Shown here: piece by piece, positions 1 through 64,000 of the stretch
How the letters are laid out: each line of letters opens with the position of its first letter
Position numbering within the stretch: position 1 is the stretch's first letter
DNA from: Bacteroidales bacterium
GTDB lineage: Bacteria > Bacteroidota > Bacteroidia > Bacteroidales > F082
DNA: 64,000 nt
Direction of reading: 5' to 3'
Assembly: GCA_017632935.1 (NCBI GenBank)
Contig: JAGBQJ010000010.1
Coordinates: 62,001 to 126,000, forward strand
Notes under the pieces: model-generated
Databases searched by the model: none
Told to the model about the DNA's origin: nothing
Seen by the model: the letters and a program-made list of their open reading frames with translations, nothing else
Position numbers and translations under genes: made by a program

Positions 1-758
1 TAGATGTCAGCCAAGTGCATGTTGGTCCAGAGGTCTTCGGGGTCGATGCTGAGGGCGTATTCGTAGGGGTCGATGCTCTCCTCGTATTGGCCCATCATGC
101 GATAGACGTCGCCGATGTTGGTCCAGGCCTTGCTGTTATACGGGTCTTTGTCGACCAGTTTCTGGAAATAGTCGATGGCCTCTTCCTTGCGGCCTGAACT
201 GAGGTAGCAGCAGCGTATCTCGTGGTAGATGGTGTCTTTGTCGTCGGCGAGGGCCAAGGCTTTGCCGTAAAACTCAAGGGCGAGGTCATATTGCTGCATG
301 TGCTGGTATTCGTATGCGATGGCGTTGTAGAGCTCGAATTTCTCGTCCTCGTCGAAGTAGGGCAGGGCGCTGAAGTAGTTTTCCAAGGCCTCTTCCGACT
401 TGCCCAGGACAGCTAGGCAGGAGCCGAGGGTGAGAAAATAGTCTGGGTCGTCTTCGTCGTCGACGCGTTCCACCTGCTGCATGATATCGAAGGCACGTTG
501 GGCATCGTTTTCCAAGAGGTATTGGCGTGCATACTTGATTTTCAGCATGTTGCTTTCGGGATGCTGCGCCATGGCCATCTCCACAGCTTGCCGCGAGCGT
601 TTCAGCTGGTTGTTTTTGGTGTAGTGGTCGATGATGTATTCAAACTCCTCGCTGTCGAAATAAGCCGAGTCGTTGTCTTTCAACATCGCCTCGTACTTTT
701 CGAAGGATTTCTCCATCTCCGCTTCGTGCTCAAAATAATCGTCTTCGTCTTCAAACAT
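1..758 (-). CDS. Tetratricopeptide-repeat protein (C-terminus outside window)
   Basis: The frame is open from an ATG at 758 down to the left edge, so at least 252 residues are visible and the C-terminus is missing. The N-terminus is very acidic (MFEDEDDYFEHEAE). It is followed by helical repeats with TPR spacing and the usual small/aromatic pattern, for example the units around YFLTLGSCLAVLGKSEEAL, ALEFYGKALALADDKDTIY, and AWTNIGDVYRMMGQYEESI. No signal peptide or membrane segment is visible, so a cytoplasmic scaffold or adaptor is likely. TPR arrays bind partner proteins; the partner cannot be told from the sequence. It diverges from the gene at 844. I am sure of the repeat type, not of any specific function. 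Confidence 0.85.
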   Translation of the reverse strand, partial: MFEDEDDYFEHEAEMEKSFEKYEAMLKDNDSAYFDSEEFEYIIDHYTKNNQLKRSRQAVEMAMAQHPESNMLKIKYARQYLLENDAQRAFDIMQQVERVDDEDDPDYFLTLGSCLAVLGKSEEALENYFSALPYFDEDEKFELYNAIAYEYQHMQQYDLALEFYGKALALADDKDTIYHEIRCCYLSSGRKEEAIDYFQKLVDKDPYNSKAWTNIGDVYRMMGQYEESIDPYEYALSIDPEDLWTNMHLADI

Positions 759-785
759 GATAGCTTGCCTCTCGGAATTTTGGTG

Positions 786-793
786 CAAAAATA
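786..793 (-). promoter_or_regulatory. Bacteroidota -7 element for the TPR gene
   Basis: On the minus strand this reads TATTTTTG followed by C, matching the Bacteroidota -7 consensus TAnnTTTG, 28 bp upstream of the ATG at 758. No clear TTTG -33 partner is seen. It is paired back-to-back with the plus-strand element at 825. Confidence 0.45.
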
Positions 794-824
794 ATAAATA
801 TGGCGGATATAAGGGCTTTTTTTG

Positions 825-832
825 TATTTTTG
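825..832 (+). promoter_or_regulatory. Bacteroidota -7 element for the zinc-ribbon gene pair
   Basis: TATTTTTG lies 11 bp before the ATG at 844 and matches TAnnTTTG. Its position supports ATG 844 over the earlier in-frame ATG at 757, because that earlier start would lie upstream of the promoter and would overlap the TPR gene start. Confidence 0.5.
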
Positions 833-843
833 TAGGGTTAAAC

Positions 844-1593
844 ATGAGCGATATGATAGCTGTAATTGTCCTTGTTCTTGTTGTATTGGTCACGGTTGTC
901 GGTTTTTTCTATTGGCGGCGTGCCCGTAGGGAATACAACAGCCGAGATGCGAAAAAAGGCGCTTATCATGGAGTAAAAGAAGGAAGTGTGACCTTTTTGG
1001 ACAGCTTCAAGCATGAATGGTGGGGCTCGCCTTGGGCGGGTCGTCCACGTCGCGGCGGTATCTTGGGTGGTTTTTCATTCGTTGCGATGACAGGTATTGT
1101 TTTAATGCTTTCTATGGTGTTATTGGAGTTGGATGTAGAGATCCTGTTCAAATACGATTATGCAGGTTTGGCCTTGATGGATGTATTCCTTTGTTTTACA
1201 TGGGTGTGCTTTAGGCAAAACCGACAAGCGTTGAAAATGGCAGAGTTTTTGTCAAAGGACACAGTGAGGGCTAAGGAACTCTATCAAACGGCTTTCAAAT
1301 TTTGGCCTACCAGAGTTTCAAGATGGATAGCACCTTGGCTTGGGGTGGTGTATTATTTCAAGTTCAAGAAAAAGATTGCCAGCCTTCCTGAATACTGTTG
1401 CCCGACTTGTGGAGCGCCGATGGAGAAAGATGAGACTTATCAGTTGTCGGAAGAGCACAAAAGGGAGGTGGAAGCCGGAACATTGGTTTTTGAGCCTTTC
1501 CGTTGTAGCAAAGGACACGAGTTTGTGATGGTTGACAGAGGTACAAGGTTTGATGATTATCCCACTCGGAAAGTGTATTATGGATTTGAATAA
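844..1593 (+). CDS. Membrane protein with zinc ribbon, paralogue of the next gene's C-terminal half
   Basis: 249 residues from the ATG at 844. An N-terminal hydrophobic segment (about residues 4-22) is followed by a short basic linker, a conserved EWWGSPW patch, two further hydrophobic segments (about 75-95 and 100-120), an APWLGVVYYFKFKKK patch and a CCPTCGAPM zinc-ribbon half with a later C-x-KGHEF pair. The same order (EWSGSPW, two membrane segments, APWLGIIYFLKLK, CPSCGGLM, CEFGHKY) occurs in the neighbouring TPM protein, so the two genes are tandem paralogues. This copy lacks the TPM domain and the second zinc ribbon. The stop is 15 bp from the next start, so they are almost certainly co-transcribed. 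Function is unknown; a partner of the TPM protein is an inference. Confidence 0.8.
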   Translation: MSDMIAVIVLVLVVLVTVVGFFYWRRARREYNSRDAKKGAYHGVKEGSVTFLDSFKHEWWGSPWAGRPRRGGILGGFSFVAMTGIVLMLSMVLLELDVEILFKYDYAGLALMDVFLCFTWVCFRQNRQALKMAEFLSKDTVRAKELYQTAFKFWPTRVSRWIAPWLGVVYYFKFKKKIASLPEYCCPTCGAPMEKDETYQLSEEHKREVEAGTLVFEPFRCSKGHEFVMVDRGTRFDDYPTRKVYYGFE

Positions 1594-1608
1594 TGAGTGA
1601 GTACGAAA

Positions 1609-3177
1609 ATGAAACGGCTTTTTTTGTTTTTGTTCTTTTTTGTTGGTATAACCACATCAGCCCAAACAGTATGGACGGTGGAGACGGTGCCCAATACACG
1701 CATGCAGGGCAACAACATACACGTCTCTGACCCTGACGGTTTCCTGAGTGATAGTGCTGAGATGAATATCAACGCTGCCCTTTGTTCCATTCGTGAGCAG
1801 GCGGATGTGTTTTTGGTTACCTTAGCCACCATAGGCGAAGCCGAACCGAAGCATTTTGCCACCAAGTTATTTAATCGTTGGGGTATTGGCGACGCTGAGA
1901 CGAACAATGGCGTGTTGTTGCTCTTCGTCGAAGACCAGCATGCTATGGAGTTTGAGACGGGCTACGGCGCTGAGACTATTCTTACTGATGCGAAATGCGA
2001 ACGTATCTTCAGCAAAACCATGGTGCCGTTCTTCAAGAAGGGTGATTATGAAGCGGGTCTTATGGCTGGTGTGGGTGAAATAGTCGTTGCCTATGGAGGC
2101 ACGGTGCCTGACGGACTGAAAGCTACGCACTCGGAGGAGGAAAAGAAATACAAAGACCCTCGTGGGATTGCCGATGAGCTTGGAACAACTTGGTACACGA
2201 TTTTCTTTGGCCTTTTCATCTTGCTGACGCCTTTGCTGGGATTCTTTTACTGGATCGTCAAACTGGGCGTCAAGGACAAGTCGGCTGCCAAGCTCTACAA
2301 CGGCATCGATGAGGGCGATGCCATCTACATCGACGCAATGGATGCGGAATGGTCGGGTTCGCCTTGGGGTAGTATGGGCTGTCTCGGTGGAATGTTGATA
2401 GGGCTGTCTGTGTTTTTGTGGGGAATAGTCGCATTCGTTGTGGTGGAAGAAGGCTTTCCTAACGTGCATGGCGATGCCAAGGATCATTGGTGGATTGCCA
2501 TCACCTTGTTTTTGTACCTTACCTTTATCTGTTTTTGTCACAATCGGCGACTCATGAGGATATCGAAGCGATTGGCCATTAAATCGTTGAATCCGAAGAA
2601 GATTTACGAAATCGCCCTCAGTCATACATCCAACCAAATAGCGATGTGGATGGCCCCTTGGCTTGGCATCATATATTTTCTCAAGCTCAAGCATCGGATC
2701 AAAAAGGCGTCAGATTGCGTCTGCCCCTCCTGTGGGGGCTTGATGAAAAGCGACAGTGACTTCGCGCTGTCTCAGATTCATCAGACGGAAGCTAAATTGG
2801 GAGCTTTGCGTTTCCATCCCTACCGCTGCGAGTTTGGACATAAGTATGTGCTGAAGGAGAAAGGTGGAAACTATGCCAATTTCACGACTTGTTTGAAGTG
2901 CGGTGCCTTTTTGTGTCAGAAGACCGATACCCAGATAGTGCGCCAGGCTGATTATGCGAACAAAGGGGAGAAAATAGAGACCTACGTTTGCAGACATTGC
3001 GGTGAGACCACAATGAAGAACATCACGATTCCTAAGAAGGTAAAATCGTACAGTGGAGGGAGCGGAGGAAGCTATTCCTCAGGCTCTTCAAGCAGGAGCC
3101 ATTCATCACACCATTCGTCTCACGGGTCGTTTGGCGGCGGACGAAGCGGCGGCGGCGGTTATTCAGGACGGTGGTAA
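1609..3177 (+). CDS. TPM-domain membrane protein with double zinc ribbon and Gly/Ser-rich tail
   Basis: 522 residues. ATG 1609 was chosen over the in-frame GTG at 1597 because it begins directly with a signal peptide (MKRLFLFLFFFVGITTSAQ). A TPM domain (PF04536-like; hallmarks FLSDSAEMNINAAL, RWGIGDAETNNGVLLL, ETGYGAE) spans about residues 35-175. Transmembrane segments follow near 205-225 and 270-315, then an APWLGIIYFLKLK patch, CPSCG and CLKCG/CRHCG zinc-ribbon pairs, and a low-complexity SSHHSSHGSFGGGRSGGGGY tail ending GRW. TPM proteins with GGG-x-SGRW ends are common in bacteria. Some members are linked to photosystem repair in plants or act as phosphatases, but the bacterial role is poorly known. 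Co-transcribed with its shorter paralogue at 844. Confidence 0.85.
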   Translation: MKRLFLFLFFFVGITTSAQTVWTVETVPNTRMQGNNIHVSDPDGFLSDSAEMNINAALCSIREQADVFLVTLATIGEAEPKHFATKLFNRWGIGDAETNNGVLLLFVEDQHAMEFETGYGAETILTDAKCERIFSKTMVPFFKKGDYEAGLMAGVGEIVVAYGGTVPDGLKATHSEEEKKYKDPRGIADELGTTWYTIFFGLFILLTPLLGFFYWIVKLGVKDKSAAKLYNGIDEGDAIYIDAMDAEWSGSPWGSMGCLGGMLIGLSVFLWGIVAFVVVEEGFPNVHGDAKDHWWIAITLFLYLTFICFCHNRRLMRISKRLAIKSLNPKKIYEIALSHTSNQIAMWMAPWLGIIYFLKLKHRIKKASDCVCPSCGGLMKSDSDFALSQIHQTEAKLGALRFHPYRCEFGHKYVLKEKGGNYANFTTCLKCGAFLCQKTDTQIVRQADYANKGEKIETYVCRHCGETTMKNITIPKKVKSYSGGSGGSYSSGSSSRSHSSHHSSHGSFGGGRSGGGGYSGRW

Positions 3178-3207
3178 AATTATCTGTTTATATATCATTA
3201 TTTTTCA

Positions 3208-3215
3208 TAGTTTTG
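3208..3215 (+). promoter_or_regulatory. Bacteroidota -7 element for the transketolase operon
   Basis: TAGTTTTG followed by C matches TAnnTTTG and lies 28 bp upstream of the transketolase ATG at 3244, in the only AT-rich gap between the TPM gene and this operon. No strong -33 TTTG is seen at the expected distance. Confidence 0.45.
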
Positions 3216-3243
3216 CAATTGGAAATTATCAAATAATAATTAT

Positions 3244-4086
3244 ATGACTATCAATGAATTAGAAAGAATTGCCTCGCAAGTGCGCCGCGACATCATCCGT
3301 ATGGTGCATGGCTGCCAGTCGGGTCACCCGGGCGGTTCTCTGGGCGCGACAGACATCGTCACAGCCCTGTATTTCGACCAGATGCAAATCGACCCCGCCA
3401 AGTTCCGCATGGACGGCAACGGTGAGGACATGTTTTTCCTCTCCAACGGTCACATCAGCCCGATGCTTTATAGCATCTTGGCGCGTCGTGGCTATTTCCC
3501 TGTCAGTGAATTAGCCACTTTCCGCCGTCTCGGTACACGGCTGCAAGGCCATCCTACCACGGCTGAGGGCTTGCCGGGCATTCGCATCGCCTCGGGCTCT
3601 TTGGGGCAAGGACTCTCTGTTGCTGTCGGCGCAGCCCAAGCCAAGCGGCTGAATGGCGACAAACACCTTGTCTTCGTCCTCATGGGAGACGGTGAGCAAG
3701 GGGAAGGCCAGATCTGGGAAGCGGCCCTGTATGCCCCTGCCAAAGGTGTTGACAACCTTGTCGCCATCATCGACTACAACAAGAAACAGATTGACGGTTC
3801 CACTGACGAGGTGCTCAACCTCGGCGACCTTCGCGCCAAGTACGAAGCCTTTGGCTGGAACGTCCTCGAGATGAGCGGCAACAACATGCAGGCCGTGGTA
3901 AACACCTTGAAGTTCGCCCGCGAGAACGCCTTCCAAGGCAAGCCACAGCTCATTTTGGCGCATACCGAAATGGGCTTTGGCGTCGACTTCATGGTGGGCG
4001 ACCATAAATGGCACGGCACGCCGCCCAACGACGAGCAAGCCGCAAACGCACTCTCACAACTTACAGAAACTTTAGGAGATTATTGA
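3244..4086 (+). CDS. Transketolase, N-terminal (ThDP-binding) subunit
   Basis: 280 residues, the length of the N-terminal half of a split transketolase (EC 2.2.1.1). It binds the thiamine diphosphate phosphates through the motif that begins GDG at residues 148-150 and ends at the asparagine of DYNKKQ (N179). The SGHPGGSLG segment (H28) is the conserved substrate-site histidine region. Together with the next gene it transfers two-carbon ketol units in the non-oxidative pentose phosphate pathway in the cytoplasm. The second subunit starts 1 bp after this stop, so translation is probably coupled. Many Bacteroides use a single-chain enzyme, so the split form is a useful lineage marker. Confidence 0.96.
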   Translation: MTINELERIASQVRRDIIRMVHGCQSGHPGGSLGATDIVTALYFDQMQIDPAKFRMDGNGEDMFFLSNGHISPMLYSILARRGYFPVSELATFRRLGTRLQGHPTTAEGLPGIRIASGSLGQGLSVAVGAAQAKRLNGDKHLVFVLMGDGEQGEGQIWEAALYAPAKGVDNLVAIIDYNKKQIDGSTDEVLNLGDLRAKYEAFGWNVLEMSGNNMQAVVNTLKFARENAFQGKPQLILAHTEMGFGVDFMVGDHKWHGTPPNDEQAANALSQLTETLGDY

Positions 4087-4087
4087 T

Positions 4088-5038
4088 ATGGATTTCACGA
4101 TTCAAAACCAAAAAGATACAAGATCGGGATTTGGTGAAGGCTTGCTTGAGGCGGGCCGCCGCAACCCCAAGGTGGTGGCCTTCTGCGCCGACCTCACCCC
4201 TTCGCTCAAGATGGGCGACTTCGCCAAGGAGTTCCCCGAGCGTTTCTTCCAGACGGGCATCGCCGAAGCCAACATGATTGACATGGCGGCAGGCATGGCC
4301 TTGAGCGGTTTCGTGCCGTTCACGGGCAGCTTCGCGGCTTTTGCCACGGGGCGCGTCTACGACCAAATACGCATGTGCGTGGCTTATTCCAACAAGAACG
4401 TGAAGATTGCCGCCTCTCATGCAGGTGTCACCCTCGGCGAGGACGGTGCCACGCACCAAATCCTTGAGGACATCGGCTTGATGAAGATGCTGCCCAACAT
4501 GACCGTCATCGTGCCTTGTGATTTCAACCAGACCAAGAACGCCACCATCGCCGCCGCCGAATACGACGGCCCCGTGTACCTGCGTTTCGGTCGCCCGAAA
4601 GTGCCGAACTTCACCCCCGTGGACGAGAAATTTGTCATCGGCAAGGCTCAGATGCTGCAAGAAGGTACGGATGTGACCATCTTCGCTTGTGGTCACCTTG
4701 TTTGGAAGGCCGTGCAAGCTCTACCGATACTGAAAGAGATGGGCATCAACGCGGAACTCATCAACATCCATACCATCAAGCCACTGGACGTGGAGGCCGT
4801 GCTGGAGTCGGTGCGCAAGACCCGTTGTGTGGTCACGGCCGAGGAGCATCAGCGCAACGGAGGCTTGGGCGACAGCATCGCGCAAGTGCTCGCCTTGAAC
4901 ATGCCTTGCCCGATGGAGATGGTGGCTGTCAATGATGTGTTTGGCCAAAGCGGCACGCCTGACGAGCTGCTGAAAGCCTACCACCTCGACACACCCGACA
5001 TCGTGGAGGCTGTGAAAAAAGTTGTTGCCAGGAAATAA
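4088..5038 (+). CDS. Transketolase, C-terminal (pyrimidine-binding) subunit
   Basis: 316 residues, matching the pyrimidine-binding plus C-terminal domains of transketolase. The catalytic glutamate that activates thiamine diphosphate is E60 in QTGIAEANM. The conserved SHAGVTLGEDGATHQ stretch follows at about 113-127, and a C-terminal domain (about 190-310) begins near the DVTIFACGH strand. It forms the active heteromer with the product of the gene ending 1 bp upstream. Length and motifs are intact. The 30 bp gap to the phosphatase gene downstream has no obvious terminator, so read-through is possible. Confidence 0.96.
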   Translation: MDFTIQNQKDTRSGFGEGLLEAGRRNPKVVAFCADLTPSLKMGDFAKEFPERFFQTGIAEANMIDMAAGMALSGFVPFTGSFAAFATGRVYDQIRMCVAYSNKNVKIAASHAGVTLGEDGATHQILEDIGLMKMLPNMTVIVPCDFNQTKNATIAAAEYDGPVYLRFGRPKVPNFTPVDEKFVIGKAQMLQEGTDVTIFACGHLVWKAVQALPILKEMGINAELINIHTIKPLDVEAVLESVRKTRCVVTAEEHQRNGGLGDSIAQVLALNMPCPMEMVAVNDVFGQSGTPDELLKAYHLDTPDIVEAVKKVVARK

Positions 5039-5068
5039 TAAATCCTTAAAATACGCATTAATCCGAAT

Positions 5069-6235
5069 ATGAAAAAACTAACAGCACTACTCCTAAGTAT
5101 ATTCCTTTTTCTTGGCACGATGACTTGCTGTGCTCAAAAGGAAGAGTCTCAAGAGCCTGCAAAAGCCGTCAACGTCATATACTTGATTGGCGACGGTATG
5201 GCCTTGCCGCAAGTCTATGCCGCCATGTTGGCCACTGGCGATGAAATGACCTTCTCGCAATTCCCCTACATCGGTGTTGTTGACACGCGCTCGGCCAGCA
5301 ACGACATCACCGATTCAGCTGCCGGAGGAACGGCTTTGGCCTCTGATCACAGGACCAAGAACGGCATGGTCGGCATGAATCCCGACTCCATCCCGGTGAA
5401 GACGGTGCTGGAAGCCTTGAAGGAACAAGGTAAAGAGACGGGCATTGTGGTGTCGTGCTACGTCACCCATGCTACCCCCGCCGTTTTCTATGCCAAAGAG
5501 CCGAAACGCTCAAATTATGAGAATATCGCCCTGCAACTGGCTGAGACGGATAACGTCAACTTGATTATCGGTGGCGGACGCAAACACTTTAACCAGCGCG
5601 ATGACAGCCTCAACCTCATTGAACGCATGGAGAATGAACTGGGCTGGAAGGTGTACGATACTTTGGCCGACATCGACGAGACCTGCAAGAAATATGCTGT
5701 TCTGGCCAACGATGACCACATGCCCAAAGCGGCGGAACGTGGCGACTTCCTGCCGCGTGCCGTGAAGACGGCCTTGAGGACTCTGGACAGTGCTGCAAAC
5801 GGCTTCTTCCTCATGGTGGAAGGCTCGCAAATCGATTTTGCATGCCATGCCAACGACTCCACCTGGATGATGGACGAGATGCTCGACTTCGACTATGCCG
5901 TTCAAGTGGCGTTGGACTATGCCAAGGAGAAAGGCAATACGCTTGTGGTGGTCACCGCCGACCATGAGACGGGTGGCCTGACCTTCCCCGACAAGCAAGG
6001 TAAATACACCAACGTGTCCTTCGCCTATTCTACGGGTAGTCACACCAGCTTGCCGGTGTTGGTCTATGCCTACGGACCTGGTGCTGAACAGTTCACGGGC
6101 TGGATGCAGAACAAAGACCTTAAGGCTAAAATCATGAATGCCTGTGGCTTGGAGAACATCAGCGACAGCATCGTGGAAAACCCGAAACGTTTCAAGGCCG
6201 TAAAGACAAACCTCGACTCCAACCCTAACAACTGA
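5069..6235 (+). CDS. Alkaline phosphatase, exported
   Basis: 388 residues with an N-terminal signal peptide ending near MTCCAQ; the Cys pair at 20-21 leaves open whether it is a lipoprotein, since the residues before it fit a lipobox poorly. The alkaline phosphatase superfamily core is intact: metal-binding IGDGM (D42), the nucleophile serine S83 in DSAAGGTALA, the DHRTKNGMVG loop, VTHATPAVFYA, VEGSQIDFACH and the late TADHETGG metal ligands. It hydrolyses phosphomonoesters outside the cytoplasmic membrane to release phosphate. No PHO-box-like site is evident upstream; co-transcription with transketolase is likely. Substrate specificity is not readable. Confidence 0.93.
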   Translation: MKKLTALLLSIFLFLGTMTCCAQKEESQEPAKAVNVIYLIGDGMALPQVYAAMLATGDEMTFSQFPYIGVVDTRSASNDITDSAAGGTALASDHRTKNGMVGMNPDSIPVKTVLEALKEQGKETGIVVSCYVTHATPAVFYAKEPKRSNYENIALQLAETDNVNLIIGGGRKHFNQRDDSLNLIERMENELGWKVYDTLADIDETCKKYAVLANDDHMPKAAERGDFLPRAVKTALRTLDSAANGFFLMVEGSQIDFACHANDSTWMMDEMLDFDYAVQVALDYAKEKGNTLVVVTADHETGGLTFPDKQGKYTNVSFAYSTGSHTSLPVLVYAYGPGAEQFTGWMQNKDLKAKIMNACGLENISDSIVENPKRFKAVKTNLDSNPNN

Positions 6236-6246
6236 TTACAGTCCCG

Positions 6247-8205
6247 ATGAAACTCTCTGTCGTCATCGTCAATTACAACGTCGAGTACTTCCTCGAGCAA
6301 TGCCTTTATTCGGTGCGTCGCGCCATGCAAGGCATTGAGGGCGAAGTTTTCGTCGTCGACAACAACTCCGTTGACGGCTCGTTGAAGATGCTGGCGCAGA
6401 AGTTTCCCGAGGTGAAGGTCATTGCCAATAAGGAGAATGTGGGCTTCAGTAGGGCCAACAACCAAGCCATCCGTGTGTCGACAGGCGAATACGTGCTGCT
6501 GCTCAATCCCGATACTGTGGTCGAGGACGACACCTTCTCGAAGTGCATTGCCTTCATGGACAGCCATCCAGATGCGGGTGGTCTCGGCGTGAAGATGGTG
6601 GACGGCAAGGGACAGTTCTTGCCCGAGTCGAAACGCGGATTGCCTACTGCTAGGACAGCGTTCTATAAGATGTTTGGCCTTACCAAATTGTTTCCGCATA
6701 GCAAGCGTTTCGCTCGCTATTACATGGGTCACCTCTCCAATGACGAGACCAACGAAGTGGAGATTTTGGCAGGCGCCTACATGCTGATGCGCAAGGAAAC
6801 ACTGGACAAAGTTGGCCTGTTAGACGAGACCTTCTTCATGTACGGCGAGGACATCGACCTGTCGTACCGCATCACGCAGGGTGGCTACAAGAACTACTAT
6901 TTCCCTGAGACACGCATCATCCACTACAAGGGCGAGAGCACGAAGAAGACCAGTGTCAACTATGTGTTTGTCTTCTATCGCGCCATGGAAATCTTTGCCA
7001 AGAAACATTTTGGCAACTCATGGGCGAAGTCGTTCTCGTTCCTTATTAATATAGCCATTTACCTCAAGGCGTTTTTTGCTTTGGTGTCGCAGTTTTTCCA
7101 CAAGGCGGCCGTACCTTTCCTTGATGCGGTGTTGGGCTACGGCGGTTTGGCAGCCATCAGTTATTTCTGGGGTCGCGGCATCATCTACGAAGGTGTGGGC
7201 AGCTATCCTGCCTTGCTCTTCGCCGCCGTGTTGCCCGCCTATATCTTGATTTGGCTGCTGTCAACCTATTTCACTGGCGGCTACGACAAACCATACAACA
7301 TCGGCAAGGCCGTGTTGGGCGTGGCTTTTGGCAGTGCCGTGATTTTGGTGCTGTATGCCTTATTACCCTTAAGTCTGCGTTTCTCTCGCGCCTTGATTTT
7401 GTTCGGTATGTTGTGGCTGGCTATGGAGATGAGCCTCACGCGTTTCATCGGCATCCTGTCGGGCAATGAGAACTTCAAGTCAAAAAAGACGGAGAAGAAA
7501 CGCTTCCTCGTTATTGGCAGTCCTGAAGAGACGCAGCGTGTCAACGCTATTCTGGAGAGTACCTCCATCAAGCCGGACTTCATCGGTTTGGTGAGTTCGG
7601 AGACGCAAGGCGAGGCTCCCGAGGGTTTCATCGGTAACCTCTCGCAGGTGCCCGATATCATTGAGATTTACAAAATCACTGAGGTCATCTTTTGCTCTAA
7701 GGATGTCCCGCATCAGGTCATCATCGACAAGATGGTGGACTGGCATGCCACCAACGTGGACTACAAGATTGCGCCTGAGGACAGTCTGTCCATCATCGGC
7801 AGCAACAGCATCAACACCCGTGGTGACCTCTACACTGTCGACATTAAGGCCATTGACACGGTGGCCAACCGCCGCAACAAGCGTCTCTTCGATGTGGTGA
7901 TGAGTGGCTTCAGCATCCTCTTCTGGCTGCCGTTGGCCTTAGTGGTTAAAAAGCCCGTGCGTTTCCTAAAAAATGCATTGTTGGTTTTGTTGGGCCGCCG
8001 CACCTGGGTGGGCTATTGCTCGCCTGCCGACGAGTCGCAGAAACTGCCCAAGATCCGTAAAGGCGTTTACAATCCAGCGTCCTATATGGAAAAGAATCTC
8101 GATGCTGATGTCCTCAACCAGTTGAACCTGCTTTATGCTCGAGATTATACCGTTTGGAAAGACGCGGAGATTTTCTTTAGATCTGTGGCAACGAAATCAA
8201 CATAA
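6247..8205 (+). CDS. Glycosyltransferase family 2 fused to membrane segments and a decayed sugar-phosphate transferase-like domain
   Basis: 652 residues. Residues 1-235 are a GT2 (GT-A fold) transferase of the rhamnosyltransferase-like type: SVVIVNYNV, FVVDNNSVDGS, NVGFSRANNQ, LLNPDTVV and a FFMYGEDIDLSYR acceptor motif. About 265-425 holds roughly five membrane segments. About 415-540 resembles the Rossmann-like CoA-binding-type region found before polyprenyl-phosphate sugar transferases (RFLVIGSPEETQ, FIGLVSS, IFCSKDVP). The last part starts like such a transferase (KRLFDVVMSGFSILFWLPLAL) but jumps directly to the RRTWVGY end and lacks the segment that carries the catalytic Asp-Glu pair. 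It likely builds a surface glycan; the C-terminal part is probably non-catalytic (inference). Confidence 0.87.
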   Translation: MKLSVVIVNYNVEYFLEQCLYSVRRAMQGIEGEVFVVDNNSVDGSLKMLAQKFPEVKVIANKENVGFSRANNQAIRVSTGEYVLLLNPDTVVEDDTFSKCIAFMDSHPDAGGLGVKMVDGKGQFLPESKRGLPTARTAFYKMFGLTKLFPHSKRFARYYMGHLSNDETNEVEILAGAYMLMRKETLDKVGLLDETFFMYGEDIDLSYRITQGGYKNYYFPETRIIHYKGESTKKTSVNYVFVFYRAMEIFAKKHFGNSWAKSFSFLINIAIYLKAFFALVSQFFHKAAVPFLDAVLGYGGLAAISYFWGRGIIYEGVGSYPALLFAAVLPAYILIWLLSTYFTGGYDKPYNIGKAVLGVAFGSAVILVLYALLPLSLRFSRALILFGMLWLAMEMSLTRFIGILSGNENFKSKKTEKKRFLVIGSPEETQRVNAILESTSIKPDFIGLVSSETQGEAPEGFIGNLSQVPDIIEIYKITEVIFCSKDVPHQVIIDKMVDWHATNVDYKIAPEDSLSIIGSNSINTRGDLYTVDIKAIDTVANRRNKRLFDVVMSGFSILFWLPLALVVKKPVRFLKNALLVLLGRRTWVGYCSPADESQKLPKIRKGVYNPASYMEKNLDADVLNQLNLLYARDYTVWKDAEIFFRSVATKST

Positions 8206-8226
8206 ACCCAATAAAATAAATAAAAA

Positions 8227-8955
8227 ATGAAAAGCATTTATTTAGCGACTATGTTGTTGGTAGCAGGCCTGATGATGTCGGCATGCAACAATGACAACAA
8301 TCAGAAGAACAACACCACACCTAATGAGAACACCGAACAAAAGAAGGAAGAGGTTATTAATACTAAAACCGAAGATCCTTCCGGCATTGCTTCCATTAGG
8401 AAGGCATGGGTAAACGAGAACATCGATGTGGATCCAGGTGACATCACTCCTGGCATCGAGCAGTTTGCTTTGGCTTTCTGCAAGGCCTATCCGCAGTATG
8501 AAATCAACAAAGTCCTGATGGACTATATTGTTTCTCCGAAGGACTACAATAAGGACGAGTACGAAATCGTGAACGACCCGCGTAATGGCTATATCCATTG
8601 CATGTGGGAAGTGCAGACCACTCCGGTCACCGATGTCTGCTTCTGGAACCGTAAAAACGACCATAAACTCGTTGCAGCTTACATGGAAGATACCCATGAA
8701 AGCAGAGCGTGGGCCGAACGCCTGGTGGTATTCTACGACTACGATCCCCTCACGGTTATCATGACTCCTGAACCCGCCTTGACCGAAATGATCGAGCAGC
8801 GCATGAAGAAGTACGACGATTATTCGGTTGTTCTGCCTCAAAAGGGTAAGGACATCGAGGTCATTGGCTATGTTTTCGACGAAGAAAACGATTCAGCCGA
8901 TAGGGTTGAGTTCAAACTGAAATGGGACGGTATGACTTTCTCTTGGGATGAGTAA
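8227..8955 (+). CDS. Predicted lipoprotein of unknown function
   Basis: 242 residues. The signal peptide ends in a good lipobox (LMMSAC, Cys at 20), followed by an Asn/Gln/Lys/Glu-rich linker of about 35 residues, as is usual for lipoproteins exported past the inner membrane. The mature domain (about 55-242) is mixed alpha/beta with no motif I recognise; WEVQTTPVTDVCFWNRK and the terminal KLKWDGMTFSWDE are its most distinctive parts. It follows the glycosyltransferase by 21 bp without a terminator and is followed by a strong hairpin, so it is the last gene of this plus-strand operon. Confidence 0.8.
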   Translation: MKSIYLATMLLVAGLMMSACNNDNNQKNNTTPNENTEQKKEEVINTKTEDPSGIASIRKAWVNENIDVDPGDITPGIEQFALAFCKAYPQYEINKVLMDYIVSPKDYNKDEYEIVNDPRNGYIHCMWEVQTTPVTDVCFWNRKNDHKLVAAYMEDTHESRAWAERLVVFYDYDPLTVIMTPEPALTEMIEQRMKKYDDYSVVLPQKGKDIEVIGYVFDEENDSADRVEFKLKWDGMTFSWDE

Positions 8956-8977
8956 TCTCTCCCTTTAGATTTTACCA

Positions 8978-9024
8978 AAAACGAATGTAGGGCTGTCATA
9001 GTATGGCAGCCCTACATTCGTTTT
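8978..9024. terminator. Bidirectional terminator between convergent genes
   Basis: An 18-bp perfect inverted repeat (arms 8978-8995 and 9007-9024, core GAATGTAGGGCTG / CAGCCCTACATTC) is extended by four more pairs, one a G-U, to a 3-base loop. The arms carry A and T runs at their outer ends on both strands. It lies between the stops of a plus-strand gene (8955) and a minus-strand gene (9036), so it can end transcription from both sides. Confidence 0.85.
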
Positions 9025-9035
9025 ATACGAAAGAT

Positions 9036-10454
9036 TTATTTTGCGTGTTTATATCCTTTGACCTTGTCCCAGTCGCCGCGTGTGAAGTCGGGCATCTGCA
9101 CCGGCATGCCGCCGTTGGCGATGGAGGCGGCGGTTAGCTCGCCGAGGCAGGACCATTCAGCGGCGTCGTAGACGTCTTGGTCTAGCGGAAGACCATGGTG
9201 CAGGCAGTAGATGAGGCGGTAGTCCATGATGAAGTCCATGCCGCCGTGGCCGCCCACTTCCTTGGCTTTCTTTTCGATCTCCACGGCGATAGGGTGGAGG
9301 TAATCCTTCAGAATCTTGTCGCGCACCTCGGCAGGAACAAAGCCGTGGGGGTTGAGTTTTGCGCCCTCAGGTATGAAGCCGGCGGGCAGTTTGTCCTCCA
9401 ACACCGTGAAGCCTTCGATGGGGTATTTGTTGGCGAAGCCTTCGGTACCAGTGAGTTGATATAGACGGTTGTAAGGACGGTAAGTGTAGACATTATGCTC
9501 GATGAGTAGAGTCTTGCCTTTCGCGGTCTGGATCATCGTGGTGGTCATGTCGCCGTTGGCGAAGTCGTCGACACCCATCAGGTCCTTGGCGATTTTCTTG
9601 CCGTTGTATGAAGGCGTGCTCATGCAGACCAAGGTCTTCATGCGGTCGCCGCGGTGGATGTTGAAAGCCTGGCAGAGGGGACCGAGGCCGTGGGTGGGGT
9701 AGACGTCGCCGGCATGGCTTTGGTTGAATTCGAGACGCCAGTTTTCGTAGTATTCGCGCCAATAGGGCTCCAAGTTATGGATATAGGCGCCCTCGCCGTG
9801 GATGAGTTCGCCGAACATACCTTGCTGGGCCATGTTGAGGGCGGTCAACTCGAAGAAGTCGTAGCAGCAGTTCTCGAGCATTATGCAGTGGCGTTGTGTC
9901 TGTTCGGCCACGTCAACGAGCTGCCAGCACTCCTCGAGGGAGGTGGCGGCGGGCACTTCCACGGCCACGTGTTTGCCGCATTGCATGGCGTAGACGGCCA
10001 TCGGGACGTGGGTCTGCCAGTTGGTGCAGATGTAGACGAGGTCGATGTCTTTGCGCTCGCAGAGCTCGCGCCAGCCTTCGCGACCCGTGTATGCGGCGGC
10101 ACGCGGCAGGCCTTTGGCTTCGAGGATGTCTTTCTGCACTTTTTCGACGCGGTCGGGCTCGATGTCGCACAAGGCCACGACGGTCACGCCGTCGATGTAG
10201 GTCATGCGATCGACGGCATCAGGACCGCGCATGCCGAGGCCGATGAAGCCGATGCGGACGTTCTCGATGGGGTCAACGGCGAGCTGAAGGACGCTCTTCT
10301 GACCTTCGATGCGGAGTGGCTCGTCGAAGAGGATACTATTATCGACGATGACGTAATTGCCCTTGCGGGTGTCGGCTCCTCTTTGAGCATAGCAAACGCT
10401 GGACGTAGCTAGTAAAACCAGCCCAAGGATAAGGTGTAAAATCTTGTTTTTCAT
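9036..10454 (-). CDS. Exported Gfo/Idh/MocA-fold protein, probably GH109 alpha-N-acetylgalactosaminidase
   Basis: 472 residues from the ATG at 10454, chosen because it starts a signal peptide (MKNKILHLILGLVLLATSSVCYAQ); the upstream in-frame start would add 15 odd residues. The mature protein has a Rossmann NAD-binding fold (VRIGFIGLGMRG near residues 60-71, VVALCDIEPDR) and then EVPAATSLEECW, MLENCCYDF, GEGAYIHNLEPYW, YPTHGLGPLCQAFNIHRGDR. That series is characteristic of GH109, which uses NAD+ in an oxidation-elimination mechanism to cleave terminal alpha-GalNAc. Export fits action on mucin or other glycoprotein. The divergent neighbour resembles a hexosamine kinase. A plain sugar oxidoreductase is the alternative. 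Confidence 0.85.
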   Translation of the reverse strand: MKNKILHLILGLVLLATSSVCYAQRGADTRKGNYVIVDNSILFDEPLRIEGQKSVLQLAVDPIENVRIGFIGLGMRGPDAVDRMTYIDGVTVVALCDIEPDRVEKVQKDILEAKGLPRAAAYTGREGWRELCERKDIDLVYICTNWQTHVPMAVYAMQCGKHVAVEVPAATSLEECWQLVDVAEQTQRHCIMLENCCYDFFELTALNMAQQGMFGELIHGEGAYIHNLEPYWREYYENWRLEFNQSHAGDVYPTHGLGPLCQAFNIHRGDRMKTLVCMSTPSYNGKKIAKDLMGVDDFANGDMTTTMIQTAKGKTLLIEHNVYTYRPYNRLYQLTGTEGFANKYPIEGFTVLEDKLPAGFIPEGAKLNPHGFVPAEVRDKILKDYLHPIAVEIEKKAKEVGGHGGMDFIMDYRLIYCLHHGLPLDQDVYDAAEWSCLGELTAASIANGGMPVQMPDFTRGDWDKVKGYKHAK

Positions 10455-10530
10455 AGGAAATGGAATTAATTGAAGGCAAAAATAGGGATAAAAGTTCAAA
10501 AAAAACTATCTTCGCAAAAAATTTACTTCC

Positions 10531-11607
10531 ATGAACGAACTTTTCACCATTGCTGGACATTTCGTCGACCCGAAAACTATTGAAGACATTACCCCTCTGG
10601 GCAACGGACTCATCAACGACACCTATAAGATTTTGGTGCAAGGCCAACCGAGATATGTGTTACAGCGCATCAACAACGCGGTCTTCACCGATGTGGAGAT
10701 GTTGCAAAACAACATCGAAGCCGTGACGCATCACATTCGGAAGAAATATGAAAGCCAGGGCGTCAATGACATAGGTAGGCGTGTGTTGCATTTCTTGAAG
10801 GCCGACACGGGCAAGACCTATGTTATTGAAGACGGAAAGTATTGGCGTGTAATGGATTTCATCGCCGACAGCTATACCTACGAGGCCGTCACGCCAGAAT
10901 ACGCCTATTATGCTGGCCGTTCCTTTGGTGATTTCGAGTCGCTGCTGACAGATCTTGAATCACCTATTGGTGAAATCATCCCTGATTTCCATAACATCGA
11001 GTTCCGCATGAAGCAGTTGGACGAAGCCATCGTCGAAGATAAAGCTGGACGCATGAAAGACCCTGAGGTGCAGGACTATGTGGCCAAAATCAAGGCGGTG
11101 ACAGAGAGGATGTGCTTGGGCGAACGATTGTATCGCGAAGGCAAACTGCCCAAACGTATCTGCCATTGCGACACCAAGGTCAACAACATGCTTTTCGATA
11201 AGGATGGTAACGTGCTCTGCGTCATTGATTTGGATACGGTGATGCCCAGTTTCGTCTTCTCCGATTTCGGTGACTTCCTGCGTTCGGCGGCCAACACGGG
11301 TGCCGAGGACGACCCTGATTTGGACCACATCCATTTCAACATGGAGATCTTCAAGGCCTTCGCGAAAGGCTATCTGGAAGGTACGCAGTCATTCCTGCTG
11401 CCGATAGAGAAGGAAAACCTGCCTTATGCGGCCACCCTGTTCCCCTATATGCAGGCGGTGCGTTTCTTTGCGGATTACATCAATGGCGACACCTATTATA
11501 AGATAAAGTATCCCGAACACAATATGGTGCGCACGCGGGCGCAATGGAAATTGTTTGAGGAGGCGGAGAAAAATTTGGAAATGATGAAATTGGTAGTTGA
11601 CAAATGA
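10531..11607 (+). CDS. Phosphotransferase-family protein, N-acetylhexosamine kinase-like
   Basis: 358 residues, cytoplasmic, with the aminoglycoside/choline kinase fold. The N-lobe contains PLGNGLINDTYKI (nucleotide loop) and YVLQRIN (a Lys-like contact strand). The catalytic loop is CHCDTKVNNMLFD (D214) and the metal-binding strand VIDLDTVMP (D233/D235). This layout (LGxGhINDTY, VLQRIN, HxDTKxxNxLFD) is that of the N-acetylhexosamine 1-kinase group, which phosphorylates GalNAc or GlcNAc at C1 with ATP. It diverges from the GH109-like gene across 76 bp, so a release-and-phosphorylate GalNAc salvage pair is an attractive inference. Substrate is not proven; other small-molecule kinases share the fold. 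Confidence 0.82.
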   Translation: MNELFTIAGHFVDPKTIEDITPLGNGLINDTYKILVQGQPRYVLQRINNAVFTDVEMLQNNIEAVTHHIRKKYESQGVNDIGRRVLHFLKADTGKTYVIEDGKYWRVMDFIADSYTYEAVTPEYAYYAGRSFGDFESLLTDLESPIGEIIPDFHNIEFRMKQLDEAIVEDKAGRMKDPEVQDYVAKIKAVTERMCLGERLYREGKLPKRICHCDTKVNNMLFDKDGNVLCVIDLDTVMPSFVFSDFGDFLRSAANTGAEDDPDLDHIHFNMEIFKAFAKGYLEGTQSFLLPIEKENLPYAATLFPYMQAVRFFADYINGDTYYKIKYPEHNMVRTRAQWKLFEEAEKNLEMMKLVVDK

Positions 11608-11631
11608 CAATTGCTGGCTGGGCGCAGGGTG

Positions 11632-12426
11632 TCAATTAATGAGGATGGGTGTTTGTATGGCCTGTATCTTCTTGGCAATGATGCTTTTCTCGCTATCGAG
11701 GACATAGATCAGCGGCGTGGTCTCGATGTCATATAGGTCGATGAGTTCTGACGGATTTGTGATTGGGTGATTCTGAATGGGGTGCCGCAAATCATCGTTT
11801 CCTTTCGCGTGGATTTCAAATCCGCGCGAATCCACTGGATTTATGTCGAAGGTCACCAATGTGGTTCTAGGATAGACGGTCACTATTGAGTCCAGTTCCC
11901 GCATCTCTTCTTGGCATAATGGGCAGTCGTGATCGTGGAAAAACAAGATGGTGTATTTACTTTGAAGCGATTGCAGGTCGAAGTCCCCGATTTTAATGTT
12001 GGGAGCAGGCTCAAACAAGGCCAATCTCCTCAAGTGTTCCGCTTTGTCGCGAATCATCGCCAAATTGACTTCGTTCAAGTCTTTGATTTCCAGTCGGGAG
12101 AAGTAGTTGTCATATAGGTAGACGAATATGTCTTCGTGTGTCATGTATATGGGATGACGGTATTTCTCTATGAGATGCCAAAGGATGAAATCGCGCAGGT
12201 CGGGGTTGTAACTAGCCCGTTCCACCAAGCGATCGATTTCCCTAGTGATGGTATCGGGTATAGGTGGAAGCATTCTGTCGAAATAGAAGTCAATCAGCGA
12301 GGCAAACGTGGGGTTGACGTCCGTGGGTCCGTCGAAATGCTCGATGCCGTCCCAATAATGCGGATCTTGCGCCATGCCGAGGCTGGTGACCAACAAGAAC
12401 AAGATGACTAGCAATTTCGATTTCAT
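11632..12426 (-). CDS. Exported thioredoxin-like (redoxin) protein with CPLC motif
   Basis: 264 residues with a signal peptide cut near GMAQ (residue 20). The N-terminal half (about 25-140) is helical and resembles the DUF5106-type region that precedes thioredoxin domains in Bacteroidota. From about 145 the thioredoxin fold appears: APNIKIGDFDLQSLQSKYTILFFHDHDCPLCQEEM, with an intact CxxC (CPLC), and later a cis-proline-type TTPLIYVLD. It probably handles thiols in the periplasm, as TlpA/ResA relatives do. The C-terminus is short (ends TPILIN). It converges with the kinase-like gene with 24 bp between stops and is divergent from the gene at 12483. Confidence 0.8.
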   Translation of the reverse strand: MKSKLLVILFLLVTSLGMAQDPHYWDGIEHFDGPTDVNPTFASLIDFYFDRMLPPIPDTITREIDRLVERASYNPDLRDFILWHLIEKYRHPIYMTHEDIFVYLYDNYFSRLEIKDLNEVNLAMIRDKAEHLRRLALFEPAPNIKIGDFDLQSLQSKYTILFFHDHDCPLCQEEMRELDSIVTVYPRTTLVTFDINPVDSRGFEIHAKGNDDLRHPIQNHPITNPSELIDLYDIETTPLIYVLDSEKSIIAKKIQAIQTPILIN

Positions 12427-12450
12427 GCTGCAAAATTAAAAACAATTTCT

Positions 12451-12458
12451 TACATTTG
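12451..12458 (+). promoter_or_regulatory. Bacteroidota -7 element for the EEP-family gene
   Basis: TACATTTG followed by C matches TAnnTTTG, 24 bp before the ATG at 12483. It overlaps the in-frame codons just after an alternative start at 12456, supporting 12483 as the true start. Confidence 0.4.
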
Positions 12459-12482
12459 CAGCTGAAACAAAACATGTGCCGT

Positions 12483-13544
12483 ATGAAAAGAATGGTTTTG
12501 CTTTGTCTTGTCTGTTTGGTGATGACGGCTACTGCATCAGCCCAAAACGACCCCGTCCGCGTGGCCTTCTGGAACATGGAGAACTTCTTCGACCCCTTCG
12601 TGGACAGCACCAAGACCTACAACGCTTTCACTGAGGACGGCATGCAGCATTGGACGAAGAGCCGTTTCTACCGGAAGCGCAACAACATGTATAAGGCCAT
12701 TCTGGCCATGTCGGAAAACCATCCCATTGGCATCCTCGGCATGTGCGAGGTGGAGAACGAGTACGTGCTGAGCGCCCTCTTTGAGCAGACCCCGCTGAAG
12801 AAGCACAACTACCGCTGGGTGCATTACGAAGGCCCCGACAAGCGCGGCATCGACCCGGTCATCGTGTATTCACTCGACCATTTCCAGCTGGTGGAGAGCG
12901 CGGTAATACCTTATTATAATCCTGAGGATACGGCTTATCATTCGAGGGATATCCTGTATGCCAAATTCATCAGTAATGACGGCCCTTCGACAGGCTCAGG
13001 GGCCTCGGCTAATACAGACACGATCCACATCTTCGTCAACCACTGGCCGAGCCGTTACAGCGGCGAGCTGGAGACCGTGGGTTCGCGCTCGTGTTCGGCA
13101 TCGTTATTGCGAGCTAAGGTGGACTCCATCGTAGCGGCGGCACCTGAAGGCTACCAACCCAAAATCATCATGATGGGCGACTTGAACGACTGCCCCACCG
13201 ACCCAAGCGTCTACGATGTGCTGCGGGCACGGCATCCAAGCGAGATGGAAGAGGGATGCTTATTTAACTTATTTGGCAAAAACGACGGCTTGGGCTTCGA
13301 GGGCACTTTGAAGCATCAAGCCGATTGGCAGATCTTCGACCAAATCATCGTTACAGATGGCGTGATGAACGATAGGGATGGCCTTCATTACCAAGAAGGT
13401 AGCGCCCGCATCTTCCATACTGACTTCATGCTGGAGGACGACGAGACCTATCATGGCAAGAAACTGTTCCGCACCTACATCGGGCCGCGCTACTTTGGCG
13501 GCTTCAGCGACCATCTGCCGGTGTATATTGATTTGGTACGCTAG
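12483..13544 (+). CDS. Exported endonuclease/exonuclease/phosphatase (EEP) family protein carrying a repeat insertion
   Basis: 353 residues. ATG 12483 begins a signal peptide (MKRMVLLCLVCLVMTATASAQ). EEP-fold catalytic landmarks are present in order: RVAFWNMENFFD, GMCEVENEYVL (metal Glu), FVNHWPSRYSGE (His), IIMMGDLNDCPTD (Asp/Asn), and FSDHLPVYIDL (terminal Asp-His). Members cleave phosphodiester or phosphomonoester bonds; the substrate of the exported Bacteroidota group is unknown. Between a beta strand ending YAKFIS and the TIHIFVNHWPSR strand lies an extra NDGPSTGSGASANT loop, encoded by the palindromic repeat at 12983-13001. The reading frame survives, so the protein may still fold. It overlaps the convergent tsaD stop by 4 bp. 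Confidence 0.87.
   Translation: MKRMVLLCLVCLVMTATASAQNDPVRVAFWNMENFFDPFVDSTKTYNAFTEDGMQHWTKSRFYRKRNNMYKAILAMSENHPIGILGMCEVENEYVLSALFEQTPLKKHNYRWVHYEGPDKRGIDPVIVYSLDHFQLVESAVIPYYNPEDTAYHSRDILYAKFISNDGPSTGSGASANTDTIHIFVNHWPSRYSGELETVGSRSCSASLLRAKVDSIVAAAPEGYQPKIIMMGDLNDCPTDPSVYDVLRARHPSEMEEGCLFNLFGKNDGLGFEGTLKHQADWQIFDQIIVTDGVMNDRDGLHYQEGSARIFHTDFMLEDDETYHGKKLFRTYIGPRYFGGFSDHLPVYIDLVR
12983..13001. repeat. CCCTTCGACAGGCTCAGGG-type palindromic repeat inside a gene
   Basis: The 19-base imperfect palindrome CCCTTCGACAGGCTCAGGG belongs to a short dispersed repeat type that I recall as widespread in bacterial genomes, usually between genes. Here it is in frame within the EEP-family gene and encodes the Pro-Ser-Thr-Gly-Ser-Gly peptide that I have seen as a recognisable insertion in many metagenomic proteins. 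Confidence 0.7.
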
Positions 13545-14563
13545 TCTTTCAAACTCTGTCTGGCATACGGTACCAAATCCTGCGAGGCAAACTCTCCTTT
13601 CAAATATTTGAAATATCCCGCCACGGCGACCATAGCGGCATTGTCAGTGCTGTAGCTGAGGCGTGGGATGAACACTTTCCAATGGTATTTTTCGCCCAAA
13701 GCGAGCATGGCGTCGTGCAAGCCACTGTTGGCGCTCACGCCGCCGGCGATGGCCACGGTCTTGATGCCCGTCTGCTTGCTGGCTTTTACCAACTTGTTCA
13801 TCAAAATGTCGATGATGGTCTTCTGTACTGAGGCGCAGAGGTCGGCCTTGTTTTCCTCGATGAAGTTTGGGTTGAGTTTTAAGTTGTCGCGGACGGTGTA
13901 TAAAATGCTGGTTTTCAGTCCGCTGAAGCTGTAGTCCAAATCAGGAATCTGAGGCTTGGCAAAGCTGAAGGCATCGGGGTTGCCGACCTTGGCCAGTTTG
14001 TCGATGACGGGACCGCCGGGGTAGGGTAGGCCGAGGATCTTGGCCGTCTTGTCGAAGGCCTCGCCAGCAGCATCATCAATGGTTTTTCCAATGACTTCCA
14101 TGTCGAAATAGTCCTTCACCACCACAATCTGAGTATGTCCGCCTGAGACGGTGAGACAGAGGAACGGGAAATTTGGCACCTCGGTGTGGGTTTCGTCTGT
14201 GGCGAAATGCACCAGGATGTGCGCATTCATGTGGTCAATTTCCACCATAGGGATGTCCAAGGTCTGCGCAAAAGCTTTAGCAAACGACGTCCCGACGAGC
14301 AAGGAGCCTAAAAGTCCGGGGCCGCGAGTAAAAGCGATGGCGGATAACTGATTTTTTTCTATCTTTGCAGTCTTTAAGGCCGTGTCGATGACGGGGATGA
14401 TATTTTGCTGGTGGGCACGCGAGGCGAGTTCGGGGACGACGCCGCCGTACTGCTCGTGGACCTTCTGTCCGGCAATGACGTTGGAAAGCACGCGCGTGCC
14501 TTGAAGCACTGCGGCAGAGGTGTCGTCGCACGACGATTCGATGCCTAAGATGTATTCGTTCAT
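13541..14563 (-). CDS. tsaD: tRNA N6-adenosine threonylcarbamoyltransferase TsaD
   Basis: 340 residues from the ATG at 14563; an in-frame TTG three codons earlier is less likely. TsaD joins the threonylcarbamoyl group to A37 of ANN-decoding tRNAs, together with TsaB and TsaE in the cytoplasm. The ASKHA-fold signatures are intact: GIESSCDDTSAAV, the metal ligands H111 and H115 in the HMNAH motif, VSGGHTQIV, DDAAGEAFDKTAK, and AIAGGVSANSGL. The length matches the family. The last codons overlap the convergent EEP-family gene by 4 bp (both stops use the same CTAG). The start is separated from tamB by a few tens of bases, with a -7 element on this strand at 14583. Confidence 0.98.
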   Translation of the reverse strand: MNEYILGIESSCDDTSAAVLQGTRVLSNVIAGQKVHEQYGGVVPELASRAHQQNIIPVIDTALKTAKIEKNQLSAIAFTRGPGLLGSLLVGTSFAKAFAQTLDIPMVEIDHMNAHILVHFATDETHTEVPNFPFLCLTVSGGHTQIVVVKDYFDMEVIGKTIDDAAGEAFDKTAKILGLPYPGGPVIDKLAKVGNPDAFSFAKPQIPDLDYSFSGLKTSILYTVRDNLKLNPNFIEENKADLCASVQKTIIDILMNKLVKASKQTGIKTVAIAGGVSANSGLHDAMLALGEKYHWKVFIPRLSYSTDNAAMVAVAGYFKYLKGEFASQDLVPYARQSLKD

Positions 14564-14582
14564 GGGTCTCAATTTGGAGGGT

Positions 14583-14590
14583 CAAAAGTA
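14583..14590 (-). promoter_or_regulatory. Bacteroidota -7 element for tsaD
   Basis: On the minus strand the sequence is TACTTTTG, a TAnnTTTG match 19 bp upstream of the tsaD ATG at 14563. No clear -33 TTTG is seen. It overlaps the region where the divergent tamB reading frame may begin. Confidence 0.4.
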
Positions 14591-14616
14591 TTAAAAAAAA
14601 GGTTATCCATAGCATT

Positions 14617-17600
14617 TTGGTTGTGATAATGGTGCTGCTCGGCATCATCTTTAGCCTTGTTATTGCTGTGCAAGACCCTGTTTTCCAGAAATTTGCGGCC
14701 AGATATGCCAGCGGTTACCTCTCGGAAAAAACTGGTGGCGACATCAGGGTAGGCCGCCTGCTGATTACCCCCGATTTTACTGTGTTCTTGGATGATGTGG
14801 TCGTCAAAGATTTGAATGACACGGAGTTAGCCAATATCGGGGTTTTGCGCACCAAGTTGAATATCCGTGATGCCTTGAGTGGCACTATACATTTGGAGAA
14901 CGTGGCCTTGAGGGATGTGAAGGCGAATCTGATCAAATACGAGGGCGAGGACAAGTTCAACTTTGCTTTTCTTGTGGAGGCTTTCAAGACCGACACTGTG
15001 AAGCCTGACAAAGGACCGCTTTGCGTCATCGTCGACCGTATCGAGGTCAAAGACCTGGATTTTGTGTTCTGGAACCAAAACAAAGACCATCCCGAGAAAA
15101 CCGAGAAACATGTGATGGATTACGCCCATATCGCGCTTGAAGGGGTCAACTTCAAGGCGGAGGATTTTTATTTGTTGGGAGATTCCATCCATGCCAAGGT
15201 CAACGCCCTTAGTGGTTTGGAAATCAGTGGGTTGGATGTGAAGAGCTTTACGGCTGATGCCATCGTGTGTGCGCAAGGCATCTACCTTGACGGCCTGAAA
15301 GCGGAGCTGAACGACACCCGCATTGATGCCGACCTACACATGTTGTACAACGACTACTCGGCTTTCAACAGCTTCGTTGACTCGGTCGTCTTCGACGCGA
15401 CGATACGTCCCACCGACATCATGCTCTCCAATATCGGCGTTTTCGCCGAAATCATGTACAAGATGCCCGACCGCCTGCTCTTCGAAGGCCGTTTCACCGG
15501 CCCGATTGAGCATTTCAGCGTCGACGACCTGAAGGCCGAGTTTGGCGAGTCGACATTCATCGAAGGCAGCCTGAGCATGCATCCCTTGGACTTCAACGAC
15601 GGGGAACACGAGCTGAATATCAAGCAGATGAAGTTTTCGTACGATGACTTGGCGAATTTCTACATCCCTTCGTCGACCAAAACCATCCCGCTTCCCGAAC
15701 AGCTGCGTCCGATGAAGACCTGTCAGGCCTCGCTGTATTTCAAAGGCTCGTACAACAATTTTGACTCCGAGGTTCATCTTATCTCTGGCGTCGGCAATGT
15801 CGATCTCGATGTGTCGCGGCAGAAGACAGGACGCGGCGACAACGTGTTTTCGGGTCGCATCGATGCCGACAGGGTCAATGCGGGCCTGATCGCCAATGCC
15901 CGGAAATATGTAGGCAGCCTCGACCTGAACGCCGATTTCACGGTGCGTTTCCCGAAACACGGCAACATCGACTTGGCCATGAAAGGCAAGGCCTACCATG
16001 CCGAGGTGTTGGGGCATCGTATCAATGAGATTGTACTCAACGGCGATTTGAAGGAAAACCGATTCAAGGGTGCCGTCTCCATCGACGACAAAGTGCTCGG
16101 CCTCGATTTCAACGGTTTGGTCGACTTCAACGACAAGAAATACCCGATGGTCGACTTTGCTGCGGTCATCGACCATGCCGACTTGAAAGCCCTCGGCCTG
16201 ATGAAAAACGACTCCATTTCGGAAATCAGCACGGGCATCATCGCTAACCTGAAAGGCTTCAACATCGACGACCTCGAAGGCGAGCTCCACCTCGAGAACA
16301 CCGTTTATCGTGACGGCCGCGGCAGCTATGTCATGGAGCGCTTCGATGCATCCATCCTCAATGACAACCTCATGCAGCGCCGCATCAACGTCACCTGCGA
16401 CTTCTTTAATTTCGAGATGGCTGGTCAGATGAACTTCACCAGCCTTGTTCCCGTCCTCAACGAATACGGCGACTCGTTCGTCCATTTCCCGATGTTCGAG
16501 ACGAATCGTGAGGAATTCCAGAAATACGCGCTTACCCACGATGTAGAGCAGGATTTCATCGTCAGCCTTGTCCTGAAAGACACGCGAACGCTGTGCCGCC
16601 TTTTCATGCCCAACCTGAAGATAGCCAGAAACTCCACCGTCAACGGCACCTTCACCTCGCGTTCGCAGCAGCTCAACCTGACCGCCCGGACGAAAAGCAT
16701 CGAGATAGGCAAGGTGTCCATCAACAACGTGGAGCTCAGGAATTTCAACAACCGCGAGGCTTCCTACGGCTCGCTTTCTATCGGTCGTGTGGGTTGGGAC
16801 AACATCACCGCCACCGACACCCTGTCGATTGGCCTCGACAACCTGTCGTTTTTCGCCAAGATGGCCAACGACACCATTGCCACGCGTATCAAATGGGATG
16901 ATACCGACGAGGCCGACCACAACAAAGCCTTGATTGAGACCAACTTCCACCCTCATGAGAGTGGAGGCACCATCAACATTAGCAATGCCGACATCGTCGT
17001 CAACGACTCGCTGTGGCATGTGTTGCCCGACAATCGCATCGACATCACCGAGGGACGCGTCAACATCTCCAACTTGATATTCAGCCATAACCGGCAATCG
17101 CTGCTTCTTGATGGTTATGCACCTGTGAATGAGATTGATACCATCTCTGTTCAGCTCCTTAATTTCGATATCTCCAACTTTGATGTCCTCACTGAGAGCA
17201 TGAATTTCAATGCCGATGGCTTCATTTCGGGTGAAGCCTTGGTCAGCAACTTGAAAGCCAATCCCATGGTGCTTGCCGACCTCAGGATCAACCGATTGGG
17301 GATGGATGGCGATCTGATTGGCGATGCCGAGATTGAGAGCTCGTGGGACAATGAGGAAAGGTCCGTCAATCTGTCGGCGAACATCTTCAACGACGCGAAG
17401 CGGATGTTGTATGCGTATGGCTCGTATTACACGGCTCGTGACGATGACAACCTTGACTTCACTGCAGTCTTGGACTCTCTGCGTCTTTCGGCCCTCAGCC
17501 CTGTCTTGAGCGGCTTCGTGTCGCGCTTGCAAGGGTATGGAAACGGCACCATCGACATCAAGGGCTCGATACAGAAACCCGACATCAGCGGTAAGGTCAG

Positions 17601-19083
17601 CATCACCAACGGCGGGTGCAAAATCGGCTATCTGAACACTTTCTATTCCTTTAACCCCACGATTTTGGTTGACAATAACACCATTTCGTTTAAAAACATG
17701 GTGCTTGTCGACACCTTGGGCAACAAGGCTCGGGTGGAAGGCGAGATCAGGCACGACAGATTCAAGGACTTCTATCTAGACTTGAAGCTCCATCCCAAGA
17801 ATTTCATGGCTTTGGCCACCACGAGCAAGGACAACGACTCCTTCTTCGGTACCGCCGTCGCCGATGGCTTGGTTACTATCGAGGGGCCGTTCAAGGACAT
17901 TGCGCTCGCCATCAAGGCGCACACACAGGAAGGCACTGCCCTCACCATTCCGCTCAACAGGACCTCAACGGTGAAGGACAACGACTTCATCGTCTTCGTC
18001 ACGCCTGTCACCGACACCATCGAAGAGCTGCCCGAAGAGAAAACGGAAAAGAAAAGGAACAATTTCTCCCTTGACCTCGACGTTGACGCCACCGACCTTG
18101 CCAAGCTGAAGATTATACTGCCAGGTGACATCGGCACCATCGACGCCAAAGGCGAAGGCAATGTGAAACTGAGCACATCCACTACGGAGGACCTTTCGAT
18201 GTATGGCAAGTACACCATCTCCTCGGGCCGTTTCCAGCTCTCGCTGATGAACCTCGTAATGCGTAACTTTGCCTTGCAGAAAGGCGGCTCCATCTCATGG
18301 TCGGGAAGTCCCACCGACGGGCGCATCAACGCCACGGGTGTGTATAACATCAAAGCCTCATTGGCCGATCTGGGCGTTCAAGTCGACTCGACCTCATCAG
18401 TCAGCAGCACGGTCAACGTCGAGTGCCTCATCCACCTGAAAGATGCCCTGCTCAACCCGACGATTTCCTTTGGCATGAGGTTGCCCAACGCCAGCGAAGA
18501 CGTCACGCAAACTGTTTATTCGGCCGTCGACACGACCAACCAAATGGTGATGGCCAACCAAGCCCTTTCCTTGCTGGTGTTTGGCAAGTTCGCCTACGCC
18601 GGCGGCTCGGCGGGAGCCGATCAGACGATGAATCTGTCCAATCTGTTTTCGACGAACTTCCAGGTCGACCTCACCAGGAACATGAACTTGGGCGTGAGTT
18701 ACCATTCCGGTAATGATGACTCGTACGACGAATACCAGGTGGCCTTGCGCACCGAGCTCTTTGAAAACCGTCTGACCATCGAGACCAACTTGGGCGTGAT
18801 TTCGAGCAACAACCCCAATGCTGATGCCGCTTCGGCTTCCAATATTGTGGGCGAGTTCGATTTGTTCTACAAGTTGAGCAAGGACGGACGACTGCAGGCG
18901 CACTTCTACAACCACTCTAACTATAATACCAACTACAACAGCTTCGCTATTGACCGGCGTGCACCTTATACGCAAGGCTTGGGTCTGTCCTACAGCAGGT
19001 CGTTCCCCACTTTCCGTGAGCTGTTCAAAAGGAGAAGCAAGCCCAATGGTCAGCCACTCATCGTTAGACCCGTAAACCAGTAA
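14617..19083 (+). CDS. Translocation/assembly module TamB-like protein
   Basis: 1488 residues from the TTG at 14617. An N-terminal membrane anchor (VVIMVLLGIIFSLVIAV) is followed by a very long run of short amphipathic beta strands typical of the bridge-like AsmA/TamB superfamily, and a C-terminal TamB (DUF490, PF04357) domain over the last 450 residues (GYGNGTIDIKGSIQKPDISGKV, IDAKGEGNVKLSTSTTEDLSMYGKYTISSGRFQLSL, NLSNLFSTNFQVDLTRNMNLGVSYH). TamB-type proteins span the periplasm and help move phospholipids or insert outer-membrane proteins. There is no ATG near the start; the frame upstream reads IKKKVIHSIL from an ATT at 14590, so the true start may be there (1497 residues). Followed 13 bp later by the helicase gene. 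Confidence 0.92.
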   Translation: MVVIMVLLGIIFSLVIAVQDPVFQKFAARYASGYLSEKTGGDIRVGRLLITPDFTVFLDDVVVKDLNDTELANIGVLRTKLNIRDALSGTIHLENVALRDVKANLIKYEGEDKFNFAFLVEAFKTDTVKPDKGPLCVIVDRIEVKDLDFVFWNQNKDHPEKTEKHVMDYAHIALEGVNFKAEDFYLLGDSIHAKVNALSGLEISGLDVKSFTADAIVCAQGIYLDGLKAELNDTRIDADLHMLYNDYSAFNSFVDSVVFDATIRPTDIMLSNIGVFAEIMYKMPDRLLFEGRFTGPIEHFSVDDLKAEFGESTFIEGSLSMHPLDFNDGEHELNIKQMKFSYDDLANFYIPSSTKTIPLPEQLRPMKTCQASLYFKGSYNNFDSEVHLISGVGNVDLDVSRQKTGRGDNVFSGRIDADRVNAGLIANARKYVGSLDLNADFTVRFPKHGNIDLAMKGKAYHAEVLGHRINEIVLNGDLKENRFKGAVSIDDKVLGLDFNGLVDFNDKKYPMVDFAAVIDHADLKALGLMKNDSISEISTGIIANLKGFNIDDLEGELHLENTVYRDGRGSYVMERFDASILNDNLMQRRINVTCDFFNFEMAGQMNFTSLVPVLNEYGDSFVHFPMFETNREEFQKYALTHDVEQDFIVSLVLKDTRTLCRLFMPNLKIARNSTVNGTFTSRSQQLNLTARTKSIEIGKVSINNVELRNFNNREASYGSLSIGRVGWDNITATDTLSIGLDNLSFFAKMANDTIATRIKWDDTDEADHNKALIETNFHPHESGGTINISNADIVVNDSLWHVLPDNRIDITEGRVNISNLIFSHNRQSLLLDGYAPVNEIDTISVQLLNFDISNFDVLTESMNFNADGFISGEALVSNLKANPMVLADLRINRLGMDGDLIGDAEIESSWDNEERSVNLSANIFNDAKRMLYAYGSYYTARDDDNLDFTAVLDSLRLSALSPVLSGFVSRLQGYGNGTIDIKGSIQKPDISGKVSITNGGCKIGYLNTFYSFNPTILVDNNTISFKNMVLVDTLGNKARVEGEIRHDRFKDFYLDLKLHPKNFMALATTSKDNDSFFGTAVADGLVTIEGPFKDIALAIKAHTQEGTALTIPLNRTSTVKDNDFIVFVTPVTDTIEELPEEKTEKKRNNFSLDLDVDATDLAKLKIILPGDIGTIDAKGEGNVKLSTSTTEDLSMYGKYTISSGRFQLSLMNLVMRNFALQKGGSISWSGSPTDGRINATGVYNIKASLADLGVQVDSTSSVSSTVNVECLIHLKDALLNPTISFGMRLPNASEDVTQTVYSAVDTTNQMVMANQALSLLVFGKFAYAGGSAGADQTMNLSNLFSTNFQVDLTRNMNLGVSYHSGNDDSYDEYQVALRTELFENRLTIETNLGVISSNNPNADAASASNIVGEFDLFYKLSKDGRLQAHFYNHSNYNTNYNSFAIDRRAPYTQGLGLSYSRSFPTFRELFKRRSKPNGQPLIVRPVNQ

Positions 19084-19096
19084 AAACCGGAGAGTC

Positions 19097-22000
19097 ATGA
19101 GTAATGCCGCCAATTTCAAAGTCTTTCAAGCCTCGGCTGGAGCGGGGAAGACCTTCACGCTCATCAAGGAGTACTTGAAGCTTTGCCTTGTGGATCAAGG
19201 AGCGGTGGCCAATTTCAGGAACATCCTAGCCATCACCTTCACCAATGCGGCGGCCAACGACATGAAAGCCAAAATCGTGAAGACGCTGCGTGAAATCATT
19301 GACAGCGAGGAAGTTGGCCAAAGCTCGATGGAGGCCATACTGATAGAGGAACTGGGCATCAGCGATGCCGAACTGAAACGCAACGCGCAAAACCTAATGA
19401 CCCAAATCATGCACGACTACAGTAGCTTCTGTGTGAGTACCATCGATGCCTTTGTGCAGAAACTGTCGCGGAGCTTTGCCCACGATTTGGGATTACCGAG
19501 CCAGTATTCGGTCAGCATCGACACCGACGAGGTGGCGGAGGCCATCACGGAGCAGTTAGGCTTGAAAATCAGCGATCAAGACGATTTCCTGACCCGTTTG
19601 TTGGTCGACTTCAGTAACAACCAGTTCGACAGCCAACGCTCGACCGCCCTTGAGACCCAACTTGCTGGATTCATCACCAAACTGATGGCTGAGAAGGCCT
19701 ATCAGAAGGATGGACACAACAACATCAAGGACTACCCCCAATATAAGCAAACCCTTGATTTCCTGAATGGTAAGACAAGGGAATTTGAGCAAAATGTGCA
19801 GAGACATTTGGATGAGTTTCTGAGGCTTGAAAAGCAGTTTGGACTCAGCGACGAACACTATGCTTACGGGAAAAACGGCTTCATTTCTTACCTCAGGAAG
19901 CTTTCGTCGAAGGTCTACGAGCAGCCCAGCGCCCGATTCAATGGCGTGCTTGAAAAAGGGAATTGCTTCTCGAAAGAAGGCGAAAAGCAGTTGGGTAAGG
20001 CTCAGGTGGAAGCCCGTAATACTGCTTTGTTGCCTGTGCTTCAGGCTTTGAAGGACTGCATTGACAAGGGTTTGGGCGCTTTCTTGTTCTACAAGTCACA
20101 AAAGGATTTGCTTTATCTCTATGCCTTGCGTGCGCAGATTCGGATGGAGTTCGATGCTTTGGCCAATGAGGAAGAGATTGTGCACATTTCCGAGTTCAAC
20201 AAATTGCTCAATTCGGTCATGGGCGATTTCTCGGTGCCCTTTGTGTATGAGCGCATCGGCGAGCATTTCCGCCATGTGTTTGTGGATGAGTTTCAGGACA
20301 CTTCGGTGCTGCAATGGCAAAACCTTTTGCCGCTGATTGACAACGGCTTGGCAAATGGTAACATGAGCATGGTGGTGGGCGACGGCAAGCAGTCCATCTA
20401 CCGTTTCCGCAGCGGCGAGGTGGAACAGATTGTGAATCTGCCCGAGATTTATGCCTTGCCCAAAGACGAACGCGAGGTAGCTTTCTGGCAGTTTGAGCAG
20501 AATCTGAAAGACAATTTCGCTTTCAAGAATCTGGACACTAACTACCGCTCGTTTGCCCATGTGGTCGACTTCAACAATGCTTTTTTTGAGTCGGTCTATT
20601 ACAATTTGTCGCCTGACTTGCAAAAGGTGTACGTGGCGGGGAAGTCTGGCACCGACGAAGGTGTGAGCATCTACCAGAAAAAAGCCAAAGCCGATGAGGG
20701 TTTGGTGCAGGTTGAGCTCTATGACGCTGAAAACCAATCTGATTATTGCTTCGATAGGGTAGAGGCTATCATCCGCGAACTGACGGGAAACCGAGGCTAT
20801 CAGTTTTCAGACATTGCTTTGTTGACCCGCAAGTCGGACTATGGCTCCGAGATGGCCAACTACTTGAACATCAAGGGGATTCCAGTCATTTCTCAAGACT
20901 CGATTTTGCTAAAATCGTCGGATAAGGTGCAGTTGATGGTGAACACTTTGCGCTATCTGTTGTATGGCGACAACGAGACCAATGTTGCCAACGTGTTGTA
21001 TTATTGGAAACTGACGCAAGAGCCCGATTTCAATGGGGATATCAGTCAAGTTTTCGGTGAGGTGAAAGCCATCGCCCAAGGTGAAAAGGCGATTGAATTT
21101 GTGATGGGTCTTAGTGAGGCAGGCCTGTTGCAAGGTGCGCTTGCCAAGGCAACTTGTCTCTATGACCTTTGTGCCAACTTGTTACGCATTTTCCATTTCG
21201 ATACCATCCACGATGCTTTCCTCAACTATTTCATGGAAGAGGTCTTCAAAGCACAATCAGGCATCAAAGAGGGTATTGCCGACTTCCTTTCGTATTGGGA
21301 CAAGAAGCAGGACAAGCTTGCGGTGATGTCGGTGAGCGGCAATGCGGTGAAAATCATGACGATACACAAGTCGAAAGGCTTGGAGTTTCCTGTGGTCATC
21401 TATCCTGAGGCCATCACCGACCTCGACGAGCGGTTGAATGCTAGCAAGGCCACTGAGGAATGGTTGCGCCCCGAGGATTTGGGCTTTGAGACCATCCCCA
21501 ATCTGGACAAGGTGCTGTTCAAGTTGGACAAGAACGCGACGAATATGGGCGAGAAGGCTTTGGAAAAGGTGGACAAAGAAAAGGACAGCAACCGTTTGGA
21601 CAACCTCAACCTGCTTTATGTGGCCTTCACCCGCGCTGTGCAGCGCCTCTATGTCATCGCCAAGCAGGGCAAAGCAGACAAGCCTAATGTCATCCGCGAT
21701 TTCCTTGCTGACAAGGAAGACCATCAGGTGCAGGATGAGGCTGCAACCATCTATCGTTTCGGTAACCCTGATTTCAGGAATCCTAAAGAGAAACTTGAGG
21801 AAGAAACGACTCAGCCGATGACCGATTCCGTGGCCTCGGATTGGTTTGGGAAAATCACCGTTGACCCCAATCCGACGCTGGTTTGGCAATCAAAGAGCGA
21901 CAAGTTGTTGCCGCGCGAATGGGGTGAGTTGGTGCATCAAATTTTGGCGAAAATCCGTACTGTCAACGACATGGAGCAAGTGCTGTCGCCTGTCGTATCT

Positions 22001-22342
22001 GACGGCACCATTGATGAAAAGACTGTTGCCTGGATTCGGGAGAGGTTTGTGCAAATGACTAAAAACGAGCAGATTGCAGCGACATTTGAGCCTTCGGCTA
22101 AGATAAAGACAGAATGTGAAATCCTTCACCAAGGCCATGTCCTGCGTTTGGACCGCTATGCCGAGCTGCCTGATGTCATCTATCTGATTGACTACAAGAC
22201 GGGCAAAAAGGACGACAAGCATAATAGGCAAGTGCAGGAGTATTCCCATGCCTTGAGGGAGATGACAGGCAAGCCTGTCGAGGCCTATCTGGTGTATCTC
22301 TCGGAGGAGAAAACTGAAGTGGATCCGGTTAATGTTGGATGA
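19097..22342 (+). CDS. AddA/RecB-like UvrD-family helicase-nuclease
   Basis: 1081 residues. Superfamily 1A helicase motifs are complete: Walker A ASAGAGKTF (residues 12-20), motif Ia ITFTNAAANDMK, motif II FVDEFQDTS, motif III VVGDGKQSIYRFR, motif IV NYRS, motif V MTIHKSKGLEFPVV and motif VI LLYVAFTRAVQRLYV. The last 130 residues form a PD-(D/E)xK nuclease: GELVHQIL, then LRLDRYAELPDVIYLIDYKTGKK with the Gln-x3-Tyr of VQEYSHAL. Such proteins process double-strand ends for RecA-dependent repair and usually work with an AddB-type partner. No partner gene adjoins it here; the next gene is convergent and overlaps its last 14 bp. Confidence 0.94.
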   Translation: MSNAANFKVFQASAGAGKTFTLIKEYLKLCLVDQGAVANFRNILAITFTNAAANDMKAKIVKTLREIIDSEEVGQSSMEAILIEELGISDAELKRNAQNLMTQIMHDYSSFCVSTIDAFVQKLSRSFAHDLGLPSQYSVSIDTDEVAEAITEQLGLKISDQDDFLTRLLVDFSNNQFDSQRSTALETQLAGFITKLMAEKAYQKDGHNNIKDYPQYKQTLDFLNGKTREFEQNVQRHLDEFLRLEKQFGLSDEHYAYGKNGFISYLRKLSSKVYEQPSARFNGVLEKGNCFSKEGEKQLGKAQVEARNTALLPVLQALKDCIDKGLGAFLFYKSQKDLLYLYALRAQIRMEFDALANEEEIVHISEFNKLLNSVMGDFSVPFVYERIGEHFRHVFVDEFQDTSVLQWQNLLPLIDNGLANGNMSMVVGDGKQSIYRFRSGEVEQIVNLPEIYALPKDEREVAFWQFEQNLKDNFAFKNLDTNYRSFAHVVDFNNAFFESVYYNLSPDLQKVYVAGKSGTDEGVSIYQKKAKADEGLVQVELYDAENQSDYCFDRVEAIIRELTGNRGYQFSDIALLTRKSDYGSEMANYLNIKGIPVISQDSILLKSSDKVQLMVNTLRYLLYGDNETNVANVLYYWKLTQEPDFNGDISQVFGEVKAIAQGEKAIEFVMGLSEAGLLQGALAKATCLYDLCANLLRIFHFDTIHDAFLNYFMEEVFKAQSGIKEGIADFLSYWDKKQDKLAVMSVSGNAVKIMTIHKSKGLEFPVVIYPEAITDLDERLNASKATEEWLRPEDLGFETIPNLDKVLFKLDKNATNMGEKALEKVDKEKDSNRLDNLNLLYVAFTRAVQRLYVIAKQGKADKPNVIRDFLADKEDHQVQDEAATIYRFGNPDFRNPKEKLEEETTQPMTDSVASDWFGKITVDPNPTLVWQSKSDKLLPREWGELVHQILAKIRTVNDMEQVLSPVVSDGTIDEKTVAWIRERFVQMTKNEQIAATFEPSAKIKTECEILHQGHVLRLDRYAELPDVIYLIDYKTGKKDDKHNRQVQEYSHALREMTGKPVEAYLVYLSEEKTEVDPVNVG

Positions 22343-25300
22343 CGATTTTCCTGTATTTGTGATTGTTTAGTTCTCTTATATGGAAGATATATACACCGTT
22401 GGTGTAATGACTGACATCCAAGGTTACAGCGTTTCGCTCTGCTTTGACTTGTTCTAAGCGTATGCCGAAAATGTTGAAGACTTCTACCTCATCAATGAGC
22501 GGCGTGTAGATTTCGACTTTGTCGTTGGCGGGATTCGGATAGATCACGATTTCTTCTTCCGATTGTCCATTTCCCGAAGGATCTATTGAAACTCTGACTT
22601 TGGCCGTACTCATACATCCATGTTTGGAGAATCCGGTTACGGAATAGGTCTTGTCCTCCTTTGCGTAGACGGTGATTCGGTTTGTGGTGTCGCCCGTCGA
22701 CCAAAGATAGGAATCTGCGCCTGAAGCAAAGAGAAAGGCAGGACTGTAACGTTTTACAATTGTATCGTTGCTGCAAAGGAGGGTGGGTTTCTGATTCACG
22801 GTTAAGTCAAGTACGTAGGATTCGCAACCAATGACTTCGGAATACTGCCCTTCTTCGTGGAGACAATGTCCAAAGAAGTTATAGGTTTCGCCTTCGCAGA
22901 TGGTCTCCTCTGTGAAAAAGTTGTGGGAAGGCTTGACGTCAAGGTCAAGAGTGTAGGCGATACAATCCACTGTGTCGTGATAAGTTCCGGCTTCATTGAA
23001 TGGGAGGCCGAAAAAGAAAAACGTGTCGTTCTCGCAGATTTCTTCCCGCATATATATGGAATCCAACGGCGTAATGTTCAATTCCAGTTCATGGGTGATG
23101 CAATCAATGGTTTTGTAGTATACACCTGCTTCAGAAATTGGAGTGCCAAGGAAATCAAATGTCTCGTTATCGCAAATCTCCTCCACATGAAAGACGGTAG
23201 CGGGAGGATTAATCATGTGAAGAATGACAAGGCTGTCATAGGCGATGTCAGGGTAAAAGAAAGAATAATACCCTATGCCTGGAATAAGAGAGTCTATGTA
23301 ATAATATGGGTCATGCCCGCAAAAAATGGCTTCAATGAACTGGACTACTGTGTTCGATTCGTAAGCACCCAAATCAACGCCCCCATGCTTGTGACGTGGA
23401 TTTCCGTCCAAATCCAATTCCGGCTGACCAGTAATGATGTCGCCACGATCGATGCAAAGGCTATTAGGCTGAAGTTTCCAGTCACCGCCATGACCAGTAT
23501 TACCAGAAGTGACCTCTGGGTCTGTAAATCTAACGTAAAACTCCTGGGAATCACCATCATTTTCAAGTGCTGTGCTGAAATTGTTCCCCGTTTCGGTAAG
23601 GCCATCTTGAACGGCACAGAAGGTATAGGTTTGAAGTGGCCCGATTTGGATGTTTCCGTCTGGGCTAGTGTTGCCCCAAATGATGCAATTCCTGATATCT
23701 GCTGGGCTATCGTAATAAACACCTCCGTATGCATCTAACGCTTCGTTTTTTACGATGGTGCAATTATAGAGGTCTGTATTTCTCGTGAAATAGCAGCCGC
23801 CTCCAGTTTCAGCCGTGTTGTTGTTGATAAGACAATTCCATAAAGTGGGACCTTGACTTGTAAAGATGGCGATACCTCCTCCTTGTCGAGCTATGTTGTT
23901 ACTGAATGTGCAGTTGAAAAAATGGCTGTGAGCGCCATTGCTGATGCAATAGGCACCACCTCCATTATTTAGTGCATGGTTGTCGTGAAAAACACAACGA
24001 GAAAAAGATGTGTTTCCATAGTCAACGATGGCTCCGCCAGAGTTTGCTTCATTAGCAAAGAACTCGCAGTCTTCGACGAGAATAGTTCTAGGCTTTGTCA
24101 GGTAGTATTGTGAAATAGCTCCTCCGTAAGACTGGGCATGGTTATGACAGAACTTGCAGTTTCTGATTTGTGTGTTGCATAACAACAGTATTCCTCCACC
24201 ATGCTCGGCATTTCCATTTTGAATGGTGAAGCCGTCGATAATGATTAAATCGTTGTTGTGGGAAGTCTCGCCTATCACACCTTGCGTCTGGCTCCCGTCC
24301 AAGATGCTTGGATGTGCCTCAAAGTCCCTTTGCGACAAGTCGTAATCGTAAGGCTCATCCCCATTGAAACCACCATAAAGCTTACAGCCTAACAAGGGAG
24401 TGAAGGCAAATTTCTCATCAGGATTTCCTGTGTAAGTGCCTTCCTTGACCCAGATTTTGCTGTCGTCCATCGTGGATTTGAATAAGGCAAGTTGAAGTTC
24501 AGAAGTGGCTTGTGCCCATGACGAGCCGTCTCCTATGCCGTCGGGTGCGACATATATTATTCCGTGGCTATCGTTATGGATCGGGATGTTATCTATGGGA
24601 AAAATGTTGTGGACCATAGACTGATCGTCAGAAAAACCGTATGGAGAGTTGAGCGTATAATAACCGTCAGCAACACCATCCCAACCAAAGTTGAAATGAA
24701 ACATCCCGTTGTCGTCGTAACCATCGCAGACGAAAGCGTGTGCTCCAAGGCTTGATTTGCCAGCATAGTAAACAGGATGCTGTTTGTCAAGGTCGTTCCT
24801 AATAATCCTTTGCCATTGTTCATCGTCATAAATGTCTCTTTTTGCATAGGATGCGGCAGGGTAATAGAAATAATGCTGTAGAGCCTCGGGTACATCCTGC
24901 GAAAAGGCACCACTTCCATTGGAACTGTATTTCATTTTCACAGATATGCCACAATGGGAGACCAGCGTTGCGACGGCTTGGTTGTTTTCAAATAGAGTGT
25001 CGGCCATGCTCTCCCACAGGTAATGTGTGTTTTCAAAGTCGGCCGTTAGGTTGCCGTAGGGAGGACAGGCGTATGTCATCGTGCCGTTTCCTTTTTGTGG
25101 AGCTTTGTGGTAATACATGATTTGGGCCATGGCGATGGCCACGCATCCAGCCTCGACATGCTGGCAAGGGCCGGTGCTGTCAACAGGGCAGGCGTCGTTA
25201 TGGTAACATCCCTGACCCCAAATGGAAGTCAGCAATGGCTCAACTGCAGTTTGGCTTTTCGTTAGTTCCTTCTTTTGCTCGGGATGCATGAGGAGATAGT

Positions 25301-25637
25301 CGGTAGCCTCATTGTAGAGGTTGAGCCAATAGCGGATGTGGTCGGGGAGTTCTTTGCAGGGTGGTAAATTGGAAGTGAGCGAGTAGGCGAGTATGTCGCC
25401 TAATGCGGAGGCGACAACGAACCCTCGAGGCTCAACTGAAAATACATACAAATTGGGTTGCCCCGAAGGTGCGCTTTTGATTTCCTCGCTCAACGCCAAA
25501 ATACGGAAATCGTCTCCGTTTTGCTGTTTGACGAAACGTTCGGCAGATTCATAAACTTCCTCGTACCCAACCCTTGTTTGTGCTTTGATTTGGGTGAAAA
25601 GCAATAGAAATACTATGACGACTAACCTTTTCATCAT
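22329..25637 (-). CDS. T9SS-secreted C10 (streptopain-like) cysteine peptidase with beta-helix and repeats
   Basis: 1102 residues from ATG 25637; the next codon is also ATG. After a signal peptide (to about residue 19) comes a Spi-like inhibitory propeptide (about 20-125) and a C10 peptidase domain (about 130-350). The catalytic Cys is near 165 (AGCVAIAMAQIM) and the His near 300 (GAHAFVCDGY), followed by FNFGWDG. Next, about 370-700 is a right-handed parallel beta-helix (repeated NCxFxxNxAxxGGGI units). Three about 50-residue repeats beginning E-x-ICE/D-N-T (about 820-985), an Ig-like domain and a T9SS type A sorting domain (IYPNPANDKVEIYT...GVYIFHI) end the protein. It should be exported to the surface, cut and anchored. 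Overlaps the helicase stop by 14 bp. Confidence 0.93.
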   Translation of the reverse strand: MMKRLVVIVFLLLFTQIKAQTRVGYEEVYESAERFVKQQNGDDFRILALSEEIKSAPSGQPNLYVFSVEPRGFVVASALGDILAYSLTSNLPPCKELPDHIRYWLNLYNEATDYLLMHPEQKKELTKSQTAVEPLLTSIWGQGCYHNDACPVDSTGPCQHVEAGCVAIAMAQIMYYHKAPQKGNGTMTYACPPYGNLTADFENTHYLWESMADTLFENNQAVATLVSHCGISVKMKYSSNGSGAFSQDVPEALQHYFYYPAASYAKRDIYDDEQWQRIIRNDLDKQHPVYYAGKSSLGAHAFVCDGYDDNGMFHFNFGWDGVADGYYTLNSPYGFSDDQSMVHNIFPIDNIPIHNDSHGIIYVAPDGIGDGSSWAQATSELQLALFKSTMDDSKIWVKEGTYTGNPDEKFAFTPLLGCKLYGGFNGDEPYDYDLSQRDFEAHPSILDGSQTQGVIGETSHNNDLIIIDGFTIQNGNAEHGGGILLLCNTQIRNCKFCHNHAQSYGGAISQYYLTKPRTILVEDCEFFANEANSGGAIVDYGNTSFSRCVFHDNHALNNGGGAYCISNGAHSHFFNCTFSNNIARQGGGIAIFTSQGPTLWNCLINNNTAETGGGCYFTRNTDLYNCTIVKNEALDAYGGVYYDSPADIRNCIIWGNTSPDGNIQIGPLQTYTFCAVQDGLTETGNNFSTALENDGDSQEFYVRFTDPEVTSGNTGHGGDWKLQPNSLCIDRGDIITGQPELDLDGNPRHKHGGVDLGAYESNTVVQFIEAIFCGHDPYYYIDSLIPGIGYYSFFYPDIAYDSLVILHMINPPATVFHVEEICDNETFDFLGTPISEAGVYYKTIDCITHELELNITPLDSIYMREEICENDTFFFFGLPFNEAGTYHDTVDCIAYTLDLDVKPSHNFFTEETICEGETYNFFGHCLHEEGQYSEVIGCESYVLDLTVNQKPTLLCSNDTIVKRYSPAFLFASGADSYLWSTGDTTNRITVYAKEDKTYSVTGFSKHGCMSTAKVRVSIDPSGNGQSEEEIVIYPNPANDKVEIYTPLIDEVEVFNIFGIRLEQVKAERNAVTLDVSHYTNGVYIFHIRELNNHKYRKIVIQH

Positions 25638-25649
25638 GAATACGTTCTG

Positions 25650-25657
25650 CAAAAATA
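25650..25657 (-). promoter_or_regulatory. Bacteroidota -7 element for the C10 peptidase gene
   Basis: On the minus strand TATTTTTG lies 12 bp upstream of ATG 25637. A TTTG at 25674-25677 (16 bp away, slightly short) overlaps the T-tract of the ppdK terminator, so termination of ppdK and initiation of this gene share bases. Confidence 0.45.
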
Positions 25658-25669
25658 CACTTTTCTGTA

Positions 25670-25704
25670 AAAACAAAAAAAGAGCCTCCGTTTCCGAAGG
25701 CTCT
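25670..25704 (-). terminator. Rho-independent terminator after ppdK
   Basis: On the minus strand AGAGCCTTCG-GAAA-CGGAGGCTCT folds into a 10-bp stem (one G-U) with a tetraloop, immediately followed by seven T residues. It lies 37 bp past the ppdK stop. Confidence 0.85.
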
Positions 25705-25741
25705 AATCTTAAATTTTAATTTTGAATATTAAATCCAAAAT

Positions 25742-28468
25742 TTACTTGGCTCTCTCTTCTTCGATAGCGGCCTGAGCAGCAGCCAGACGTGCCACGGGCA
25801 CGCGGAACGGCGAGCAGCTCACGTAGTTCAAGCCGGTCTTGTAGAAGAAGCGGACCGAAGCGGGGTCACCACCGTGTTCACCGCAGACGCCACACTTCAG
25901 GTTGGCGCGCTGGCTACGACCACGCTCCACACCGAGTTTCACCAGTTGGCCAACGCCTTCTTGGTCGAGGGTGTTGAACGGGTCGGCGGGGATGATCTTC
26001 TCTTCGATGTAGTCCTTCACGATGGCGTTGACGTCGTCGCGGCTGAAGCCGAAGGTCATCTGGGTGAGGTCGTTGGTGCCGAAGCTGAAGAACTGGGCCA
26101 CTTTGGCGATCTGGTCGGCCACGAGGGTGGCTCTTGGGATCTCGATCATTGTGCCGTACATGTAATTGATCTTCACACCGAACTTCTTCTCGATCTCAGC
26201 CTGCACGCGGTCGGCGATAGCCTTCTGGTGCTCAAGCTCCTTGACGTTGATGGTCAGCGGGACCATGATCTCCAGATGCGGGTCGAAGCCTTCCTTCATC
26301 AGTTCAGCGGTGGCCTGGAACAGGGCGCGGAACTGAGTCTCGGTGATCTCGGGATAGACGATGCCGAGGCGGACGCCACGCAGACCCATCATCGGGTTCA
26401 CTTCGTGAAGGGCCTCGATGCGTCTGACCAGTTCCTTCGTGCTCATGCCACGCTCTTTGGCCAAAGCCTTGATCTTCTCTTTTTCATCGACTTTCGGGAC
26501 GAACTCGTGCAAAGGCGGGTCCATCAGACGGAAGGTCAACGGTTTGCCGTCCAACACCTTCAGCGTGCCCTTGGCGGCTTTCCTGATATAAGGTTCCAAC
26601 TCCTTAAGAGCGGCCCTTCTGTCTTTGGTGTTGTCGGTCAGGATCATGTTGCGCAGCTTAGCCAGCGGCTTCTCGCTGTTCTTGCCGTAGAACATGTGCT
26701 CGATACGGAACAGGCCGATACCTTCGGCGCCGAAGTTGACGGCGTTCTGGGCATCTTCCGGGTTGTCGGCGTTGGTGCGGACACCCATCTTGCGGTACTT
26801 GTCGACGAGCTTCATGAACTTCTTGAAGAGCGGGTTCTCGGTGGCGTTGATCATACCCACGGGCTCGGCATAGACCCAACCCTTGGCGCCGTTCAGGCTG
26901 ATGACGTCGCCTTCCTTGAACTGCTTGTCGCCGATGCGGACGATCTTCTTGTCGAAGTCGATCTTCACGGCGTCGCAGCCCACGATGCAGCACTTGCCCC
27001 AGCCACGGGCCACGAGGGCGGCGTGTGAGGTCATACCGCCACGGGCGGTCAGGATACCGTCGGCGGCACGCATGCCTTCGACGTCCTCGGGGTTCGTCTC
27101 CTCGCGGACCAGCACGTTGGCGATCTTAGCGGCACGATACTCCTTGGCTTTCTCGCTGGTGAGGGCGATGCGACCGACAGCGCCACCAGGACCTGCGGGC
27201 AGACCCTTGGCGATGACGGTGTGCTTCTTCTCGTCAGTGGTGTCGAGGATGGGGTGGAGCAGCTCGTCGAGTTGCTCAGGGCTGAGGCGCATGACGACTT
27301 CCTTCTCGTCGATGCGGCCTTCTTTCAGCATGTCGAGAGCCATGGTCAGGGCAGCCACTCCAGTACGCTTACCGACACGGCACTGCAGCATGTAGAGCTT
27401 GCCGTCCTGGATGGTGAACTCGATGTCGAGCATGTCGTGGTAGTTGTCCTCGAGGATACGGCGCACTTCGCAGAGCTCTTTATAGGTCTCGGGCATCAGC
27501 TCCTGCATCGACTTCATGTGCTTGTTCTGCTCATTCTTGGTCTCGTTGTTCAGCGGGTTGGGGGTACGAATACCGGCCACCACGTCTTCACCTTGGGCGT
27601 TGATGAGCCATTCGCCATAGAACTGGTTGTCGCCGGTGGCGGGGTTACGGGTGAAGGCCACGCCAGTGGCGGAGGTGTCACCCATGTTACCGAACACCAT
27701 GGTCTGCACGTTGACGGCAGTGCCCCAGTCGTCCGGGATACCTTCGATGCGGCGGTAGGAGACGGCCTTCTTACCGTTCCAGCTCTTGAACACGGCCTTG
27801 ATGCCGCCTTCGAGTTGGGCCTCGGCGTCGTCGGGGAACTCGGTGCGCAGCACCTTCTTGATGCGGGCCTTGAACGACTCGGCGAGCTTCTTGAGGTCGT
27901 CGGCAGTCAGTTCGGTGTCGCTCTTGTAGCCTTTCTTCTCTTTGTAGGCGTCCAGCATGTCATCCAGCTGCTTGCGGATGCCTTGTCCGTCGGCAGGCTC
28001 GATGCCCTCGGCCTTCTCCATGACGACGTCGGCGTACATCATGATGAGGCGGCGGTAGGAGTCATACACGAAACGTTCGTTGCCACCGGTCTTCTTGATC
28101 AAGCCAGGGATGGTCTTGGAGCAAAGACCGATATTCAAAACGGTGTCCATCATGCCGGGCATCGATTTGCGCGCGCCCGAGCGGCAGCTGACGAGCAGCG
28201 GGTTGGTGGGGTCGCCATATTTCATGCCCATGATCTTCTCCATCTTCTTGATGCCAGCGTGGACCTCGTCCATCAGGCCTTTAGGAAGTTGGCAATTGTT
28301 TTGGTAATAGGCTGTGCAGCATTCCGTTGTGATGGTCAAGCCGGCCGGTACGGGCAGCTTGAGCAGGCACATCTCGGCCAGGTTGGCGCCTTTGCCACCC
28401 AGCTCGTTCTTCATCGAAGCATTTCCTTCAGCGGTCTTGCCACCAAAGGTGTAAACGTACTTTGTCAT
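25742..28468 (-). CDS. ppdK: Pyruvate, phosphate dikinase
   Basis: 908 residues, near the normal family length. It interconverts ATP + pyruvate + Pi with AMP + phosphoenolpyruvate + PPi (EC 2.7.9.1), allowing reversible glycolysis in anaerobes. The nucleotide-binding domain starts with GGKTAEGNASMKNELGGKGANLAEM. The swivelling phosphohistidine domain holds H482 in GGMTSHAALVARGWGK. The C-terminal PEP/pyruvate barrel shows GLFRIEHMF, the LRGVRLGI active-site strand, GTMIEIPRA, SFGTNDLTQM and the CGEHGGDP cysteine loop. It has its own promoter (28526-28555) and terminator (25670-25704), so it is a single-gene unit among secreted peptidase genes. Confidence 0.98.
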   Translation of the reverse strand: MTKYVYTFGGKTAEGNASMKNELGGKGANLAEMCLLKLPVPAGLTITTECCTAYYQNNCQLPKGLMDEVHAGIKKMEKIMGMKYGDPTNPLLVSCRSGARKSMPGMMDTVLNIGLCSKTIPGLIKKTGGNERFVYDSYRRLIMMYADVVMEKAEGIEPADGQGIRKQLDDMLDAYKEKKGYKSDTELTADDLKKLAESFKARIKKVLRTEFPDDAEAQLEGGIKAVFKSWNGKKAVSYRRIEGIPDDWGTAVNVQTMVFGNMGDTSATGVAFTRNPATGDNQFYGEWLINAQGEDVVAGIRTPNPLNNETKNEQNKHMKSMQELMPETYKELCEVRRILEDNYHDMLDIEFTIQDGKLYMLQCRVGKRTGVAALTMALDMLKEGRIDEKEVVMRLSPEQLDELLHPILDTTDEKKHTVIAKGLPAGPGGAVGRIALTSEKAKEYRAAKIANVLVREETNPEDVEGMRAADGILTARGGMTSHAALVARGWGKCCIVGCDAVKIDFDKKIVRIGDKQFKEGDVISLNGAKGWVYAEPVGMINATENPLFKKFMKLVDKYRKMGVRTNADNPEDAQNAVNFGAEGIGLFRIEHMFYGKNSEKPLAKLRNMILTDNTKDRRAALKELEPYIRKAAKGTLKVLDGKPLTFRLMDPPLHEFVPKVDEKEKIKALAKERGMSTKELVRRIEALHEVNPMMGLRGVRLGIVYPEITETQFRALFQATAELMKEGFDPHLEIMVPLTINVKELEHQKAIADRVQAEIEKKFGVKINYMYGTMIEIPRATLVADQIAKVAQFFSFGTNDLTQMTFGFSRDDVNAIVKDYIEEKIIPADPFNTLDQEGVGQLVKLGVERGRSQRANLKCGVCGEHGGDPASVRFFYKTGLNYVSCSPFRVPVARLAAAQAAIEEERAK

Positions 28469-28525
28469 TTTTAATTGATTATTAGTAATTTAACTGATAT
28501 TCTTTGTTTCGGACAAATGAAGTCG

Positions 28526-28555
28526 CAAAGGTAATGAATTATGGGAAACCACAAA
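28526..28555 (-). promoter_or_regulatory. Bacteroidota promoter of ppdK
   Basis: Minus strand: TTTG at 28552-28555, an 18-bp spacer, then TACCTTTG (28526-28533), a good match to TTTG-N19-ish-TAnnTTTG. It is 57 bp upstream of the ppdK ATG, leaving an AT-rich leader with no obvious structure. Confidence 0.65.
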
Positions 28556-28598
28556 AGACAATTTTCAGTTTTTTCGAAATAATTTGCAACGACATGAA

Positions 28599-28632
28599 AA
28601 AAAGCCCCGCAACATACGTCACGAGGCTTTTC
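28599..28632 (-). terminator. Rho-independent terminator after the C25 peptidase pair
   Basis: On the minus strand AAAAGCCTCG and CGGGGCTTTT pair (one G-U) around a 12-base loop, followed by a T-run. It lies just downstream of the stop at 28657 and closes the two-gene peptidase operon. Confidence 0.8.
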
Positions 28633-28656
28633 GACATATTGAAAAAAATGGTGTAT

Positions 28657-30954
28657 TTATTCTTTTACAAATTTTAAAGTGCTGATGGCATTTTCTGACT
28701 TCACCTTGACGAAGTAAACACCATTGCTCAGACTTTCTAAGTTGAGTTGGGTCATGCCCTTGGCTTGCTGGCTGAACACCTGCTGGCCGAGGCTGTTGAC
28801 GATGACGACCTCGCAGTCTTCCTCGGGAAGGCTGAGGCTGAACTGGCCTTTGTTCGGGTTGGGATAAATGGCAATGCCTTGAAGCTCAAGTTCATGTGTA
28901 CTCGTGAGGTCGATGGTCAGTGTTTGTGGCCAGGCATCACAGCCGGTCACGATGAGGGTCTTGCCGTCGATGAACTCGATAGGCTCGTCAAACTCGATGA
29001 CGGCCAAACCAGCCTCGTCGGTGTAGGCCATGCCAAGGAGGTCTTCGCCATCGAATAAAGTGCATCTGAAGTGTTTCAGTCCGTTGTTGTTGCCATCGGT
29101 AACAGTGACAGGCAACGAAGCAAGTTTGACCGGGATATCAACGGAATAGGAAACCACGGGCGTGAACGGCTCGTCGTGCCAAGGGCTGCAAGCCACATCG
29201 CCCATCATGTTGAGGTCGTAGAAGTTCCAGCGCAGGGCACCTTCTTCATACTGGCCAGGGGCATTGACCCATGGCGCGGTCTGGATTTTGGCTTCCATCA
29301 GAGCCATGCCGCCGTAAGGGATGCGCTCGTTGTAATAGGCATCTTCCGTCTCACGGTGCAGGTGGATGGCGGGGCCCTCGGTCTGGCCTTCGTTGAACCA
29401 TCCGTAACGAGAGTTGCCGAAGGTGGCCACGGCGAAATTGGCAATCTTGGTCATGTTCTCAAGGATGCAGTTTTCGGGGAAGTTGCCGCAGGTGCAGCCT
29501 GAGGTATGGAAGAAGGTATAGTTGTGTTCAATGCCATTGGCGCCATTGAAGTTGCTGTCGGTAATGTCCCAATTGGACCATCCAGCCACATATTCCGTGT
29601 TGGCGTGACCGTCGTGGTGGACATATTGTGTGCCTTGGTTGATGGCATTGCGCAGGCGCCTACCGCTCCAGTTGCCTTCCTCTTCATAGAGACGAGTGAA
29701 TTCGTAGTCTTCAGGAATGCCGGTAGTGGTGTAGCCGTTGTCATCGTGGGTGCCGATGAGCAGTTCAAGATATTGGCTGCCATTGGTCATGGGGTTGTCG
29801 TAGAGATGCTCACCGCCCATGATGACCTTGTGGAACTCGCCCAAAACGGGATTCGTCTGATAGGTCATGGACTTGTGGAGCATGTTGTTCAGTTCTTCCT
29901 GGTTGCTGAAGCACATACGGCCGATGCCGATTTCAGGGAGCAGGTCATCTTCGCCGATTTCGCCCCATAGACCATCATTGTCGTCATCCCAAGTGCCATC
30001 CAAGGCGGCATAGTAAAGGTCGGCGGGGAGACCATAGTCTTCTTGGTTGCCGCCACCACTGGTCACGTAGCAATATAAGCCGCGATAAGGGATGTCGGGC
30101 ACGTCGCCGGCGAGGTTGACCATCATGATGCCGTTTTCCTCGTATTCTTGGAGGATGTAGTTGCGCAGCTTCTCAGGGTCGTCTTGGCCTTCCATCGCGC
30201 TTAAAACGGTCTCAAGGTCGACGACACGGGTGCGGAGGCCACGGGCTTGGTAGAAATTGACATAGGCATCGAAAGCGCTGAGGTAGGGTTGTGTGGTAAC
30301 CACCAACAACTCGTAGCCGCCCAAGGTGCGACCTCTGCTGTTGTATGTCTGCAGCATCTCAGGGTTTTGGGAGAGTTTTTTGGCGCGCGTGGCGTTGTCG
30401 CCGTTGAGCCAAAGCTTACGGCTTTGGTCAGCCTTAGCGGCTGTAGTTGTGATTCTTACGGTAGCCTTGGTGGCGTATCTCACTTCGCCAGTGCCAGGCA
30501 CATATTGCACAGGCGTGAAAGCCGAGAAAGCAAATCCGATACCGTTCATGTATTGAGTGCTGAGGTTGCCGTAGGCCTGGGCAGGATAGACGCTCTTTGA
30601 GGCATATAAAGTCTCGTCTTTCTCAAATTGTTTGCGCACAGGGTTAGAATATGTGAGTGCCGTCTGGTAAGGAAAGAGGTTGTAATTGCCATCAAGGGTT
30701 TGGAAATCAGAAAGTTCCACATCGATACTGGCGGCTTCTGTGCCTTGTGGCAGCATCAGGCTGACGCTTTGCCAAGGCAGCGAGGGCTGACCCGCAAGGG
30801 CGCTTTGCATACAGTTGGTGAACTGGATCTGCTCGTAGCCCTGAATTTGACTGACGCTCGGCTGACCGAAGTAATAGGTCTTCTCGATGGTCTGCGCCGA
30901 GGCAAACAGGCTGACCATCAGGGAGAGGATGATAGATAAGGTTAGTTTTTTCAT
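28657..30954 (-). CDS. T9SS-secreted gingipain-like C25 cysteine peptidase (shorter copy)
   Basis: 765 residues with a signal peptide (cut after SLFASA, about residue 20). About 22-205 is a propeptide-like beta-rich region; about 210-590 is the C25 peptidase domain. By comparison with the gingipain TGHG and Cys motifs, the catalytic pair is H450 in HHDGHANTEY and C487 in TSGCTCGNF. A small Ig-like segment precedes a C-terminal T9SS type A sorting domain (about 690-765; IAIYPNPNKGQFSLSL, VYFVKVKSEN). Clear paralogue of the next gene upstream (30987), which lies 32 bp away in the same operon. Expected at the cell surface or released; specificity is not readable. Confidence 0.92.
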   Translation of the reverse strand: MKKLTLSIILSLMVSLFASAQTIEKTYYFGQPSVSQIQGYEQIQFTNCMQSALAGQPSLPWQSVSLMLPQGTEAASIDVELSDFQTLDGNYNLFPYQTALTYSNPVRKQFEKDETLYASKSVYPAQAYGNLSTQYMNGIGFAFSAFTPVQYVPGTGEVRYATKATVRITTTAAKADQSRKLWLNGDNATRAKKLSQNPEMLQTYNSRGRTLGGYELLVVTTQPYLSAFDAYVNFYQARGLRTRVVDLETVLSAMEGQDDPEKLRNYILQEYEENGIMMVNLAGDVPDIPYRGLYCYVTSGGGNQEDYGLPADLYYAALDGTWDDDNDGLWGEIGEDDLLPEIGIGRMCFSNQEELNNMLHKSMTYQTNPVLGEFHKVIMGGEHLYDNPMTNGSQYLELLIGTHDDNGYTTTGIPEDYEFTRLYEEEGNWSGRRLRNAINQGTQYVHHDGHANTEYVAGWSNWDITDSNFNGANGIEHNYTFFHTSGCTCGNFPENCILENMTKIANFAVATFGNSRYGWFNEGQTEGPAIHLHRETEDAYYNERIPYGGMALMEAKIQTAPWVNAPGQYEEGALRWNFYDLNMMGDVACSPWHDEPFTPVVSYSVDIPVKLASLPVTVTDGNNNGLKHFRCTLFDGEDLLGMAYTDEAGLAVIEFDEPIEFIDGKTLIVTGCDAWPQTLTIDLTSTHELELQGIAIYPNPNKGQFSLSLPEEDCEVVIVNSLGQQVFSQQAKGMTQLNLESLSNGVYFVKVKSENAISTLKFVKE

Positions 30955-30986
30955 TGTAGTTGACTTAAAGATAGTTCATTAAAGCA

Positions 30987-33900
30987 TTACTCTACCACAA
31001 CTTTCTTCACCTCATTGCCATTGGCGTTGCTGATGCGGACGAAATAGACACCCGCCTCGCTGAGATGGAGTTGTTGCATTCCGCTCAATTTGTTGAGGCT
31101 CATTACGTTTTGTCCCAACATATTGTATATGCTGACCGAGCTCTCTTCAGCCAATTCGATGGTAAAGGTGCCTTTGGTCGGGTTGGGATAGATGGCGTTG
31201 GTCTTTGGCGCGACCACTTCTTCTATTTTGGTAATCGTGCAGGTGCGTGGGAAAGTGATGTCGTCAATCCAGGCACAGTCACTTCCGGACTGCCCGCTCG
31301 AATTCTTGTTGTATAACCATTTAAACACGTGGCTGCCCGCTTCGAAGGCATAGCTTGCATGGGTCCAGTCGGTCTCGCCCGACCACCAGTCTTCCAGGTT
31401 GTCATCTATGAAGAAGGCAAGCAAGTCTTTTCGGAGTTCGGTCGAGGTCTTTAACCAGAAACTGATTTCTCCATCGTAGAGGATATCGGTGTAAACCAAC
31501 AAATAGGAATTCTCATTGTTGTCAATCTCGCCAGAACGGGCGCTGTGGGTGCCGCTGTGGGCCTCATCTTCGGTAATGAACCAATGCTGATCGCCGGCAT
31601 GCTCCCATTCCACGAAGCTGAAGTCGCCACTCTCAAAGGTCTCGATAGCCATGCCGACGCCGAAGGAATAGCTGTGGTTGGTGGCGTATGCACCAGTGTG
31701 CAGACAGAGGTCGAGATTGTATGTAGTGCCGCTAACAATATCGCTATCCGTGTGGATGTTGATGTTGATGTTGAAGACGCCGTTTGCGTTGATATTACCG
31801 AGTTGGTGGGTGGTCTCGTCTATGTGGAGACCTTCGCCGATGTTGCCGAGGGTCAGGTATGCGTCTGGAGCCAAGGCGTGACCAGCATTCTTACCTGTGA
31901 TGTGTATTATGCCGTACTCACCTGGGTCAACATAACCGTTGCCGTCGCCTTGGGTCTCTTCCAATTCAATATTATCGAATTGCAAGTTGGGTGCCAGCGC
32001 GAGGAAGGATTTTTGGGTGGTATGTGTGGCGTCGCCGACATAAGTGGTGAAGTTCAAGGTGAAAATGGTTTGGTCAGGGACGTTGTCGTCGATGTCAATC
32101 ATGCCCAAATGGTGGTTTTGCATGGTGCTGTTGGGCGCAAGTTCGTCAATGGTGAAGTTGTTGTCGTAGGTGTGGATGTATTCGCAGTCAGAAGTCACCT
32201 CAGCATGGATGTTGTATGCAGTCTCGTTGCCTTTGTTGTAGATGTCGCCGTCCACCCATAGCGACTGCGCGCCGGTTTGGGCTTCACCTTCAAAGCTGAC
32301 GATGTCGCCGTAAACGAAGGGCTCGTTGCCGTCAAATCCAGTCACTTCAAGGATTTGCGGCCAGGCACTTTGTCCGGTGACAACGAGTCTCATTTCGCCA
32401 ATCACATCCAATGGCGTTTCGAAATCCAGTTCTGCATTGCCGTTTTCGTCTGTGATGTTACGGGCAAGCAAGGTCTCACCATCGAAGAGGCTGACGCAGA
32501 AGTCGCGTAATGGCGTTCCATATTGGTTTACGTTGACGGTGGTGGCTGAAGTTCCGGTTTTCAGACCTTGCTCATAGACTACATTGGGGGTGAATGGCTC
32601 CTCAAACCAAGGTGTCAAAGCGCCATCGCCCATCACATTGAGGCAGTAGATGTTCCAACGCATACAGCCGCTCTCTTCGTTCCAAGCCGTGACCCAAGGT
32701 GCCGTGGCAATCTTGGCTTCGCGCAGGGCCATGCCGACTGAGGCGATGCGGTCGTTGCAGTAGGCATCGACAAACTCACGATGGATGTGGGCTGCCATGC
32801 CGTCGCCCCACGGCACATACCAACCGTAACGTGAGTTGCCCGTGGTGACCACGAATCCGGTTTGAATGGTAACCATCTTCTCAAGGATGCAGCTGGCAGG
32901 GAAGTTGCCGCAAATACAGCCATGCGAGTGGAATAGCATGTAGTTGTGGTTGACGCCATCGTTGCCTGAGAAGTAATTGTTGGTTAAGGAGGAGCCTTCC
33001 CAACCGGCAACGTAGTTACTGTTGGCGTGTCCAACATGGTGTACATATTGTCCTCCACTGCAAATGACTTTCTTGAAGTCGACGGCACTCCAGTTGACGC
33101 GAGGTGAAGCATAGTAACGCTTGAAATTGTAATCTTCAGGATAGCCTGTGGTAGTGTAGTCGTAATCGGTGACGGTACCGATGAGGCGTTCCATGTCGAC
33201 ATCGCCGTAATAGCCGTCACCAAGGTGCTCGGCGCCAAGAATGGGTGAGGTGAACTCGCCCATGACAGGTGTCTGCAGGTAGCTGAAGGTCTTGTGCATG
33301 ATAGTCTCAAACTGGACTTCGTTGTTAAAGGGCAGACGGCCGATGCCCAGCTCGGGCAGCAGGTCGTCTTCGCCCACTTCGCCCCAGCGGTTGTCGTTGT
33401 CGTCGTTGAGGGTGCCGTCGAGGCAGGCATAGTACATGTCGGCGGGCAGGTCGTCCTCGTAGCCTTCCTGCGCCCAGCAATAGAGGCTGCGGTAAGGCAC
33501 GATGCTGACATCGCCGCCGAGGCTCACCATTTGTATGCCATTCTCTTCGTATTCTTGAATGATGTAGTTGCGGATCTGTTCTTGCTCGTCGCGACCCTCC
33601 ATGGTGGCGTAAATCTCTTCCAAGGAGACGATGCGGGTACGGATGCCCTTGTCGTTGTAGAGGTTGAGGTATTCACCGAAACGGGGGATCCATTCCTCTG
33701 AGGTGATGACCAACATGTCGTAGCCACCGATGACGCGGCCGCGTTTGCTGTAGGTGCTAAGCATGTTTTCATTCTGTGCCAAGCGCTTGATGGAAACCTC
33801 GTTTTCGGGCGTGAGCCAGAGCTTGCGGCTGTGGTCGTCGCGGTTAGAAACAGTCTCGATGCTGACCTTCACAGTCCTGGCATAGCTGACCTTGCCTGTG

Positions 33901-34358
33901 GCAGGCACGTATTGCATTGGCGTGAAGCCGCTGAAGGCAAAAGCCACGCCGTTCAGGTATTGCGTGCTGACATTGCTGAAACCTTGCGTTGGATAGGCGT
34001 TTCCGGAACGATACAGGGCCTCGTTTTTCGCGAAAGGAATCTCCTCCACGTTGGAAACAGGGCGAGGCTGTTGGTAAGGATAGAGATTGAACGAGCCTTC
34101 AAGCTCCACAAAATCAAGGAACTCCACGTTGACTAGAGCGGCCTCTTGACCTTGTGGTAGTATTAGGCTGACGCTCTGCCAAGGCAGCGTGGGCTCGCCT
34201 ACAGTTCCAACAGGCAGGCAGCCTTGGAAGGAGATTTGCTGGTAGCCATCATGCTCGCTGACGACGGGCTGGCTGAAATGATAGGTTTGTTCAATAGTTT
34301 GGGCCTGCGCAAATAGGGCGGAGACCAATAGCACTAAGATTAGATTTAGTTTCTTCAT
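30987..34358 (-). CDS. T9SS-secreted gingipain-like C25 cysteine peptidase (longer copy)
   Basis: 1123 residues. The first 600 residues align with the downstream paralogue throughout: signal peptide, the LPWQSVSLILPQG propeptide segment, the RGRVIGGYDMLVIT start of the peptidase, and the catalytic pair H444 (HHVGHANSNY) and C481 (SHGCICGNF). In addition it has about 350 extra residues: a CARDB/Ig-like part (about 690-880) and a jelly-roll, lectin-like domain (about 900-1040; WFITEDEAHSGTHSARSG, ISFWLKTS, YAFEAGSHVFKWLY, CAWIDDITFP) before the T9SS sorting domain (AIYPNPTKGTFTIEL, GVYFVRISN). The extra domains probably bind a surface or substrate. First gene of the two-gene operon. Confidence 0.92.
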   Translation of the reverse strand: MKKLNLILVLLVSALFAQAQTIEQTYHFSQPVVSEHDGYQQISFQGCLPVGTVGEPTLPWQSVSLILPQGQEAALVNVEFLDFVELEGSFNLYPYQQPRPVSNVEEIPFAKNEALYRSGNAYPTQGFSNVSTQYLNGVAFAFSGFTPMQYVPATGKVSYARTVKVSIETVSNRDDHSRKLWLTPENEVSIKRLAQNENMLSTYSKRGRVIGGYDMLVITSEEWIPRFGEYLNLYNDKGIRTRIVSLEEIYATMEGRDEQEQIRNYIIQEYEENGIQMVSLGGDVSIVPYRSLYCWAQEGYEDDLPADMYYACLDGTLNDDNDNRWGEVGEDDLLPELGIGRLPFNNEVQFETIMHKTFSYLQTPVMGEFTSPILGAEHLGDGYYGDVDMERLIGTVTDYDYTTTGYPEDYNFKRYYASPRVNWSAVDFKKVICSGGQYVHHVGHANSNYVAGWEGSSLTNNYFSGNDGVNHNYMLFHSHGCICGNFPASCILEKMVTIQTGFVVTTGNSRYGWYVPWGDGMAAHIHREFVDAYCNDRIASVGMALREAKIATAPWVTAWNEESGCMRWNIYCLNVMGDGALTPWFEEPFTPNVVYEQGLKTGTSATTVNVNQYGTPLRDFCVSLFDGETLLARNITDENGNAELDFETPLDVIGEMRLVVTGQSAWPQILEVTGFDGNEPFVYGDIVSFEGEAQTGAQSLWVDGDIYNKGNETAYNIHAEVTSDCEYIHTYDNNFTIDELAPNSTMQNHHLGMIDIDDNVPDQTIFTLNFTTYVGDATHTTQKSFLALAPNLQFDNIELEETQGDGNGYVDPGEYGIIHITGKNAGHALAPDAYLTLGNIGEGLHIDETTHQLGNINANGVFNININIHTDSDIVSGTTYNLDLCLHTGAYATNHSYSFGVGMAIETFESGDFSFVEWEHAGDQHWFITEDEAHSGTHSARSGEIDNNENSYLLVYTDILYDGEISFWLKTSTELRKDLLAFFIDDNLEDWWSGETDWTHASYAFEAGSHVFKWLYNKNSSGQSGSDCAWIDDITFPRTCTITKIEEVVAPKTNAIYPNPTKGTFTIELAEESSVSIYNMLGQNVMSLNKLSGMQQLHLSEAGVYFVRISNANGNEVKKVVVE

Positions 34359-34402
34359 ATTAAATGGAATGTTTAACTTCGTTATAAGTTTTGAATTGGG
34401 CG

Positions 34403-34410
34403 CAAAAATA
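34403..34410 (-). promoter_or_regulatory. Bacteroidota -7 element for the C25 peptidase operon
   Basis: TATTTTTG on the minus strand, 44 bp upstream of the ATG at 34358, within a 111-bp divergent gap. No good -33 TTTG is seen. Confidence 0.4.
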
Positions 34411-34442
34411 AAAAAATCTGCTGTGATTTTTTGGTTTTTTTA

Positions 34443-34450
34443 TAATTTTG
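34443..34450 (+). promoter_or_regulatory. Bacteroidota -7 element for ddh
   Basis: TAATTTTG followed by C matches TAnnTTTG, 19 bp before the ddh ATG at 34470, back-to-back with the element at 34403. The -33 region is T-rich without a clear TTTG at the expected distance. Confidence 0.45.
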
Positions 34451-34469
34451 CCCTTTAAATTTCAAAAAA

Positions 34470-35363
34470 ATGAAGAAAATCAGAGCCGCCGTAGTAGGTT
34501 ACGGCAATGTGGGCCGCTTCGCGCTCGAAGCCTTGGAAGCCGCCCCTGACTTCGAAGTGGCTGGCATCGTCCGCCGCAACGCTAACAAAACTATTGAACT
34601 CTCTTCTTATGAGGTGGTGACAGACATCAAGCAGCTGAAAGACGTGGATGTGGCCATTCTGGCTTGCCCCACGCGTAGCTGTCCTGAGTACGCCAAACAA
34701 ATCCTGCCCTTGGGCATCAATACAGTGGATTCTTTCGACATCCACACTTCCATCGTCGACTACCGCCGCGAGCTGATGCCTATTAATAAGGAAACAAACA
34801 CCGTCAGCGTCATCGCTGCGGGCTGGGACCCGGGCTCGGACTCCATCGTCCGCACCTTGATGCAGAGCCTCGCACCTAAAGGCTTGTCGTACACTAACTT
34901 CGGCCCAGGTATGTCGATGGGTCACAGCGTCTGCGTGCGCTCCAAGATAGGCGTGAAAAACGCCCTTTCAGTGACCATTCCGTTAGGCGAAGGCATCCAC
35001 CGCCGCATGGTGTATGTGGAGCTTGAAGACGGTGCCACGCTCGAACAAGTGACCGCCGACATCAAGGCCGATCCGTATTTCGCCAGTGACGAGACCCATG
35101 TGTTTGCCGTCGACAGCGTGGATGCGGTCCGCGACATGGGCCATGGTGTCAATTTGGTGCGTAAGGGCGTCTCAGGCAAGACCCAAAACCAACGCATGGA
35201 GTTCAACATGAGCATCAACAACCCCGCCTTGACGGGTCAGGTGCTGGTCAACGTGGCCCGCGCCACGATGCGCCTGCAACCAGGCTGCTACACGATGGTG
35301 GAGATTCCTGTCATTGACATGCTGCCTGGCGAGCGTGAAGACTTGATTGGACATCTGGTGTGA
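34470..35363 (+). CDS. ddh: meso-Diaminopimelate dehydrogenase
   Basis: 297 residues. This NADPH-dependent enzyme (EC 1.4.1.16) makes meso-diaminopimelate from tetrahydrodipicolinate in one step, feeding lysine and peptidoglycan synthesis. The N-terminal Rossmann fold starts AAVVGYGNVGRF. Diagnostic substrate-domain stretches include CPTRSCPEYAKQ, DSFDIH, AAGWDPGSDSIVR, NFGPGMSMGHS and the C-terminal NPALTGQVLVNVARA. The family length is matched. Its TGA stop overlaps the ATG of the GH3 gene by one base (TGATG), so the two are translationally coupled despite having unrelated roles. Confidence 0.97.
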   Translation: MKKIRAAVVGYGNVGRFALEALEAAPDFEVAGIVRRNANKTIELSSYEVVTDIKQLKDVDVAILACPTRSCPEYAKQILPLGINTVDSFDIHTSIVDYRRELMPINKETNTVSVIAAGWDPGSDSIVRTLMQSLAPKGLSYTNFGPGMSMGHSVCVRSKIGVKNALSVTIPLGEGIHRRMVYVELEDGATLEQVTADIKADPYFASDETHVFAVDSVDAVRDMGHGVNLVRKGVSGKTQNQRMEFNMSINNPALTGQVLVNVARATMRLQPGCYTMVEIPVIDMLPGEREDLIGHLV

Positions 35364-37675
35364 TGAGACGTTTTGCTCCCTTGCTGATTCTTTTGATCAT
35401 GGTGTCTTGTACCCAGGAGCAAGACCCCGTTGAATCGTTGCTGTCGCAGATGACCCTAGAGGAGAAATGCGGCCAGCTGAGTTGTCCCATAGGCTTCGAC
35501 TTCTACGGCAAGGACGGCGATTCCCTTTGGCTCTCCGACGACTTCCTCAGCAGGATGGACACGATGCCGCTCGGCTCGTGCTGGGCGGTGCTTCGTGCTG
35601 ACCCTTGGTCAAAGAAAACGGTGGAGACGGGTCTTCATCCAAAGGAATCGGCGAAGTTGCTGAACATGATGCAACGCCATGCAGTGGAAAACACGCGCCT
35701 CGGCATCCCGCTGTTGTTTTGCGAAGAGACTCCCCACGGTCACATGGCGGTGGGTACGACCGTCTTCCCGACAGGCATAGGCCAGGCCAGCACTTGGGAC
35801 CCCGTCTTGCTCGAACAGATGGGTGAGGTGATGGGGAAGGAGGTACGTCTGCAAGGCGCGCAAATCGGCTATGGGCCCGTCCTTGATATTGCCCGCGACC
35901 CAAGGTGGTCGAGGGTGGAGGAGACTTTCGGAGAGGACCCGTATCTCTCGGGCGTTTTGGGTGCAGCGGTCGTCAAAGGGATGCAAAAACATGCCTGCGC
36001 TACATTGAAACATCTCGCTGCCTACGGCATCCCGCAAGGAGGACACAACGCCGCCACCGCTGATGTCGGGCCCAACCGCATGATTACCGACTATCTGCCC
36101 TCGTTTGAAAAAGCCATCTGCGAAGGTGGCGCCAAGACCGTCATGACGTCCTACAACACCATCGATGGTGTGCCTTGCTCGGCCAATGCATGGCTGCTGC
36201 AAGAGGTTTTGCGCAACTCATGGAATTTCAAAGGTGTGGTTTTCAGTGATTTGAATGCCGTCAATGCCATCTATGCCACGCAACATGAGGCCGCCGACCC
36301 TGCCGAAGCCGCGGCCTTGGCTTTGAAAGCGGGTGTTGACATCGATTTGGGCGGCTACAACTACGGTGGCTTTTTGAAAGAAGCCTTGCAACGCGGCCTC
36401 GTCTCCGAAGCTGACATTGACCGCGCTGTGCGACATGTGCTACAACTGAAATATGACCTCGGATTGTTCGATAATCCCTATGTAGACGAAGCCTTGGTTG
36501 AGGCTGAAGTAGGCACAAGTGAAAGTGCCCAAGTGGCCAAACAAGTTGCTTTGGAATCCGCTGTGCTGCTGAAAAACGACGGCATCTTGCCTTTTGGAGC
36601 CCATATTAATAAGGTGGCGGTCATCGGGCCGAATGCAGATAACATGTACAACCAACTTGGCGACTACACTGCACCGCAACCCCCCGATCGTATCGTGACC
36701 CTATTAGAAGGTATCCGCGAAAAGGGCAGGGCAGAGGTGCTGTATGCCAAAGGCTGTGCCGTGCGCGACGAAAACGATGCCGACATTGAAGCAGCCGTAA
36801 AAATCGCGCAACAGGCTGATGTTGTGGTGCTTGTGGTAGGTGGTAGCTCTGCCCGCGACTTCAAAACGAGTTATGAAGACACAGGTGCTGCCATCGTGGA
36901 CGAGCACGTTTCCGACATGGACTGTGGCGAGGGCTATGACCGCTCGACATTAAAGCTTTTGGGCAAGCAAGAGGAACTGATGCAGCGCATCTATGCCACG
37001 GGCAAGCCCGTGGTGACGGTCTATATACAAGGTCGGCCCATGGACATGAACTTGGCCAACGAGAAGTCCAATGCCTTGCTGACGATGTGGTACCCCGGTA
37101 TGGAAGGCGGCTCTGCTTTGGCCGACATCCTTTGGGGTGACTACAACCCCGCTGGTCGTCTGCCTATCTCAGTGCCTCGTTCGGTGGGACAAATCCCCGT
37201 GTATTATTCCCAGCCTCAAATGGGCGATTATGTAGAAGAATCTGCCCAACCCATGTTTCCCTTCGGCTACGGCCTGAGCTATACTCAATTCGAATACAGT
37301 GATTTGCAAGTTGAAACCCTGTCGACCATGTCATCCCAGCAGGGGTCTGTGGGTAAGGGGGGATCTATGGCCGACACCCTTTGCAAAGTCACCTGCACAG
37401 TAAAAAACATCGGTCCTTGCGACGGTGACGAAGTGGTGCAGCTCTATGTCCGCGACGAGGTGGCCAGCATTGCCCCCGCCTCCAATCTGCTGAAAGGCTT
37501 CCAAAGGGTGCATATTAATAAAGGTGTAGCCCAACAAGTATTCTTCTATCTCGCCAAGCGCGATTTGGCGCTCTATTCCGTTGCGGAAGGCTGGCGTTTT
37601 GAGCCAGGCGCGTTCACATTCATGGTGGGCGGGAGCTCGGATAATCTTTTGTTTGTTACGTCTCGTTGCGAATAA
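35363..37675 (+). CDS. Glycoside hydrolase family 3 lipoprotein (beta-glucosidase/xylosidase type)
   Basis: 770 residues from ATG 35363; a GTG one codon earlier is in frame but less likely. The lipobox LIMVSC puts the lipidated Cys near 15. The GH3 N-terminal barrel shows MTLEEKCGQL, FCEETPHGH, GPVLDIARDPRWSRVEETFGEDP and LKHLAAYG. The nucleophile is D296 in GVVFSDLNAV. The C-terminal sandwich domain starts near VLLKNDGILPF and holds VVLVVGGSS, with a fibronectin-like end (GDEVVQLYVRDEVAS). It releases beta-linked sugars from oligosaccharides at the periplasm or outer membrane. An odd Ser/Gly-rich segment (37330-37380) sits before the fibronectin-like domain. It converges with a chromate transporter 9 bp away. 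Confidence 0.94.
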   Translation: MRRFAPLLILLIMVSCTQEQDPVESLLSQMTLEEKCGQLSCPIGFDFYGKDGDSLWLSDDFLSRMDTMPLGSCWAVLRADPWSKKTVETGLHPKESAKLLNMMQRHAVENTRLGIPLLFCEETPHGHMAVGTTVFPTGIGQASTWDPVLLEQMGEVMGKEVRLQGAQIGYGPVLDIARDPRWSRVEETFGEDPYLSGVLGAAVVKGMQKHACATLKHLAAYGIPQGGHNAATADVGPNRMITDYLPSFEKAICEGGAKTVMTSYNTIDGVPCSANAWLLQEVLRNSWNFKGVVFSDLNAVNAIYATQHEAADPAEAAALALKAGVDIDLGGYNYGGFLKEALQRGLVSEADIDRAVRHVLQLKYDLGLFDNPYVDEALVEAEVGTSESAQVAKQVALESAVLLKNDGILPFGAHINKVAVIGPNADNMYNQLGDYTAPQPPDRIVTLLEGIREKGRAEVLYAKGCAVRDENDADIEAAVKIAQQADVVVLVVGGSSARDFKTSYEDTGAAIVDEHVSDMDCGEGYDRSTLKLLGKQEELMQRIYATGKPVVTVYIQGRPMDMNLANEKSNALLTMWYPGMEGGSALADILWGDYNPAGRLPISVPRSVGQIPVYYSQPQMGDYVEESAQPMFPFGYGLSYTQFEYSDLQVETLSTMSSQQGSVGKGGSMADTLCKVTCTVKNIGPCDGDEVVQLYVRDEVASIAPASNLLKGFQRVHINKGVAQQVFFYLAKRDLALYSVAEGWRFEPGAFTFMVGGSSDNLLFVTSRCE

Positions 37676-37684
37676 AAGCTTTTC

Positions 37685-38224
37685 TTAATACGCAAAAAAT
37701 CCCACCACTCCGGAAAGCACAATCAGCAATATCGGATTGGCTTTGAAGAAATACGAAGCCACGAACGCCAACACGCAGATGACAACGCTGATGTTGTATT
37801 GGCCGCGACCGAAGTCCACGAAATTCTGGGTGTTCATCATCGCGAGACCAGCAGCGAAGATGAGACCGGCGATAGCGGGTTTCAGGCCTTTCAAGGTGTT
37901 GGTCATCAAGGAGTTGTTCTTCTTGCTCATGAAGAGCTTTATAATAAGGTACACCATGATGACGGAAGGCAGGCAGAGCGCGAACGAGGCCAACAACGAA
38001 CCGCCGAAGCCTCCAGCCGTGTAACCCACGTAAGTCGCCAAGTTGATGGAGATGGGCCCGGGTGTCATCTGCGAGATGGCCACCATGTCGGCAAACTCGG
38101 TTGTGTTCATCCAACCGTAGTTGTCCACCACCTCATGCTGGATGAGGGAGAGCATGGCATATCCCCCGCCGAAGCCCAGCACACCGATTTTCACGAAGAC
38201 CCAAAGTAACTGCAAGTAAATCAT
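37685..38224 (-). CDS. Chromate transporter, second half-size subunit
   Basis: 179 residues with about six hydrophobic segments and the CHR-family start: LLWVFVKIGVLGFGGGYAMLSLIQHEVVD, then ISQMTPGPISINLATYVGYTAGGFGGSL. Two half-size CHR proteins from adjacent genes normally pair to form the inner-membrane transporter, which exports chromate in known cases; in anaerobes the natural substrate is uncertain. Its ATG overlaps the stop of the first subunit by 4 bp (ATGA), so synthesis is coupled. The first segment has the same FxKIGxxxxGGGYAML motif as the partner, so they are ancient paralogues. Confidence 0.93.
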   Translation of the reverse strand: MIYLQLLWVFVKIGVLGFGGGYAMLSLIQHEVVDNYGWMNTTEFADMVAISQMTPGPISINLATYVGYTAGGFGGSLLASFALCLPSVIMVYLIIKLFMSKKNNSLMTNTLKGLKPAIAGLIFAAGLAMMNTQNFVDFGRGQYNISVVICVLAFVASYFFKANPILLIVLSGVVGFFAY

Positions 38225-38784
38225 GGCTTGGCCTCCTTCTTTTTGGCTTTTTTGTTGATAATCAGCGCATAGATGAGGCTACCCGCAATGGCGGCGAGGA
38301 TGACGTAGGCGGGCGAGATCTTGCACCACCAGATGAGAAACACCGTGGCGATGGGGATGATGGCGGTCTTCCAGGTCACCTTGGCCGATTTGATCATGCG
38401 CAGGGAAGGGGCGAGGATGAGCGCCACAACGCAGGGACGGATGCCCTTGAAGACGCGCTCCACCACGGGATTGTCGCGGAACTCACGGAATACCGTGGCC
38501 AAGAGCAGGATAATGGTGATGGACGGGATGATGGCACCCAGCATGGCGGCAAAGGCGCCCTTCGTGCCTGCCACGCGATGCCCAACGTACAAGGCCGTAT
38601 TGACGGCAAAGACGCCTGGAAGTGATTGAACTACAGCGATCATGTCCCAAAACTCGTCGTTGGGAATCCACTTCTTCTGGTCGACGACGGCCTTCTCCAC
38701 CATCGACAGCATGGCATAGCCACCGCCGAGGGTAAAAGCCCCGATTTTGAAGAAAGACCAGAACAGTTCGAACACTTTTTTCAT
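38221..38784 (-). CDS. Chromate transporter, first half-size subunit
   Basis: 187 residues, CHR family (PF02417). It begins with FELFWSFFKIGAFTLGGGYAMLSMVEKAVVD, continues AVVQSLPGVFAVNTALYVGHRVAG, and has about six membrane segments ending in a Lys-rich cytoplasmic tail (NKKAKKKEAKP). It precedes and overlaps the second subunit. It is divergent from the glutamate symporter gene, whose promoter sits in the 72-bp gap. No chromate or sulfate regulatory gene is nearby. Confidence 0.93.
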   Translation of the reverse strand: MKKVFELFWSFFKIGAFTLGGGYAMLSMVEKAVVDQKKWIPNDEFWDMIAVVQSLPGVFAVNTALYVGHRVAGTKGAFAAMLGAIIPSITIILLLATVFREFRDNPVVERVFKGIRPCVVALILAPSLRMIKSAKVTWKTAIIPIATVFLIWWCKISPAYVILAAIAGSLIYALIINKKAKKKEAKP

Positions 38785-38800
38785 GCCGCAAAATTAAGAA

Positions 38801-38832
38801 TTTGTTTCGTATTGAAAAAATTAGTACGTTTG
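38801..38832 (+). promoter_or_regulatory. Bacteroidota promoter of the GltS-type symporter
   Basis: TTTG at 38801-38804, a 20-bp spacer, and TACGTTTG at 38825-38832 make the best complete match in the window to the -33/-7 consensus. It lies 24 bp upstream of the ATG at 38857 and argues against any start further upstream. Confidence 0.75.
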
Positions 38833-38856
38833 CGGACTATTTTTAAAGACGAGTTT

Positions 38857-40269
38857 ATGACACTATTAGACGCTTCTGTTATGACCTTCGACCAGCCTCA
38901 AGCTTGGAATTGGCTGGTGCAATTCTGCATTTTGGCAACGGCCTTGTTGATAGGTAACGTGCTGAGGACCAAGATCCCCTTCTTGCGCAAAAGCCTGATT
39001 CCCTCGGCTTTGATTGGCGGCTTGCTGCTCTTGGTTTTCAAGGCGATTCCAGGGTGCAAGGAGCTCATCAACAAGCCGGTGATGGAAATCGTAACCTATC
39101 ACGCCTTGGGTTTGGGTTTTGTGGCCTTGGCGCTGAAAAACAACAAGATAGAATCGAAATCCACACCGATGAAGGTGATTGAGACGGGCGCTTTGACGGC
39201 CTCTACTTACGTCATCCAAGGCATCGTGGGCCTCATCGTTTCCATCTTGTTCTTCTATTTCGGCAGGAAACTGTTTTATGCGGCAGGCCTGTTGTTGCCC
39301 ATGGGTTACGGACAAGGACCAGGACAGGCCTTGAACTTCGGCAAGATCTTCACAGGCTGGGCCACGCAGCAGGGCATCGATTTCCCAGGTGCCGACTTCG
39401 GCCTCTCCATCGCGGCCACGGGCTTCATCGTGGGTAGCGTGGTTGGCGTTATTTATATGAACATCCTGCGCCGTAAAGGGGTGCTTTCAAGAAAGAAAAT
39501 CATTGATGCACAGACCAATAAGTTGGAGGACTATGAAGGCAAGGGCGAGATTCCCGATGCTGAGTCCATCGACAAGCTCTCGGTGCAGATTTGCATGGTT
39601 TTGTTTGTCTATTTCCTTGTCTTCCTGTTCACGAACTGGATACAGGGGATGGAGCTGGGCAAATTCGGCACTAACACACTGAAACCCATGCTTTGGGGCT
39701 TCAACTTCTTGATAGGTACGCTGTTCGGCATCCTTTTCAAGTGGATTTTAGGCCGTTTCAAGAAGGCCAAGTTGATGAGTCGAGAGTACATTAACAATTA
39801 TATGCTCAATCGTATTAGCGGCTTCTGCTTTGATGTCATGATTGTGGCGGGCACGGCAGCCATCAGTTTCGAGGACTTCGGCAAATTCGTGCTGCCCTTC
39901 ATTATCATCTGTACCTTGGGTGCGGCGGTCACCTTTATTTATGTGCTTATCATTTGCAAACACCTATATCCCAACTACAAATATGAAGGCTTCTTCTCGA
40001 TGTTCGGCATGTTGACGGGCACGGCCAGCAATGGCATGATTCTGCTGCGTGAAATCGACCCGAAGTTTGAGACCCCTGCCGCTAACAACCTCGTGCTGCA
40101 GACCCTTTCGGCCATCGTATTGGGCTTCCCTGTGCTGCTCCTGGTGGGCTATGCTCCGCAAAGCCTGAAAGCCACGTGGATTACTTTGGGCATCTTGGTC
40201 GTTTTCTGGGCTGCGCTGACGGTGTTTATGCTTCGGACGAAAATCTTCAAGCGCAAGAAGAAGGAATGA
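38857..40269 (+). CDS. Sodium/glutamate symporter family (GltS/ESS) transporter
   Basis: 470 residues from ATG 38857, set by the promoter just upstream; a start at 38881 is also possible. It has roughly 11-12 hydrophobic segments in two inverted halves, with the conserved Gly-rich pore loops: LLPMGYGQGPGQALNFG and GLSIAATGFIVGS in the first half, and GMLTGTASNGMILLREIDP in the second. It is longer than E. coli GltS (about 400), as is usual for Bacteroidota members. It should import glutamate or a related amino/dicarboxylic acid with Na+ across the inner membrane. It ends at a strong terminator shared with rplS. Confidence 0.9.
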   Translation: MTLLDASVMTFDQPQAWNWLVQFCILATALLIGNVLRTKIPFLRKSLIPSALIGGLLLLVFKAIPGCKELINKPVMEIVTYHALGLGFVALALKNNKIESKSTPMKVIETGALTASTYVIQGIVGLIVSILFFYFGRKLFYAAGLLLPMGYGQGPGQALNFGKIFTGWATQQGIDFPGADFGLSIAATGFIVGSVVGVIYMNILRRKGVLSRKKIIDAQTNKLEDYEGKGEIPDAESIDKLSVQICMVLFVYFLVFLFTNWIQGMELGKFGTNTLKPMLWGFNFLIGTLFGILFKWILGRFKKAKLMSREYINNYMLNRISGFCFDVMIVAGTAAISFEDFGKFVLPFIIICTLGAAVTFIYVLIICKHLYPNYKYEGFFSMFGMLTGTASNGMILLREIDPKFETPAANNLVLQTLSAIVLGFPVLLLVGYAPQSLKATWITLGILVVFWAALTVFMLRTKIFKRKKKE

Positions 40270-40274
40270 AAATG

Positions 40275-40310
40275 AAAAGAGCCCCGAGCAACGCTCGGAG
40301 CTCTTTTTTT
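40275..40310. terminator. Rho-independent terminator between gltS-type gene and rplS
   Basis: GAGCCCCGAGC and GCTCGGAGCTC form an 11-bp stem with one mismatch around loop AAC, with seven T residues following on the plus strand and an A-run before it, so it can work in both directions for the two convergent genes. Confidence 0.85.
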
Positions 40311-40328
40311 CGTTGTTTGTAGAAGGAA

Positions 40329-40682
40329 TCAGTCTTTGAGTTCCTTGATTCTGGCTTTCTTGCCGCGCAAACCACGAAGGTAGTAGATGCGGGACTTGCG
40401 GACAGCGCCCTTCTTGTTCACCTCAATGTTCTCAATCATCGGGGAGGCAATGGGGAAACATCTTTCCACGCCAACATTGTTGGAAATCTTGCGGATGGTG
40501 AAAGTACCAACCTTGCCTTGTCCACTACGCTTCAGGACGATGCCCTGGAACTTCTGCAGACGCTCTTTTTGTCCTTCGACAATCTTGTAGGTCACCGTGA
40601 TGGTGTCGCCTGTCTTGAACTTCGGAAAATCTTTTACAACGATTTGATCTTCAACGAATTGAATTAATGCGTTCTTGCTCAT
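40329..40682 (-). CDS. rplS: 50S ribosomal protein L19
   Basis: 117 residues from ATG 40682; an in-frame upstream start would add 17 unrelated residues and cross the promoter. L19 sits at the 30S-50S interface of the large subunit. The family core is intact: FKTGDTITVTYKIVEGQKERLQ, FQGIVLKRSGQG, FTIRKISNNVGVER and YYLRGLRGKKARIKE. It lies directly downstream of trmD, the classical order, though rpsP and rimM are not next to them here. A -7 element in the 77-bp gap suggests it can also be transcribed alone. Confidence 0.98.
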   Translation of the reverse strand: MSKNALIQFVEDQIVVKDFPKFKTGDTITVTYKIVEGQKERLQKFQGIVLKRSGQGKVGTFTIRKISNNVGVERCFPIASPMIENIEVNKKGAVRKSRIYYLRGLRGKKARIKELKD

Positions 40683-40722
40683 TTTTATATATTTTTGTAT
40701 ATTTTTCTCCAAAAAGTGGGTG

Positions 40723-40730
40723 CAAAAATA
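40723..40730 (-). promoter_or_regulatory. Bacteroidota -7 element for rplS
   Basis: TATTTTTG followed by C on the minus strand, 40 bp upstream of the rplS ATG, inside the trmD-rplS gap. It would give rplS a supply of transcript independent of trmD. Confidence 0.45.
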
Positions 40731-40759
40731 CAAATAATTTCAATACGGAACGCAGAAAT

Positions 40760-41449
40760 TCAGCTTTTTTTGAAAATTTCGTACATTTCAGGTCTGCGCA
40801 CCTTGGTGCGTTCAATGGCCTGTTCCAACCGCCAGTCGTTGATGAGCTTGTCGTTGCCCGACAAAAGCACTTCGGGAACTTCCCAACCTTTGTAATTTCG
40901 CGGTCGGGTATAGACAGGTGGCGACACCAAGCCGTCCTGGAAGGAGTCGGAGAGGGCAGAGGTCTCATCGCCCAAGGCTCCTGGAATGAGGCGCACCAAA
41001 CTGTCGACCAGCACAGCGGCACCGAGTTCTCCGCCAGAAAGGACGTAGTTTCCTATGCTTATCTCTTTGGTAATCAGATGTTCACGGATGCGCTCATCGA
41101 TACCTTTATAGTGCCCGCAAAGGATGATGATGTTTTCCTTCATCGAGAGTTGGTTGCACAGAGGCTGGTCGAGCATCTCACCGTCGGGGCTCATATAGAT
41201 GACCTCGTTATAGTCCCTTTGGCTTTTCAAATGGCTGATGCAGTTGTCGACGGGCTCAATCATCATCACCATGCCCGCGCCGGCGGCAAAGGAATAGTCG
41301 TCCACCTTGTGGTGCTTGTCGGTGCTGTAGTCGCGGAGGTTGTGCAGGCCTATCTCCACAATGCCCTTGTTTATGGCGCGTTTGATGATGGACTCGGTGA
41401 AGGGACCCTCAAACATTTCGGGGAAAACGGCGATGATGTCGATGCGCAT
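40760..41449 (-). CDS. trmD: tRNA (guanine-N1)-methyltransferase TrmD
   Basis: 229 residues from ATG 41449; the longer open frame runs upstream but the family begins [15 protein letters not shown]. TrmD methylates G37 of tRNAs using S-adenosylmethionine through a trefoil-knot fold and prevents frameshifting. Diagnostic stretches: [79 protein letters not shown] and [20 protein letters not shown]. Length and knot motifs are normal. A -7 element (TACTTTTG, minus strand) lies at 41474-41481. Confidence 0.98.
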
Positions 41450-41473
41450 GACCTTACTTTTTGTAATTTTCGG

Positions 41474-41481
41474 CAAAAGTA
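41474..41481 (-). promoter_or_regulatory. Bacteroidota -7 element for trmD
   Basis: TACTTTTG followed by C on the minus strand, 24 bp before the trmD ATG; confirms the short start. Its plus-strand counterpart is at 41525. Confidence 0.45.
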
Positions 41482-41524
41482 GGGATTTTGTGCAATTAAT
41501 TGGCTTTGAATGGCGAAATATTGC

Positions 41525-41532
41525 TACTTTTG
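41525..41532 (+). promoter_or_regulatory. Bacteroidota -7 element for the T9SS protein gene
   Basis: TACTTTTG followed by C, 20 bp before ATG 41553. A TTTG at 41505-41508 is 16 bp upstream, a little short for a -33 partner. Confidence 0.45.
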
Positions 41533-41552
41533 CGTTCTGTAATGTGTCACCT

Positions 41553-43715
41553 ATGAGGAAAACGCTTTTGTTGTCGGTTTTGTTGTTTGTGCTGACTCTT
41601 ATGGTCAAGGCGCAGCCCGTTACCATCACGCCGCCTTCGGCAAATATCCAGCCAGGACAGTCGGTGACACTCACCGCCTCAGGTGCCATGTACTACCAAT
41701 GGTCGCCGGCGACGGGGCTTTCTACGACTGAAGGTCCGGTTACGGTGGCGTCACCTGTGGTGACTACCACCTATATTTGTTCGGGGTATGCTCCTGGTGA
41801 CGAAAGTGTTGTCAATGGTGACTTTGAGCAAGGCAATTTCGGGTTTACTTCGGCTTACGAATACAATTCCAACCTTTGGGCTGAAGGCACGTATTATGTG
41901 GATTATGACGCCAGCCTGCATCATGACAATTTTCATGGATTGGCGCATGGCGGAACGGGTAATTTCATGATTATCAATGGCGCTACTGTTCCTGGTACCA
42001 ATGTCTGGACAGAGCAGATTGCCGTCAACCCGCATACCTATTATGCTTTTTCTACATGGGTCTGTACTATTGGCGGCAGCGCGCATCAAGTGGCCAATCT
42101 GCAGTTTAGTATCAATGGCGAGCAGGTCGGCGATGTGTTTTACGCTCCGGCGTTCCAAAACACTTGGGATCGGTTTTATGAGCTTTGGTATAGTGGTGAC
42201 GCTACTTCTGCCACCATCACCATCCTGAATCAAAACACGGGTGGTGACGGAAATGACTTTGGTTTAGACGACATATCTTTTTGTGAGCTGGTGCTGGTGG
42301 GGGCTCCCGAATGTACGGTCTCTGTGGGCAGTATGAGCGTTTCGGCCTCTGTCGACGATGTTGAGCTTTGTGCGGGTGAATCCACTACGCTACACGCCTT
42401 TCCGGTGAACGGATCGGGTAACTATACCTATAGCTGGACTCCATCCAACACCTTGAACAATCCATCGGTGCAGCATCCTATAGCCACGCCTGCGGTGGGT
42501 ACTACCACCTATACATGCCATGTCGTTGATGTCGATTGGAACAACACGCAGGATGTTGGTGTTAGCCTGACCGTTTTTCCACCCAACGATACCATCGTTG
42601 ACCCTCGGAGCATCTGCGAGTCACAGACCTTGTTTTGGCATGGACACGAATACGACCAATACGCCCCTATCGGTTATTTTGACACCGTCGACAATCACGG
42701 ATGTCTAAAGGTCTACAAGCTTGAGCTTGCCGTAGGGGAATACCAGACCCCTTCTGACTGGAATCCCAATCAGTATGTTTGTGTCCCCCATGGCGAAGAC
42801 CCTCACTATCATTGGGCTATTGCCAACAAAGACTATGAACGCAATGCCATAGACTCCGTCGTCATCCCCGATCCAGAAGGGGGATGCGACTTTAAGTATT
42901 ACTTGAATCTAAAGTTCCATCAAGAGTTTTATTCGGAAGTGTGGGCCGATACCTGCGACGAGTATTTTTGGCCTATCTCGGGAGAAAACTATGATACAAC
43001 TCAGCAGGTTACGAAGACCTTCAAACATAGCTTTGGTGATGTGGAATGTGACAGCACATACGTCCTGAACTTGAACATCACGTATTCCCCATCCCCTGAA
43101 AAAATCATCTGCACCACACCTAGTGCTGTAGTGTTTGGTATGCCAGGTGCTGAGGCTGACACTGTCGCAGTGGTGACCAACACCGAGTTTTTCTCCTTCC
43201 AATACTCTTTTTATGTCGTAGAGCCTAACCGCGAATGTGTATGGGATGCATGCAAATGGAGCATCAACAAGCCTTCGTGGTCCCTTGGCGATACCCTTAC
43301 CGGGCTGTCGCCGGACGGGACTTATTACAGCAAATGTACGGTTTATGTGGCCGAACGCGACGATGATTATGTCGTTCTCACCGCCACCATTTACAACGGT
43401 TGCAGCAGTGAGGAACGCAATATCTACCTCAAGCCTTCTTTCTTCGACATAGAGGAGCAGTACAATTCCCAGCCCGACTTCAGTATTGTCCCCAACCCCA
43501 ACAACGGACAGATGACCCTCATTTTCAATCGTTTCGAAGGAAAAGTCAATATGAAGGTCTACGATGTGACAGGTAACATGATTGACAGCTTCGAGACCTG
43601 TAATGATTTGGAATCGAAGGCTTTGGAGTATGAACTAAATGCACGTAAAGGCATTTATTTCTTTGTGGCCAATGGAAGAGAAGGCAGTGTCGCAAAAAAG
43701 GTGGTAATCAGGTGA
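41553..43715 (+). CDS. T9SS-secreted multidomain surface protein (Ig-like and jelly-roll domains)
   Basis: 720 residues from ATG 41553, which starts a signal peptide ([21 protein letters not shown]). About 22-88 is a PKD/Ig-like domain ([17 protein letters not shown]...[11 protein letters not shown]). About 90-245 is a jelly-roll region like carbohydrate-binding modules ([36 protein letters not shown]). About 260-345 is a second Ig-like domain. Two repeats follow, the first beginning [13 protein letters not shown], of the same kind as in the C10 peptidase at 22329. The C-terminus is a T9SS type A sorting domain ([16 protein letters not shown]...[10 protein letters not shown]). No catalytic motif is visible; adhesion or glycan binding is an inference. 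Confidence 0.88.
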
Positions 43716-43751
43716 TGTATTGTTTCTATTCGGATACTGACGAAGATTTCG

Positions 43752-43759
43752 TATTTTTG
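43752..43759 (+). promoter_or_regulatory. Bacteroidota -7 element for the BatA-domain gene
   Basis: TATTTTTG followed by C, 17 bp before ATG 43777, in the 61-bp gap after the T9SS protein gene. Confidence 0.45.
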
Positions 43760-43776
43760 CAAGCTGTTTTTGACGA

Positions 43777-45804
43777 ATGATGCGATTCCTTTATCCCAAT
43801 ATGCTTTGGGGCCTGTTCGCCCTGCTGATACCCATCCTCATCCACCTGTTCAACTTCAGGCGGCATAAGTTGGTGTATTTCAGCAACACCGCCGTGCTGC
43901 GGAGCATCCAACAGGAAAACGCCAAGACAAGGAAACTAAAATATCTCGTCACGTTGCTGTTGCGTTGCCTGTTCATCGCGGCCCTGGTACTGGCTTTTGC
44001 TTTTCCTTATCAGCCCGAAAAGCAGTTGAACGTAAATACGGCAGGTAGTCTCGTCGGAGTCTACATCGACAACTCGATGAGCATGAAGGGACAGTCGCAG
44101 CGCACCACCTTGATTGAGGACGCACGGCAGTCGGCACGCGACCTAGTGCACAAGCTCAACCCTTCCAACCGTTACCTGTTGATGACCAATAGCTTCGAGA
44201 TCCAGAACGAATACCCGATGAACCAGGAGGAGATGCTCGACCAGCTCGACCGCATGAACCCCGATGGCGCTCCCGTTGCTATGGGCGAGGTGATGGACCG
44301 CTTCGAGATGCTGGCCAAACAGCATGGCTTTACTACCTCGACGCTTTTCGTCTATTCCGATTTCCAAAGCAATACCTTCGACTTGTCGGCAGCCAAGGCC
44401 GACACCGCAATGCAAGTGGTGGTGGTGCCGATGTCACCCGAGTTCAAGACCAACCTTTACATCGATTCCGTGTGGCTGGCTTCGCCTGTGGTGCAGCCTG
44501 GCCTGACCAACGACCTCAATGTGCGCATCGTCAACCAGGGCGACAAGGAAGTGAAAGGCTTGCCCATCACCTTCACTATGAACGATGCGATGGCGGCATC
44601 CACGACGGTCGATTTGGAGAAAAACGGCATGCAGGAGGTCGTCATGCAGTTTGTGGTGGACGGCACCGGCGACCAACGCTGCAGCGTGTCGCTCAACGAC
44701 CATCCCATCATCTTTGATGATACTTATGACTTCGTCCTTGGCGTCAGGCCAAGCCTTAACGTGATAGAGTTGGGCAGTGAGCCTACCAGTTGTGCACTAC
44801 TCTTCGAGGATGACGAGCAATTCCGTTACACGTTTATGGAGCCTTCGCGCTTCGACCTCGCCCAACTTGCCAAGGCCCAGTTCATCATCGTCAACGAGAC
44901 CGCCAAACTCAACGAGACCTTGCAGCAGACGCTTCTGAATTGTGTCAATGATGGCACTGCCATGCTGGTGTTTCCATCTAAGGACGACCTGAAGGGCAAT
45001 GCTTTCTTGATGCATCAACTTGGCCTGTCGGTCATGGAATTGGACACCAACACCACAGTGGCCCAGGATTTGGCCCTACGGCATGAGTTCTTCAGTGATG
45101 TCATCCTCGACATGCCCCAGCATGCCGACCTGCCCAAGGTGAAGCAACACCTTCGTATGAGAAGCAACGGCATCCCCAACACCTTGCTCATCCTGCAGAA
45201 CGGCGACCCGATGCTGTTTTCCGAGACGGTGGGGCAGGGGCAGGCCTTCGTCATGGCCACCACCTTGGACCCGACCTGGAGCGACCTTGCCGACCACTCG
45301 CTCTTTGTCCCCATGATGGTGAAGATGGCGTTGCTGGGCGGTCAACTGAACAGACTTTCTTATACCATAGGTCAGGACAAAATGTTGGTCTTGAACGACA
45401 TGAGCCTTGAAGGTGACCATCGCTTCCTCTTTGCCAATGCCGACCGCAACTTCGAGCAGATGCCCGCCTCTGAGGTACGCAACGGCAAGGTCTATCTCTA
45501 CTTGAATGACAACCTGCCAGAGGCAGGCTTCTATGACCTGTTGGTCAACGACAGCATTAACCGTGTGACGGCCTGGAACGAGAGCCGTGTGGAGTCGCGC
45601 ATGGATTTCGTTGACCGTGACGAGGTAAGCAAGGCTTTTAGCAAGGCTGGTTTTGATGTGGCTGCCGTTTTGGACACTTCCGACTTTGCCACTGCTGACC
45701 TCGTGGAGGCCATGGCACATCAATCCTCGCAGTGGAAGTTATTCGCGCTGATCGCCTTAATCGCCTTGCTCGGTGAGATTCTGGTGCTGCGCTTTTGGAA
45801 GTAA
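43777..45804 (+). CDS. BatA-domain membrane protein with von Willebrand-A-like region
   Basis: 675 residues; ATG codons at 43777 and 43780 are both usable. The N-terminus is the BatA/aerotolerance-regulator domain (PF07584-like): FLYPNMLWGLFALLIPILIHLFNFRRHKLVYFSN, then a second membrane helix (YLVTLLLRCLFIAALVLAFAF). A von Willebrand-A-like fold follows (GVYIDNSMSMKG, LFVYSDFQSN), then beta-sandwich segments, and a C-terminal membrane helix (LFALIALIALLGEILVLRF). It should sit in the inner membrane with its bulk outside. The family is common in Bacteroidota near BatA/B operons, but its task is unknown; here it stands alone between a surface protein and parC. Confidence 0.85.
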   Translation: MMRFLYPNMLWGLFALLIPILIHLFNFRRHKLVYFSNTAVLRSIQQENAKTRKLKYLVTLLLRCLFIAALVLAFAFPYQPEKQLNVNTAGSLVGVYIDNSMSMKGQSQRTTLIEDARQSARDLVHKLNPSNRYLLMTNSFEIQNEYPMNQEEMLDQLDRMNPDGAPVAMGEVMDRFEMLAKQHGFTTSTLFVYSDFQSNTFDLSAAKADTAMQVVVVPMSPEFKTNLYIDSVWLASPVVQPGLTNDLNVRIVNQGDKEVKGLPITFTMNDAMAASTTVDLEKNGMQEVVMQFVVDGTGDQRCSVSLNDHPIIFDDTYDFVLGVRPSLNVIELGSEPTSCALLFEDDEQFRYTFMEPSRFDLAQLAKAQFIIVNETAKLNETLQQTLLNCVNDGTAMLVFPSKDDLKGNAFLMHQLGLSVMELDTNTTVAQDLALRHEFFSDVILDMPQHADLPKVKQHLRMRSNGIPNTLLILQNGDPMLFSETVGQGQAFVMATTLDPTWSDLADHSLFVPMMVKMALLGGQLNRLSYTIGQDKMLVLNDMSLEGDHRFLFANADRNFEQMPASEVRNGKVYLYLNDNLPEAGFYDLLVNDSINRVTAWNESRVESRMDFVDRDEVSKAFSKAGFDVAAVLDTSDFATADLVEAMAHQSSQWKLFALIALIALLGEILVLRFWK

Positions 45805-45811
45805 GAAATCC

Positions 45812-45845
45812 TCGTTCAAATTTTGCTGATTTGAACGATTTTTTT
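45812..45845 (+). terminator. Terminator after the BatA-domain gene
   Basis: Perfect 10-bp arms TCGTTCAAAT and ATTTGAACGA around a 7-base loop, followed by seven T residues. The stem is AT-rich, so it may be weak. It abuts the parC promoter. Confidence 0.7.
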
Positions 45846-45847
45846 CT

Positions 45848-45855
45848 TATTTTTG
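45848..45855 (+). promoter_or_regulatory. Bacteroidota -7 element for parC
   Basis: TATTTTTG followed by C, 19 bp before ATG 45875. The only candidate -33 (TTTG at 45822-45825, spacer 22) lies in the loop of the preceding terminator hairpin. Confidence 0.5.
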
Positions 45856-45874
45856 CAAGCAGGAGAAAAGCATA

Positions 45875-48625
45875 ATGGATATCGAAAACAAGACTGAAAA
45901 CGAACCCTTAGACGAGCAGCCCGTAGAAGAGACTTTTGAAGGCGTAGAAGACGCTCAGGCTCAGGAAGATGAATACCATGTGATACCGCTGAAAGGCATG
46001 TTCGAGAACTGGTTTCTCGACTATGCCTCGTATGTCATTTTGGAACGTGCCGTGCCCGCTATCGAAGATGGCTTGAAGCCTGTGCAACGTCGCATTCTGC
46101 ACTCGATGGACGAACTCGATGATGGTCGTTTCAACAAGGTGGCTAACATCGTGGGTAACACGATGAAATATCACCCGCATGGTGACGCCTCCATCGGTGA
46201 CGCCCTTGTGCAACTTGCCCAGAAAGACCTGCTCATCGACACCCAAGGTAACTTCGGCAACATCCTCACGGGCGATGATGCCGCTGCCCCGCGTTACATC
46301 GAGGCACGTCTCTCCAAGTTTGCCAAGGAGGTCGTCTTCAACCATAAGACTACTGACTGGACCCGCTCCTACGACAACCGTAATGCTGAGCCCGTTTCGC
46401 TGCCAGTGAAATTCCCACTGCTGCTGGCACAAGGCACCGAAGGCATCGCCGTAGGTCTGGCCTCCAAGTTCTTGCCGCACAACTTCAACGAACTTATTGA
46501 TGCTTCAATAGCCTATCTGCGTGATGAGCCTTTCACACTCTATCCCGACTTCCCGACAGGCGGCTTGATGGACGTGACCAATTACAACGACGGTCTGCGT
46601 GGCGGCAAGGTGCGCATCCGTGCCCGTATCAGTCAGCAGGACAAGAAGACACTGGTCATCAGTGAGATTCCTTACGGCACCACTACGGGAAGCCTTATCG
46701 AGAGCATCGTGAAGTGCAACGATAAGGGCAAGATCAAGATCAAGAAAATTGACGACAATACCGCAGAGCAGTGCGAAATCGTCATCTACCTCAATCCTGG
46801 CGTGTCGCCCGACCAGACCATTGACGCACTTTATGCCTTCACTGATTGCGAGGTGTCCATTTCGCCAAATGCCTGCGTCATCGTCAACCAGCATCCGGCC
46901 TTCATGGGTGTGAGCGAGATACTGAAACTCAGCACCGACCGCACCATGGAGCTCCTCAGCTGGGAACTTCGAATCCTCATCGAGGAACTCGAAAACAGCT
47001 GGCATTGGATTTCTTTGGAAAAGATTTTCTTCGAGAAGGGCATCTATAAAGAGTTGGAAAACAAGGACTACGAGACTTGGGATGACCAACTCACGGGCAT
47101 TGAACGCCGTTTTGACAAGTATCGCAAACTGCTGAAACGCGAGATTACGCGTGAGGATGTGGAGAAGCTCTGCGAGAAGCCTGTGCGTAAGATTTCCAAG
47201 TTCGACATCAAGAAAGCTGACGAGCAATTAGCTGATATTGAGAAGCGTATGGAAGAGGCGCACTACAACCTCGACCATATCGTGGACTATACTATCGACT
47301 ATTTCCAGCACATCAAGGAGAAATACGGCGAAGGCCGCGAGCGCAAGACCGAGATCCGCAACTTTGATAACATTTCCGCTGTGGCGGTGGCCGCCAACAA
47401 CGAGAAGCTGTACGTCAACAAGGATGAAGGCTTCGTCTGCACGGGCGAGGGCCTGAAGCGCGAGAAGAACAAGGAAGCCTACGAATATGTGTGCGACTGC
47501 TCCGATATGGACGACATCATTGTCTTCCACGAGGACGGCAAGTATTCGGTGGTCAAGTTGCAGCCGAAACTCTTTGTGGGTCAGAAGGTTATCCATGTGG
47601 ATGTGTTCCATAAGAACGATGACCGCACGACCTATAATGCCGTGTATCGCGACGGCAAGAACGGCGCGCCGCATTATGTGAAGCGTTTCGCCGTGATGGG
47701 CGTCACCCGCGACAAAGAGTACGACCTCACGCAAGGCAAGCCTGGCTCGAAGGTGCGCTATTTCTCATCAAATCCCAACGGCGAGGCCGAGATTATCAAG
47801 GTGACGCTGGTGCTGTTCAACAAAAAGCAGAAGACCGTGGACTACGACTTCGCCGGCTTGGCTGTGAAAGGCCGTGGCGTGCGCGGTAATCTGCTCACCA
47901 AATATGATGTCAAAGAGATCAAGAAGAGTGGGGAAGGCGTGTCCACCCTCAACGCGCGCGACATCTGGTTTGACGATACGGTGCGCCGCTTGAATGCCGA
48001 CAAGCGTGGACAATACCTTGGTGCATTCGAGGGTGAGGACAAAATCCTGCAGATCTTCAGCAACGGCGAGTTCAAGATTTCGGGCTTCGACCTCAATACC
48101 CACTTTGATGATGACATGGTGGAAATCCGCAAGTTCGATCCCGATGAGATCTTCTCCGTCATCTACATCGAAGGCGAGACGCAGAAGCACTACCTGAAGC
48201 GGTTCTGCATTGAGGCTGAGACCAAACTGAACACGCGTGCCTCCTTCATCGGCGAACATCCCGAGGCGAAATATCTGGATATGAGCACTGACGACATGCC
48301 GCGCCTGAAACTGAGCTACAAGGTCAGCGATGCGGGCAACAGCTTCCCGGATGACGAACTCAACGTGGAAGAGTTTATTGGTATCAAGAGCTACAAGGCC
48401 AAGGGTAAGCGCCTGTCGACGCGTGAGATTGACACCTGGGAGTTCCTTGAGCCTTTCCAGACGGAGCCTGCGGAAGAGACTCCTGATGGTACAAATGAAG
48501 TTGAGGTAGCTTCTGAAGAACAGGAAGTTACGGAAAAGATCAACATCAACCCCGCCGATGTGCCGTTGGAGATCGTGGAACCTAAGGGCGATGGCGTGCA
48601 GATGGATTTATTTGATGAGTTATGA
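45875..48625 (+). CDS. parC: DNA topoisomerase IV subunit A
   Basis: 916 residues. After an acidic N-terminal extension (about 35 residues) comes the type IIA core: NWFLDYASYVILERAVPAIEDGLKPVQRR, KYHPHGDASIGDALVQLAQKD, GNFGNILTGDDAAAPRYIEARLSK with catalytic Y141, and KFPLLLAQGTEGIAVGL. A coiled-coil tower lies near 440-490, then a C-terminal beta-pinwheel region and an acidic tail. With ParE it decatenates daughter chromosomes. The wording of the core matches Bacteroidota ParC rather than GyrA. In the quinolone pocket the usual Ser is A105 and the acidic residue is D109. The stop overlaps the next gene's start. Confidence 0.95.
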   Translation: MDIENKTENEPLDEQPVEETFEGVEDAQAQEDEYHVIPLKGMFENWFLDYASYVILERAVPAIEDGLKPVQRRILHSMDELDDGRFNKVANIVGNTMKYHPHGDASIGDALVQLAQKDLLIDTQGNFGNILTGDDAAAPRYIEARLSKFAKEVVFNHKTTDWTRSYDNRNAEPVSLPVKFPLLLAQGTEGIAVGLASKFLPHNFNELIDASIAYLRDEPFTLYPDFPTGGLMDVTNYNDGLRGGKVRIRARISQQDKKTLVISEIPYGTTTGSLIESIVKCNDKGKIKIKKIDDNTAEQCEIVIYLNPGVSPDQTIDALYAFTDCEVSISPNACVIVNQHPAFMGVSEILKLSTDRTMELLSWELRILIEELENSWHWISLEKIFFEKGIYKELENKDYETWDDQLTGIERRFDKYRKLLKREITREDVEKLCEKPVRKISKFDIKKADEQLADIEKRMEEAHYNLDHIVDYTIDYFQHIKEKYGEGRERKTEIRNFDNISAVAVAANNEKLYVNKDEGFVCTGEGLKREKNKEAYEYVCDCSDMDDIIVFHEDGKYSVVKLQPKLFVGQKVIHVDVFHKNDDRTTYNAVYRDGKNGAPHYVKRFAVMGVTRDKEYDLTQGKPGSKVRYFSSNPNGEAEIIKVTLVLFNKKQKTVDYDFAGLAVKGRGVRGNLLTKYDVKEIKKSGEGVSTLNARDIWFDDTVRRLNADKRGQYLGAFEGEDKILQIFSNGEFKISGFDLNTHFDDDMVEIRKFDPDEIFSVIYIEGETQKHYLKRFCIEAETKLNTRASFIGEHPEAKYLDMSTDDMPRLKLSYKVSDAGNSFPDDELNVEEFIGIKSYKAKGKRLSTREIDTWEFLEPFQTEPAEETPDGTNEVEVASEEQEVTEKININPADVPLEIVEPKGDGVQMDLFDEL

Positions 48626-49413
48626 TGAGAAACAGAGCGATAATACTAATAGGAAGCTTGTTGACACTGCTGCTTTTTGGGTGCAACACTGAAATGAAAC
48701 TAGCTAAACAATACATGGCTGAGCGTCCCCATATCGATGCTGCCGTGTATTTCCCCGAAAAAGCGGATGTGAAGGTGGAGTACAACACCGAACTCGACAA
48801 GAAGACAGAAGTGCTGAACGGCTTCAACCAGGATTTGTTCCTCGATGTGATGTACAACGCCTACGCCCAAGCCATGGGTGACTATGGCGTCAACGTCTAT
48901 GTGCCCGAAGACATCGACTCAATACTTGTGGATTCCACGCATTGGTTGGTGATGCTCTCGCGGACGGAGATCTCGGGGCGCATCACGGAGTATGAGGATT
49001 ATCTTTTCAGCGACACGGACGAATTCAGCTACAAGCATCCCTTGAATACCGTCAACGTGGCCTCGTGGTTTGAGGTCAACGACGGCGAGTGGAAACCTGT
49101 GCTGTATTGCGAGCACAACCTTATGGACGGCTTTGACTCCAAGACGGATTATTCTTTCTGGACGCAGAATCTAGACTATACTTACACCATCGACACACTG
49201 AAACTTGCGGATGTCTATAACTACGCTGTGTATTTGGGCAAGCTTTATGCGGGTTACACCTACGACTACATGATGAACAGCTATGTAGGCAAAGAAATGG
49301 AGCGACAGAATCTTGATTATTGGAATCAATATTTGTTGCGCTACGACCCTTACAAGAAGCAGCTACGCTATACCGTTGAAGATGATTGCTTTATAGAAAT
49401 CCAAGAGGATTAA
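48622..49413 (+). CDS. Predicted lipoprotein of unknown function
   Basis: 263 residues (ATG 48622 or 48625). The start overlaps the parC stop as ATGATGA, so it is translationally coupled to parC. The signal peptide ends with lipobox LLLFGC (Cys near 21). The mature part has many Tyr, Asp and Trp residues and mixed alpha/beta prediction; TEMKLAKQYMAERPHIDAAVYFPEK near the N-terminus and YAGYTYDYMMNSYVGKEM near the C-terminus are its most distinctive stretches. I do not recognise a domain. It converges with cdaA and shares 4 bases with its stop. Confidence 0.82.
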   Translation: MMRNRAIILIGSLLTLLLFGCNTEMKLAKQYMAERPHIDAAVYFPEKADVKVEYNTELDKKTEVLNGFNQDLFLDVMYNAYAQAMGDYGVNVYVPEDIDSILVDSTHWLVMLSRTEISGRITEYEDYLFSDTDEFSYKHPLNTVNVASWFEVNDGEWKPVLYCEHNLMDGFDSKTDYSFWTQNLDYTYTIDTLKLADVYNYAVYLGKLYAGYTYDYMMNSYVGKEMERQNLDYWNQYLLRYDPYKKQLRYTVEDDCFIEIQED

Positions 49414-50183
49414 ACGTTCAATTCCTTTTCAATCATTTCTTTCAGTTCCGAAGCTTTGACCGTGCGGATGTCGCCACCCGTCACCATGCTGATGGTGCCC
49501 GTTTCTTCCGAGACGACCAAAGCGATGCAGTCGTTGACCTCGGTCACGCCGATGGCGGCGCGGTGACGCAGGCCATAGTGTCCAGGAATGTTGGTCTTGT
49601 TCGACACGGGAAGGATGCAACGTGCCGATGTGATGCGGTTGTGACGGATGACCATGGCACCGTCGTGCAAGGGGCTGTTCTTGAAGAATATGTTCTCAAT
49701 CAGCGAGTTGCTGATGTCGGCATTGACCACTACGCCTGTGGAGACGATGTCGTCCAGGTTGTTCTTTCGCGTCAGCAGAATGAGAGCGCCTTGCTTGATG
49801 TCTGACATGTTGAGGCAAGCCTTGACAACAGCATCGATGTCCAGATCCACGTTGCTTCTGACTCTCAAGAATTTGAATCTTCGGGTGAGTTTGCCTTCTT
49901 GGGCTTGTGCGCCGATGGTGAACAGGAAGCGACGTATCTCGGGCTGGAAAATGATGATGAGCGCGATAAAACCCACGCTGACAAAGGCGCCAAGGATGGC
50001 GGTCAACATTTCCATCTGCAAGGCCTTGACCAGCTGCCAAAGGAGAAAGATAGCCACAATGCCGATGCCGATGCTCATGGCGGAGGTGCCCTTCAGCAAA
50101 CGGAAAAGCCCGAAGAACAAAGCCGCCACCAAGATGATGTCGATGATATCGAAGACGCGGACTTGTATGAATAGGTCAATCAT
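49410..50183 (-). CDS. cdaA: Diadenylate cyclase CdaA
   Basis: 257 residues. Three N-terminal membrane helices (about 12-30, 36-54, 58-80) are followed by a DisA_N catalytic domain that condenses two ATP into c-di-AMP. The signature motifs are intact: DGA at 174-176 (PLHDGAMVI) and RHR at 206-208 (GLRHRAAIG), plus SEETGTIS. c-di-AMP controls potassium and osmotic balance and cell-wall homeostasis. The order folP then cdaA with a 21-bp gap is common in Bacteroidota, and they are probably one transcript. Confidence 0.97.
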   Translation of the reverse strand: MIDLFIQVRVFDIIDIILVAALFFGLFRLLKGTSAMSIGIGIVAIFLLWQLVKALQMEMLTAILGAFVSVGFIALIIIFQPEIRRFLFTIGAQAQEGKLTRRFKFLRVRSNVDLDIDAVVKACLNMSDIKQGALILLTRKNNLDDIVSTGVVVNADISNSLIENIFFKNSPLHDGAMVIRHNRITSARCILPVSNKTNIPGHYGLRHRAAIGVTEVNDCIALVVSEETGTISMVTGGDIRTVKASELKEMIEKELNV

Positions 50184-50204
50184 ATTCTGAATTTTGCGGC
50201 AAAG

Positions 50205-51050
50205 TTACAAGGTTTTTTCGAAACTCTGGCGAAAAGCCCCGACCAATTCGATGGCTTCGCGTGCATTTTTCACATCGTGGACGCGCAGGATGTCGGCGCC
50301 GTTGAGCAGGGCGATGGTGTTCAGTACCGTTGTGCCGTTTTCGGCAGTGTCAGGCGTGGTGTGCAATACCTTATTAATTAATGACTTCCTCGAGATGCCG
50401 ATGAGGATAGGTAAATTGTTGTAACGGTACCGATTCAAGTCACTGAGCAACTGATAGTTAGCTTCAAGGCTCTTGCCGAAGCCTATGCCTGGGTCGAGGA
50501 TGATTTGCTGCTCGCCATAGGCTTCCAAGACTTCGCATTGCAGCTTGAAGAAGTCCATCACGGTTTGGTGGATGTCGCCACTGAGGGCATATTGGTGTAT
50601 GGTCTCGGGTGTGCCTATGCAGTGCATCATCACGTAAGGGATATGGTTTTGGCCGATATAGGGTAGCATCTCTTCATCAAAAAGCCCGCCCGAGATGTCG
50701 TTAATGAGGTCGGCACCTTCATTCATGCAGGCTTCGGCCACTTTTTTGCGGAAGGTGTCGATGGAAATCAGAGCCTCTGGAAAAGCTTTCTTGATGGCTT
50801 TCAGAATGGGGATAACGCGTTCCATCTCCTCGCTTTCGGTGGCGATGGCGTTGTTGGGTCTTGTGGAGCAGCCCCCGATGTCGATGAAGTCGGCACCATC
50901 GGAGAGCATCAGCTCGCAGTGTTGCAGTGCCTTGTCCATCTGGTTGTAACGGCCGCCATCGGAGAATGAGTCGGGCGTCACGTTGAGGATGCCCATGACG
51001 GCGGGGCGGTCGAAAATGAGGGTATTATTGCCCAAATTGAGTTGCAGCAT
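50205..51050 (-). CDS. folP: Dihydropteroate synthase
   Basis: 281 residues from ATG 51050; the open frame extends far upstream, but the family begins just before VMGILNVTPDSFSDGGRYN. It joins p-aminobenzoate to the pterin pyrophosphate in folate synthesis and is the sulfonamide target. Further hallmarks: GADFIDIGGCSTRP, ISIDTFRKKVAEAC, LINDISGG, YVMMHCIG, IILDPGIGFGKS and IGISRKSLI. Length is normal. It diverges from the DUF1599 gene and is followed by cdaA. Confidence 0.97.
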   Translation of the reverse strand: MLQLNLGNNTLIFDRPAVMGILNVTPDSFSDGGRYNQMDKALQHCELMLSDGADFIDIGGCSTRPNNAIATESEEMERVIPILKAIKKAFPEALISIDTFRKKVAEACMNEGADLINDISGGLFDEEMLPYIGQNHIPYVMMHCIGTPETIHQYALSGDIHQTVMDFFKLQCEVLEAYGEQQIILDPGIGFGKSLEANYQLLSDLNRYRYNNLPILIGISRKSLINKVLHTTPDTAENGTTVLNTIALLNGADILRVHDVKNAREAIELVGAFRQSFEKTL

Positions 51051-51062
51051 TGAAAAAAGTTT

Positions 51063-51070
51063 TATTTTTG
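51063..51070 (+). promoter_or_regulatory. Bacteroidota -7 element for the DUF1599 operon
   Basis: TATTTTTG followed by C, 16 bp before ATG 51087; a TTG at 51042-51044 (18 bp upstream) may be the -33 box and lies within the first codons of folP on the other strand. Confidence 0.5.
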
Positions 51071-51086
51071 CAAAAATACATTTTTC

Positions 51087-51629
51087 ATGCAAACCAAAGA
51101 TACAAAAGCCCAATTTAACGCTGTTTTGGCGCAATGCCGCAAACTCTTTGTCGACAAGATGAAGGACTATGGCCCGGCTTGGCGCATCCTGCGTACGCCT
51201 TCCATTACCGACCAGATTTTTATCAAAGTAAAGAGAATCAGGACGTTGCAGACAACTGCCGAACAACTTGTAGACGAAGGCATTGAGCCTGAGTTTATCG
51301 GTATCGTCAACTATGCGGCCATGGGTATCATTCAGCTGCAACTTGGTGTGGTCGATCAGCCAGATCTGACTGCGGAAGAGGCCACGGCCTTGTACGACAA
51401 GGTCACCCACGAAGCCTACGAGCTGATGACGCGCAAAAACCACGACTACGACGAGGCTTGGCGCGACATGCGCGTGAGTTCCATCACCGACCTCATCATG
51501 AGCAAGGTGCTGCGTACCAAGAGCATCGAAGACCACAATGGCAAAACCCTTGTCTCTGAGGGACTTGACGCCAACTATTACGATATGATTAACTACGCGG
51601 TGTTTGCGCTCATCTTGCTGGGCGAGTAA
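51087..51629 (+). CDS. DUF1599 protein (nucleotide-modification-associated domain type)
   Basis: 180 residues, two similar halves: KMKDYGPAWRILRTPSITDQIFIKVKRIRTLQ (about 24-55) and KNHDYDEAWRDMRVSSITDLIMSKVLRTKSIED (about 115-147). Each half has a DYxxAWR...SITDxIxxKxxR motif followed by a helix with NYAxxGII or NYAVFALI. This matches the duplicated DUF1599 domain. The family is linked by others to nucleotide modification, but its reaction is not established. It stands divergent from folP and upstream of the DoxX gene, a conserved neighbourhood in Bacteroidales. Confidence 0.88.
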   Translation: MQTKDTKAQFNAVLAQCRKLFVDKMKDYGPAWRILRTPSITDQIFIKVKRIRTLQTTAEQLVDEGIEPEFIGIVNYAAMGIIQLQLGVVDQPDLTAEEATALYDKVTHEAYELMTRKNHDYDEAWRDMRVSSITDLIMSKVLRTKSIEDHNGKTLVSEGLDANYYDMINYAVFALILLGE

Positions 51630-51652
51630 ACGCCAAACTCAAATACACTACA

Positions 51653-52900
51653 ATGAAACGAAAAGCTATTCTGCCCTGGATCAGCATCGCTTTGGCTCTG
51701 GCCTCGGCGGTGGGCATCTATTTCCTGCCCGAGTACCATCTCTGGTTTCTGGCCGTCTTGCTGCTTAACCTGCTGGCGGCCTTTGTCTTCGGCAAAAAAT
51801 ACAGCAATGCCGCCCTGACCGTCTGCCGTCTGTTGGTGGGCGCCTTGTTCATCTTCAGCAGCTTCACCAAAGGCGTCGACCCGCTGGGCACGAAATACAA
51901 GATGCTGGATTATCTTTCCGTCTACGGCATGACTTGGCTCAATGACTATACCTTGGTACTGGCCATTGGCATGATATTGGCGGAGTTTTTAGTTGGCATT
52001 TGTTTGATTACTAAGGTCTTGCCGCGATTGGCGGTGCTTGGCGCGACCTTGTTGATGCTGTTTTTCACCATCACCACCTTGTTCGATGCTTTGTACGACC
52101 TGGTGCCCGACTGCGGCTGTTTCGGCACGGCCATCAAGATGAGCAACTGGCAGACCTTCTACAAGAATCTCGTCATCGATGCGGTGCTTGTTCCGTTGAT
52201 TATCAACAACAAGCAACTTAAGAATAGGCTTGGCTTTGTGGTGCAGTTCCTTATTGGATGCTTCTTTGCGGGCGCGTTTTTGGGCTTCGAGATTTACAAC
52301 TACCGTCACCTGCCCGTTATCGATTTCATGAACTGGAAGGTGGGCAAGCAGATGAATGCCGAGCCTACCGAAGAGACGCGCATCTATCTGATTTACAGAA
52401 ATAAAGCCACGGGCGAGACGCAGGAATTCATTTCGCCCAACTATCCCTGGAACGACTCAGTGTGGATGTCTCAATGGGAGTTTGTCGACCAGCAGACGGA
52501 GGGCGGTGCCAACTTCCTCGGCTTCTCAGCTTTGGACGAAGAGGGCAACGATGTCACTGAATCGATTCTCACCACGGATAACCTGCTGATGTTCACCTCA
52601 CACGATTTGACCAAGGTGACCGAAGAGGAATGGGAGAAAGCCAAAGTAATTACAGAAACTGCTGAAAAACAAGGTTGTACCGTGATTTGGACGGTCGCCG
52701 ACGAGCCAGAATATGTTGAACAGCTGCGGCAGAAATACGGTTTCCTGTACGAAGTGTATTACGCTGATGAACTGGAAATCAAGCCGATCGTGCGCTCCAA
52801 CCCTGGGCTTATATGGTTGGATAACGGCTTAGTGAAGGACAAATGGAGTGCGGTGGACTTCCCGCAAGGGGAGAAATTGGAACAATTGTTTGTTGAATAA
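51653..52900 (+). CDS. DoxX/MauE-like membrane protein with extracytoplasmic C-terminal domain
   Basis: 415 residues with about seven to eight hydrophobic segments in the first 230 residues. The DoxX-like core includes RLLVGALFIFSSFTKGVDPLGT, a glutamate-bearing helix (GMILAEFLVGICLI), and the DCGCFGTAIKMSNWQTFYKNLV loop with a CGC pair as in MauE/vitamin K reductase-like proteins, which suggests a thiol or quinone redox role. The C-terminal about 180 residues are soluble, with a late WTVADEPEYVEQLRQKYGF stretch suggesting a thioredoxin-like fold (inference). It follows DUF1599 by 23 bp. A repeat begins right after its stop. Confidence 0.85.
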   Translation: MKRKAILPWISIALALASAVGIYFLPEYHLWFLAVLLLNLLAAFVFGKKYSNAALTVCRLLVGALFIFSSFTKGVDPLGTKYKMLDYLSVYGMTWLNDYTLVLAIGMILAEFLVGICLITKVLPRLAVLGATLLMLFFTITTLFDALYDLVPDCGCFGTAIKMSNWQTFYKNLVIDAVLVPLIINNKQLKNRLGFVVQFLIGCFFAGAFLGFEIYNYRHLPVIDFMNWKVGKQMNAEPTEETRIYLIYRNKATGETQEFISPNYPWNDSVWMSQWEFVDQQTEGGANFLGFSALDEEGNDVTESILTTDNLLMFTSHDLTKVTEEEWEKAKVITETAEKQGCTVIWTVADEPEYVEQLRQKYGFLYEVYYADELEIKPIVRSNPGLIWLDNGLVKDKWSAVDFPQGEKLEQLFVE

Positions 52901-52940
52901 CGGCGTAGCCGTCATTGCGAGGAGGAACGACGAAGCAATC
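52901..52940. repeat. CATTGCGAGG...GCAATC palindromic repeat
   Basis: Starting the base after the DoxX stop codon, CGGCGTAGCCG is followed by TCATTGCGAGGAGGAACGAC and GAAGCAATC. The outer ATTGC/GCAAT arms form an inverted repeat. The CATTGCGAGGA...CGAAGCAATC pattern is a dispersed palindromic element type that I recall from many bacterial genomes. It ends 5 bp before the permease ATG, so it occupies the whole intergenic space. Confidence 0.7.
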
Positions 52941-52945
52941 TTGTT

Positions 52946-54013
52946 ATGGGAGCTTACATCATCAGGAAGTTGCTATACGGTATCGCGGTGCTTTGGGGCG
53001 TCGCGACACTGGTCTTTTTCCTCTTCAACATCCTGCCTGGTGACCCTGCCCAAATGATGCTCGGCCAGCGCGCCGACGAGGCCTCGGTGAATGCCATACG
53101 CGAAGAACTTGGCATGAATCAAAGCCTTGGAAAGCAATATGTCGACTACCTCAACGACTTGGTTCCGATTTCGTTTTACGATGTCTCGAAAGACACGCAA
53201 AAACTCGACAAAATCGAACACTACGCCAAGTTGGCGACCATTGGCGCGACGGCCATCGTGCTGAAAGGGCCTTATCTCCGCATGTCGTACCAAAGCAAGC
53301 GCAAGGTCTCCGACATCTTGGGCGAAGCCTTTCCGAACACCTTGCTGCTTGCGGCTGTTTCCATCTCCATTGCCATGATCTTGGGCTTGCTTATCGGCAT
53401 CTTGACGGCAGTCATCAACACCAAGTTCCTTAACAAATTGACGTTGTTCATCACCACCATAGGCATGTCGCTGCCCTCGTTCTTTGCCGCCATCCTGATG
53501 GCGTGGGTCTTTGGCTTCCTTTTGGAGCATTATACGGGTTTGAGCATGACAGGCAGTCTTTACACCGTCGATGAATACGGCAGGGGAGAGTTTCTCAGTT
53601 TGCGCAACCTCATCTTGCCCGCACTGACCTTGGGTATGCGACCCTTGGCGGTGGTGACCGAACTGACTCGTACTTCCTTGCTCGAAGCCATGTCGATGGA
53701 CTATGTGCGCACGGCACGGGCCAAAGGCTTGAAGCCTTGGCGCGTTATCTGCGTTCACGCCTTGCGCAATGCCTTGAATCCTGTGGTGACAGCGGTCTCA
53801 GGATGGTTTGCCTCGTTGCTGGCAGGTGCTGTTTTCGTGGAGTATGTCTTTGACTGGAAGGGCATTGGTGTGGTGGTGGTCGACGCGTTGGACAAATATG
53901 ATTTTCCCGTCATCATGGGTGCGGTGTTGCTCATCGCGGTCATGTTGATTATCGTCAATATCGTGGTGGACATTATTTATGGTATCATCGATCCAAGAGT
54001 AAGAATTAATTAG
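52946..54013 (+). CDS. Oligopeptide/dipeptide-type ABC transporter permease (DppB/OppB family)
   Basis: 355 residues. It opens with the family start YIIRKLLYGIAVLWGVATLVFFLFNILPGDPAQMMLG, then a long periplasmic loop (about 60-125), and five further membrane helices. The binding-protein-dependent permease signature is present (MDYVRTARAKGLKPWRVICVHALRNALNPVVT, the EAA loop), and the protein ends VVDIIYGIIDPRVRIN. It should form half of the inner-membrane channel of a peptide or nickel importer. No second permease, ATPase or binding protein is nearby. It is bracketed by repeats that abut its start and its stop. Confidence 0.93.
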   Translation: MGAYIIRKLLYGIAVLWGVATLVFFLFNILPGDPAQMMLGQRADEASVNAIREELGMNQSLGKQYVDYLNDLVPISFYDVSKDTQKLDKIEHYAKLATIGATAIVLKGPYLRMSYQSKRKVSDILGEAFPNTLLLAAVSISIAMILGLLIGILTAVINTKFLNKLTLFITTIGMSLPSFFAAILMAWVFGFLLEHYTGLSMTGSLYTVDEYGRGEFLSLRNLILPALTLGMRPLAVVTELTRTSLLEAMSMDYVRTARAKGLKPWRVICVHALRNALNPVVTAVSGWFASLLAGAVFVEYVFDWKGIGVVVVDALDKYDFPVIMGAVLLIAVMLIIVNIVVDIIYGIIDPRVRIN

Positions 54014-54062
54014 GAATGCGGAATGCGGAATGCAGAATGCAGAATGCGGAATGTGGAATTGG
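54014..54062. repeat. GAATGCG heptad tandem array
   Basis: Seven consecutive 7-base units begin the base after the permease stop codon: GAATGCG, GAATGCG, GAATGCA, GAATGCA, GAATGCG, GAATGTG, GAATTGG. The first six are nearly identical; the last is degenerate. No open frame uses it. Confidence 0.9.
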
Positions 54063-54065
54063 AAA

Positions 54066-54089
54066 TGTAGGGACGCAGTGCCTGCGTCC
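54066..54089. repeat. TGTAGGGACGCA hairpin repeat
   Basis: TGTAG leads into a perfect inverted repeat, GGACGCAG (54071-54078) and CTGCGTCC (54082-54089), around loop TGC. There is no T-run, so it is not a classical terminator. The TGTAGGGACGCA-type element is one I recall as dispersed in Bacteroidales genomes. It lies between the heptad array and the kinase gene. Confidence 0.65.
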
Positions 54090-54122
54090 GGAGAATAGTA
54101 AAAGAAAAATTATAAGAAATAC

Positions 54123-56309
54123 ATGATTATGCAAGGACAAACAATCAATGGGTACATATTACAGCGCAGGCTGGGCGAGGGCGGCATGGCCGAGGTTTGG
54201 TATGCCGAGAATGAGATTGGCAAACCGGCCGCAGTGAAGATTCTCAATGAGAATCTGTCGCGAAATACTCAAATCGTGGAGCGTTTCCACAACGAGGCCT
54301 TAGTGATGGTTAAACTTGACCATCCCAACATCCGTCAGGTGTACGGCTACGGCTACTTGGACGATCGCCATTGCATCATTATGGAGTATCTTGACGGTGA
54401 TGACTTGGACGCTCTGTTGAGGAGTGGCAGGCATTTCACCGATGAGGAGTTGCGTCGTTGGTGGAACCAGACGGTTGACGCGCTCAACTACACCCATGCC
54501 ATGGGTATCGTACATCGCGACATCAAACCTTCGAACCTCTTTTTGGACAAGAGGGGTAACATCAAACTGCTCGACTTTGGCATCGCCAAGGTGAAGGAGA
54601 GCATGTCGATGACGCGTACGGGCATGACGATGGGTACACTGATGTATATGAGCCCCGAGCAGGTGAAAGACCCCAAGCGAGTGGGGGTAAAATCCGATGT
54701 TTATTCTCTTGCAGTGGCATTCGTGCACCTGCTAACGGGTAAGCCTATCTATGACAGCGATACGAGTAGTGAATTCGACATTCAAGTGAGCATTGTCACC
54801 AAACCTGTTGACTTGTCTGCCGTGCCGTCTGCTTGGCAGGGTTTCCTTGAACCGTATTTGGAGAAAGATCCAGACAAACGGCCTGCTTTGAGTCATTTTG
54901 AGGAAGTGGAAAGCCTGTCTCCAGCATCGACTCCTGCCATGGAAGCCAAGACTGTTGTGGGTGGTATGGCATCTGCTGTAGCCCAGCCAGACAACACGCT
55001 TTCATCGGGAGCCACTCGTGTCGTGACTTCCTCTAAGGAGGAACGTAATAGCAGCTCATCGATCCGTGAAAACGAAACGTCAACGCCTTCGATCGAGGAC
55101 AAACCCAAAAGCAAAGCAGGACTTTGGATTGGAATCGGCATAGCGGTAATAGTGGCATTGGCCTTGTTGTTGCTATTGATAAAACCCAAGGGAGAAGAAT
55201 ATGATAATAAACAAAGTGATAGGAATGAACAGTATGTGACGGATAGTCTCGCGATAGCCCAAGCCCAGCAGCAGATAGATGAAGAATCACAAACCCAAGC
55301 TAATGCTGGGGTGGAGCTGAAACCAACCAGCAAGCCAACAGACAAAAAAACAGCATCGCTTTGCGATGAACCTCGTTATGCTGCTTTATTCCAGCTTCCC
55401 CATGGATTGAAAGGTTATTTCGATTTTGAGCAGGCTATGGCTTGTGCGAAAAAACAGAAAAAACCGCTTTTTGTTGATTTCACAGCCCACGGAAGTACTA
55501 ACAACCGTGAGATGGAGGCCAACGTTTGGAATGATCAGCATGTGTTGAAGCTGTTGCGTGAAGAATACGTTATCGTTGCGCTTTATGTTGACGACAAGAC
55601 TCAACTGCCTGAAAATGAATGGTACACTTCGACATACGATGGTAAAGTGAAGAAAACTATTGGACGCAAGAATGCCGACTTCCAGATTTCGGAGTTCGGC
55701 ACCAACGCGCAGCCTTACTACTGTCTGTTAGACAATAAGGGTAATCTTATTACGAAGCCTTACTCGTACAGCCTTGATAAAGACAAATTCGTCCAATTCC
55801 TTCAAAAAGGTATTGATGATTTCAAGAAAGGAGTATGCTACCAAAAAAGACAGAATTCATCGGCTTCTGTTACCTCGAACACTTCAGAGAATTCAAAAAA
55901 GAATAAAAGCATGAATGGAGTAATAGAACCCGTTCGATGGACTTTTGAGATAAAAAAGCGAGGTAATGATGAGTTCGACATAGTCGCATCAGCCAAAATT
56001 GAACCTGAATGGTACCTGTTTTCTACAACGATGCCTGAATTGGGGCCACTGCCGACGAGATTTGAAATCGAGCCTTCCGAGTTCTTTCAGGCTGTTGGCA
56101 AGGCGAGAGACTTGACCAATGCGCCAATGTATTATGATGATGTTTTTGATTTAGAATACAAAAGATTTTCAGGCACAGCCTCATTTGCTCAGACATTCAA
56201 AAAACTGAAAGAAGGTTCATTCCCTATAAAAGGAGAAATATCAGGTATGGCAGAAAAAGAAGGTGTGGTAATTCCGTTGATGGAATATATTGATTTGGTT
56301 TACAAATAA
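54123..56309 (+). CDS. Transmembrane Ser/Thr kinase fused to cysteine-less DsbD-like gamma and alpha domains
   Basis: 728 residues (ATG 54123, or 54129). Residues 11-262 are a Hanks-type kinase with all key residues: glycine loop LGEGGMAEV, K39 in AAVKIL, HRDIKPSN (D133), DFG (D151) and MSPEQ. A Ser/Thr-rich linker leads to one membrane helix (332-353). Outside, about 425-585 is thioredoxin-like and reads like DsbD-gamma (PLFVDFTAHG...NREMEANVWND), but the CxxC is STNN (458-461). About 605-728 resembles the DsbD N-terminal alpha domain (RWTFEI, WYLFSTTMPELGPLPTRFEI) without its cysteine pair. It probably senses an envelope signal and phosphorylates cytoplasmic targets (inference). A heptad array and hairpin lie upstream; a thioesterase gene follows at 35 bp. 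Confidence 0.9.
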   Translation: MIMQGQTINGYILQRRLGEGGMAEVWYAENEIGKPAAVKILNENLSRNTQIVERFHNEALVMVKLDHPNIRQVYGYGYLDDRHCIIMEYLDGDDLDALLRSGRHFTDEELRRWWNQTVDALNYTHAMGIVHRDIKPSNLFLDKRGNIKLLDFGIAKVKESMSMTRTGMTMGTLMYMSPEQVKDPKRVGVKSDVYSLAVAFVHLLTGKPIYDSDTSSEFDIQVSIVTKPVDLSAVPSAWQGFLEPYLEKDPDKRPALSHFEEVESLSPASTPAMEAKTVVGGMASAVAQPDNTLSSGATRVVTSSKEERNSSSSIRENETSTPSIEDKPKSKAGLWIGIGIAVIVALALLLLLIKPKGEEYDNKQSDRNEQYVTDSLAIAQAQQQIDEESQTQANAGVELKPTSKPTDKKTASLCDEPRYAALFQLPHGLKGYFDFEQAMACAKKQKKPLFVDFTAHGSTNNREMEANVWNDQHVLKLLREEYVIVALYVDDKTQLPENEWYTSTYDGKVKKTIGRKNADFQISEFGTNAQPYYCLLDNKGNLITKPYSYSLDKDKFVQFLQKGIDDFKKGVCYQKRQNSSASVTSNTSENSKKNKSMNGVIEPVRWTFEIKKRGNDEFDIVASAKIEPEWYLFSTTMPELGPLPTRFEIEPSEFFQAVGKARDLTNAPMYYDDVFDLEYKRFSGTASFAQTFKKLKEGSFPIKGEISGMAEKEGVVIPLMEYIDLVYK

Positions 56310-56344
56310 TTTGTGCAAGTTTTCATAAAAGCAGGTCAAATACG

Positions 56345-57112
56345 ATGCACAAAATCGGTAAATACGAATTCACGGCAGAGCCTTTCCACTGCGACTTCTC
56401 GGGAAGGATGTTCCTTGGGCATTTGGGTAACCAGATGCTCAACGCGGCGGATTTCCATTCCACCGACCGCGGCTTCGGGATGAAATACCTGATGACCATC
56501 CAGCGTTCATGGGTGCTGTCGCGGCTGGCCATCGAGATGGAGGAGATGCCGGCGCAACATGAACATTACACCGTGGAGACCTGGGTAGAAAGTGCAATGA
56601 AGTTCTTCACGAGTCGTAACTTTTGTGTGTCGGGCAACGATGGTCGCATCTATGGCTACGGCCGCTCCATATGGGCGATGATTGACACGGAGACGCGTCA
56701 ACCTTCTGATATTTTTGCCATAGACAACGGCGCCATCAACGACTGGATCGTGAATGACAAGCCCTGTCCGATTGCACAAGGCGGGCGCGTGAAGATGTCG
56801 GGAAACGACGAATTGGTGCGCACCATTGACGTCAACTACAATGACATCGACATCAACGGACACGTCAACTCCATCAAATACATCGAGCATGTACTTGACC
56901 TTTGGAACATCGCTTGGTATCGCGAGCACCGATTGAAACGTTTCGAGATTGCATACGTGGCCGAAGCGCATCAAGGCGACCGACTGAGCTTCTATCGCGA
57001 GCAAAATGCTGAGAATGAGTATTGTGTACGATTGGTGAAGACGCAACCCGATAACGACAAGTCTGTCGAGGTATGTCGCTGTAAAGTAGTATTCGCCGAA
57101 ATAAACAAATAA
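56345..57112 (+). CDS. Acyl-ACP thioesterase family protein
   Basis: 255 residues, two hot-dog folds. It begins KIGKYEFTAEPFHCDFSGRMFLGHLGNQMLNAA, then TIQRSWVLSRLAIEMEEMP, and the catalytic region of the second fold DVNYNDIDINGHVNSIKYIEHVLD (Asp, Asn, His and Asn in the usual spacing). These enzymes release fatty acids from acyl carrier protein in the cytoplasm. The length fits bacterial FatA/FatB-like proteins. It sits between the kinase fusion (35 bp upstream) and an exported hydrolase (8 bp downstream), so the three may form one transcript; a shared pathway is not obvious. Confidence 0.9.
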   Translation: MHKIGKYEFTAEPFHCDFSGRMFLGHLGNQMLNAADFHSTDRGFGMKYLMTIQRSWVLSRLAIEMEEMPAQHEHYTVETWVESAMKFFTSRNFCVSGNDGRIYGYGRSIWAMIDTETRQPSDIFAIDNGAINDWIVNDKPCPIAQGGRVKMSGNDELVRTIDVNYNDIDINGHVNSIKYIEHVLDLWNIAWYREHRLKRFEIAYVAEAHQGDRLSFYREQNAENEYCVRLVKTQPDNDKSVEVCRCKVVFAEINK

Positions 57113-57120
57113 AAAAGCCA

Positions 57121-58086
57121 ATGAGGAAACTGCTGTTTTTCATACTGATGCTGTTCATGCTGCCTTTGACCTTAAGGGCGCAGCAGCTGATGGCATGTCG
57201 CGGTTTCGTCGAGGATAACTACGACTTCTGGCTCTATCTGCCCGACAACTACGAGAAAGCAGAGGAATTACCTTTGGTGATGTTTCTGCATGGCAAAAGC
57301 CTGAGTGGCGATTCCTTGGAGATGGTACTGCGCTACGGCAGTATCGATGCCTTGCTCAGGGGACGTAGAATCGATGCCATTGTGGCTGCACCGCAGACTC
57401 CAGAAGAACCTTGGGATCCGGAAAAAGTGATAGCCTTGTATGATTGGCTTGACGACCATTACAAGGTGGACACCAACCGCTTCTATGTGCTCGGCATGAG
57501 TATGGGCGGCTGGGGCACTTTGAATGTGGCCTCGAGATACCCTGACAGAATAGCTGCAGCCATGGCCATGTGTGGCGGGCTGCCGCACAACGACCTCTGT
57601 GGTCTGTGCACCTTACCTCTATGGATCATCCATGGTACAGCTGACGAATTGACGCCAGTGTCATGCTCCGACCGCGTCGTCGACTCCATGCGCTCGTGTG
57701 GCGACACCACGCGCCTAATCTATGATCGCTTGGAAGGGGAAAACCATGGACGTCTGGCCCGCATCTTCTATCTTCAGCAAACCTACGATTGGCTGTTTTC
57801 GCATTCGCTCCTGGACGAAGACAGACCCGTCAACAGGTCGTATTCCATGTCAACAGAACTCATTAATGAGGCGTACAACGACATGGACGCGAAATTCCAG
57901 GTTGAAATTGTGGAAGCGGAATACCCACCGCTCCGAGATAGGAAGAAATACCATATTGTGAAGCGGGGCGAGTCCTTGGCTGAGATTGCGGTGGAAAACT
58001 ACACCACAGTTTCCATACTGTGCAAACTTAACAATTTTAAAAAGACTGTCAAGCTCTGGCCCGGAAGGAAGATCCGAGTGAAATAA
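57121..58086 (+). CDS. Exported alpha/beta hydrolase (esterase type) with C-terminal LysM
   Basis: 321 residues. A signal peptide (to about 20, LTLRAQQ) is followed by an alpha/beta hydrolase like small PHB-depolymerase/carboxylesterases: oxyanion strand VMFLHGKS, nucleophile S127 in GMSMGG, acid D175 in HGTADELTP and H209 in GENHG. The last 50 residues (about 272-319) are a LysM domain (YHIVKRGESLAEIAVENYTTVSILCKLNN...LWPGRKIRV), which binds peptidoglycan or other GlcNAc polymers. The combination points to an envelope-held esterase, perhaps removing acyl groups from cell wall or glycan (inference). Converges with the next gene with 2 bp between stops. Confidence 0.9.
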   Translation: MRKLLFFILMLFMLPLTLRAQQLMACRGFVEDNYDFWLYLPDNYEKAEELPLVMFLHGKSLSGDSLEMVLRYGSIDALLRGRRIDAIVAAPQTPEEPWDPEKVIALYDWLDDHYKVDTNRFYVLGMSMGGWGTLNVASRYPDRIAAAMAMCGGLPHNDLCGLCTLPLWIIHGTADELTPVSCSDRVVDSMRSCGDTTRLIYDRLEGENHGRLARIFYLQQTYDWLFSHSLLDEDRPVNRSYSMSTELINEAYNDMDAKFQVEIVEAEYPPLRDRKKYHIVKRGESLAEIAVENYTTVSILCKLNNFKKTVKLWPGRKIRVK

Positions 58087-58088
58087 TA

Positions 58089-58847
58089 CTAATTGATCAT
58101 CCAAGACACGCCACAACCCACGGCATAATACTTGCCGAGGTTTTGCGCGTCGAAGTCGCCTTCGATATCCAACTGTAAGCGGCGTGACACTTGCCAATAG
58201 AGACCTGTTTCGAGCATGTATTGGTTGCCTTCTTCCGAATTCAAGTAGTTGTATGTGTCCACAAAAGCACCAAGTTGGTCATTGAAGCTGAAATAGAGGG
58301 CCAATCCCAAGAAAGTGGTAGGCTTGGTCGACTCGCCATCCCATTGCTCACCGACATTATAACAAATTGACAACCAATCTGTCACGCCATTCTCGAAGAT
58401 GAGATACATTGAAGGAGCGAGGTGGGAGGGAAGCAAATCTTTCGAGCCGATGTGAGGCGATTGCATCTCGGCCAACATGCCGACGGATGGCAGGAGGCCT
58501 GAGCCTTCATACAACTTTATTTTCGTTCCGATGGTGAGTGGACTGAAACCAGTAAGAGGCGCTATGGCTTCACCCTTGTTGTACATTATGAAATCGGACC
58601 CGACACGCAGTTCCATGTTTTCAAAAAGACCATAGCGGAGTACGGTGTTGCTGAGCGTCATCGTGTTTTCCCCTTCTGGTGTGACCTCATAGCCAATGCC
58701 TTGGTCCCAAATGATCTTGTGATGCGGTGTTACTTCGGCGCCCCAAGTATAACCTGGACGGTCTGGAACCACAGTGGGGAGCTCATCTTGGGCAAAGCCC
58801 ATAGTGGCGATAAAAACCAACGCAAAAAAGAGTAGAAGTCTTTTCAT
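58089..58847 (-). CDS. Outer-membrane beta-barrel-like protein (transporter-type, Phenol_MetA_deg-like)
   Basis: 252 residues from ATG 58847, which begins a signal peptide (MKRLLLFFALVFIATMGFAQ). The mature part starts PTVVPDRPGYTWGAEVTPHHKIIWDQGIGYE and runs through alternating strands (TMTLSNTVLRYGLFENMELRVGSDF, LSPLTIGTKIKLYEG-like, MLETGLYWQVSRRLQLDIEGDFD) to a C-terminal GCGVSWMIN. This resembles barrel proteins annotated as putative MetA-pathway phenol transporters. Ends in Asn rather than an aromatic residue, so barrel insertion through BamA is not certain. Role unknown. Divergent from tpiA across 119 bp. Confidence 0.72.
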   Translation of the reverse strand: MKRLLLFFALVFIATMGFAQDELPTVVPDRPGYTWGAEVTPHHKIIWDQGIGYEVTPEGENTMTLSNTVLRYGLFENMELRVGSDFIMYNKGEAIAPLTGFSPLTIGTKIKLYEGSGLLPSVGMLAEMQSPHIGSKDLLPSHLAPSMYLIFENGVTDWLSICYNVGEQWDGESTKPTTFLGLALYFSFNDQLGAFVDTYNYLNSEEGNQYMLETGLYWQVSRRLQLDIEGDFDAQNLGKYYAVGCGVSWMIN

Positions 58848-58875
58848 TTTAATGTCTTTTTGAGATTTGGTTTTG

Positions 58876-58883
58876 CAAAGGTA
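58876..58883 (-). promoter_or_regulatory. Bacteroidota -7 element for the barrel-like gene
   Basis: TACCTTTG followed by C on the minus strand, 28 bp before ATG 58847. A TTTG at 58899-58902 is only 15 bp upstream, so the -33 is uncertain. Confidence 0.45.
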
Positions 58884-58914
58884 TAAAAATTCGGTTAGCA
58901 AACTAAAAAATTTG

Positions 58915-58922
58915 TATTTTTG
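58915..58922 (+). promoter_or_regulatory. Bacteroidota -7 element for the tpiA operon
   Basis: TATTTTTG, 44 bp before the tpiA ATG at 58967, back-to-back with the minus-strand element at 58876. No clear -33 TTTG. Confidence 0.45.
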
Positions 58923-58966
58923 GCACTTTAAACACCTTGGGATTTAATCATTAAAACGAGAATCAT

Positions 58967-59746
58967 ATGAGAAGCAAAATTGTAGCCGGAAACTGGAAAA
59001 TGAACCTCACTTTCGATGAGGCTGAAACCTTGGTCGATGACATCCTTGACCGCCTTGACGAAATGGATGAAATGAACTGCGAAGTCATCATCTGCCCGCC
59101 GTTCCCTTACCTTGAGATGCTGACGGACTATGAGTTCGACGAACAGCGTTTCAACGTGGGCGCACAGAACTGCAGTGCCTACGACAAAGGCGCTTACACG
59201 GGCGAGGTGTCGGCCAAGATGCTGAAGTCCATCGATGTGGACTATTGTATCGTCGGTCACAGCGAAAGAAGGAAATATTTCGGCGAGACCAACGAGGTGC
59301 TTGCCGAGAAGATCAACCGCCTGATTGAGAACAATATGTCGCCCATCTATTGCGTCGGCGAGGTGCTGGAAGAGCGTGAGGCAGGTCGTCATTTCGAGGT
59401 CGTCAAGGAGCAGCTGGAGAAAGGCTTGTTCCATCTCGATGGCGACGCCATCTATGATGCCATCATCGCCTACGAACCTGTTTGGGCCATCGGAACAGGC
59501 AAAACCGCCACGCCTGAACAGGCACAGGAGATGCATGCCTACATCCGCTCCCTCATCAAGGAACACTACGACGAAGCCACGGCTGACGATATCCGCATCC
59601 TCTATGGCGGCAGCTGTAACGCCAAGAACGCCACGGAGCTGTTCTCGCAGCCCGATGTCGACGGCGGCCTCATCGGAGGTGCCTCGCTCAAGGCTGAGGA
59701 CTTCGTCTCCATCTGCGACCAAGCCTCACATATCGGCGAAGAATGA
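58967..59746 (+). CDS. tpiA: Triosephosphate isomerase
   Basis: 259 residues. It interconverts dihydroxyacetone phosphate and glyceraldehyde 3-phosphate (EC 5.3.1.1). The active site is intact: K11 in AGNWKMN, H98 in IVGHSERR, and the base E170 in AYEPVWAIGTG with its flexible loop 6; LYGGSCNAKNA and GGLIGGASL phosphate-binding loops follow. Its last four bases overlap the prmA start (ATGA), so the two are coupled. In many Bacteroidales tpiA directly follows the DoxX gene; here five genes lie between them. Confidence 0.98.
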   Translation: MRSKIVAGNWKMNLTFDEAETLVDDILDRLDEMDEMNCEVIICPPFPYLEMLTDYEFDEQRFNVGAQNCSAYDKGAYTGEVSAKMLKSIDVDYCIVGHSERRKYFGETNEVLAEKINRLIENNMSPIYCVGEVLEEREAGRHFEVVKEQLEKGLFHLDGDAIYDAIIAYEPVWAIGTGKTATPEQAQEMHAYIRSLIKEHYDEATADDIRILYGGSCNAKNATELFSQPDVDGGLIGGASLKAEDFVSICDQASHIGEE

Positions 59747-60570
59747 AGACACTGGAATACACATTTACTGCGCCATCATCCGACATTCAGCATGACATGT
59801 TGGTGACGATGCTGGCTGACCTTGGCTTCGACTCGTTCATGGACGAAGAGCGATGCCTGAAAGCCTATTGTTCAGAGGGAGGCCGCAACGACATGGCGGT
59901 GGAAAGCCTCTTGTTGGAGCCTTCTTTTTCGGACATCCGTTTGCTGAACGTGGAGGAGATGCCCGACAAGGACTGGAACGAGCTCTGGGAATCTTCCTAT
60001 CAGCCTGTGGTGGTCAACGAGCGCTGTCGTGTGCGTGCGCCTTTCCATGAGCCTGACCCGAGCTTCGAGTTCGACCTCGTCATCGAGCCCAAGATGTCGT
60101 TTGGCACGGCCAACCACGAGACAACGGCACAAATCATCCAGCTGATGTTGGAGACGGACTTTCAAGGTAAGGAAGTCCTCGACATGGGCAGCGGCACCGC
60201 AGTGCTTGCCATCCTCGCCAATAAATTGGGCGCGGCACGTACTGTGGCCATCGACAACGACGAGTGGGCCTATCGCAATGCCTTCACCAACATCGGGCTG
60301 AATGGCATCTCCGACATCGAGATCGTGCTGGGTGATGCCTTGGCTATACAAGGACAGTACGATGTTGTGTTGGCCAACATCAACCGGAACATCCTGCTCC
60401 GCGACATGCACTATTACGTGGATGCCATGCGCCCTGAGGCCCGTATCTTCTTCAGTGGCTTCTACACCGAGGATTTGGGCAGCATCAAGGCGGAGGCGGA
60501 GCGTCTCGGTTTGCGTTATTGCCGTCACCTGAGTCGCAACAACTGGGTGGCCGCTGAGTTTATGAAATAA
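59743..60570 (+). CDS. prmA: Ribosomal protein L11 methyltransferase
   Basis: 275 residues. An N-terminal domain that recognises L11 (about 1-95; MPDKDWNELWESSYQPVVVN) is followed by a Rossmann methyltransferase: FGTANHETTAQIIQLML, VLDMGSGTAVLAILANKLGA (SAM loop), AIDNDEWAYRNAFTNI and VLANINRNILL. It uses SAM to trimethylate L11. Length and motifs fit PrmA. It overlaps tpiA by 4 bp and is followed 23 bp later by a giant exported protein. Confidence 0.95.
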   Translation: MKTLEYTFTAPSSDIQHDMLVTMLADLGFDSFMDEERCLKAYCSEGGRNDMAVESLLLEPSFSDIRLLNVEEMPDKDWNELWESSYQPVVVNERCRVRAPFHEPDPSFEFDLVIEPKMSFGTANHETTAQIIQLMLETDFQGKEVLDMGSGTAVLAILANKLGAARTVAIDNDEWAYRNAFTNIGLNGISDIEIVLGDALAIQGQYDVVLANINRNILLRDMHYYVDAMRPEARIFFSGFYTEDLGSIKAEAERLGLRYCRHLSRNNWVAAEFMK

Positions 60571-60593
60571 TTGTTTTCAACGAATTAAAAGGA

Positions 60594-63500
60594 ATGAAAA
60601 AAGGAATCCTTGTTGCCGTTTTTGCGCTTTTTGTGAGCATTGTCCCGTCGTTTGCGCAGGCATTTTTTCCAACCGAAAAAGACGCTTTCTATGATAAGCT
60701 CTCCTCTTATCTGAACTCCTCCACCGCGAAAAAGGACCGTGATGAGGCGGCTGTCATCATGCAGGCATTCAAAGGGGCTTGGGACAGTTATTATACTGAC
60801 TCAGAGGCGCAAATGGTCATGAGGCTGTGCGAACTCCTTCACGCTAGGACGGGAGGGAAGGCCTATGCCAATATCTTCAATTACATTGAGGTCTTGCAAA
60901 AGATTCCTACCGCCGGCCTTACCCATAAGGATGTGAACAACTGGCTGTGTTATACCGACACGAAGACACAAAAGTCGTTGAACGGCGTGGACAAATACCT
61001 TGCTTCCTGCAGAAGTATCTTCGTCGACAAGGTCTTGTCGGCCAAAGGCAACTCCCAATGGACGCTCCGCGATGCCTTGTGGAGTTTCCCCTCGAAGGAA
61101 AAGTTTGAACTATCCATCGATGGCACCTTGGCCTTGGTGTCGCAAAAGGATGAGTCGGTGCTGAAGAACACCAAGGGCGTATATTATCTCGATGACAACC
61201 GTTGGGAAGGCACAGGAGGTCGCGCCGACTGGTCGCGCTTCGACATCTCGCCGGAGAAGGTCTATGTCACTTTGCCCGACTTCTACGAACTCGACCTCAA
61301 CCGCTCGGAATACGCCATCGACTCGGTCATTTTCCACGAAAACCAGCATTTCCATCAGGATATACTTTGCCGTTTCGAGGACAAGGTGTTGGTGAATGCG
61401 CCCAACGAGAAGACGATGTTCCCACGCGTGAAATCCTACCGTTCCGATTACGCCATCACCAACCTGATGCGTAATATCGACTTTGAAGGCGGTATCGGCA
61501 TGATGGGCAACCAGGTGGATGTGTTTGGCGGTGTCAGCAACAAGGCGGTTTTCCATTTCCGTCAAGAGGGTAGGGAAGTCGTGAGGGTGCAAGCCCCACG
61601 CTTCCTAATGTCGATGGACGAGCTTTTGGTGTCGAACAATGTCGCCATGCGTGTCTATTTGATTGATTCTGTTTCGGGTAGTGAGATGGATTCCATCTAT
61701 CACAACGACATAGGCTTCCGTTATGACAACAAGACCCGTCAGATGACGGCCTTCCGCTCTGAGAAAGACTTCGGTGACGCGCCTTTCCATGACTATTTCC
61801 ACGGTGTTGACATCTTCCTCGAAGCCATGTATTGGGACATCGACGGCAATCAAGTGGATTTCAGGAGGATGGAAGGCGTCAACCCGGTGAGCGAGGGCGA
61901 TGTGGTGTCGGTGAACTATTTTCGTCACGACGACTTCAAACGTCTGCAAGGCCTCGACGGCTCGCATCCCATGATTCGTGTCGAGAAGTTCCTGCAAGGT
62001 TTCGACAATGTGGACCGGCAGGTGAAGTTTGCTGTGGGCGACTTGGCCTCCTATCTGCATTATCCCATCGAGCAGGTCATCTCGCTGTTGCTCCGTCTGC
62101 AGGCCGAGGGCTATGTGGAGTATGATGCCGAGACGAAATGGGCCACGGCCTTGCCGCGTTTTTTCGACGTGATTGACTCCTATCGCGAGACCATCGACTA
62201 CGATGTCATCAAGTTGCACACGCTCACCACCAACCGGCAGCCCAACCTCCGCCTCGACTTGCGTACCAACGACTTGCTGGTCTATGGCATCACAAGCCAG
62301 ATTGTGGGCGTTGACGGCTCTGCCATATCTTTGAGCGACCGTAAGCGCGTGGTCATCGTGCCCGACTTTGGTCGTATCACTTTCACGAAAAACCAGAATT
62401 TCAAGTTCTCTGGTGGCATCCTCGCGGGAATGTTCGAGTTTTTCACCAAGGACAGCGAGTTCAACTACGAAGACTTCGCCATCAATATGGAAAAGGTAGA
62501 CTCGTTGCGTTTCTATGCGCGTTACGACAATCACATCATCCCTGTGGATGGCACTTTGGAGAAACTGAAAGGGCGTCTTGAGATTGACCATGGCGACAAT
62601 AAGTCGAGCCGTTATGAGACGCCGGATTATCCCATCTTCCGCAGTGAAAAAGAGGCGTTCAAGTTCTACAGGAAAATCAACGGCGGGGTGTTCAATCCTG
62701 GCAGTGTCGACTCGGTGATGACCGCCGAAGACCTTGACGGCAAGTTTTTCTATAGCGTTTATCCTTTTGTCGTCGACAGCCTGAACGACCTCTCGATGAC
62801 GAAAGTGCGATTCGAGGGCGAGCTGGTGTCGGGTGGCATCATGCCCAACATCGAGCAGCCTTTGGTGGTGATGGAGGACTTTTCCTTGGGTTTTGTCCAT
62901 CAGATAGGGGAGGGCGAGACCGCATCTTATCCCTTGTATGGTGACTTGGGCCGTTTCCATAACAAAGTCTACCTTTCGCAAAGCGGTTTCTTCGGTGAGG
63001 GCAAGCTTGACTATCAGACTGCCGCCTTCAGGTCGGACCAATTCATGTTTTATCTGGATTCGGTCACGGCCATCACCAACCAGTTCAAGATGGTGCCACG
63101 CGAGGACGGCACGGGATTCCCTATGGCCACGGCGGATGCCTTGCGGCTGAAGTGGGACATAGGCATTCCTGAGCTGACCACCGAGACCATCGACAACCCC
63201 ATCTGCATGTATGGCGACACCTACTTCTCTGGAAAGACTGTGCTTTCGCCCGATGGCTATTCGGCGGACGGCAAGATGCGCTTCGGTTTGACGGAGTTCG
63301 ATTCCGACCATTTCGCCTTGGATTCCAGGACCTTTGTGGCTGATTCGGCTCAGTTCCTGTTGTATTCCGCCGACACCTCGAACATCGCTTTTGCCGCGAC
63401 CAACTACCGCGCCAATGTTGACTTCGACGCACAAAAGGTGAAATACGACTATCTCGACCAGACCAGCAACCTCGACTTCCCGATGAATCAATACATATGC

Positions 63501-64000
63501 TCGTTGAAAGAAGCCGAATGGGATATGGCGACTAACAGCTTACACTTGTACAATCCCGTGGAGTCGTTTGGCGACTATGCCACCGCCACGACACATGAAG
63601 AGTTGCTCGCAATCCATAACAACGCCTCTAAGTTCATCTCATTGGTACCCGAACAGGACTCCTTGCAGTTCTACAGCATGAATGCCGAATACGACATGAC
63701 CAACTACATTATTCATGCCCACGACGTGAAGATCATCCGCGTGGCCGATGCTGCGGTGTTCCCTTACAATCACGATGTCGACATCAATGCCGAATCGAAA
63801 CTGGAACCCGTCAACGGCGACTTGCTGGCTGACACTTTAAACCAGTTCCACCTGTATAAAAATGCCGTGGTCAACATCCACAGCCGCAACTATTACGATG
63901 CGCACGGCATCTGGGACTATACCAATGCGGATGGTGCCAGCACCCCGATACAGATGGACACCATCGTTCCCGTTGACGGCGTCACGCACGGCTATGCGCA
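60594..64000 (+). CDS. Giant exported protein of unknown function (C-terminus outside window)
   Basis: Open from ATG 60594 to the right edge, at least 1135 residues. A signal peptide (MKKGILVAVFALFVSIVPSFAQ) is followed by a helical region (about 25-150), then an extended series of beta-rich segments with no long hydrophobic helices. A winged-helix-like stretch occurs near 475-510 (VKFAVGDLASYLHYPIEQVISLLLRLQAEGYVEYD). The C-terminal half resembles repeated beta strands with many Asp and aromatic residues (GITSQIVGVDGSAISLSDRKRVVIV, FKFSGGILAGMFEF). I do not recognise a family; size and pattern suggest a large periplasmic or outer-membrane-associated Bacteroidota protein. A long open frame on the opposite strand is a shadow. 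Confidence 0.85.
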   Translation, partial: MKKGILVAVFALFVSIVPSFAQAFFPTEKDAFYDKLSSYLNSSTAKKDRDEAAVIMQAFKGAWDSYYTDSEAQMVMRLCELLHARTGGKAYANIFNYIEVLQKIPTAGLTHKDVNNWLCYTDTKTQKSLNGVDKYLASCRSIFVDKVLSAKGNSQWTLRDALWSFPSKEKFELSIDGTLALVSQKDESVLKNTKGVYYLDDNRWEGTGGRADWSRFDISPEKVYVTLPDFYELDLNRSEYAIDSVIFHENQHFHQDILCRFEDKVLVNAPNEKTMFPRVKSYRSDYAITNLMRNIDFEGGIGMMGNQVDVFGGVSNKAVFHFRQEGREVVRVQAPRFLMSMDELLVSNNVAMRVYLIDSVSGSEMDSIYHNDIGFRYDNKTRQMTAFRSEKDFGDAPFHDYFHGVDIFLEAMYWDIDGNQVDFRRMEGVNPVSEGDVVSVNYFRHDDFKRLQGLDGSHPMIRVEKFLQGFDNVDRQVKFAVGDLASYLHYPIEQVISLLLRLQAEGYVEYDAETKWATALPRFFDVIDSYRETIDYDVIKLHTLTTNRQPNLRLDLRTNDLLVYGITSQIVGVDGSAISLSDRKRVVIVPDFGRITFTKNQNFKFSGGILAGMFEFFTKDSEFNYEDFAINMEKVDSLRFYARYDNHIIPVDGTLEKLKGRLEIDHGDNKSSRYETPDYPIFRSEKEAFKFYRKINGGVFNPGSVDSVMTAEDLDGKFFYSVYPFVVDSLNDLSMTKVRFEGELVSGGIMPNIEQPLVVMEDFSLGFVHQIGEGETASYPLYGDLGRFHNKVYLSQSGFFGEGKLDYQTAAFRSDQFMFYLDSVTAITNQFKMVPREDGTGFPMATADALRLKWDIGIPELTTETIDNPICMYGDTYFSGKTVLSPDGYSADGKMRFGLTEFDSDHFALDSRTFVADSAQFLLYSADTSNIAFAATNYRANVDFDAQKVKYDYLDQTSNLDFPMNQYICSLKEAEWDMATNSLHLYNPVESFGDYATATTHEELLAIHNNASKFISLVPEQDSLQFYSMNAEYDMTNYIIHAHDVKIIRVADAAVFPYNHDVDINAESKLEPVNGDLLADTLNQFHLYKNAVVNIHSRNYYDAHGIWDYTNADGASTPIQMDTIVPVDGVTHGYA

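Follow-up and report, generated by a model that had tools for sequence, protein, structure and literature searches.

A putative receptor Ser/Thr kinase of a Bacteroidales bacterium carries a redox-dead copy of two DsbD domains as its predicted periplasmic module

Our analysis of a 64,000-nucleotide stretch of Bacteroidales DNA (referred to here as the window) identifies a gene on the forward strand (54123..56309, +; 728 aa, no internal stop) whose product joins a Hanks-type Ser/Thr kinase to two domains derived from DsbD, in the order kinase-gamma-alpha. This architecture is real, and its outer module is a redox-dead copy of DsbD rather than an electron pathway. In our best explanation, to which we assign a probability of about 0.43, the protein would be a single-pass receptor Ser/Thr kinase whose gamma-alpha module goes back to a DsbD in the wider lineage of the host and docks the partners of the periplasmic DsbD hub; its kinase family contains a second fusion with a DsbD alpha domain. 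The more far-reaching proposal, that the kinase monitors the reducing branch by means of an inert DsbD copy and that its family invented DsbD-based sensing twice, once in a redox-dead form and once in a form that retains the cysteine pair, appears to us rather doubtful.

Comparison with the starts of paralogues indicates that translation likely begins at the second ATG (54129). The kinase domain (aa 12-258; 54156..54896, +; Pkinase E 6.4e-53) is complete, as a previous sequence-only reading of the gene had stated, with its catalytic motifs all present (K39, HRD 131-133, and DFG 151-153). That reading had also proposed a single membrane helix, and our hydropathy scan indeed detects one strongly hydrophobic segment only, at about aa 333-355 (55119..55187, +). 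Taking DsbD and this single helix together, the kinase should be cytoplasmic and the C-terminal gamma-alpha module periplasmic. Pfam reports a thioredoxin-like match at aa 434-492 (E 4.6e-9); DsbD_TM is absent from its list, the central multi-helix membrane domain is missing, and no PASTA family appears at E values up to 10. Zero NCBIfam models reach their cut-off, the top one, PknB_PASTA_kin, scoring 237 bits against a required 450 and matching only to residue 384. According to the main text of PMC6213207, in which the word thioredoxin does not occur, the receptor Ser/Thr kinases PknB, PrkC, and PknD are equipped with PASTA or propeller sensors. The window protein resembles such kinases in its Hanks kinase, its one helix, and its predicted external sensor; it differs from them in that this sensor is a DsbD-derived pair without PASTA repeats. 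Two close paralogues of the kinase are encoded in the host genome (65 and 69% identity over the matched parts).

Sequence, structure model, and fold search all assign both outer domains to DsbD, which upholds the ancestry suggested by the sequence-only reading. The gamma-derived thioredoxin-fold domain (aa 413-578; 55359..55856, +) shares 63.9% identity over 166 columns with the DsbD of the same genome and matches 3f9u, and the alpha-derived Ig-like domain (aa 600-728; 55920..56306, +) shares 59.8% over 132 columns and matches nDsbD folds; between them lies a Ser/Asn/Lys-rich linker of 21 residues (aa 579-599; 55857..55919, +) with low model confidence. The host's own DsbD (L129, on contig C43 of genome G000) passes the Pfam cut-offs for DsbD_N, DsbD_TM, and Thioredoxin_7 and, in the genome search, matches the outer part of the kinase in two pieces (63% identity over 409-578 and 60% over 599-727) that stand in the opposite order, just as had been noticed before. 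The gamma part stops at the natural C-terminus of DsbD, the linker follows, and the alpha part starts at the mature DsbD N-terminus (its signal peptide was read by eye); consequently, the multi-helix membrane part was lost and the domain order reversed. One well-kept stretch reads YYDDVF in the kinase and YYDDIF in the DsbD of the host. When solved sequences were searched with a profile of the alpha alignment, no true match emerged (best E 0.3), so that the link of this domain to solved nDsbD is carried by the fold searches. The structure model (pTM 0.61), built on an alignment (A1) that misplaces the alpha rows over their first 11 residues, does not fix the orientation of gamma versus alpha; this counts against our best explanation, as a preserved contact between the two would be putative at most. 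Compared with DsbD, the window protein thus retains the gamma and alpha domains, their folds, and most conserved positions, whereas a kinase has been fused in front, the order is reversed, and both the multi-helix membrane domain and the four gamma/alpha redox cysteines are gone.

These losses were assessed against the DsbDs of 40 genus and family genomes, picked among the matches listed; a match at E 1e-60 was present in 153 of the 173 family genomes. All 40 possess the four redox cysteines and the kinase possesses none of them (S458, N461, E711, and V716): the CxxC site (aa 458-461; 55494..55505, +) reads STNN where every DsbD has CVNC, and E711 and V716 (56253..56270, +) occupy the positions of the alpha redox pair. 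The sequence-only reading had pictured the recruitment of a working electron pathway as a sensor. With the four cysteines replaced, an electron-relay sensor has to be rejected for the known sites, and the key point that had been missed is that these residues disappeared from a domain pair that preserves its fold and the majority of its other conserved positions; the earlier interpretation is therefore partly supported. In the gamma domain, 44 of the 48 columns invariant across the 40 DsbDs are kept, and the four losses (G455A, C458S, V459T, and C461N) all fall into the active-site loop. Of 15 invariant alpha columns, derived from 39 DsbDs (L150, whose frame starts inside the domain, was excluded, as was the start-Met artefact M597), 11 are kept. 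The alpha losses are H631Y, Y633F, C711E, and C716V, and we take H631 and Y633 to line the active site of nDsbD. Were the same numbers of losses distributed at random, they would take in both cysteines with a probability of 0.0053 in gamma and of 0.057 in alpha (3.0e-4 jointly); the probability of all four gamma losses falling within 455-461 is 1.8e-4, for a segment chosen post hoc.

For many receptor Ser/Thr kinases of bacteria no ligand is known to us, cell-wall pieces for the PASTA kinases excepted (PMC6213207). We propose that the inert gamma-alpha pair keeps the docking surfaces of DsbD and might bind, without forming mixed disulfides, either DsbD itself or the thioredoxin-fold proteins that partner with the periplasmic reducing hub. 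Occupancy by a partner, or the redox form of that partner, would then shift receptor dimerisation and hence kinase activity, and a module lacking these redox cysteines could monitor the pathway while neither withdrawing its electrons nor becoming covalently trapped. In PMC7347389, nDsbD is described as the redox interaction hub to which cDsbD, DsbC, CcmG, and DsbG dock, with a cap loop as its guard. A parallel is offered by IRE1beta, which AGR2, a thioredoxin-fold protein, holds in its monomeric state (PMC10907643). In both cases a thioredoxin-fold protein whose site is non-standard tunes, or in our proposal would tune, a receptor kinase. However, IRE1beta and AGR2 are eukaryotic and separate proteins, and the effect of AGR2 required its cysteine (PMC10907643), unlike the arrangement proposed here, which counts against our best explanation; we draw an analogy only and do not claim homology of the receptors. 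If the docking model is correct, the partners of DsbD would be sampled without participation in electron flow, they would represent a candidate ligand class for a receptor kinase, and the module would exemplify the passage from enzyme to sensor, in which catalytic residues are lost and surfaces are kept.

The DsbD pair might, alternatively, have been retained as a stable exported scaffold that now binds an unrelated ligand such as a sugar, a peptide, or an envelope component, and its ancestry would then be uninformative about what is sensed. We consider this somewhat unlikely, although it is the strongest competitor: losses in the active site are to be expected from any repurposing, and the tails of the kinase family vary widely, from an FGE-sulfatase domain (L045) through ten WG repeats (L071) to MORN (L074), with those of L002, L003, and L044 giving no Pfam match at E 0.001; further tails were compared by eye. 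Surfaces freed from their former partners should, however, drift more than is compatible with 44 kept positions out of 48 in the gamma domain, Q530 and P531 among them.

The outer part contains four other cysteines, C414, C441, C534, and C572, a point against our best explanation; through them the module could still be redox-active, for instance in a receptor dimer linked by a C572 disulfide. The first three of these positions carry Cys in 25, 26, and 25 of the 40 DsbDs, respectively; position 572 is outside the columns with Cys in >30% of them. None of the four is at a DsbD redox site, and 414, 441, and 534 are variable among the DsbDs, which renders this possibility improbable.

As to the origin of the module, the gamma and the alpha tree agree in giving the kinase copy the same sister group, 17 DsbDs that make up one subclade of the genus; bootstrap values are 90 (gamma) and 100 (alpha) for the kinase plus the 17, and 99 and 96 for the 17 alone. 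These trees are consistent with a DsbD source within the wider lineage of the host, which forms part of our best explanation. That the module was recently copied from the dsbD gene of the host itself is unsupported: identity to this gene's product is 63.9% for gamma and 59.8% for alpha, the best values being 67.5% (L166) and 61.4% (L145), two DsbDs from outside the subclade reach 66.1% for gamma, and the trees place the kinase next to the 17 rather than among them. We also considered the step in GC3 between the head and the tail of the gene as a sign of foreign origin and dropped it; the same step, from a kinase head to a tail with lower GC3, recurs in 41 of the 54 kinase rows that have a tail, as if the two had separate histories. 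No viral relative was found.

Relative to nine DsbDs of the subclade, synonymous differences are saturated (pS 0.78-0.94), making dN/dS not computable for this comparison, and pN is 0.21-0.31; alpha pN is 0.47-0.48 against two DsbDs from outside the subclade. Selection has thus constrained the protein during much of its divergence from DsbD, although part of this may precede the fusion. The low pN versus pS may date from a working DsbD in an unsampled lineage, and this counts against our best explanation.

The gene is located between an oppB-type ABC transporter permease gene (52946..54013, +), which marks the left edge of an insertion, and an acyl-ACP thioesterase gene (56345..57112, +), which marks its right edge. 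We compared this locus with 29 sister loci around the thioesterase; a match to the thioesterase was present in 46 further genomes of the genus, from which these loci were drawn. The oppB permease is upstream of the thioesterase in 26 of the 29, and no kinase match at E 1e-8 was found in any of them, including the 26 with both neighbours. The kinase gene is hence an insertion relative to these sisters, in which the gap, in alignment coordinates, measures 3 to 241 bases in 25 loci and 1,102 bases in L116. In the latter, which stems from another species, the same gap holds an FKBP-type peptidyl-prolyl isomerase gene (L116:478-1407), so the junction took an insertion at least once more. Short GGAATGC-type repeats and an inverted repeat, GTAGGGACGCAGTGCCTGCGTCC, which is found once in the window, are present directly upstream of the kinase (54014-54120), and hairpins of similar look exist in the same gap of some sisters. 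Two genes upstream, 51653-52900 encodes a MauE-type membrane protein, possibly thiol-linked, whose AhpC/TSA-like tail is weak and does not reach the Pfam cut-off; such a protein is also found beside oppB in sisters.

The combination had been presented as new, and we did not meet it elsewhere in the genome, family-model, and literature searches that we made. With the outer part as query, a whole-module match in 99 genus genomes was found, among the matches listed, only in the window's own genome, and the extension to 173 family genomes (the 99 included) revealed, again among the matches listed, no orthologue in the other 172. The full protein retrieved no second fusion of this kind from 393 genomes of the order, at most two candidates being scored in each, and no second gamma-alpha fusion among 40 kinase loci of a genome collection, a search that may omit records near the window's genome. 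Each species was represented by one genome, and a strongly diverged fusion could escape these searches. No named family with this architecture was found, Pfam covering its parts only, and within the literature covered, which excluded subscription papers, no paper on a DsbD-kinase fusion was found. The fusion is accordingly without an orthologue in the searched sets, so that it offers no cross-species conservation, a fact that counts against our best explanation.

Its detection in one species only, together with the possibility that the low pN predates the fusion, could be taken to mean that we are dealing with a recent chance chimaera, a gene beginning to decay, or an assembly artefact. We regard this as very unlikely, since the frame is intact within a contig of 141,641 bases, the flanking genes run on as they do in the sisters, and each of the two domains differs by more than 30% from all DsbDs that were compared, which excludes a mis-join of recent date with the dsbD of the host. 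That the inert copy of an interaction hub primarily acts as a decoy, damping DsbD traffic by occupying its partners with the kinase in a secondary role, is at odds with the intact kinase motifs and is the least probable of the alternatives.

Close relatives of the kinase part itself (E 1e-85) occur in 10 of the 99 genus genomes, that of the window included. A scan with DsbD alpha and gamma profiles covered 80 kinase-bearing frames from 60 loci, some genes being seen through two collections. The window protein served as positive control (alpha E 2.8e-44; gamma E 2.9e-87); the scan recovered one further alpha match, L064 (E 6.8e-25), and no further gamma match below E 0.14 in the 80 frames. L064 stems from the MAG RGIG8153 (JAFZWE010000011.1) of water buffalo rumen and is composed of a signal peptide (by reading), an alpha domain, a helix, and the kinase. 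Its alpha domain was modelled with a pLDDT of 92.4, and 16 of the first 17 Foldseek matches were nDsbD chains, the remaining one being the N-terminal domain of ScsB. L064 and the window protein share the kinase family and a joined DsbD alpha domain; in L064, however, this domain is N-terminal and precedes the helix, gamma is missing, and the cysteine pair is kept. The opposite placement and an identity of only 24% between the two alpha domains make an independent capture in L064 likely. Since L064 keeps the cysteine pair and has lost six other alpha positions that are invariant in DsbDs, the two fusions need not work alike. No full-length relatives of L064 were found in 395 genomes of the class, with at most three candidates scored in each, and the search of its own genome (G561; 2.1 Mb, completeness unstated) yielded the alpha-kinase only and no DsbD.

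This kinase family resembles a modular receptor platform whose outer parts vary from gene to gene, and it offers a natural experiment in the origin of receptors. RGIG8153 contributes 11 of the 40 kinase loci (L046, L050, L051, L053, L054, L056-L059, L062, and L064), which represent an expansion of the family with varied tails. The tail of the kinase L080, from a genome of the window's genus, is the same as that in L039, from a Bacteroidales MAG of goat abomasum. Contig C21 of the host genome has a cluster (G000:C21, about 34000-42100; L006, L007, and L174-L180) in which two diverged kinases lie close to one PP2C_2 match and six FHA matches; given the PP2C_2 and FHA matches, all on this one contig, parts of a phosphorylation network exist in the genome.
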